A DNA stretch of 26,669 nucleotides, taken from positions 1 through 26,669 of IMG/VR virus record IMGVR_UViG_3300042731_006342; one strand, written 5' to 3'. This stretch comes from a virus. This document shows positions 1 through 26,669 of the stretch, piece by piece. The notes under the pieces were generated by a model that worked only from the letters and a program-made list of their open reading frames with translations, did not search any database and was not told the DNA's origin. Made by a program: the position numbers and the translations under genes. Position 1 is the first letter of the stretch; the number at the start of each line of letters is the position of its first letter.

Positions 1-58
1 CCTTGCTCACTGCGTGCGCTTTCTTCCAGGCCAGGTCTTTCAAATCGTTCCAGTTCAT
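1..58 (-). CDS. Start of a leftward gene cut by the window edge
   Basis: The first 19 codons of a leftward gene are visible (begins MNWNDLKDLAWKKAHAVSK); the rest lies outside the window. The ATG is the complement of 56-58 and is preceded by a strong AAAGGAG ribosome site. A good leftward promoter lies about 60 bases upstream. The product cannot be identified from this fragment. Like the small gene at 5578-5754, it sits behind a copy of the same promoter block, so the two may be co-regulated. Confidence 0.6.
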   Translation of the reverse strand, partial: MNWNDLKDLAWKKAHAVSK

Positions 59-86
59 TGTCTTTTTCCTGTCTCCTTTTTTTCTC

Positions 87-178
87 TGCGGGACTCCCCG
101 TCCCGCTCAACTGTAGACATTCTACCATAAAACCCAACTCGTGTCAATACCTAAATGATTCTATCCGCTTATATCACC
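87..178. repeat. 92-bp direct repeat, copy 1 (promoter block)
   Basis: This block appears identical, base for base, to 5778-5869. It contains a leftward promoter and, in the transcribed leader, a perfect 7-bp hairpin (GCGGGAC, loop TCCCC, GTCCCGC at 88-106). Similarity continues imperfectly for about 35 bases to the right. Exact conservation of non-coding DNA over 5.7 kb suggests recent duplication or gene conversion. Confidence 0.9.
119..147 (-). promoter_or_regulatory. Leftward sigma-70-like promoter (copy 1)
   Basis: Read on the minus strand, a consensus -35 TTGACA (142-147) is followed by a 17-bp spacer and -10 TAGAAT (119-124). Transcription would begin near 112, pass through the 88-106 hairpin and reach the gene at 58. 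Confidence 0.8.
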
Positions 179-188
179 CACTAAACCC

Positions 189-203
189 ATAAGCGCCGCT
201 TAT
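189..203. promoter_or_regulatory. Palindromic operator candidate between divergent promoters
   Basis: ATAAGCGCCGCTTAT is a perfect 15-bp inverted repeat. The half-site CGCTTATA occurs at 197-204, 166-173 (upstream of the leftward -35) and 250-257 (overlapping the rightward -10). A protein bound to these sites could control both directions. Near-copies lie at 5857-5864 and 5888-5895. The binding protein is unknown. Confidence 0.5.
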
Positions 204-230
204 AGCACCCGCCCTGCGCCTGTTTCCGTA

Positions 231-259
231 TTGACTAACTATTGATTCTCGCTTATAAT
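231..259 (+). promoter_or_regulatory. Rightward sigma-70-like promoter for the lysis/accessory operon
   Basis: TTGACT (231-236), a 17-bp spacer and TATAAT (254-259). The predicted start is near 266, about 30 bases ahead of the leader ORF. The -10 overlaps a CGCTTATA half-site, so repression by the same factor that acts on 189-203 is plausible. Confidence 0.8.
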
Positions 260-298
260 GTGAATGTTGGTTTTGCAAGTCGAAAACGGAGGTTTCAA

Positions 299-331
299 AT
301 GAACGGTCCTATCGGTGGCGGGGGTAGGTAA
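299..331 (+). CDS. 10-residue leader peptide ahead of the holin-like gene
   Basis: A good GGAGG site (288-292) sits 6 bases ahead of ATG 299, which opens a 10-codon frame, MNGPIGGGGR, ending at TAA 329-331. The next ATG (336) is four bases beyond the stop, and its likely ribosome site lies inside this frame. Translation of the leader could therefore couple or modulate translation of the membrane protein. It is the best initiation signal behind the promoter, yet its product is too short to be an ordinary protein. Confidence 0.45.
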   Translation: MNGPIGGGGR

Positions 332-335
332 AAAA

Positions 336-533
336 ATGCTGACACTTTTCCCTGACTTTCGTACGGCTGTATTTTTCGGCCTGTTTCTCGCCGTCAGTCT
401 AGCCAACCTGTTCGGCTTTGCCAACTGGCAGCCTGACCAGCAGCTTGTGGACCTGGCGCTGGCCATCGTCTCGCTGGTCGGCGCGGTGCTCGGCATCTTG
501 GACGGCCAGAAGGCGCGGCGGTCGCGGCGGTGA
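336..533 (+). CDS. Two-TM holin-like membrane protein
   Basis: A 65-residue protein with hydrophobic segments at about 10-29 and 39-57 and a basic tail (KARRSRR), the layout of a class II phage holin. Holins form membrane lesions that release or activate an endolysin. Three small membrane proteins and a C39-like peptidase follow, supporting a lysis role. An in-frame GTG at 315 would add seven residues including two lysines, resembling the dual-start holin/antiholin arrangement of lambda S, but I see no good ribosome site for it. Holins are too divergent for a sure call by eye. Confidence 0.6.
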   Translation: MLTLFPDFRTAVFFGLFLAVSLANLFGFANWQPDQQLVDLALAIVSLVGAVLGILDGQKARRSRR

Positions 534-619
534 TAACCGACTTTTGGCAGGCGTTCATTTTGACGCTGCTGCTAGTCGTTGTCGCCATCATTTACGAATA
601 CAATCGTGATCGTCGCTAA
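530..619 (+). CDS. 29-residue single-TM protein in the lysis cassette
   Basis: GTG 530 overlaps the previous TGA as GTGA and opens a 29-codon frame with one hydrophobic helix (about residues 5-21, FWQAFILTLLLVVVAIIY) and a charged tail EYNRDRR. The overlap type matches many junctions in the window, and the TM-plus-charged-tail layout is not random-looking. It could be an antiholin or a small spanin-like protein. No family is recognised. Confidence 0.55.
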   Translation: MITDFWQAFILTLLLVVVAIIYEYNRDRR

Positions 620-938
620 TTTCGTCGTTGGCTTTGCACTCGGAGCCGTGTTCGCCACGGTGTTCATCGCTGTGGCGCTGGCTGGCTCGCTGGACGTTTT
701 CGGCAAATTGGATGCGCCAGGCCCATCTCCCAACATCGCAGACCTGACGTGCGCCATCTCCGAGCGAGCGGCGCACGTCGTTTCATTATTGCACAATGGA
801 CCGATGACTAGCGACAAACGCGCCGCAGTCGAGGAAGAGGCGCGGGGGCTGGCGCAGTCGGCCACGGCGCTGCATTACTGGGCGCGCCGGGGCACAGGGC
901 AGCTGGGGGAATTAGTAGAGCAAATGGAGCAAGACTGA
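606..938 (+). CDS. Small membrane protein, unknown function
   Basis: About 110 residues from GTG 606; TTG 579 is an alternative start. A long N-terminal hydrophobic stretch (VIVANFVVGFALGAVFATVF onward) is followed by a soluble, mostly helical region with several acidic residues. It overlaps the end of the 29-residue ORF by 14 bases and the next start as TGATG, so it belongs to the coupled lysis cassette. The start is uncertain because no strong ribosome site is visible. Confidence 0.6.
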   Translation: MIVANFVVGFALGAVFATVFIAVALAGSLDVFGKLDAPGPSPNIADLTCAISERAAHVVSLLHNGPMTSDKRAAVEEEARGLAQSATALHYWARRGTGQLGELVEQMEQD

Positions 939-1213
939 TGTCATTGGACACTATAGTTATCGTTGCAACCATTATCGGCGGCATTGCCTGGCTGGCGCGC
1001 AAGATAGATGCACAAGCCAGCATTATCAAACACAGCGCTATCGTCGCCGAAAGTCAGGTCGAGGTCGGGAGACAAACCGGTGACGTTTTGCTAGGATTGC
1101 AAAGTTGTATCTCTGAGCTATCAGAGATCATTCGCCAAATGACGCCACCGGAATCGCGGCTGTCATTGCTGGAGCGGCGGCTTGAATGGTTGGAAAAGGA
1201 GCAACAGAAGTGA
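938..1213 (+). CDS. N-terminal TM plus coiled-coil protein (spanin- or holin-associated?)
   Basis: A 91-residue protein with an N-terminal hydrophobic helix (about 4-21) followed by a long amphipathic, charged helix ending in ERRLEWLEKEQQK. This resembles inner-membrane spanins of the Rz type or accessory proteins of lysis cassettes, but no sequence family is recognised and no outer-membrane partner lipoprotein is seen. The start overlaps the upstream stop by one base. The stop overlaps the peptidase GTG, and the peptidase ribosome site GGAG lies within this gene. Confidence 0.65.
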   Translation: MSLDTIVIVATIIGGIAWLARKIDAQASIIKHSAIVAESQVEVGRQTGDVLLGLQSCISELSEIIRQMTPPESRLSLLERRLEWLEKEQQK

Positions 1214-1887
1214 CTAGCAAATGGGATTTAACTATTGAAACTCCGAACGGACACCCGTTGCCCATCAAGGCGGACTTCAGCGGCACGTTGCGCGTCGTGC
1301 TCAAGATGGCAGATTTGCAGCCGCAAGAGCCAGCCTTCCCCTGCTACAACCAGCGCGATGAGCCGTGGAGAAATGACAAGCTTGGCTACAGCAACATTTC
1401 AACCATAGGCACTTACGGCTGTCTCATCACCTGCGTGGCGATGGTTGCCAGCCACGCCACCGGGGAGGCCATCACGCCCCCAATTGCCAACGAGCGTCTA
1501 AAAGCCGTGGGCGGCTTTGTGCCCGGCGAGGCAAATATGTATTTTGCCAAAGTCGTCGAGGCGTTTCCAGAACTGAAGCTGGCGGGGTATCATAAGTGGC
1601 TTGATGTACCTGCCAAACTCGACAAGCTCAACGCCGTGCTGGACCGGGGCGGCTATTGCATCATTCGGGTGGACTTTGATCCCGGTGACGAAACCCGCGC
1701 CGATCCGGACCCGGATCAGCACTGGTGTCTGGTGACGGGTCGCGAGGGCGAGGTCTACAATATCATTGACCCGTGGGACGGTGGAGCACACCTGCTGCCC
1801 CCCGCCTATTGCCGCGCTGGGCACGGGTGGGACGCGGCGCGGGCGATTTACGCCGTTTCGATGTATGAACGGAAGGCGGAAGGATGA
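1210..1887 (+). CDS. C39-like (papain-fold) cysteine peptidase, probable endolysin
   Basis: A 225-residue protein with the C39-like layout: FPCYNQRDEPWRNDKLGYS near residues 43-61, the nucleophile region GTYGCLITCVAMV with Cys71, the His motif DQHWCLVTG with His171, and IIDPWDG with Asp187. This is a complete Cys/His/Asp triad. Such domains occur in phage lysins and in bacteriocin-processing proteases. Its position after the holin-like genes favours a peptide-cleaving lysin. I chose GTG 1210 rather than TTG 1186 because GGAG lies 8 bases upstream and the GTGA overlap fits the operon. No signal peptide is seen, so export would need the holin. Confidence 0.75.
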   Translation: MTSKWDLTIETPNGHPLPIKADFSGTLRVVLKMADLQPQEPAFPCYNQRDEPWRNDKLGYSNISTIGTYGCLITCVAMVASHATGEAITPPIANERLKAVGGFVPGEANMYFAKVVEAFPELKLAGYHKWLDVPAKLDKLNAVLDRGGYCIIRVDFDPGDETRADPDPDQHWCLVTGREGEVYNIIDPWDGGAHLLPPAYCRAGHGWDAARAIYAVSMYERKAEG

Positions 1888-2114
1888 GACCCACCACCGC
1901 GCAAGTCGCAAAGGCGCTGATATACCAGCACGGCTTTGATTATGATATTGCCTATTTGTCGGCTCACTATGGAAGTGGAAAAAGAGAGCTGCCTACAGCT
2001 ACACCGTATCAAATTCTAGCGTGGATAGAGCGCGTTAAGCACGTGCCGAATGTTTCAGAAACGGAAGCAAAAAGAATGCTGACTGCCTATTCTGTGGCGA
2101 AGGCCAGCGGATGA
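1884..2114 (+). CDS. Hypothetical 76-residue protein
   Basis: ATG 1884 overlaps the peptidase stop as ATGA. The protein begins MRPTTAQVAKALIYQHGFDYD and is predicted helical and soluble, with no recognised motif. Base composition becomes more AT-rich here than in the peptidase gene. This gene starts a run of cargo-like genes before the terminator at 3955-3985. Confidence 0.7.
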   Translation: MRPTTAQVAKALIYQHGFDYDIAYLSAHYGSGKRELPTATPYQILAWIERVKHVPNVSETEAKRMLTAYSVAKASG

Positions 2115-2141
2115 CCCGCCGCTGTGCTAGAAGGGAATAAA

Positions 2142-2414
2142 ATGACCGACAGTGTATCTTTGCAGGATGCAATCGCATACCTCAACGATTTAATTGAGCT
2201 TGACGCCGCCGCTATCGTGGCACTTATCAATCAGCGCGTGCCGTGCAATCGACAACTGGCAGAGCACGAAACTTGCCAGGTGTACAAGACCGACGATGGA
2301 TATGTAGTCGGCTTGCTTGGTATATTGAATGGGTTATTCGGCATCCGTTCAGACGGCTACGGGCACATCACTGCCGTTCTAGGCGACAAGAGCCATTTTA
2401 GGTTGACAGAGTGA
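2142..2414 (+). CDS. Hypothetical 90-residue protein
   Basis: ATG 2142 follows the ribosome site AAGGGAATAA. An upstream in-frame GTG at 2124 lacks such a site. The product begins MTDSVSLQDAIAYLNDLIEL, with an N-terminal helical half and a Gly-rich second half with alternating hydrophobics. No family is recognised. The region from the upstream stop to this start resembles the stop-RBS-start linkers at 2411-2444 and 2967-3000. Confidence 0.7.
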   Translation: MTDSVSLQDAIAYLNDLIELDAAAIVALINQRVPCNRQLAEHETCQVYKTDDGYVVGLLGILNGLFGIRSDGYGHITAVLGDKSHFRLTE

Positions 2415-2444
2415 CCCGCCGCCACAACAGAAAGGAATAAAATG
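2411..2444 (+). repeat. Stop-RBS-start linker repeat, copy A
   Basis: The linker runs TGACCCGCCGCC then ACAACAGAAAGGAATAAAATG, joining the stop of one gene to the start of the next. It is nearly identical to 2967-3000. A diverged version lies at 2112-2144. Confidence 0.75.
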
Positions 2445-2969
2445 AAAGTCTTTTTTGATTTTGAATTTACGGGCCTGTGCCAGCATACAACGCCGATCAG
2501 CTTAGGTATGATTGCCGAGAATGGAGAGGCATTCTATGCTGAATTTACTGATTATGATCGCTCTCAGGTGAATGAATGGATTCAAGAAAACGTTATAGCC
2601 AATTTGCTGTATGATGACGTTGATCCTGAGCCGAAATTTATTGATGTGCTAGAGCATTATGGAACTAAAGAAAGCACGGCCAAGCTGTTGCGACAATGGC
2701 TCGACGATTTTGACGAACAAGTCGAAGTTTGGGGCGACTGCCTAGCCTACGATTGGGTTTTGTTCTGCGAGCTTTTTGGCGGCGCTTTTAATATTCCGTC
2801 CTGTGTCTACTACGTCCCATTTGATATTTGTACGCTGATGGAATTAAAGGGCATTGACCCCGACGTTAGCAGAGAGCAATATGCTCAAATGGATAGTGAA
2901 AAACTGAAACATAATGCGCTTTGGGATGCTAGAATTATCAAAGCGTGCTACGAGCGTTTGGTGCAATGA
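2442..2969 (+). CDS. DEDDh 3'-5' exonuclease (Rv2179c-like/DnaQ superfamily)
   Basis: A 175-residue single-domain protein of the RNase H-fold DEDDh exonucleases, which remove nucleotides from 3' ends with two metal ions. Motif I is FDFEFTG (Asp6, Glu8), motif II contains Asp104 in LAYDWVLF, and motif III is His157 to Asp162 in HNALWDARI. The TPISLGMIAENGEAFYAE stretch resembles the Rv2179c-like exoribonuclease group. The substrate (RNA or DNA) cannot be told from sequence. It is framed by two copies of the stop-RBS-start linker, consistent with cargo exchange, and is more AT-rich than the structural genes. Confidence 0.75.
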   Translation: MKVFFDFEFTGLCQHTTPISLGMIAENGEAFYAEFTDYDRSQVNEWIQENVIANLLYDDVDPEPKFIDVLEHYGTKESTAKLLRQWLDDFDEQVEVWGDCLAYDWVLFCELFGGAFNIPSCVYYVPFDICTLMELKGIDPDVSREQYAQMDSEKLKHNALWDARIIKACYERLVQ

Positions 2970-3000
2970 CTCGCCGCCACAACAGAAAGGAATAGAAATG
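2967..3000 (+). repeat. Stop-RBS-start linker repeat, copy B
   Basis: TGACTCGCCGCC then ACAACAGAAAGGAATAGAAATG. It differs from copy A at 2411-2444 by one substitution and a small change just before the start codon. Confidence 0.75.
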
Positions 3001-3231
3001 CACAAAAGGAAATTACTCGTTGATACGTATGTCGAGGGTGTGGGCACGGTCCGTGACTGTCTGGGCTGTGGCGCGCTCATCGCAGGTGGCCCTACGCGCT
3101 GCATTCGTTGCGCTAAAGAGGAAGACCCCAGGAGAGCGCACTGGCGAGTGTGGCTTTTTTGGCTCAGGACGGGGTTATGGAAGACCGTTATGCGTGCTAA
3201 TTGGCGCAGACTAAAGAGGCGCTTTGCGTGA
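2998..3231 (+). CDS. Small zinc-ribbon protein
   Basis: A 77-residue protein from ATG 2998 behind AAAGGAATAGAA. It has a four-cysteine zinc-ribbon motif, CLGCGALIAGGPTRCIRC (about residues 21-38), and a Trp- and Arg-rich C-terminal half ending in a very basic RRLKRRFA. It could bind nucleic acid or protein; no specific family is recognised. Its stop overlaps the GTG of the next gene (GTGA). Confidence 0.7.
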   Translation: MHKRKLLVDTYVEGVGTVRDCLGCGALIAGGPTRCIRCAKEEDPRRAHWRVWLFWLRTGLWKTVMRANWRRLKRRFA

Positions 3232-3962
3232 CCCGCCGCCGCGCCGTCCTCGCCCTAGTTCTGCTCATCCTCACCATCACCCTCGCCGCGATCCTGTACC
3301 AGCCTGGCCCGCGCCCGCCAGTTTCACCATTGGCGCTCTCTCCGCTGGACGGGCCGCCGCTGGACCCTGAGCCGGCAACGCATTTCGTGTACTTGCCGTT
3401 TGTGGCAAGAAACTGGGATGGGAATTTGTTGAGGAATGCGGGATTCGAGGCGGGGATTTATGGCGGGCAGTGTAGATGGTTAAATTATCCTGACGGTGTT
3501 TGGTCGTCAACGTGTTTTGATGAGCAGGATGTCCCGCTCTATTGGACCGGCGGTTGGATTCACGAGGAACCGTGCTACAACGATTATGTCACTGGTCTGC
3601 CGGAAATGCGGCTGGCCGAGCGGTGGGCCGATTCGCGCCGTGTTCATTCGGGCGATTATGCCGCGCAAGCCTTTACGTTCTATCGTTGTGGTTTTTGGTG
3701 GTGGCAGCAAGAAGTCGTTTTGCCGCCAGGGGAGTATCAGGGCAGCGCCTACATCCAGACTTGGGACGATGGGACCTGGGCGCACATCTGCCTGGCCGAT
3801 TATTGCGGGCCGTGGTTCACCTCGCCAGACGAATATCTGAAAATTACAACGCCAGTGATGGAACTGAGTGGAGCGGTTGTGTTTCGCGTAGAGTACAAAG
3901 TAGGAGTGCCAATAAAAAACTCTGATGGATATTTGGATTCTGTAGAACTACGCAAAAAGTGA
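3228..3962 (+). CDS. Secreted host-like protein with Chloroflexota YLPFVARNW motif
   Basis: A 244-residue protein from GTG 3228. The basic MTRRR plus the hydrophobic stretch AVLALVLLILTITLAAILY form a signal peptide or anchor. A Pro-rich linker leads to VYLPFVARNW, a motif I know from many secreted Chloroflexota proteins, and NLLRNAGFEAG, which starts a jelly-roll, carbohydrate-binding-like domain rich in Trp and Cys. Enzyme residues are not evident. It is the last gene before the terminator and looks like a moron taken from a host exported-protein family. A cell-surface role during lysogeny or infection is inferred. Confidence 0.65.
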   Translation: MTRRRAVLALVLLILTITLAAILYQPGPRPPVSPLALSPLDGPPLDPEPATHFVYLPFVARNWDGNLLRNAGFEAGIYGGQCRWLNYPDGVWSSTCFDEQDVPLYWTGGWIHEEPCYNDYVTGLPEMRLAERWADSRRVHSGDYAAQAFTFYRCGFWWWQQEVVLPPGEYQGSAYIQTWDDGTWAHICLADYCGPWFTSPDEYLKITTPVMELSGAVVFRVEYKVGVPIKNSDGYLDSVELRKK

Positions 3963-4071
3963 GGGGCTACACACCCCTCACTTTTCCCTCGGCCAGCCTC
4001 ACCAGGTGCTGCCGCGCCAGGCATCGCATCGCCCGGCCTCGCCGCGAACTCGCCGTGCCTTGTTAATTGAT
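3954..4071 (-). ncRNA. Candidate ~118-nt leftward small RNA
   Basis: A leftward promoter (4078-4107) fires toward the terminator at 3955-3985 with no ordinary gene between, predicting an RNA of about 118 nt. Internal structure is possible: CCGGGC and GCCTGG can pair around an 8-base loop near 4015-4034. A 20-codon frame beginning MRCLARQHLVRL lies inside, with a weak GC-rich upstream region, so a short peptide mRNA is an alternative. The 3' part is complementary to the last codons of the 3228-3962 mRNA. No known RNA family is recognised. Confidence 0.5.
3955..3985. terminator. Bidirectional intrinsic terminator
   Basis: AAAAGTGAGGGG, a 7-base loop, then CCCCTCACTTTT: a perfect 12-bp inverted repeat with a T-tract on either strand. 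It ends the rightward operon, overlapping its last codons, and would also end leftward transcription from the promoter at 4078-4107. Confidence 0.92.
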
Positions 4072-4077
4072 AGAGAC

Positions 4078-4107
4078 ATTATACTATGGCTTGTTGTGTC
4101 GTGTCAA
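4078..4107 (-). promoter_or_regulatory. Leftward sigma-70-like promoter of the small-RNA candidate
   Basis: On the minus strand, -35 TTGACA (4102-4107), an 18-bp spacer and -10 TATAAT (4078-4083). Both hexamers are consensus. The predicted start is near 4071. Confidence 0.8.
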
Positions 4108-4138
4108 GCCCCACGCCCGCCTGGAACGCAAATAAAGA

Positions 4139-4157
4139 GCGGGGTGGCTAGCCCCGC
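4139..4157 (-). terminator. Terminator after the pentapeptide-repeat gene
   Basis: GCGGGG, loop TGGCTAG, CCCCGC, a 6-bp GC stem. On the minus strand it is followed by the T-rich TCTTTATTTG, and it lies 19 bases beyond the stop of the leftward gene. The same 19-bp hairpin occurs at 5116-5134. Confidence 0.65.
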
Positions 4158-4176
4158 CCAATTGTTCACGCTTTGC

Positions 4177-4545
4177 CTACTCACTCAGCCATTCTACCAC
4201 CATTTCTATCCACTGGCGGTAGATGGCGATTTCGCCCTCGTTATAGCCGTTGGCTACACCGAGAAAATCGGCGTTGGCTAGCCAATACTCGAATGAATGC
4301 CTCTCGCAACCGATGGAAATGTATCCACCGGCTGCGATGGCGCGATGCTTCCCGAATGACCCGACGGCAAAACTGCCCCTGGCCTCGGTCAGCTTGGCCT
4401 CGGTCAGCTTGGCCCAGGTCAGGTTGGCGTTGCTCAGGTCCGCCTCGCTCAGCTTGGCCCCGGTCAGGTTGGCGCCGATCAGGTCGGCCTTGTGGAAATC
4501 GCGCTCCCCGGCCCCGTAGCGATCGAGTAGTTCTTTCGTCTTCAT
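4177..4545 (-). CDS. Pentapeptide-repeat protein
   Basis: A 122-residue protein with roughly eight to nine A(D/N/K)Lxx pentapeptides at residues 16-55 (for example KADLIGANLTGAKLSEADLS), which fold as a right-handed beta helix. A separate C-terminal region follows, ending IYRQWIEMVVEWLSE. Some family members mimic DNA and inhibit gyrase, but many have unknown roles and this array is short. The repeats are visible in DNA as 15-bp near-tandem units. Two starts are credible: ATG 4545 with AAAGGAGATAGGA, and ATG 4593 with GAAGGAG, giving 138 residues. It is divergent from groES. Confidence 0.8.
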   Translation of the reverse strand: MKTKELLDRYGAGERDFHKADLIGANLTGAKLSEADLSNANLTWAKLTEAKLTEARGSFAVGSFGKHRAIAAGGYISIGCERHSFEYWLANADFLGVANGYNEGEIAIYRQWIEMVVEWLSE

Positions 4546-4656
4546 TCCTATCTCCTTTTCTCCCCGTTGAACGAACAGAAATCTTTTTTTCATCGCCCTT
4601 GCTCCTTCTTTTTATTTTTGCGCCTACTCGTTCGGCGCTCTCATGGCGTAACAATA

Positions 4657-4684
4657 TTGTAATCTTCCAAAACTGTGGTATCAT
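4657..4684 (+). promoter_or_regulatory. groES promoter with extended -10
   Basis: TTGTAA (4657-4662), a 16-bp spacer and TATCAT (4679-4684) preceded by TGG, an extended -10. The predicted start is near 4691, directly before the CIRCE element. The opposite strand offers a weaker promoter (ATGATA, 17 bp, TACAAT) for the pentapeptide gene, so the two genes may share a bidirectional region. Confidence 0.6.
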
Positions 4685-4693
4685 ATCCTTGGG

Positions 4694-4720
4694 TTAGTAC
4701 TCTCGCCAATAGAGCGCTAA
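4694..4720 (+). promoter_or_regulatory. CIRCE operator (HrcA-binding site) in front of groES
   Basis: TTAGTACTC, a 9-base spacer, then GAGCGCTAA. The CIRCE consensus is TTAGCACTC-N9-GAGTGCTAA, so each arm has one mismatch and the spacer length is exact. It sits at the predicted transcription start and 50 bases ahead of groES, where CIRCE lies in bacterial heat-shock operons. Binding by a host HrcA is inferred. Confidence 0.85.
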
Positions 4721-4769
4721 CCAGCAAGTCGTGTCCACTAAATTTCTTCACGTAGGAGGTAAGCAGGAA

Positions 4770-5072
4770 ATGTCACTCAATCTCAAACCCCTCGGCGATC
4801 GCGTCATCGTTGAGCCGGTGGAAAAAGACGAAGAGACCTTTGCCGGCGGCGCGCTGGTGCTGCCCGAGACAGCCAAGGAAAAGCCCCAGCAGGGCGTCAT
4901 TCTTGCCGTTGGGCCAGGCAAAAAGGACGACGGCGGGAATCGTATCCCGATGGACGTCGAACGAGGGCAGCGCGTGCTCTATGCCAAGTACGCCGGTACT
5001 GAAGTCAAGATCGACGGCAAAAAGCTGTTGATCTTGAGGGAAAGCGACATTCTGGCAATTGTCGAATTATAA
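4770..5072 (+). CDS. groES: Phage-encoded co-chaperonin GroES
   Basis: A 100-residue protein of normal GroES length. It begins [20 protein letters not shown], has the mobile-loop region [20 protein letters not shown], then [15 protein letters not shown] and a C-terminal end like [13 protein letters not shown]. It caps the host GroEL cage to assist folding. By analogy with T4 gp31 it may help fold the phage capsid protein. Start 4770 is chosen because AGGAGG lies just upstream and the conserved N-terminus begins here. No groEL accompanies it. CIRCE control suggests expression follows the host heat-shock response. Confidence 0.95.
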
Positions 5073-5115
5073 CCCCTCCTGGCTGCCGCTGCGCGGACAG
5101 CCTCCGCGATGTGGG

Positions 5116-5134
5116 GCGGGGTGGCTAGCCCCGC
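5116..5134 (-). terminator. Second copy of the GC hairpin, downstream of a small leftward gene
   Basis: The same 19 bases as at 4139-4157 (6-bp stem, loop TGGCTAG). On the minus strand it lies 7 bases beyond the stop of the 5142-5324 gene. There is no good T-tract here, so termination would be weak or the hairpin may instead act on mRNA stability. Confidence 0.4.
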
Positions 5135-5141
5135 TCCTATT

Positions 5142-5324
5142 CTACCGATTGATCTTGCGACTCGCCTTTGCCATCGCCAGCCGCGCCTTCTTTTTGCGCT
5201 TCCAGTTTTTTGGCTTGAGCCTGGCCCGTCCCTTGACGGTAGCCTCGGCCTCGGCAGCCCGCCGCCTGGCCCGGTTTGGTCCCGTGTGTTCAACCAAATA
5301 CTTCACTCCATCGAACAATTTCAT
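5142..5324 (-). CDS. Small highly basic protein
   Basis: A 60-residue protein from ATG 5324 with a strong GGAGG site six bases upstream. It begins MKLFDGVKYLVEHTGPNRAR and is dominated by Arg/Lys thereafter (RRRAAEAEATVKGRARLKPK, then NWKRKKKARLAMAKASRKINR without its final R). The charge suggests nucleic-acid binding, but no family is recognised. No clear promoter of its own is visible; transcription may come from the promoter at 5810-5838. Confidence 0.65.
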   Translation of the reverse strand: MKLFDGVKYLVEHTGPNRARRRAAEAEATVKGRARLKPKNWKRKKKARLAMAKASRKINR

Positions 5325-5399
5325 CTGTTTCCTCCCGGCTGTTGGTAACGCGGGCAGCCTCCGCGAAAATGATTTGATGAACCGCTCCCACCGTCCCGT

Positions 5400-5603
5400 C
5401 TAACCAGCGTCCCTTCCGAGGTACTTGTCCTCTACCCCGGCATTCGCTCCGCCGTCTGCGCGGTCGCTACTGACCGGGGTCTCTGCTGGCGCGGTCTCGA
5501 CTCCGCGCTGTGGGGGGTGCTCAACTCCGAGGGGGCTTTTGACCCAGGCCCCCGGCTGGGAGTTGAGCGGGGCTAGTCTACCGGCCTTCGTCCCACTCGT
5601 CAA
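5400..5603 (-). CDS. Doubtful leftward ORF downstream of the 58-residue gene
   Basis: An open frame of 67 codons from TTG 5603, with no clear ribosome site. The C-terminal half (VETAPAETPVSSDRADGG) reads like a low-complexity protein, and the frame overlaps the end of the 5578-5754 gene. It also spans the 5519-5568 hairpin. It may be a coupled small gene or a non-coding spacer. Confidence 0.25.
   Translation of the reverse strand: MTSGTKAGRLAPLNSQPGAWVKSPLGVEHPPQRGVETAPAETPVSSDRADGGANAGVEDKYLGRDAG
5519..5568. other. 50-nt two-part hairpin
   Basis: GCTCAACTCC (5519-5528) pairs perfectly with GGAGTTGAGC (5559-5568), and inside it GGGGGC (5531-5536) pairs with GCCCCC (5548-5553). It lies 10 bases beyond the stop of the leftward 58-residue gene. 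With no T-tract it looks more like an RNA-stability or processing structure than a terminator. Confidence 0.5.
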
Positions 5604-5754
5604 TAACGTCTTGGATCGTCATCCCGCCCAGATCGCCCGCCGCCAGCCAGTCCATCAAGCTGCGGTCAGGGTCACCGGTCCTGCTATTGCGCAAGACCAC
5701 CATCTCTAATTCTTCTAGGCTCATCTCATTTGCTTGGCGATTTAGGTTAGACAT
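5578..5754 (-). CDS. Hypothetical 58-residue protein
   Basis: It begins MSNLNRQANEMSLEELEMVV and ends MTIQDVIDEWDEGR. It is acidic and predicted helical; no family is recognised. Two ATGs are close (5760 and 5754). The second is preferred because AAAGGAG lies 8 bases upstream, against only 2 for the first. It is the first gene behind the second copy of the 92-bp promoter block, paralleling the cut gene at the left edge. Confidence 0.65.
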   Translation of the reverse strand: MSNLNRQANEMSLEELEMVVLRNSRTGDPDRSLMDWLAAGDLGGMTIQDVIDEWDEGR

Positions 5755-5777
5755 TTTCATTTCTCCTTTTCTCACTT

Positions 5778-5869
5778 TGCGGGACTCCCCGTCCCGCTCA
5801 ACTGTAGACATTCTACCATAAAACCCAACTCGTGTCAATACCTAAATGATTCTATCCGCTTATATCACC
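5778..5869. repeat. 92-bp direct repeat, copy 2 (promoter block)
   Basis: Identical by eye to 87-178, including the leader hairpin (5779-5797), the -10 and -35, and the CGCTTATA half-site at 5857-5864. To its right the palindrome of copy 1 is degraded by one base (ATAACCGCCGCTTAT), with a half-site at 5888-5895. The 5761-6125 stretch has no gene and is essentially a control region. Confidence 0.9.
5810..5838 (-). promoter_or_regulatory. Leftward sigma-70-like promoter (copy 2)
   Basis: TTGACA (5833-5838 on the minus strand), a 17-bp spacer and TAGAAT (5810-5815), identical to the copy at 119-147. It should drive the leftward genes from 5754 down. Confidence 0.8.
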
Positions 5870-5938
5870 AGCGCAACCCATAACCGCCGCTTATACCCCG
5901 CAGGTTAGAAACCGGTTAGAATCGTGTTGTTTTTCCAG

Positions 5939-5967
5939 TTGACAAAACACGTACTTTTTGCTACACT
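5939..5967 (+). promoter_or_regulatory. Rightward promoter of the packaging/structural operon
   Basis: TTGACA (5939-5944), a 17-bp spacer and TACACT (5962-5967), with a predicted start near 5974. Upstream, GGTTAGAA is repeated at 5903-5910 and 5914-5921 around the palindrome AACCGGTT, a possible regulator site. The leader before the first gene is about 150 nt. Confidence 0.75.
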
Positions 5968-6004
5968 GTAGCTGACTTTATCATTTTCCTCCTCCTGACT
6001 GGGG

Positions 6005-6034
6005 CCGGGCGGTTTTCCTCCTTTCGCCGCCCGG
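6005..6034 (+). promoter_or_regulatory. Leader hairpin in the 5' region of the long operon
   Basis: CCGGGCGG and CCGCCCGG form a perfect 8-bp stem with a 14-base pyrimidine-rich loop. A nine-G run follows instead of T's, so it is not a standard terminator. It is followed by ACAATATGGG-like direct repeats (near 6054 and 6100) before the first gene. A regulatory role is inferred. Confidence 0.4.
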
Positions 6035-6125
6035 TCCGACGGGGGGGGGTATCACAATATGGGTGTGCGATATGTTTGGGATAATTGGGATAAATACAAT
6101 ATGGGGCGGGGGCTAGGGTAGCCGT

Positions 6126-6953
6126 TTGCCAACCATCGTAGCCGTAACATCGGATACCCACCCAAACAGCACCATCGGCTTGTGCCCGCCATCCATCGAG
6201 AAAGTCGAAGGCGGCACACACAAGGCCAGCAAAGCCCAGCGGTGGCAGTGGCGATGCTGGCTCAAATTTTGGGATGAGGTCGAAAGTCTTAAAAAGCAGC
6301 TTAAGACCGAGGTCTGCCACTTTCAAAATGGCGACGTGGTAGACGACCCATACCACGCCACGACCGAAATCATCAGCAAGCACAAGAAAACCATACTCAA
6401 TATAGCGCTGGCAGTTCAAGGGCCAGCGCTTGACGTTGTGGATTATAATTTTTTTGTGACCGGCACAAACGCGCACGTGGGCCTAGAGGGGGGGTACGAA
6501 TGGCTGCTGGCCGACGACATCAGCGCAGAGCCAGACCCGGATGGCGCACTCGTTCCGAGCCGTCGCTATGTTGAGGTGTCAGGCGTCAATTTCGACCTGG
6601 CTCATCATCCCAGCACAATGGGCTTTATGCCACATACCCAAAAAGCCGCCGCTATGCGCGAATCGTTCAACATCGCCGCTGAATACAACCGGCGCGGTGA
6701 AAAACTCCCCGACATCGCCATCCGATCCCACGTCCATTATTTTGCCGATTCTGGCATTGACACTTACCCTCGTGTAATATTTACCCCCGGCTGGCAACTG
6801 ACAACATCGTTCGGACATCGCAAAGGCGGCGCTATTCGTCCTATCGGCGGTGTCATCATAATCTGCGAGGATGGTAATTATGACATCAAAAAACCGAAAC
6901 TCTATGAGCCAAGACGAGTTAGACCCTGGCGAGTTGATCGAAGACCCAAGTGA
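6126..6953 (+). CDS. Calcineurin-like metallophosphoesterase
   Basis: A 275-residue protein with the metallophosphoesterase signature in order: SDTH (Asp10, His12), NGDVVDD (Asp70), a GNHD-like GTNAHVG (Asn115, His117), LAHHPS (His160/161) and SHVHYF (His202, His204). These residues bind two metals and hydrolyse phosphate esters; the substrate is unknown (nucleic acid, nucleotide or protein). The start is TTG 6126, because the upstream ATG near 6103 meets a stop at once; no strong ribosome site is seen. It is the first gene of the long rightward operon, and its end overlaps the next gene by 74 bases. Confidence 0.8.
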   Translation: MPTIVAVTSDTHPNSTIGLCPPSIEKVEGGTHKASKAQRWQWRCWLKFWDEVESLKKQLKTEVCHFQNGDVVDDPYHATTEIISKHKKTILNIALAVQGPALDVVDYNFFVTGTNAHVGLEGGYEWLLADDISAEPDPDGALVPSRRYVEVSGVNFDLAHHPSTMGFMPHTQKAAAMRESFNIAAEYNRRGEKLPDIAIRSHVHYFADSGIDTYPRVIFTPGWQLTTSFGHRKGGAIRPIGGVIIICEDGNYDIKKPKLYEPRRVRPWRVDRRPK

Positions 6954-7227
6954 GGATGAACTATACCAGGCCATCGCCTCGGCGCTGTGCCACGACTCCA
7001 AGCCGATTTATACTGGCCCTGGCGCTTTCACGATAGACGAAGTGATCGCCATCATCGAACAAGAGGAAGGCCGCACTATCTCGCGCACGTCGGCGTTACG
7101 CCGTGCACAAAAGGCCATCAAACGCGGCGAGATAGTCCCTGTGTGGCTGGTATCCGATAACAGCACTAGGCAGCCGTTGCGAGGGTACGTGCTCAAGGCG
7201 GTGTATGACGAGTGGGACGGTAGATGA
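6880..7227 (+). CDS. Winged-helix-like DNA-binding protein (putative)
   Basis: About 115 residues. An acidic N-terminal part is followed by FTIDEVIAIIEQEEGRTISR and TSALRRAQKAIKRGEIVPVW, which read as helix-turn-helix with a following wing. This would fit a small phage regulator or recombination accessory protein, but no family is certain. ATG 6880 has GAGG 9 bases upstream; ATG 6871 and 6904 are alternatives. It ends just before the internal promoter at 7240-7269. Confidence 0.6.
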   Translation: MTSKNRNSMSQDELDPGELIEDPSEDELYQAIASALCHDSKPIYTGPGAFTIDEVIAIIEQEEGRTISRTSALRRAQKAIKRGEIVPVWLVSDNSTRQPLRGYVLKAVYDEWDGR

Positions 7228-7239
7228 CATAATGCGCTA

Positions 7240-7269
7240 TAGACAAAGTGAGCGCTTTTGTGTTATAAT
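7240..7269 (+). promoter_or_regulatory. Internal promoter giving a leaderless transcript
   Basis: TAGACA (7240-7245), an 18-bp spacer and TATAAT (7264-7269) with an extended TGT. The -10 ends 8 bases before ATG 7278, so the transcript would start at or within a base or two of the ATG. GCGCT and AGCGC flank the -35 as a short inverted repeat. Confidence 0.65.
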
Positions 7270-7277
7270 AGTTTCAG

Positions 7278-7496
7278 ATGACCAACAAATCAGACCTTGC
7301 CACCATTAGCGCCGCTGTCATCACCCTGGCCCGCGACGGTGAACTAGAACTGTTGCCGCACCAGGCGTCGTATCTCATTGACGCCTGGGGGGTGACGATG
7401 AAGCGCATCCTCGACTGGCATCGCGCCCACGGTGGCGGCCCGGTGGCGTGGTGCTGGACGTGCGGGGAGTTGAAGGAGAGGGGGCACAAGTGCTGA
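7278..7496 (+). CDS. Small zinc-binding protein, probably leaderless
   Basis: A 72-residue protein with a C-terminal CWTCGELKERGHKC motif (C-x2-C ... H-x-C), a likely zinc site. The N-terminal part is helical (DLATISAAVITLARDGELEL). There is no ribosome site, because the promoter -10 lies 8 bases upstream of the ATG; leaderless translation is inferred. Its end overlaps the 7490 GTG by 7 bases. Confidence 0.7.
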   Translation: MTNKSDLATISAAVITLARDGELELLPHQASYLIDAWGVTMKRILDWHRAHGGGPVAWCWTCGELKERGHKC

Positions 7497-7606
7497 AAGG
7501 ATACAAATACAAGCGTCTTAAATGTCCAATTTGTAGTAAAGACGTGGCAGAAAATTGGTATATTCGTCATATAAAAGAAAACCACTCGGAGGATAACGGT
7601 GCGTAA
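7490..7606 (+). CDS. 38-residue C2H2 zinc-finger-like mini-protein
   Basis: GTG 7490 overlaps the upstream gene end and opens 38 codons. The sequence has Cys12-x2-Cys15-x11-His27-x4-His32 (CPICSKDVAENWYIRHIKEN, then H), close to the classical C2H2 spacing. GGGGGC lies upstream as a weak ribosome site. It overlaps the next gene start by 8 bases. Motif, length and overlaps suggest a real gene. Confidence 0.6.
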   Translation: MLKGYKYKRLKCPICSKDVAENWYIRHIKENHSEDNGA

Positions 7607-7802
7607 AATTCTGTGGCTGATTTACAAACATCTTCATTGGCATAACGACTATCCGGGCGCATCACGGGGGCGTTTCTTGGACGGTCTCAAAGAACTGTAC
7701 TGGATTCGCTTGTGTGGTCATTCGTGGCGGTTTTCGCTGCACATCGCCAACATTTACTGGAAACTCCCCGGATTGACCATTGATAGACTGGTGTCAAAAT
7801 GA
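7599..7802 (+). CDS. Hypothetical 67-residue aromatic-rich protein
   Basis: GTG 7599 follows CGGAGGATAAC, a good ribosome site. The product begins MRKILWLIYKHLHWHNDYPG and is rich in Trp, His and Leu, suggesting membrane association or a compact helical fold. No family is recognised. ATGA overlap with the next gene. Confidence 0.6.
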   Translation: MRKILWLIYKHLHWHNDYPGASRGRFLDGLKELYWIRLCGHSWRFSLHIANIYWKLPGLTIDRLVSK

Positions 7803-8071
7803 AGCTAGATTTTATGGATAATTTATCTCAGGCAGAAAAAGAGCAGCTATTGCAGCTGCAAACTCGGCTAGAAAACTTAGAAAACTGTCACATCGAACGC
7901 GCCGCGATGGGCTGGCGCGGGCAGTTTGACGAGCGCCAGCGCGGGCTGATTCGCAACTGCGAAAAATACGCCAGTGATAACCCGTCTGGTTTGCCGGGAC
8001 ATAAGTTGATACTCATTGTGGCTAAGATGGCTCAACTGTTGGATGGTGAGAAGAAATGGTCAGATGGTTGA
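7799..8071 (+). CDS. Hypothetical 90-residue helical protein
   Basis: It begins MKLDFMDNLSQAEKEQLLQL with an amphipathic coiled-coil-like N-terminal third (about 9-32), then RGQFDERQRGLIRNCEKYA. No known domain. It is coupled by ATGA to the gene before and overlaps the next by 16 bases. Confidence 0.65.
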   Translation: MKLDFMDNLSQAEKEQLLQLQTRLENLENCHIERAAMGWRGQFDERQRGLIRNCEKYASDNPSGLPGHKLILIVAKMAQLLDGEKKWSDG

Positions 8072-8199
8072 GCTACACGAAATTGGACCCATTCGCAGCC
8101 CTCGGCGCTGTCGGCATGCTGCGCCTCGCCGCTGTGCTGGGCGACAGCCCGTTGCCGCTGGCGGTGCGGTTGATGAGGATGGCGGTTGATGTTCCATAA
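8056..8199 (+). CDS. Hypothetical 47-residue hydrophobic mini-protein
   Basis: ATG 8056 has GGTGAG five bases upstream. The 47-codon frame begins MVRWLSYTKLDPFAALGAVG, contains one moderately hydrophobic helix and ends RMAVDVP. It fills the gap between two better-supported genes and overlaps both, which supports translation. Confidence 0.5.
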   Translation: MVRWLSYTKLDPFAALGAVGMLRLAAVLGDSPLPLAVRLMRMAVDVP

Positions 8200-8395
8200 A
8201 AGCGGCCAGTATCGCGGCGAAAAAGTCCGCTATCCCGACGGCGTTGGCTGCTGCGTCTGGCGCGTGTTCCCCGGTGAGGACGAGGGGCTGGGCGTGGCGA
8301 TTGACTTTTTGCCAGAGGACATTGACGACTTGATAGCACTCTTGCAAACGCTAAAGGGCGCTGAGGCGGTGGAATTTGAGGACGGTGAAGCATAG
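8189..8395 (+). CDS. Hypothetical 68-residue protein
   Basis: From ATG 8189, beginning MFHKSGQYRGEKVRYPDGVG. Alternating strands lead to an acidic helical end (PEDIDDLIALLQTLKGAEAV). No family is recognised. It starts inside the previous mini-gene; GAGGATGG upstream may serve as the ribosome site. Confidence 0.65.
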   Translation: MFHKSGQYRGEKVRYPDGVGCCVWRVFPGEDEGLGVAIDFLPEDIDDLIALLQTLKGAEAVEFEDGEA

Positions 8396-8407
8396 GAGGA
8401 ATTTGCA

Positions 8408-8671
8408 ATGCTGGACTTTGATAGTATGTCAGAGGGGCAACTGAAAGACTTGATTAAAGACCTGTCTACAAAAGGGCGCGAAACAAAGAGTCCCGACATT
8501 AGCGCACTTTTTGCCCCTGTGCCTCAAATGGGCGAATGTGACCAATGCGGCAGTGATTTGAGACAGCTTTCCCGCGTTGGACTGACCATTAAATACAGTG
8601 GCTTTGAGTTTTGTTGCGATTGCTGTTATGAGGAATGGATGGATGCTCGTTATGAGAGCAGAAGGACATAG
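8408..8671 (+). CDS. Small zinc-binding protein
   Basis: 87 residues from ATG 8408 behind TAGGAGGAATTTGC. The N-terminal half is acidic and helical (EGQLKDLIKDLSTKGRETKS). The second half has paired cysteines (CDQCGSD and FCCDCCYEEW), as in a zinc ribbon. Possible nucleic-acid or protein adaptor; no specific family. Confidence 0.7.
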   Translation: MLDFDSMSEGQLKDLIKDLSTKGRETKSPDISALFAPVPQMGECDQCGSDLRQLSRVGLTIKYSGFEFCCDCCYEEWMDARYESRRT

Positions 8672-8678
8672 CGGGGTT

Positions 8679-9086
8679 ATGACCGCAATCCTGGCCCTCG
8701 CGCTTCTATTCGCTCCCACCGAGCCGCTACGCGACGCCCGGCACGTCGAGCTATCCCGCGTATCTCACTATGCACCAGGCAGAATGCAAGAGGTCATTGC
8801 CAACCGGCAAAACGGATGCTGTGGGCGCTACTCGCTGCCCGATCCACTGCCGCAAGCCGACGGCTACATTGCCACGGCGTGGCCTGATGACATCGGAACC
8901 TTCGTCACGCTGCGGCCGGTCGGTTCAAAGCGCTGGTGGCGGCTCTACGTCGTGGACTGCGGCGGGCGCAGTGACGGGGGGCAGGCGTGGTTGTTGAGGA
9001 ACGGGATTGTTGGGGAAGTGGACTATGAGACGGCGCTGGCCTGGGGCACGGTGGGGCGGCTGGGAGAGGTGGAGGTGTTGAGGTGA
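8679..9086 (+). CDS. Exported protein of unknown function
   Basis: About 135 residues from ATG 8679, with a short hydrophobic signal-like stretch (MTAILALALLFAPTEPLRDA) followed by a Cys- and Trp-containing domain (VSHYAPGRMQEVIANRQNGC, VVDCGGRSDGG). The compact domain, with GRYSLPDPLP and two or three cysteines, would suit a secreted barrel-like fold, but I cannot name it. ATG 8652 is an alternative start; no ribosome site settles the choice. Confidence 0.6.
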   Translation: MTAILALALLFAPTEPLRDARHVELSRVSHYAPGRMQEVIANRQNGCCGRYSLPDPLPQADGYIATAWPDDIGTFVTLRPVGSKRWWRLYVVDCGGRSDGGQAWLLRNGIVGEVDYETALAWGTVGRLGEVEVLR

Positions 9087-9244
9087 CTCCGCCGAATATA
9101 ACAATAACTATCGTGGTTGATACAAGCCGATTTGACGCCGCTCTGGTCGAGACAAAGCGTGTATTGACCAGACTGTTTTACTGGCGTCGCGTCACGATTC
9201 TGACAGGGTTTGTCACATTATGCGCTATACTGAGCACGATTTGA
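9083..9244 (+). CDS. 53-residue membrane mini-protein
   Basis: GTG 9083 overlaps the upstream TGA (GTGA) and has GGAGG upstream at 9070-9074. It begins MTPPNITITIVVDTSRFDAA and ends in a hydrophobic helix (VTILTGFVTLCAILSTI), so it looks tail-anchored. No family is recognised. Confidence 0.55.
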   Translation: MTPPNITITIVVDTSRFDAALVETKRVLTRLFYWRRVTILTGFVTLCAILSTI

Positions 9245-9327
9245 AACAGCACATCCCATTTCTGAGAGTTATTTGGTCGGTATTATGGTTCATCGTGATC
9301 GTTCTGGCTATAGTAAAGCATCTGTGA
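9220..9327 (+). CDS. 35-residue single-TM mini-protein
   Basis: ATG 9220 opens 35 codons, overlapping the previous gene by 25 bases. It is an amphipathic start (MRYTEHDLKQHIPFLRVIW) plus a TM helix (VLWFIVIVLAIV) and KHL. It ends as GTGA with the next start. No obvious ribosome site. Confidence 0.5.
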   Translation: MRYTEHDLKQHIPFLRVIWSVLWFIVIVLAIVKHL

Positions 9328-9425
9328 CCCGCCGCCGCTACCCCCGCGAGTTCTGGTACTTCGTCGCGCTCAACGCGCTGGTGGCTGCGGCGGTGGCGGT
9401 GGCGGGGATGGTGGTGGGGCGGTGA
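9324..9425 (+). CDS. 33-residue single-TM mini-protein
   Basis: GTG 9324 opens MTRRRYPREFWYFVALNALV, followed by an Ala/Val-rich TM helix ending VVGR. The MTRRR beginning matches the start of the 3228 gene, where the DNA GTGACCCGCCGCCGC is shared. It is linked by GTGA overlaps on both sides. Confidence 0.55.
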   Translation: MTRRRYPREFWYFVALNALVAAAVAVAGMVVGR

Positions 9426-9925
9426 ATAGAGATAGTAAAGTTAAGCAAGAAATATTAGACAATCTAATGTCTCCCAGTGAAGTTTTGGAAAGAATAGAAT
9501 GTCTGGAAAATGTAGACCGTCGGGATTTTTATACTGATGGCAAGCTTGATTTGGCGAAGGCGGAGCGAAGAGGTAAGCTTGGACAAATCAAGGGCTTTTC
9601 TTGTGATGGAAACGGTAAGATCATTGACATTCAGCTTTATAATGATCATTCTGGTATCGTTTATTTGATTCGGGCCGAAAACGGATTGATTAAAATAGGA
9701 CAAACAACCAAGTTGGCCAAAAGACTTTCTGCCATTGATAATGCTTCCCCAACAAGTGTTAAACTGGTTTCATCTGGCTTTGTGCTGAATCGCCGTAAGG
9801 TTGAAAGTGAGCTTCACAGTAAGTTTGCTGGCAGAAGGATAAAGGGGGAATGGTTTGATTTAAGCGAAACAGAGACGAATAAGGCCATCAGAATTTTGTC
9901 GGATTATGTTATAGATGAAGAGTAG
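9422..9925 (+). CDS. GIY-YIG/T5orf172-type nuclease domain protein
   Basis: A 167-residue protein. Residues 78-148 match the GIY-YIG-like T5orf172/MUG113 type: IVYLIRAENGLIKIGQTT, then KRLSAIDNASP, and ESELHSKFAGRRIKGEWFDL. Such domains cut or bind DNA and often occur in selfish phage genes. Residues 15-75 (MSPSEVLERIECLENVDRRD) resemble the tail of small-terminase proteins, hinting at fusion with, or insertion near, a terminase gene. It is clearly more AT-rich than the terminase genes that follow. The activity is inferred. Confidence 0.65.
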   Translation: MNRDSKVKQEILDNLMSPSEVLERIECLENVDRRDFYTDGKLDLAKAERRGKLGQIKGFSCDGNGKIIDIQLYNDHSGIVYLIRAENGLIKIGQTTKLAKRLSAIDNASPTSVKLVSSGFVLNRRKVESELHSKFAGRRIKGEWFDLSETETNKAIRILSDYVIDEE

Positions 9926-9927
9926 AA

Positions 9928-10548
9928 ATGATTGCGCTATTGGCGGGTGAACGACAGAGGGGAGAATCAAGTAAAGCTGCTCAAGCCTGTAATGATTATT
10001 TGAGGCTAGGCCCTGGCCGTTCTCTACACGATCTTTGGCGCGTGTATGCCAAAGTTGACCAAAGTCAACCGCCTACGCGTTCTTTGGGGACCATAAAGAG
10101 TTGGTCGGCCCGCTATGGCTGGCAAAGCCGTGCCGCCGATTACGATGCCAAGCTAGAGGAAGAAAAAAACGCCCGCGCTGAAAAAATAATGCAATCTGGC
10201 CTTGCGCTGGAACACGAACGGGTTGACAATCTTAAAGACTTGGCTATTTTTCTGTGGGGCGAAATTACGACAAAGGGTGAAGACGATTCGTACCCCAACG
10301 TTTGGTTGCCCGACGTGAAGCAAATCGGCTCTGGTGTACACGCTGAACGAGTAGACATAGAACGTTTTAACTCACCGCTCATCAGTGAATTTCGTGCCAC
10401 TCTGGATGATTTGGCAAAAGAGACGGGTGGCCGCAAGCAACGCCACGAGCACACCGGCGAGGGCGGGGGCGCTATACCCGTAAAACATTACATCACATTT
10501 AGCCCTGATGAGTGGAATGAGAAAGATAACACCGATAGCGACGTATGA
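9928..10548 (+). CDS. Terminase small subunit (putative)
   Basis: A 206-residue protein. The YLRLGPGRSLHDLWRVYAKV and LGTIKSWSARYGWQSRAADY stretches fit a small-terminase DNA-recognition helix-turn-helix, and a long helix follows (DAKLEEEKNARAEKIMQSGL). It would recognise the packaging site and load the large subunit. It overlaps the large terminase by 41 bases, the usual order. ATG 9928 follows the upstream stop by 3 bases. Confidence 0.75.
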   Translation: MIALLAGERQRGESSKAAQACNDYLRLGPGRSLHDLWRVYAKVDQSQPPTRSLGTIKSWSARYGWQSRAADYDAKLEEEKNARAEKIMQSGLALEHERVDNLKDLAIFLWGEITTKGEDDSYPNVWLPDVKQIGSGVHAERVDIERFNSPLISEFRATLDDLAKETGGRKQRHEHTGEGGGAIPVKHYITFSPDEWNEKDNTDSDV

Positions 10549-11779
10549 GCCGTTACCCTGGCAACTAGAGCCGTTGCGGGACACCTCGCCCGTGGTGCTC
10601 TTGACCGGCTCTGCCGGCGGTGGCAAATCCCGGTGTGCCGCTGAAAAGGTTCACGCTTATATGCTGCGCTATCCAGAGGCAACCGGTTTGATGCTGCGCA
10701 AGGCCCGTGAGTTTGCCAGCAAATCTATTGTGCCATTTGCGCGGCGCAACGTGATTGGCAAAGACCCGTTTGTGACGTATCGCCAAAGTGCCGGATATTT
10801 TGAATACGCAAACGGAAGCGCGTTGTACTGGGGCGGTATGCGCAATGATGACCAGCGTGAGGCCATTCGCTCGATGGGGCCAGATGGCTCTTTTGACATC
10901 GTGTGGTTGGAGGAAGCAAACGCTTTTAGCAGATTGGATTTTGATGAGATTCTAGCTAGGATGCGCGGCAAAGCAGCAGACTGGCGTCAGATTATTCTCA
11001 CCACTAACCCTGACTCACCTGCTCACTGGATTCATCAGGACTTGATTCTCGGCAGTGGCGCGAATGTATATTACAGCAGCGCACAAGAAAACCCGCACAA
11101 TCCACCAGACTATGCCGAGACGCTTTCGCGCTTGACCGGCGTGTTGGCCGACCGCCTCGTGCGGGGGCTATGGGTGCAAGCCGAGGGCGCAATCTATGGT
11201 ACATTTGACGCGGAGATACACGTCATTGATCCGTTCGAAATACCGAATGACTGGCGACGATTGCGGGCAATTGACTTTGGCTATACCAATCCTTTTGTGT
11301 GCCAGTGGTGGGCGTTGAACGGCGATGGTGATATGTTTCTCTACCGTGAGATTTATCACACGGGCCGAACGGTGCGCGCTCACGCTGAACAAATTCGAGC
11401 GCTGTCTGAGGGCGAGCCGATAGAAGCGACGATCTGCGACCACGACGCTGAGGATCGTGCTACGCTAGCCGAGAATGGCATTATCAATCAAGCCGCCGAC
11501 AAGCGGGTGAGCATTGGCATAGAGCGAGTTAAAGAGCGACTGCGCAAGCGCGAAAGTGGCAAGCCGAGGCTGTGCATTATGTGTGATTGCCTGGTGGAGA
11601 TTGACCCGGTGCTAGAACAGAAAAAGTTGCCAGTATCCACGCTAGCAGAAATATCAGGCTATGTGTGGGCGAATCATAAAACAAAGGAAGTGCCAGTAAA
11701 GGAAAACGACCACGGCTGTGATGCTATGCGCTATGCAGCGATGTATGTTGACGGCGGCTCGTCGTGGGACTGGTTCTAA
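10508..11779 (+). CDS. terL: Terminase large subunit
   Basis: 423 residues, a usual size. The packaging ATPase has Walker A LTGSAGGGKS (about 32-41), Walker B FDIVWLEEAN (Glu135/136) and coupling motif LTTN (164-167). The RNase H-like nuclease has AIDFGYTNPF (Asp256), ATICDHDAED (Asp311/313) and a C-terminal NDHGCDAMRYA. It drives DNA into the prohead and cuts it. ATG 10517 is an alternative start. The stop overlaps the next ATG (TAATG). Confidence 0.95.
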   Translation: MSGMRKITPIATYEPLPWQLEPLRDTSPVVLLTGSAGGGKSRCAAEKVHAYMLRYPEATGLMLRKAREFASKSIVPFARRNVIGKDPFVTYRQSAGYFEYANGSALYWGGMRNDDQREAIRSMGPDGSFDIVWLEEANAFSRLDFDEILARMRGKAADWRQIILTTNPDSPAHWIHQDLILGSGANVYYSSAQENPHNPPDYAETLSRLTGVLADRLVRGLWVQAEGAIYGTFDAEIHVIDPFEIPNDWRRLRAIDFGYTNPFVCQWWALNGDGDMFLYREIYHTGRTVRAHAEQIRALSEGEPIEATICDHDAEDRATLAENGIINQAADKRVSIGIERVKERLRKRESGKPRLCIMCDCLVEIDPVLEQKKLPVSTLAEISGYVWANHKTKEVPVKENDHGCDAMRYAAMYVDGGSSWDWF

Positions 11780-11958
11780 TGCGCATCCGCCCCGCCGACA
11801 TCGCGCTGGCACTACTCACGGCACTCATTATCCTGTCACCTGTGGCGTGGGTGCTGGGCGCGCCGTTGATTCGCGTAGCGCCGACGATGACATTCTGGGT
11901 TGTACTCTGGTTAGTCGTGGCGGCGTTGGGCCGTCAAGGAACAGACGATGATAGTTGA
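11779..11958 (+). CDS. Two-TM mini-protein between terminase and portal
   Basis: A 59-residue protein, MRIRPADIALALLTALIILS at the N-terminus, with two hydrophobic helices (about 8-28 and 36-51) and an acidic tail. Its start overlaps the terminase stop (TAATG) and its end overlaps the portal start by 11 bases. An inserted membrane protein between the packaging motor and portal is unusual. Function unknown. Confidence 0.65.
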   Translation: MRIRPADIALALLTALIILSPVAWVLGAPLIRVAPTMTFWVVLWLVVAALGRQGTDDDS

Positions 11959-13441
11959 CATCATTCGAGATGGATTATACGGCAAAGCCGAAAAGCCGCC
12001 CGCCAGGCCGGACTATGCAGGGCAGTGGGGCGGGTGGTCGGATCTATCGCGCTGGTCAGACGAAAGGCGACAGAATTTAGCAATGAATACTTGGGCATTC
12101 TATGCTAATATCACGACGCTGGCGCGCAAGGTTGCGATGCCCCGGCTACATATTTTTGCAGAGACCGAGGATGGACGCGAGGAAATCAAAGATCACGAAT
12201 ATCTAAAAATCCTGCGCCGTCCAAATCCCATTTGCAGTGGCACATATTTAATGCAATACTCTATGGCCTGGCTTGGCCTGGATGGCAACGCTTACTGGTG
12301 GCTGGCGCGTTCTCTCAATGGGCGCGGCCCACTGCGTGAAATCTGGCCCATCCCGGCCAGGGAGTGCAGGCCAATGTATGGCAAGGGCGACGATGTGCTG
12401 TCACATTACGAATGGCAGCGGGGTGGGGAGGATCCTGTCAGAATCCCGCCTCAGATGATTGCGCATTTCCGATTAGTAAACCCCTACAGCATTCTACATG
12501 GGCGTGGATTTATCCCGGCCCTGTGTTACATTATCGAAGGCGCGCAGGCCGAACTGAAATGGAACTATGAATTTTTTCATCGGGATAATGCCGTTGTAGA
12601 AACCGTCATTACGTTCCCGTCTGGTATGCACGACGAGGACTTTGCACGGATGCGAGAACTATTGCTGAAAGAGCACGGCGGTGGCAAACGCCGGCCGCTG
12701 GTGGGGCGAGCGATGCATAGCGGTGAGAAGGGCGTAGACGTGGCACGCCTGGGATTGACTCAGGAAGAGATGGCGTTTCTGGGCGGGCTTGAGTTCAAGC
12801 AGAAGGCGATTGACCGGGTATGCGGGTTCCCGGAAGGGTATTGGTCAATGAAAGCAAACAGAGCGAACTCCGAGGCCGCTGAGCGCTCGCTGGCGCGTGA
12901 TGTAATTGCGCCGGTTCTAAAAGAGTTTGCCGAGGTGCAAGAGCGTGACATCATTGATCCAGAGTTTGAGCAGAAGGGGCAAAATCTAATTTGCGAATAT
13001 GATAATGTGGTTCCTGCTGATCGCGAACTCGACTTGCAGGAGTACGAAGCGCACGCGCCGGTGCGCACGGTAGACGAAGCGCGAGTGGCTCAGGGGCTAG
13101 AGCCGCTTGGGGGGGAACTAGGCGAAACGCTGGTGTCGTTTCTGCCGGCATTGGGTCAAGCTGCGGCGCTGGGACTTGCACCGACGGGCGAACCAACCAC
13201 TGACGGCAGTGACAGCAAAATACTGGATGAATTGCGCACCTGGCAACAGGTGGCGTCAAAGCGCGCCGCCAAGGGTCTGTCGCCTGGCAGTCGAGAATTT
13301 GTCAGTGAGCACATACCGGGCCACGTAAAAGCTAATATCGAAGCGGCCCTACAAAGCGCGCTTGAGGTTGACGATGTGCGGGCCGTGTTTACGCCGTGGG
13401 TAAGAAACGGTCACACCGAAGTGTGGGAAGGGTATCCGTGA
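11948..13441 (+). CDS. Portal protein, HK97 family
   Basis: 497 residues. Typical HK97-portal stretches are PDYAGQWGG, the INDPXX-type region NTWAFYANITTLARKVAMPR, LGLDGNAYWWLARSLNGRG and LSHYEWQRGGEDPV; the later HGGGKRRPLVGRAMHSGEKG and EEMAFLGGLEFKQKAIDRVC also fit. It forms the ring through which DNA passes. The C-terminal about 130 residues are more variable. The stop overlaps the MuF start (GTGA). Confidence 0.9.
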   Translation: MIVDIIRDGLYGKAEKPPARPDYAGQWGGWSDLSRWSDERRQNLAMNTWAFYANITTLARKVAMPRLHIFAETEDGREEIKDHEYLKILRRPNPICSGTYLMQYSMAWLGLDGNAYWWLARSLNGRGPLREIWPIPARECRPMYGKGDDVLSHYEWQRGGEDPVRIPPQMIAHFRLVNPYSILHGRGFIPALCYIIEGAQAELKWNYEFFHRDNAVVETVITFPSGMHDEDFARMRELLLKEHGGGKRRPLVGRAMHSGEKGVDVARLGLTQEEMAFLGGLEFKQKAIDRVCGFPEGYWSMKANRANSEAAERSLARDVIAPVLKEFAEVQERDIIDPEFEQKGQNLICEYDNVVPADRELDLQEYEAHAPVRTVDEARVAQGLEPLGGELGETLVSFLPALGQAAALGLAPTGEPTTDGSDSKILDELRTWQQVASKRAAKGLSPGSREFVSEHIPGHVKANIEAALQSALEVDDVRAVFTPWVRNGHTEVWEGYP

Positions 13442-14229
13442 CAATCGTCAATCACCAAATCACCACATTCGCCCGCCGCCTCTCCCTCGCTGCTGAGTTT
13501 TTCAGCGGCGTCAAACAAGGTCGCCCCGACACCTCGCCCTTACGCGCTCTCTACGCCGAGTGGGAGCAACGAACACAACAAGTGTTACTCTCCCACTGGT
13601 TAGAGAAATCTAACCAACTAACGGACCGGCTGCGCACTGACGTTAAAGCCGTTGACGATGTGCTGGAAGACGATGGATGGTGGGACACTTGGACGTTGGG
13701 CTATGTCGCTGTGCTCATCACATTGCTGGAAGAAGCCGGCGGCGTGGGGATGGGGGCGGCAATCGAGGCGATGGCCACCGACTACGCACTGGGCATTGAC
13801 CCGCTCAACACCACGCTAACCGTGGCGGACTGGGCGCGGGATTACGCCGGTGTGCTGGCGCAAGGCTTGACTGAGACCGACCTGCAGCTATTACGCCGCA
13901 ATCTGGCCGCGTGGGCCGAGTCGGGCGACCCGTTCCCAGGACTTGTCAAGCGCATTGATTCGTTTATCAACAACCCCGTGCGCGCCAAGTTGATTGCGGC
14001 GACCGAAAGTACGCGCAGCTACGCCGAGGGCAACCTGATCGTGTGGCGTGAAAGCGGCGTCGTGACGGGGCAGCGTTGGAACACGGCGAATGATGAGCGC
14101 GTTTGTCCCGTATGCGGCGCATTACACAATCAATTGACCAAGCTTGATGGACAAGAGTGGCAGCACCGGAATAGGCCCGACTTGAGTGTAGGGTTGAGTG
14201 TTGCCGCGCCGCCAGCGCATCCGGGTTGA
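13438..14229 (+). CDS. MuF-like head protein, ending at an in-frame UGA
   Basis: 263 residues from GTG 13438 to TGA 14227-14229. The C-terminal part is a MuF-type minor head domain: RWNTANDERVCPVCGALHNQ followed by AAPPAHPG. In this family HPG is normally followed by CRCW. Here the frame continues after TGA as RCWLSPWVGVLPWE and stops at 14274, one base before the start of the next gene (14276). Thus TGA replaces the expected Cys codon (TGC or TGT). A point nonsense change, readthrough, or selenocysteine are possible. The head role is inferred from position after the portal. Confidence 0.8.
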   Translation: MTIVNHQITTFARRLSLAAEFFSGVKQGRPDTSPLRALYAEWEQRTQQVLLSHWLEKSNQLTDRLRTDVKAVDDVLEDDGWWDTWTLGYVAVLITLLEEAGGVGMGAAIEAMATDYALGIDPLNTTLTVADWARDYAGVLAQGLTETDLQLLRRNLAAWAESGDPFPGLVKRIDSFINNPVRAKLIAATESTRSYAEGNLIVWRESGVVTGQRWNTANDERVCPVCGALHNQLTKLDGQEWQHRNRPDLSVGLSVAAPPAHPG

Positions 14230-14275
14230 CGTTGCTGGCTTTCGCCCTGGGTCGGGGTGCTGCCGTGGGAATGAA

Positions 14276-14689
14276 GTGGTAGAATACTCTCTCGAAATAG
14301 AAAACGAAGAACAGCTAAAACGCCTGCTACGCGAACTCCCCCGTGTGCTGAACAAGCATCTCATCACAGCGGGGAAAAAGTCAGCGCTGGCTATCCAGTC
14401 GCGGGCGGCCACCTACCCGCCGCCGCCAACTAACAGCAGTTACCTCCGCACTGGCACACTGGGGCGGCGCTGGGGGATTGAGGGGCCGAAAGCGAGCGGG
14501 GATGGAGTAACGACGCTAGTACAGAATCCCACTAGCTATGGCCCATACGTGATGGGGGAAGATGAACAAGCCGCCGTGCATCGGGGACGCTGGGCAACGC
14601 TGAAGCAAATCGCAGAACAGGCCGAGCGGCAGGTGGTAGAGTTTCACGTTGAGGCGCTTAACGCGGCGGTGAAGGAGATGGAAAGATGA
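14276..14689 (+). CDS. HK97 gp10-like head-tail connector/tail-completion protein
   Basis: A 137-residue protein from GTG 14276, beginning MVEYSLEIENEEQLKRLLRE. The KKSALAIQSRAATYPPPPTN and YLRTGTLGRRWGIEGP stretches fit HK97 gp10-like proteins that join head and tail. Its presence before the protease and capsid genes is unusual, since gp10 usually follows the capsid gene. If the MuF frame extends to 14274 the genes abut with one base between. The tail of the gene is repeated at 14920-14961. Confidence 0.75.
   Translation: MVEYSLEIENEEQLKRLLRELPRVLNKHLITAGKKSALAIQSRAATYPPPPTNSSYLRTGTLGRRWGIEGPKASGDGVTTLVQNPTSYGPYVMGEDEQAAVHRGRWATLKQIAEQAERQVVEFHVEALNAAVKEMER
14648..14689 (+). repeat. 42-bp imperfect direct repeat, copy 1
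   Basis: The end of the gp10-like gene (VEALNAAVKEMER) is repeated at 14920-14961 at the end of the next gene (IEAINAAVKEMEK), about 35 of 42 bases identical. The two copies bracket the AT-rich 14686-14961 gene. Confidence 0.75.
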
Positions 14690-14961
14690 ACGATGCTGAT
14701 TTGATTCGTTTGATATCAAAAAAACTTGCGTCTGATGAATGCTACTACACATCGCGCCGGATTAAACCCGAGGCTATCGCGCTGCGACTCAAAACTTGGC
14801 TTGAGCATTTCGAAGAATGGTACAAAAAGCACGGTCTGAGTTTTGAGCAAGCCATCGACTTGTTTTACGACGATGATAACAAACTAGCTCTGATGAGATG
14901 GGTTGAATCGAGCTATTTTATTGAGGCGATCAATGCGGCGGTTAAGGAGATGGAGAAATGA
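14686..14961 (+). CDS. Hypothetical protein inserted between repeated gene ends
   Basis: A 91-residue soluble protein beginning MNDADLIRLISKKLASDECY. It is AT-rich and ends with a copy of the gp10-like C-terminus. The preceding gene stop overlaps its start as ATGA. Its body resembles no family known to me. Likely inserted by recombination at a repeated sequence. Confidence 0.65.
   Translation: MNDADLIRLISKKLASDECYYTSRRIKPEAIALRLKTWLEHFEEWYKKHGLSFEQAIDLFYDDDNKLALMRWVESSYFIEAINAAVKEMEK
14920..14961 (+). repeat. 42-bp imperfect direct repeat, copy 2
   Basis: Partner of 14648-14689, differing at about seven positions. The reading frame and stop are preserved in both. Confidence 0.75.
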
Positions 14962-14976
14962 CAGACGGGAGGCTGT

Positions 14977-15624
14977 ATGCTGGCGCGCCCCGGTGAACGA
15001 AAGATAAAAAAGCCCGCCGGCTGGCCTATCATTGACATTGAAGCAGAGATTGCGTTTTTGCAATGGTTTCAACAGCACGCTTGGGTTATTTGGAAAGTTG
15101 CTAAGGTGTTGGCCCAATATCACATACTCAATACTGAAGAATATGCCAGTGAGCTAGCAGAGGCCATACGTCGTTGTGCATTTCCAAGATTTGATTATCT
15201 TGGTATCTTCTTTGCACAAAATGAACGTTGTATTCCACGGCAATATCCCGATTCTTGGGTTAAGCTTCTGCAACACTGTGAACAAAAAGCGGGCGAGGGA
15301 AGTAGACAACGAAAGGAGAAGCAGATGAAGGAAATAGGCAGAACGAATGACGGCAATGTTCTCGTCGAAATGTCGTTTGATGAGGCGAGAGAACTTGTCA
15401 AGCTAGCTCTAGTTATTGAAGGCAAAACGTTATGTAATATTCAGCGTCTGGATTTAACTAGTGTATCGTTTATTGGTCCAGATTTGTCCAAGACCTTTGG
15501 TGCGATTCGCGCATTCACAGAGGGCAAGGGCATAATAAATGAAATGCGGTGCTATTTAGACGAAATGGATAGAGCGCTGACGAGGAAAGCAGAAAGGCCG
15601 TCTGGTGATGTTGAGCAAAAATAA
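14977..15624 (+). CDS. Hypothetical protein with likely internal second start
   Basis: 215 residues from ATG 14977 behind GGGAGG. The N-terminal half (IIDIEAEIAFLQWFQQHAWV) looks helical; the second half begins MKEIGRTNDGNVLVEMSFDE. A strong AAAGGAG lies ahead of the in-frame ATG 15325, so a 99-residue shorter product is likely from the same frame. It may be a fusion of two small genes or one gene with two starts. No family is recognised. Confidence 0.6.
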   Translation: MLARPGERKIKKPAGWPIIDIEAEIAFLQWFQQHAWVIWKVAKVLAQYHILNTEEYASELAEAIRRCAFPRFDYLGIFFAQNERCIPRQYPDSWVKLLQHCEQKAGEGSRQRKEKQMKEIGRTNDGNVLVEMSFDEARELVKLALVIEGKTLCNIQRLDLTSVSFIGPDLSKTFGAIRAFTEGKGIINEMRCYLDEMDRALTRKAERPSGDVEQK

Positions 15625-15688
15625 AGTCAAAGTTCTGTTAACTACTTTTATGCTTATCACAATTATTAGCCTGGCTGGCCGAATCTAG
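15608..15688 (+). CDS. 26-residue single-TM mini-protein
   Basis: ATG 15608 opens MLSKNKVKVLLTTFMLITII then SLAGRI. A basic start plus one TM helix. It overlaps the previous gene's end by 17 bases. It is AT-rich like its neighbours. Support is moderate because it is so short. Confidence 0.45.
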   Translation: MLSKNKVKVLLTTFMLITIISLAGRI

Positions 15689-15703
15689 TTTTGGAGATCA
15701 AAG

Positions 15704-15862
15704 GTGACCACAAACCAGACACACGACGCCGACATAGTTCCTATTGACCAAAGCGCCGAAAAACGCTATAATGATAGTGAGCTTAAGGAGTTTTTACTGG
15801 TTATCCGGCGGGCGCTTTTGTTGGTTGTTCGTTGGATAGAACGGAAGTATGACGTTGGCTAA
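15704..15862 (+). CDS. 52-residue protein, unknown function
   Basis: GTG 15704 has GGAG 8 bases upstream. The protein begins MTTNQTHDADIVPIDQSAEK and continues RYNDSELKEFLLVIRRALLL, then VVRWIERKYDVG: a helical end with alternating basic residues. It overlaps the next gene by 14 bases. The DNA for KRYND contains a TATAAT sequence. Confidence 0.6.
   Translation: MTTNQTHDADIVPIDQSAEKRYNDSELKEFLLVIRRALLLVVRWIERKYDVG
15744..15772 (+). promoter_or_regulatory. Possible internal promoter inside the 52-residue gene
   Basis: TTGACC (15744-15749), a 17-bp spacer and TATAAT (15767-15772). It lies within coding sequence, so it may be chance. If active it would transcribe the zinc-ribbon gene and reach the terminator at 16142-16168. 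Confidence 0.4.
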
Positions 15863-16070
15863 ATTGACTAATCGGACAGTCAAAGATGGCAAGACATTGA
15901 TCGGTGAGGAATTTGATTCGCCGACGCCGAGCATTCCACGCCTTGATAATTTTGGTGCGCCGATTGCACAGCAGAAAACAGGTAGGTGCAATGAATGCGG
16001 AAAGCTCGTTAGGATTGACGGGATAGGCAAGGGTCCATATCTTTGCTATAGTTGCCGTATAGCTCGATAG
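15849..16070 (+). CDS. Small zinc-ribbon protein
   Basis: 73 residues, beginning MTLAKLTNRTVKDGKTLIGE and ending in a four-cysteine ribbon (CNECGKLV and LCYSC near the C-terminus). This could bind DNA, RNA or another protein. It overlaps the preceding gene by 14 bases and is the last gene before the terminator. Confidence 0.65.
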   Translation: MTLAKLTNRTVKDGKTLIGEEFDSPTPSIPRLDNFGAPIAQQKTGRCNECGKLVRIDGIGKGPYLCYSCRIAR

Positions 16071-16141
16071 AATTAACCAACCAAATAACAGGGCGCTCTT
16101 GCAGCGCAACACCGCCCGCTGATTTCCAGGCCACCCACAAG

Positions 16142-16168
16142 GCCCGCCTGAAAACGGCGGGCTTTTTT
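16142..16168 (+). terminator. Intrinsic terminator directly before the protease start
   Basis: GCCCGCC, loop TGAAAAC, GGCGGGC, then TTTTTT followed by GTTTT. A textbook terminator in the forward direction. The start codon of the protease gene (ATG 16174) lies just 5 bases after the T-tract, and no separate promoter for the head genes is seen between. Confidence 0.85.
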
Positions 16169-16173
16169 GTTTT

Positions 16174-18054
16174 ATGGGCAAATACGATCATATCAACTTT
16201 AAGCCACCCAAGCGCGCACAGCGCGCCTATGCCAATGGCCTGAAGCGCCACGCCGATGGCGAAACCGGAGACGGGCTAGAAGCGGCTACGGTGCGGATGG
16301 CGCAACGCTTTGCCGATGGCGAGGCGGCGTCACCTGAATGGACGCGCAAGGGTAACCGCTGGTGGGGGCGCAACGAGCGTTTTGCTGACGCCGAGCCAGG
16401 GACGCCGGCCTACGCAGCGGCGCAACTTTGGGGTGGATACAACTGGTTTGCTCCCATCGTGCGTCAGATGGACAAAGCAGACGAGGAAAACAAGATGAAA
16501 CTTTTAGACACAGCGCGAACGCCGAACTATGACGGTACAGAATCTACCGAGTGGAACAAGCCGTCATTCGAGCAATGTCTGGCAGGCTACTATCGGCATA
16601 CCGACGCCGAAAAGCCAGACGAGAACTACACCTCTGTGGATGATTTGCCTGCCGAGGTCAAGCGCTGGATTGCGGGCCTATCATTGCTCGGCGATCCTGG
16701 CGCTGAAACGTTCAATGACCTTGTTTTTTTCCCCGTCGTTAACCCTTCTACCAACCGCCTGAATGAAAATGCCTTACGCGCCGTCTTGGGTGGACGCGGA
16801 TCACAGGCTGACATTCCGCAGAATGCGAAAGAATCAGCGCAGAACAGGGCGCGGTCCTTGCTTGAAGATGAGTTTGAGATGGCAGAAAAGGCGGTTAACC
16901 TTTCGCAGCAACTTGAGGACATCCGACAAGCATTTCTCTCTCAATACAATTCGCCCAACAACTACGATTACTGGGTGCGTGACGTTTATGATGAATACGT
17001 GGTTGTGAGTCACGAAAGTGAAAGCGGTGTGACATTTTATCAAGTCGGCTATAGTGAAATGGAAGACGGTTATGAGTTCGCCCCCCGCGCCGAATGGATG
17101 GAAGGCGAGTATGTCTTTACGCCGTCGGGCGAGAAGCGATTCAAGGCTGGCCGTGTCTTGTCACAGCGTAATGCTGACGACATTGTAAGTGCTGTCGTGT
17201 CGTTGGCGCAGGTGCTAGAGCGGGCTGGCATTGATGTGCCAGGCTTTGATAGCGACGAGGCTGAAGACGAACCTGAGGAAGAATCAAGCAATGACGATGA
17301 TGAAGCGCCCGTGGTCGGCACGCCGCCGCAAGTTGCGACTTTACGTTCAACATGGGAGTCTATTATGCCTGTTGTGCTGAATGGCGATATGCCACAGGTA
17401 ACCGCCGGTGATATAGAAAGCATTAAAAATGTTTTGGTTGCTCCTGGTATTGGATTTGCCACTAGTCCTTCTCCTCTTATTGCCTTCGGCGGCACAGTCA
17501 AGGCGCTGGGCGACGGCAAGGTGGGCGGTTATCTAGTTGTATTCTCGGACAAAACCAGCCCCGACTTGGAAAATGAATTTTTCACCAGGGACACGGATTA
17601 TGCCCTCACTGACCCCGCCGGCTCTCTGGTTTTCTTCCATCACGGCCTTGACCCAAACATCGGCAAGAAGCGCTTGACCGCAAGCCCCGCGATGCTCAAG
17701 GTGGACGACTTTGGCGTGTGGGTTGAAGCGCAGCTTGCTCTACGTGATGAGTATGAAAAGTGGATTTATGAACGAACCCAGCAAGCCAAGATGGGATGGT
17801 CGTCTGGGACCGCCCCCAACCTGGTGGAAATTATCTCAATGGACAACGGCACGGGATGGATCAAGACCTGGCCGCTGGGATTGGACGCATCTATTACGCC
17901 GACGCCCGCCGAACCGCGAGCGAAGGTGTTGCCGTTAAAAACCTACGCGAAAATGCTTGGTGAACCTCAGACTGTCGAGGGACCGCACGGTGAAGACGTG
18001 GCGAGGCAAATCGAGCTAGAGCGCGAACGAACAAGACTATTAAAAATTCTATGA
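16174..18054 (+). CDS. Capsid maturation protease with long N-terminal extension
   Basis: 626 residues, long for a prohead protease. The C-terminal about 170 residues contain the protease-like region: GGYLVVFSDKTSPDLENEFF, the His motif FFHHGLDPN (His489/490) and Ser motif MGWSSGT (Ser543/544). The N-terminal part (KYDHINFKPPKRAQRAYANG, LWGGYNWFAP) resembles an accessory domain seen in phage head proteins. The acidic linker at about 350-385 is low-complexity. Substrates would be the capsid and scaffold. There is no clear ribosome site ahead of ATG 16174, and the stop is 9 bases before the MCP start. Confidence 0.8.
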   Translation: MGKYDHINFKPPKRAQRAYANGLKRHADGETGDGLEAATVRMAQRFADGEAASPEWTRKGNRWWGRNERFADAEPGTPAYAAAQLWGGYNWFAPIVRQMDKADEENKMKLLDTARTPNYDGTESTEWNKPSFEQCLAGYYRHTDAEKPDENYTSVDDLPAEVKRWIAGLSLLGDPGAETFNDLVFFPVVNPSTNRLNENALRAVLGGRGSQADIPQNAKESAQNRARSLLEDEFEMAEKAVNLSQQLEDIRQAFLSQYNSPNNYDYWVRDVYDEYVVVSHESESGVTFYQVGYSEMEDGYEFAPRAEWMEGEYVFTPSGEKRFKAGRVLSQRNADDIVSAVVSLAQVLERAGIDVPGFDSDEAEDEPEEESSNDDDEAPVVGTPPQVATLRSTWESIMPVVLNGDMPQVTAGDIESIKNVLVAPGIGFATSPSPLIAFGGTVKALGDGKVGGYLVVFSDKTSPDLENEFFTRDTDYALTDPAGSLVFFHHGLDPNIGKKRLTASPAMLKVDDFGVWVEAQLALRDEYEKWIYERTQQAKMGWSSGTAPNLVEIISMDNGTGWIKTWPLGLDASITPTPAEPRAKVLPLKTYAKMLGEPQTVEGPHGEDVARQIELERERTRLLKIL

Positions 18055-18063
18055 GGTGACAAA

Positions 18064-19701
18064 ATGGACGAATTGAAAAAGAAACTCAAGGCGCTGAAGG
18101 CAAAGCACCGGGGGCTGACCAGTGAGGCCGCCGAGGCGTTGAGCGCTGAAGCGCCGGACCTGGAGGCCGTGAAAGGCTTTAACGACGAGGCCGAGCAGGT
18201 CAAGGCACAGATTGACGAGGTTGAGCGCACGATCAAGGCACTGCAGGACCAGGCCGCTGAACGAGAAGCCGCCGAAAAAGAGGCCGAGAAAGAGCGTGAG
18301 GTCGAGATCAAGACGCGGGCCAACGAGCTGGCAAAGGAAATGCTGAAGGACATCGGCATCCAGCGCCCCGACTATAACGGCAGTGAGGTTGAGGAAGCGC
18401 CCACGCTGAAGATGAGCGGGCCTTACGATTCTTTCAGCGCCCCCGAGTTGGCGCTGGGCTATATGCTGCTCAAGGCGCACGCGCAAAATGGAATGTGTAC
18501 CCCCCCGTCGGTAGACTTTCGCCGGGCTGTGCACGGGCGTGCTGTCAAGCACGTTGAGGCGAATGGCCTGCGCCCCCTGGTGCGCCCCGACGCTGACAGC
18601 TTCGTAGGCCGGCGCTACGGTGGCAAGGCTGCCCCGATGGTCTATCATCAGGCGGCGGACTTGCAGGTGCTCAAGGCGCTGTCGGTCAAGGCCGATGAAC
18701 TGATGGGGTCTGACGTGTCAAGCGCAGGTGACGACTGGATTCCGGCTTTTTACAGCCGCGAGCTTTTCCGCTACGTGCGCAATGCGGCGATGGTTGCTCC
18801 GTTGTTCCGGCAGTTGGAAATCGAGGGCGAGAGCTACACTTTCCCCGTCCAGTCGGGCGGCGTGACGTGGTATCGCACTCCCCAGACTGACGACGCGGCG
18901 GAAATGGTGTACAGTGACGCTTTTATCACCACCCGCGTTAGCAAAGTCGCTACCGGCAATATCACGCTGACGCCCAAGAAGGTTAGCGCCATCGTGATCT
19001 GGACCGGTGAGATGAACGAGCAAAGCCTGGTCCCGATGTTGCCCTTCTTGCAGCAAGAGTTTGTTGAGTCTGGTGCTCACACGCTGGATGAACTACTGGT
19101 CTCTGGCGACGAATCAACCGGCGCGACTAACATCAGCGACTATGCTAATGCTGCTATCAGCACCTATTGGCGACTGCTGACGCTGGATGGCTTGCGCCAT
19201 CACGCGCTTGAGGACGGCAGCGGCGCAAACTCCCGCGACGGTGGCGGTATCACCGCCGAGGATTTTATCGCCACCAAGAAGCTGATGGGGACTAACGGCA
19301 AGTGGGGCGTTGATCCTAGCAAAGTGGCCTGGGTTATGGACCTCGGCTCATACTTCAAGGCGCTGACTCTGGGCGAGGCGCTGACCCGCGACAAGCACAT
19401 CCCCGCCACGTTCGAGAACGGCGAGATCACGCGCATCTTTGGCAGCCCCGTCGTTTACTCCGAGGACTACGGTGCAACTGACGCCAACGGCGACATTCAC
19501 AATACCACCGGCGACAACACCAAAGGAAGTTTCTTGTGTGTGCGACCGGAGCAGGGCGTTGTGGGATTCTCCCGCCGAATGTTTATGGAGACCGGGCGAA
19601 TCCGCCGCGCTGATGCCTACGAACTCGTTGCTCATATGGAAGTTGACTTTGACCTGAGCAGCTACGATTTCGTTGCGTTGAGCTACAATCTCACCGTGTA
19701 G
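18064..19701 (+). CDS. Major capsid protein, HK97-like
   Basis: 545 residues with an N-terminal coiled-coil delta/scaffold domain (about 1-105, MDELKKKLKALKAKHRGLTS, rich in Lys/Glu/Ala). An HK97-like shell region follows, with YRTPQTDDAAEMVYSDAFIT and KKVSAIVIWTGEMNEQSL stretches and a typical late Gly/Asp-rich insertion. GAGGTGA sits ahead of ATG 18064. The delta domain would be cut by the upstream protease in maturation. Confidence 0.9.
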   Translation: MDELKKKLKALKAKHRGLTSEAAEALSAEAPDLEAVKGFNDEAEQVKAQIDEVERTIKALQDQAAEREAAEKEAEKEREVEIKTRANELAKEMLKDIGIQRPDYNGSEVEEAPTLKMSGPYDSFSAPELALGYMLLKAHAQNGMCTPPSVDFRRAVHGRAVKHVEANGLRPLVRPDADSFVGRRYGGKAAPMVYHQAADLQVLKALSVKADELMGSDVSSAGDDWIPAFYSRELFRYVRNAAMVAPLFRQLEIEGESYTFPVQSGGVTWYRTPQTDDAAEMVYSDAFITTRVSKVATGNITLTPKKVSAIVIWTGEMNEQSLVPMLPFLQQEFVESGAHTLDELLVSGDESTGATNISDYANAAISTYWRLLTLDGLRHHALEDGSGANSRDGGGITAEDFIATKKLMGTNGKWGVDPSKVAWVMDLGSYFKALTLGEALTRDKHIPATFENGEITRIFGSPVVYSEDYGATDANGDIHNTTGDNTKGSFLCVRPEQGVVGFSRRMFMETGRIRRADAYELVAHMEVDFDLSSYDFVALSYNLTV

Positions 19702-19730
19702 GCTAGGCGCAAACTGGAAAAGCAATAAAG

Positions 19731-19760
19731 TGTGTGGGGCGGCCCGTGCTGCTCCACACA
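19731..19760 (+). other. 13-bp hairpin between capsid and decoration gene
   Basis: TGTGTGGGGCGGC, loop CCGT, GCTGCTCCACACA: a 13-bp stem (with two G-U pairs in RNA). It is not followed by a T-tract, so it may stabilise the capsid mRNA or protect the following start rather than terminate. Confidence 0.55.
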
Positions 19761-19777
19761 CCTAACGAGGTGCAAGA

Positions 19778-20995
19778 ATGAACAAACAACAAACACAAAC
19801 AATTGTAAGCATCTTGCTCGGCGCGGTTCTGGCAGTGGCCGCCGTGCTGGGCTGGGTGATTGATCCTGTCGAGATCGTCTTGCCTGAAGCCGGTGTTGAA
19901 ATCAAGGCCGTCGAGCGCGGATCTTTGCTCTGCGCGACCGAGGACGGCAACTGCGTTGAGGCGTGGAATGGAACCGACATCAAAATGTATTCTGATGAAG
20001 GCTCAAGCGTCACGTGGCAGGTGGAAGGCTCAACCGGCGATATGACTTTCGGCGGCACAACTCCGCTTTTGACCATCGGCGACGGCGGCGCGGAAGACGC
20101 CGGCATCGTCTGGGACGGCAACGCTGACGATTTCTATCTGGCGTTAGATGACAGCGCTGATGACCTGATACTGGGCTATGGTTCCACTATCGGGACCGAT
20201 GCTCGCCTAACGCTGCAAGACCACCTAACTACTACGACTTTCTTGGTAGGTGATGGCGCAGAGGGCGATATGACTTTCGTCTGGGATGGTAACGCCGATG
20301 ACTTTTACATCGCCCTGGACGATAGCGCCGACGACTTTATGATCGGCTATGGCTCTACTGTTGGGACTGACGCTCGACTGACCATTCAGGACCATCTGAC
20401 CACTACTACCGTTCTGGTCGGCGATGCCCAAGAGGCCGATATGCAGATCGTCTGGGATGGCAACGCCCAGGACTTTCACATCGGCCTGGATGATAGCGCT
20501 GATGATCTGGTGGTTGGTGTCGGCACTACGCTAGGCACGAGCACGACGTTTTCTATAGACGAGAATCAGGTCTTGACTTGGGTGGGCGGACAGATCAACC
20601 TGACTGAGGCCGCCAGTGCCGCTGACACGATCACGGCAAACGAGTGCGGAAAAACGTTCTTTATGAGCGGCGACGACTATACGCTGACGCTCCCTGCTGT
20701 CTCCACTGTATCAGCAGGTTGTGAGTTCCGTTTCATCGTGGCCGGTGCACCGACGACTAGCACTGTCGTGTTGACTGGCAACACTGATGAAGATGTGTTG
20801 GTAGGTGGCATCAACGAGTTGGAGGTAGATACCAACGACGATGGTCCCTATGACGCCGACGCTGATACCATCACGTTTGTCGGTGGCACTGCCGTCGTGG
20901 GTGACTTTGTGTATCTGATCTCTGATGGTTCCTACTTCTACGTCAGCGGTCAAGCAAACGCTGACGGCGGAATTACGATCACGGATTCAGACTAG
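19778..20995 (+). CDS. Repeat-containing structural protein (decoration or fibre type)
   Basis: 405 residues. An N-terminal hydrophobic helix (residues 10-28) is followed by at least three 57-residue repeats with VWDGNADDFYLALDDSADD-like cores, then a C-terminal beta-rich half. VWDG cores recur exactly 171 bp apart at 20108, 20279 and 20450, the last being shorter. Similar repeats occur in phage fibre proteins. GAGGTG precedes ATG 19778. It probably coats the capsid or forms a virion appendage; the hydrophobic N-terminus is unusual for a capsid protein. Confidence 0.65.
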   Translation: MNKQQTQTIVSILLGAVLAVAAVLGWVIDPVEIVLPEAGVEIKAVERGSLLCATEDGNCVEAWNGTDIKMYSDEGSSVTWQVEGSTGDMTFGGTTPLLTIGDGGAEDAGIVWDGNADDFYLALDDSADDLILGYGSTIGTDARLTLQDHLTTTTFLVGDGAEGDMTFVWDGNADDFYIALDDSADDFMIGYGSTVGTDARLTIQDHLTTTTVLVGDAQEADMQIVWDGNAQDFHIGLDDSADDLVVGVGTTLGTSTTFSIDENQVLTWVGGQINLTEAASAADTITANECGKTFFMSGDDYTLTLPAVSTVSAGCEFRFIVAGAPTTSTVVLTGNTDEDVLVGGINELEVDTNDDGPYDADADTITFVGGTAVVGDFVYLISDGSYFYVSGQANADGGITITDSD

Positions 20996-21546
20996 TGAAG
21001 GTCTTTGCCTACTGCGCAGCGAACTACACTGAAGCAACCCGGCGAGCGGCTGGCGTAGAGCCGCTAGTTTGCCCGCCGGTCACGGCTGAAACGCTAGACC
21101 TGCGCCAGTTAGAAGGCAATGACTTTATCTTTATCAACTTGCACAGCTTGCCGGGGGCCTATGCGCTCCTGGGAACACAGACGGGACCACCCATCGCCCT
21201 GCGTGCAGAACAATTGCAAGGGGTGGACCTGGGCGGGTCCGTCGTATTCTCCGAGGCGTGCTTTATGGGTGATGAACAACACCCAATGCGCAAGGCATTT
21301 CTGGATGCTGGTGCAAGCGCCGTCGTCGCCGGACCTGGCGAGAATGCCGGAGCGACGAACGACGGTGTATCAAAATATGGCTTGAAAGGGGCCGACGTGC
21401 TGGGTCTATGGTTGCGACGTGGATTGTTCCTCGGCTTGTCGCCCCTTTTAGCATTCAAATTGGCGCGTCAACGTGTAAGGCTGGCGGCCCTGCGCAGCCA
21501 GTCAGCGTATGACGCGATGGGATTCAAGTTTTACGAAAGGACGTAA
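20995..21546 (+). CDS. Caspase/CHAT-like cysteine peptidase (clan CD) candidate
   Basis: 183 residues. A beta strand ends in FIFINLHSLPGA with His50, and a second block reads VVFSEACFMGDEQHPMRKAF with Cys89, then LDAGASAVVAGPGENAGATN. This order of His, then Cys followed by a conserved GASAVV strand, matches the CHAT/caspase layout. The GTG overlaps the upstream stop by one base. The substrate is unknown; processing of a virion protein or of a host factor is possible. Judged by motif only. Confidence 0.6.
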   Translation: MKVFAYCAANYTEATRRAAGVEPLVCPPVTAETLDLRQLEGNDFIFINLHSLPGAYALLGTQTGPPIALRAEQLQGVDLGGSVVFSEACFMGDEQHPMRKAFLDAGASAVVAGPGENAGATNDGVSKYGLKGADVLGLWLRRGLFLGLSPLLAFKLARQRVRLAALRSQSAYDAMGFKFYERT

Positions 21547-21548
21547 AA

Positions 21549-21803
21549 ATGGCTAAGAAAGAAGCCGAGATCAAAGAGGATCAATTCTACAAGGTAAAAA
21601 TGGACGGCAACGGCCGCATTTACCAGGGTGTAGGATTGGAAGGAACGGAGTTCGAGGGAGATCAACTTTTGCCTGGCGAGACCTACGAACTGCCCGGCAA
21701 GGCGGCGCAGGCCGTTGTTGATACCGGGCGCGGCTCGGTAGTAAGTGCCGTGCGCGGTCGAAAAGTTGAGGCTGAAGAAAAGCCTGAAGCGGATAAAAGC
21801 TAG
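21549..21803 (+). CDS. Hypothetical 84-residue protein
   Basis: Starts MAKKEAEIKEDQFYKVKMDG behind GAAAGGA, followed by a beta-rich middle and an acidic/basic mixed tail. It could be a small virion protein (head-tail connector or linker). No family is recognised. Confidence 0.65.
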   Translation: MAKKEAEIKEDQFYKVKMDGNGRIYQGVGLEGTEFEGDQLLPGETYELPGKAAQAVVDTGRGSVVSAVRGRKVEAEEKPEADKS

Positions 21804-21810
21804 CAAGAGC

Positions 21811-21831
21811 GGGCGGGGTCGCCCCCCGCCC
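21811..21831. other. GC hairpin before a small structural gene
   Basis: GGGCGGGG, loop TCGCC, CCCCGCCC: a perfect 8-bp GC stem 13 bases before ATG 21844. No T-tract follows. It would block ribosome access or hold mRNA ends. Confidence 0.5.
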
Positions 21832-21843
21832 AGAGGCATTATT

Positions 21844-22230
21844 ATGTTTGAGCTTGTACGAGTTGCAGTCACGACTACAGGAAGCGCGGGGAGTGCAACG
21901 GGGAACGAGGATACTGAGTACGCCGTCAACGGCAAACTTTATGCCGTCTACCTCGACTATCACGCCAGCGCACCGGGCGCAACGACCGACGTAACTATAA
22001 CGCAGACCGAAGCGCCGAGCCAGACGCTCCTGACCGTTACGGACAACGCCACCGACGGCTGGTACTTTCCGCGAGAGGCAGTGTGCGGCAACACCGGCAC
22101 GGGCTTGACCTACGACGGCACACGCACGGTGAATGAAGCGCCGCCAGTGGTCGGTTATCTGACCGTGGCTGTGGCGCAGTCTAATGCGCTGACAAACTGC
22201 GTTGTGGCGTATCTGTACATAGGATCATAG
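21844..22230 (+). CDS. Beta-rich virion protein candidate
   Basis: 128 residues from ATG 21844, beginning MFELVRVAVTTTGSAGSATG, with many Thr/Val/Ala strands typical of a beta sandwich. Located in the structural block. No specific family is recognised. Confidence 0.6.
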   Translation: MFELVRVAVTTTGSAGSATGNEDTEYAVNGKLYAVYLDYHASAPGATTDVTITQTEAPSQTLLTVTDNATDGWYFPREAVCGNTGTGLTYDGTRTVNEAPPVVGYLTVAVAQSNALTNCVVAYLYIGS

Positions 22231-22239
22231 GAGATTGAA

Positions 22240-22554
22240 ATGGCAGATTTATTTGAGCGACTTTTCCCGTCAGACCCAGAAGTGGAAAATATCCCAGTTC
22301 ACGGGATGCACGCGGCCATCGTAGATTATATGGCCGGGGAGACCACCGAGGCGCAGATTATTGCGGTGTGGAGTCTTGATTCTGAAGCACAGACTGACCT
22401 TTCGGCTTGGCTTGCCACCGTGGATGGCCTTTCTGGCCTGGATCAAAAACTGCGCTATGTGGCCGAATCTGATGCCGTGATGAAGTTATGCGAGCTGGGT
22501 CTGAAATATACGACCAAGAGCGCGTTCAAAACGAGGCTGGGTATAGGGTCATAA
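22240..22554 (+). CDS. Hypothetical 104-residue protein
   Basis: GGAG precedes ATG 22240. The protein (MADLFERLFPSDPEVENIPV at the N-terminus) is mostly helical. It may be a tail chaperone-like or linker protein. Its stop abuts the ATG of the next gene. Confidence 0.65.
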   Translation: MADLFERLFPSDPEVENIPVHGMHAAIVDYMAGETTEAQIIAVWSLDSEAQTDLSAWLATVDGLSGLDQKLRYVAESDAVMKLCELGLKYTTKSAFKTRLGIGS

Positions 22555-25500
22555 ATGACCATCGTAAAGGCCGTTGCCCGCGCCGCGTGCGCCACTAGCA
22601 CAGGTACACAAGACATTACCACGACCGACCTGGGTGGATTGACGCCCGGTGCGGCGCGGTTTTTTGTCGTCCACGCGACGTCGGACGGCACACCAGCCAA
22701 CGGGGCCGTGATGGGCATTGGGGCGGCGACTGGATCAAGCAACCAATGGGCTGTTGGCGCGAGTTCGCAGCACAACGTCTCGACGTCGCAGGCCGAGCGC
22801 CGGGGGATAACCGACGAATGTGTGGTCAAGTGTTGGGCCACTAGCGCGGGTATTGACGGGGAAGCGGCGTTTGATTCATTCATCACAAACGGCGTCCGTA
22901 TCAACTGGGGCAATGCGCCAGCGTCGGCCTATCTCCTGGTGGTCGAGTTGTACGCCGGGACCGACCTGGATGCCCGCGCTGGCATTTTCACGCCGGTTGA
23001 CACTGAGGATTCGTCGGTTGACGTCACCGCGCCGGGTTTTGAGCCGGACCTTGTCTATTATGTGACTACCGGCTATGATTTCGACGATGTTGCGCACACC
23101 AATATCTGGCTGGCTTATGGCGCTGCGGTGAATACGTCGCCGGTCGTGCAGCGATGTTGGGCAAGCTTTGTGTACGATGGGCAGAGCACGACCGATGTGC
23201 GGGCGATTTTTTCCGAGTCATACGCTTGTGGGCAGGTCAATGTGCCCGGGACTTGGATATGGGCCGGCGAGATAGGCTCATTCGATTCAGACGGTTTTAG
23301 TTGCACCACCCGCGAGGGCGATAGCGGCGGCAGTGATGATGTCGGCTATCTCGCCTTGTCCTTTGGCGGCAAATGTGACGTGTGGTGTGGTACAGTCACA
23401 ACGCCCACCTCGACGGGCAATAATTCTCAAACTGGTCCTGGATTTACTCCCCAGTTTGTTACGATGGGCTTGACGCAGCTCGCCAGCACCGAAACGGTGG
23501 TAACGGACGGCACGGCGGGATCGTTAGGCATCAGTTCGTTCACGCCCGACGCTGAATACTGTGTTTCTTGGCAAGATGAGGATGCACAATCAACCACTGA
23601 TACGCAGTGTATCTCTGATGACACGGCGATCAATCTGCCCAGCGATGACGGATCAACCGCACACGTAGCGGCATTTGTTTCGATGGATTCCACGGGCTGG
23701 ACCCTGAACTTTTCAAATACTTTAGGAACGGCTAAATATTGGTGGGTCGTGGCGGTTGGCGTCAGCACCAGTTCCAGCCCTAGCCCGTCGGTATCACCAT
23801 CATCATCGGTTTCGCCTAGTGTTTCGCCTAGTGCCTCCGAGTCACCGTCGGTAAGTCCGTCGGCGTCTGTTTCACCCTCTGCTTCCGAAAGTCCCTCAGT
23901 GTCGCCTTCGGCAAGCATTTCACCATCAGCCAGCGAATCACCAAGCGTCTCGCCTTCAGCGAGTGTCAGCCCCTCGGCCTCTGAATCACCGTCAGTTTCA
24001 CCCAGCGCCAGTGTCTCGCCGTCGGCGTCAGAGAGTCCGAGCGTTTCGCCATCGGCGAGCATTAGTCCCAGCGCCAGCGAAAGTCCTTCAGTTTCACCCA
24101 GCGCTTCGGTAAGCCCTAGTGCGTCAGAATCGCCTAGTATCTCGCCTTCAGCGAGTATTTCACCCTCTGCTTCTGAGAGTCCATCTATTAGCCCGAGCGC
24201 TTCTGAGTCACCCAGTGTAAGCCCGTCAGCAAGCGTGTCACCGAGTGCCAGCGAATCACCGTCAGTGAGTCCCAGTGCTAGTATCTCGCCATCGGCAAGT
24301 GAATCTCCGAGCGTTTCACCATCCGCCAGCATTAGCCCGTCGGCGTCAGAATCGCCGTCTGTCTCGCCATCAGCCAGTGTTAGCCCTAGCGCGTCCGAGT
24401 CACCCAGCGTTTCACCGTCGGCGTCTGTTAGCCCTTCGGTGTCTCCCAGCGCCAGTATATCACCGTCTGCGAGTGAATCGCCGAGCGTTAGCCCTAGCGC
24501 ATCTGTCTCGCCTAGTGTATCGCCAAGCGCAAGCGTTTCGCCATCGGCGAGCGAGAGCGCGTCAGTATCACCTAGCGCTTCGGAAAGCCCAAGCGTTAGC
24601 CCGTCGGCGTCTATATCACCTTCGGCTAGCGAATCGCCGAGCGTTAGCCCTAGCGCTAGTGAAAGCCCGTCAGTGTCACCGAGTGCCAGTGTTTCACCGT
24701 CTGCCTCGGAGTCGCCTAGCGTGTCTCCCAGCGCGAGTGAGAGTCCTTCAGTCTCTCCCTCGGCATCGGTTAGCCCTTCGGCATCAGAAAGCCCTTCGGT
24801 TAGCCCCAGCGCATCGGAGTCGCCCAGCATCAGCCCTAGTGCTAGTGTTAGCCCAAGCGCGTCTGAGAGTGCCAGCGTTAGTCCTTCGGCTAGTGAATCG
24901 CCGTCTATCAGTCCATCTGCTAGCGTGTCGCCGTCAGCAAGTGAAAGTCCTAGCGTTTCACCTTCGGCGAGCGTCAGTCCGTCGGCATCGGTATCACCGA
25001 GCGTATCGCCGTCTGCGAGCGTCAGTCCAAGCGCCAGCGAATCACCAAGCCTCAGTCCATCGGCGTCTATTTCGCCCAGTGCATCTGTCTCGCCGTCAGC
25101 TAGCGAAAGTCCATCCGTTAGCCCGTCAGCATCGCTATCTGCATCTGGCAGCCCTAGCGCCTCAATTAGCCCGTCGGCCTCACTGTCACCATCTGCCTCA
25201 GAATCGCCTAGCGTTAGTCCGAGCGCCAGTGAGTCGCCGTCAGTCAGTCCGTCGGCATCCGTTTCGCCCTCGGCAAGTGAGAGTCCGAGCGTATCGCCCA
25301 GCGCCAGCGTTAGCCCCTCGGTTAGCCCTAGCGCATCAGCTAGTCCTTCTGTTAGCCCCTCGGCATCAGTTTCGCCTAGCGCGTCAGAGAGTCCGAGCAT
25401 TAGCCCTAGCGCCTCGGTGTCACCGTCGGTGTCGCCGTCAGCTAGCGTCAGCCCGTCAGTGTCACCTAGCGCCTCGGAGTCACCGAGCGTCAGTCCAAGC

Positions 25501-25680
25501 GCCAGCGCCTCGCCCAGCATTAGCCCGTCAGCGTCGGCTAGCCCGTCAGTTTCACCTTCGGCATCTATCTCGCCGTCAGCATCGGCTAGCCCATCAGCCG
25601 CAACGGGTGGTTCAATGCCAATTCTTTCATCTAATGGAATTCATAGCGCGATTTTTGGAAGGCAAATCATAAATGGCTAA
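22555..25680 (+). CDS. Large Ser-Pro repeat virion fibre candidate
   Basis: 1041 residues: an N-terminal part of about 405 residues rich in Thr/Ser/Val/Gly (beta-sandwich-like, repeated GF-type strands such as [20 protein letters not shown]), then about 610 residues built from SPSASx units (x often V, I or E), then a short C-terminal end [19 protein letters not shown]. Ser is nearly every second residue and Pro every fourth to sixth, as in mucin-like stalks. Both TCN and AGY serine codons are mixed. It is followed, with an 8-base overlap, by a DXH-type glycosyltransferase. A long surface fibre is inferred. Confidence 0.75.
23770..25602 (+). repeat. SPSxSx repeat array (~610 residues)
   Basis: Tandem SPSASx hexapeptides with an approximate 16-residue higher-order unit ([16 protein letters not shown]). 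Residue 6 is V, I, E, A, L or G. At DNA level serine and proline codons are heavily varied, so exact DNA repeats are short. It spans residues about 405-1015 of the fibre candidate. Confidence 0.9.
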
Positions 25681-26560
25681 GGTGTCTATCGTAATCCCGT
25701 CAAGAAATGAGCAATTTTTATCAAAGACCGTAGATGACCTGTTTGAAAAAGCAGCAGGCGACATCGAGATTATAGCTGTTCTGGACGGCTGGATACCCGA
25801 CCCGCCGCTAGAAGAACGGGACCGCCTAACGATAATCCACAGAAGCAAGGCGCGGGGAATGCGTGATGCCATCAACGCGGCGGCGGCCATTGCTACGGGT
25901 AAGTATTTGATGAAGGTCGATGCCCACTGTATGTTTGGGGATGGGTATGATGAGATTTTGCAAGCCGACTGCGACGATGATTGGCTGGTGATTCCGCGTC
26001 GCGTGAGCCTGGACGCCGAGAACTGGTGCATAGCCGATACTGGCAAATCGCCGGTTGATTACGAATATCTGAGTTGTCCGAATCCGCCTGGATCGGGCAG
26101 GAAAGACGATAAGGGCATTCACGGCAAAGTCTGGCGCGAGCGCGCCAGGGAACGGCTGGACATTGAGATTGACGACAATATGAGTTTCCAGGGTTCGTGC
26201 TGGTTTATGCCCAAAGCTTATTATCATCGAATCGGCGGACTGAACGAGGAAGGTTACGGTACGTTTATTCAAGAGCCGCAAGAGCTCGGCTTAAAGGTGT
26301 GGCTCGGCGGTGGCCGACAAATCACGAACAAACGCACCTGGTACGCACACCTGCATAAGGGTCGCCGCTATGGGCGTGGCTACTTTTTGAGCAAGCGCGA
26401 GTGTCACGACGGCACGCTTTATGCTGCTGATTACTGGCTCAACAATCGCTGGGAAAACCGTGTGCACGATTTAGTTTGGCTCATTGAAAAGTTCTGGCCG
26501 GTTCCGACGTGGCCTGAGAACTATCCTGATTTATGGACAGGGACAGAGTGGACACCCTAG
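25673..26560 (+). CDS. GT-A glycosyltransferase with DXH motif (GT27-like)
   Basis: 295 residues. The N-terminal [12 protein letters not shown] is the GT-A start. The metal-binding motif is VDAHCMFG with Asp83 and His85, a DXH pattern as in polypeptide GalNAc-transferases (GT27), not the usual DXD of GT2. Downstream, [16 protein letters not shown] resembles the GT27 WGGEN region (GGENxEISFRVWQCGG-type), and [11 protein letters not shown] follows. The gene overlaps the repeat gene by 8 bases and has GGAAGG upstream. It is proposed to add sugar to Ser/Thr in the repeats. It lacks the lectin domain of animal enzymes. Specificity is inferred. Confidence 0.75.
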
Positions 26561-26669
26561 CCTGCATACTCAACAAATATCAGATTGACGGCGATGTCAG
26601 GCGAATGCCGATTGAGATTCCCAACGTGGGTCGGGATGATTTGGCGGCACTTTTTGCCGAGCTTGAATT
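26533..26669 (+). CDS. Start of a probable SAM methyltransferase, cut by the window edge
   Basis: About 45 codons from ATG 26533, overlapping the glycosyltransferase by 28 bases, running off the right end. The stretch MPIEIPNVGRDDLAALFAEL resembles the N-terminal part of class I SAM-dependent methyltransferases found in phages (FkbM-like group); the SAM-binding part lies outside. It may modify the same glycan or fibre. Confidence 0.5.
   Translation, partial: MDRDRVDTLACILNKYQIDGDVRRMPIEIPNVGRDDLAALFAELE

Follow-up and report, generated by a model that had tools for sequence, protein, structure and literature searches.

Polypeptide GalNAc-transferases (GalNAc-Ts, family GT27) are enzymes of the eukaryotic Golgi that transfer sugar with retention. 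Animal mucins and bacterial serine-rich repeat (SRR) adhesins both pair a long Ser/Pro-rich tail with a modifying enzyme, and SRR adhesins have the genes of their modifying enzymes in the same locus, use GtfA/B-type GlcNAc-transferases, and are exported from the cell. Among phages, a few mycobacteriophages are known to glycosylate their virions, with ordinary virion proteins as the targets, and we know of no SPSASx acceptor in systems of the chlorovirus type. The latter have eukaryotic hosts and enzymes different from those considered here; they resemble what we propose in that virion glycosylation is virus-encoded, as passages on chloroviruses and other large DNA viruses describe (PMC7019647, PMC4691112). 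For the mycobacteriophage Che8, a passage in PMC11256854, citing Freeman et al. 2023, reports covalent glycans on the capsid.

Here we analyse a window (the whole stretch of DNA under study, 26,669 bases of a virus record) in which terminase, portal, Mu-F-like, and capsid genes lie upstream of a block formed by a mucin-like repeat gene, a gene for a GT-A enzyme, and the start of a methyltransferase gene. Unlike the SRR adhesins, the repeat protein here is the product of a phage gene and its partner is a GT27-like enzyme. We put at about 0.72 the probability that the block is a cassette by which the phage O-glycosylates a dedicated acceptor of mucin-like type, carried as tails on the virion. 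The features that bear on this reading are:

18064..19701, + strand: major capsid protein (upstream context); Pfam Phage_capsid 2.5e-6, PHROG major head protein 3.4e-12
22555-25680, + strand: repeat-protein ORF, 1041 aa, made of a 405-aa head, a 610-aa SPSASx tail, and a short C-terminal peptide
22555..23769, + strand: N-terminal head, aa 1-405, predicted all-beta by AlphaFold
23770..25599, + strand: mucin-like SPSASx repeat, aa 406-1015, 610 aa
25600..25680, + strand: C-terminal 26-aa peptide and stop; its PIL/ISANGIHS..FGR..NG part also follows the repeats in L002, L066, and L090
25673..25680, + strand: 8-base overlap of the repeat-protein and glycosyltransferase genes; same layout in L002, a 71%-identical relative
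25673..26560, + strand: GT27-like (DXH) glycosyltransferase, 295 aa, catalytic domain only, without lectin domain; Pfam Glycos_transf_2 2.6e-13
25919..25927, + strand: codons of D83-A84-H85, the DXH metal motif, invariant across relatives
26348..26350, + strand: codon of H226, which aligns with the third metal-binding His of GalNAc-Ts
26548..26669, + strand: start of a Methyltransf_24-like methyltransferase, cut by the window end; GTG start, 13-nt overlap with the enzyme gene

The 8-base overlap had been pointed out in the first-pass annotation and is confirmed by the end of the repeat ORF at 25680 and the enzyme start at 25673; the repeat gene and the adjoining enzyme gene are probably translationally coupled. 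L002 mirrors this order, with an SPSASV protein (bearing a different head), the overlap, the enzyme, a Methyltransf_24 protein, and a second DXH enzyme. A portal-anchored search for relatives of the window phage gave one distant match.

The glycosyltransferase and its companion enzymes

The only Pfam family matched by the enzyme is Glycos_transf_2. When a profile of 12 phage relatives was compared with the PDB, the best matches were GalNAc-Ts over the whole catalytic domain (profile positions 4-254), with E-values of 3.9e-11 to 2e-9 (4e-11 for GalNAc-T1), and most other GT2 matches covered the N-terminal ~100 residues only. A Pfam search with 12 members at E up to 1 gave no GT60 family, and no GT60 structure was among the PDB matches listed, though the enzyme may have a fold related to GT60. 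The enzyme had been likened to GalNAc-Ts from its motifs, and structure prediction bears this out: with an AlphaFold model of pLDDT 86.9 and pTM 0.89, the best 50 Foldseek matches were all GalNAc-Ts, and in VIA-align the GalNAc-T entries scored Z 24.0-27.4 vs 19.4 for the next fold among the matches listed, chondroitin polymerase, so that GT27 is the closest fold by a clear margin. GalNAc-T1, T2, and T10 and the Toxoplasma GalNAc-T3 share its GT-A fold at Z 24-27, with ~16-22% identity over ~265 residues.

The active site is conserved at the metal and altered around the sugar. The DXH motif is present as VDAHC (residues 82-86, with Asp83 and His85), and D83, H85, and H226, which align with the metal ligands of GalNAc-Ts, do not vary in any of the short relatives (73/73). 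GalNAc-Ts thus share with the phage enzyme the D-x-H motif, the downstream His, and an E..E(I/L)...W..GG region. A WGGEN-like region had also been claimed, and this stood in part: E201, invariant in the short set, the E..(I/L)...W..GG pattern that follows it, and H226 all align with GalNAc-T columns, but of WGGEN itself the first Glu (E201) alone is kept, its equivalent in the window being FIQEP, inside a 17-residue stretch. The Asn of WGGEN is replaced by P, A, or S in nearly all short members (P202 in the window), and Q173-G-S stands where GalNAc-Ts have AGG. Because the WGGEN loop and the GalNAc-contact residues differ from those of GT27, we label the enzyme GT27-like rather than a GT27 member, and because the residues aligned with the GalNAc-contacting part are changed, the sugar may be one other than GalNAc. 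In contrast to GalNAc-Ts, the phage enzyme consists of the catalytic domain only, with neither signal anchor nor the C-terminal ricin-type lectin domain that is typical but not universal in GT27, the structural match stopping before that domain. The putative transferases of the window type further differ from the Golgi enzymes in coming from phages and prokaryotic genome bins. Profile and predicted fold together indicate that the enzyme is GT27-like and closest to polypeptide transferases rather than to GT2s that act on lipids or glycans.

Many of the same cassettes hold a second, longer DXH enzyme (median 531 aa, n=73). Its D83 and H85 positions are never substituted in the 70 long paralogues with residues aligned there (3 are gapped), nor is H226 in the 69 with aligned residues (4 gapped). 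The D-x-H...H triad is therefore common to both paralogues, and position 198, that of the WGGEN Trp, is kept as Trp in 57/73 of the long ones. This leaves room for a tentative variant of the best explanation, compatible with it, to which we give about one chance in four: the long paralogue would initiate and the short enzyme extend, or the two would act at separate sites. Against it, the short enzyme itself has GalNAc-Ts as its best matches, and in many clusters it is the short enzyme whose gene is coupled directly to that of the SPS protein.

A probable methyltransferase start had been noted after the enzyme, and from the GTG at 26548 the 40 available residues do match Methyltransf_24 proteins of related cassettes (best phmmer E 2e-12, to L002 4366-5070, which is itself Pfam PF13578 at 2e-13). 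The phage thus encodes both a glycosyltransferase and a sugar-type methyltransferase, as expected of a phage virion glycosylation system. Che8 likewise encodes GT2-type enzymes with a Methyltransf_24/TylF methyltransferase; its gp108 is a GT2 fused to Methyltransf_24, the family shared with the window's methyltransferase. Glycans on virion proteins would be a further likeness, reported for Che8 and proposed for the window. Unlike the phage enzymes studied here, Che8 enzymes are without the DXH motif and match the DXH profile weakly and partially (17 bits), and the capsid protein itself is the Che8 acceptor, whereas the window has a dedicated candidate acceptor. An SPS-repeat protein was found in 0/13 phage loci retrieved with the Che8 enzyme, a weak control for ordinary glycosyltransferases because these are mainly close mycobacteriophage relatives.

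Co-occurrence with SPS proteins and spread

Two viral scans yielded the enzyme loci (L002-L091), which were grouped into clusters at 80% identity, many of the records being fragments. We called an ORF SPS-dense when a stretch of 60 aa held five or more SPS. Such an ORF was found in 63/84 enzyme loci, or 48/67 clusters, vs 1/120 random viral loci (Fisher 9e-28), the controls having been picked by an arbitrary 15-mer to equal total DNA and being unmatched for genome region or host; none of these 120 loci carried the enzyme. The nearest SPS ORF lies on the strand of the enzyme in every SPS-bearing cluster, and in 18 of 46 such clusters it directly precedes the enzyme gene, with 4.7 expected from gene order (binomial 2e-7). 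In the reverse direction, 5 of the 9 records fetched by SPS sequence carry strong enzyme matches. Scans with SPS-only DNA patterns and peptides gave few loci, because of mixed codons and the masking of low complexity in tblastn. The co-occurrence of SPSASx proteins with DXH enzymes in other phages, which the first-pass annotation had named as a check, is seen in many of them, and with the structural result its overall interpretation, a phage-encoded machine for an O-glycosylated brush, is supported. At the level of genes, the pairing recurs in dozens of uncultivated phages (at least 48 enzyme clusters). As with GalNAc-Ts, the candidate acceptor has Ser/Pro-rich disorder, and in the phages its gene adjoins that of the enzyme.

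The enzyme also extends to genome bins, mainly of Patescibacteria, sometimes as a short and long pair on large contigs; some of these pairs lie on contigs of 149-456 kb, and most pairs have no SPS ORF within 8 kb. An SPS ORF is missing from roughly three quarters of the loci in genome bins (mostly Patescibacteria) and, within the flank, from 19/67 of the viral clusters, and the enzyme may therefore have other acceptors. With enzyme-bearing bins considered as candidate hosts, the enzyme was found in 2/96 genomes sampled from one such phylum, so the distribution looks patchy. In INPHARED (50,697 GenBank phage records, tblastn at 1e-5), neither the short enzyme, the long paralogue, nor an L009 SPS protein had a match. 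Our literature search found no paper describing GT27-type enzymes or mucin-like proteins of phages. Separately, a vinegar virome study names GT27 only within a CAZy table.

The clusters and bin pairs that go without SPS ORFs are what gives weight to an unlikely alternative, in which the DXH enzymes act elsewhere, either on a host surface glycan or lipid carrier (as in superinfection exclusion) or on another virion protein, and the SPS tail is an unglycosylated flexible spacer that happens to be an operon-mate. A tail-less relative of the window protein, in phage record L267, also fits it, having Ser/Thr-only spacers and no enzyme. The strong enrichment of SPS ORFs and their direct coupling upstream of the enzyme argue against this alternative, as does the nearness of the enzyme to polypeptide transferases rather than to lipid- or glycan-acting GT2s.

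The repeat protein and its place in the virion

The block had been described as starting with a Ser-Pro repeat protein of about 610 residues; the length of the repeat holds, but the protein is not all repeat, since a folded head of 405 aa and the 26-aa C-terminal peptide flank it. The hundreds of serines in Pro-rich context are real: the 610 aa comprise 307 Ser, 114 Pro, 78 Ala, 59 Val, and 32 Glu, with SPS occurring 114 times, which makes a long low-complexity Ser/Thr/Pro-rich tandem repeat of mucin-like kind, 50% Ser and 19% Pro. Identity at lag 16 is 0.82 in the protein and 0.51 in the DNA; both Ser codon blocks are mixed within the repeat, and its synonymous codons are scrambled, their autocorrelation being nowhere strong over the even lags to 60 (maximum z 2.4). 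This scrambling rules out recent DNA tandem expansion in the window, and since the peptide pattern is kept, the repeat is maintained as a protein. The tail would thus be old, or its DNA selected against repetition, with the peptide pattern being what is conserved. Most relatives tested have similar scrambling; recent expansion at the DNA level is seen in L053, L007, and L039, and more weakly in L058. We discarded an antisense ORF of 697 aa and a further ORF that crosses the repeat in another frame, regarding both as side effects of Ser, Pro, and Ala codons. It is very improbable that the repeat ORF arises as an artefact from low-complexity DNA, or that another frame is the coding one, as the long antisense ORF at 23427-25520 might suggest: unrelated phages, differing in DNA and in N-terminal domain, also have SPS-rich proteins on the strand of the enzyme, and in the window the codons are scrambled with the peptide preserved.

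Neither the head nor the repeat matched a family in Pfam or PHROGs, and the head had no match in the PDB by sequence. From a 13-sequence alignment (A4), AlphaFold modelled the head at pLDDT 89.4 and pTM 0.92, probably as three tandem beta-sandwich units of ~135 aa. Its structural matches are weak; the best, at Z 6.3 and below trust level, is a single-chain C1q-head trimer matched over the whole length, in keeping with three tandem beta units. Among viral models, the weak matches include a phage DUF7483 protein. The SPS proteins L023 and L029 bear a homologous head. The head was found in 14 further loci, none with an SPS-dense ORF and none with the DXH enzyme in the whole records searched (all except L273, near-identical to L274, and L280), a contrast that is partly built in, as the enzyme search had already turned up the two tail-bearing relatives of the head.

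The SPS gene of the window is a few genes downstream of the capsid gene. In about a dozen phages, the gene order is major head protein, then an SPS protein whose N-terminal ~110 aa are conserved, then the enzyme; this N-terminal domain gave chance-level matches only in the PDB. The product had been called a brush-like fibre, and as in these relatives the repeat gene comes straight after that of the major capsid protein, "fibre" is better replaced by virion-surface protein, which is what the 1041-aa protein probably is.

A proposed glycan brush and its meaning

If the block is a phage-encoded O-glycosylation cassette, the folded beta head would anchor the repeat protein on the virion surface, and the tail would offer up to 307 serines in a Pro-rich, disordered context. 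Given its GalNAc-transferase fold and D-x-H...H metal site, the GT-A enzyme would most likely work in the host cytoplasm, moving sugar from a UDP-sugar onto serine hydroxyls of the tail with retention, like GT27. The methyltransferase, of Methyltransf_24/TylF type, would probably cap the sugar by methylation, and in many relatives the long paralogue may lengthen the glycan or add sugar at further sites. The finished protein would then be assembled on the phage particle as a stiff, hydrated glycan brush, which could serve in shielding or attachment. For the repeat protein of the window itself, glycosylation is suggested by the gene coupling and the co-occurrence. Our best reading, by analogy, is that the system would work like mycobacteriophage virion glycosylation, but through another enzyme and on a dedicated acceptor.

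Here an enzyme and its candidate acceptor can be recognised from sequence in one operon, in at least 48 clusters. We regard as evenly balanced the broader proposition that mucin-type O-glycosylation exists in a prokaryotic form, in uncultivated phages and in some Patescibacteria bins, where GT27-like initiators and dedicated SPSASx virion proteins would together produce a brush of methylated glycans on capsid or tail. If true, it would place a branch of the GT27 superfamily outside eukaryotes and bear on the origin of animal mucin glycosylation. It would also provide a compact GT27-like glycosyltransferase without membrane anchor for cell-free O-glycosylation, and prokaryotic and viral relatives with which the origin of the animal mucin-initiating enzymes could be traced.

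Ends and spacers of the repeat proteins

25600-25677, 3' of the SPSASx Ser-Pro repeat (SPS tail): conserved C-terminal peptide, also in the related viral loci L002, L066 and L090
L267 (phage record), 8001-11792: low-complexity spacers of Ser/Thr only, attached to the head domain of the window's repeat protein
23427-25520, minus strand: 697-aa antisense ORF overlying the repeat

The C-terminal peptide, P-I-L/I-S-A-N-G-I-H-S..FGR..NG, is common to SPS-tail proteins whose heads differ, and is possibly a docking or capping signal. The DXH (GT27-like) enzyme is absent from L267, the record with Ser/Thr-only spacers. The antisense ORF was rejected as a gene, being a by-product of codon choice for Ser/Pro/Ala.

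The longer DXH paralogue and genome-bin loci

L002, 5441-7063: the longer of two DXH enzymes (~531 aa)

Equivalents of this longer enzyme occur in many cassettes, and its C-terminal ~280 aa had no match in Pfam. Four Patescibacteria genome-bin contigs (L234, L236, L244, L258) carry one DXH enzyme or both amid methyltransferase and glycosyltransferase genes, and two of these (L234 and L258) also encode SPS-rich proteins.

Other genes of the window

19778-20995: protein with a hydrophobic N-terminal segment and repeated WDGNADDFYIALDDSADD units
20995-21546: 183-aa protein, a short distance past the capsid gene
4731-5072: GroES (Cpn10), E 6e-32
4177-4593, minus strand: short pentapeptide-repeat protein (Pfam, 1.5e-12)
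3201-3962: protein that looks secreted and carries a YLPFVARNWDGNLLRNAGFE motif

The protein with WDGNADDFYIALDDSADD units is weakly similar to tail fibre family PHROG 4209. The 183-aa protein had no match in Pfam; its H...SEACFMG pattern recalls CHAT/caspase-like proteases. GroES is encoded within the phage record, GroEL was not noticed adjoining it, and the pentapeptide-repeat gene lies opposite to the majority of window genes. The YLPFVARNWDGNLLRNAGFE protein, which resembles Chloroflexota surface proteins, is a possible hint at the host.
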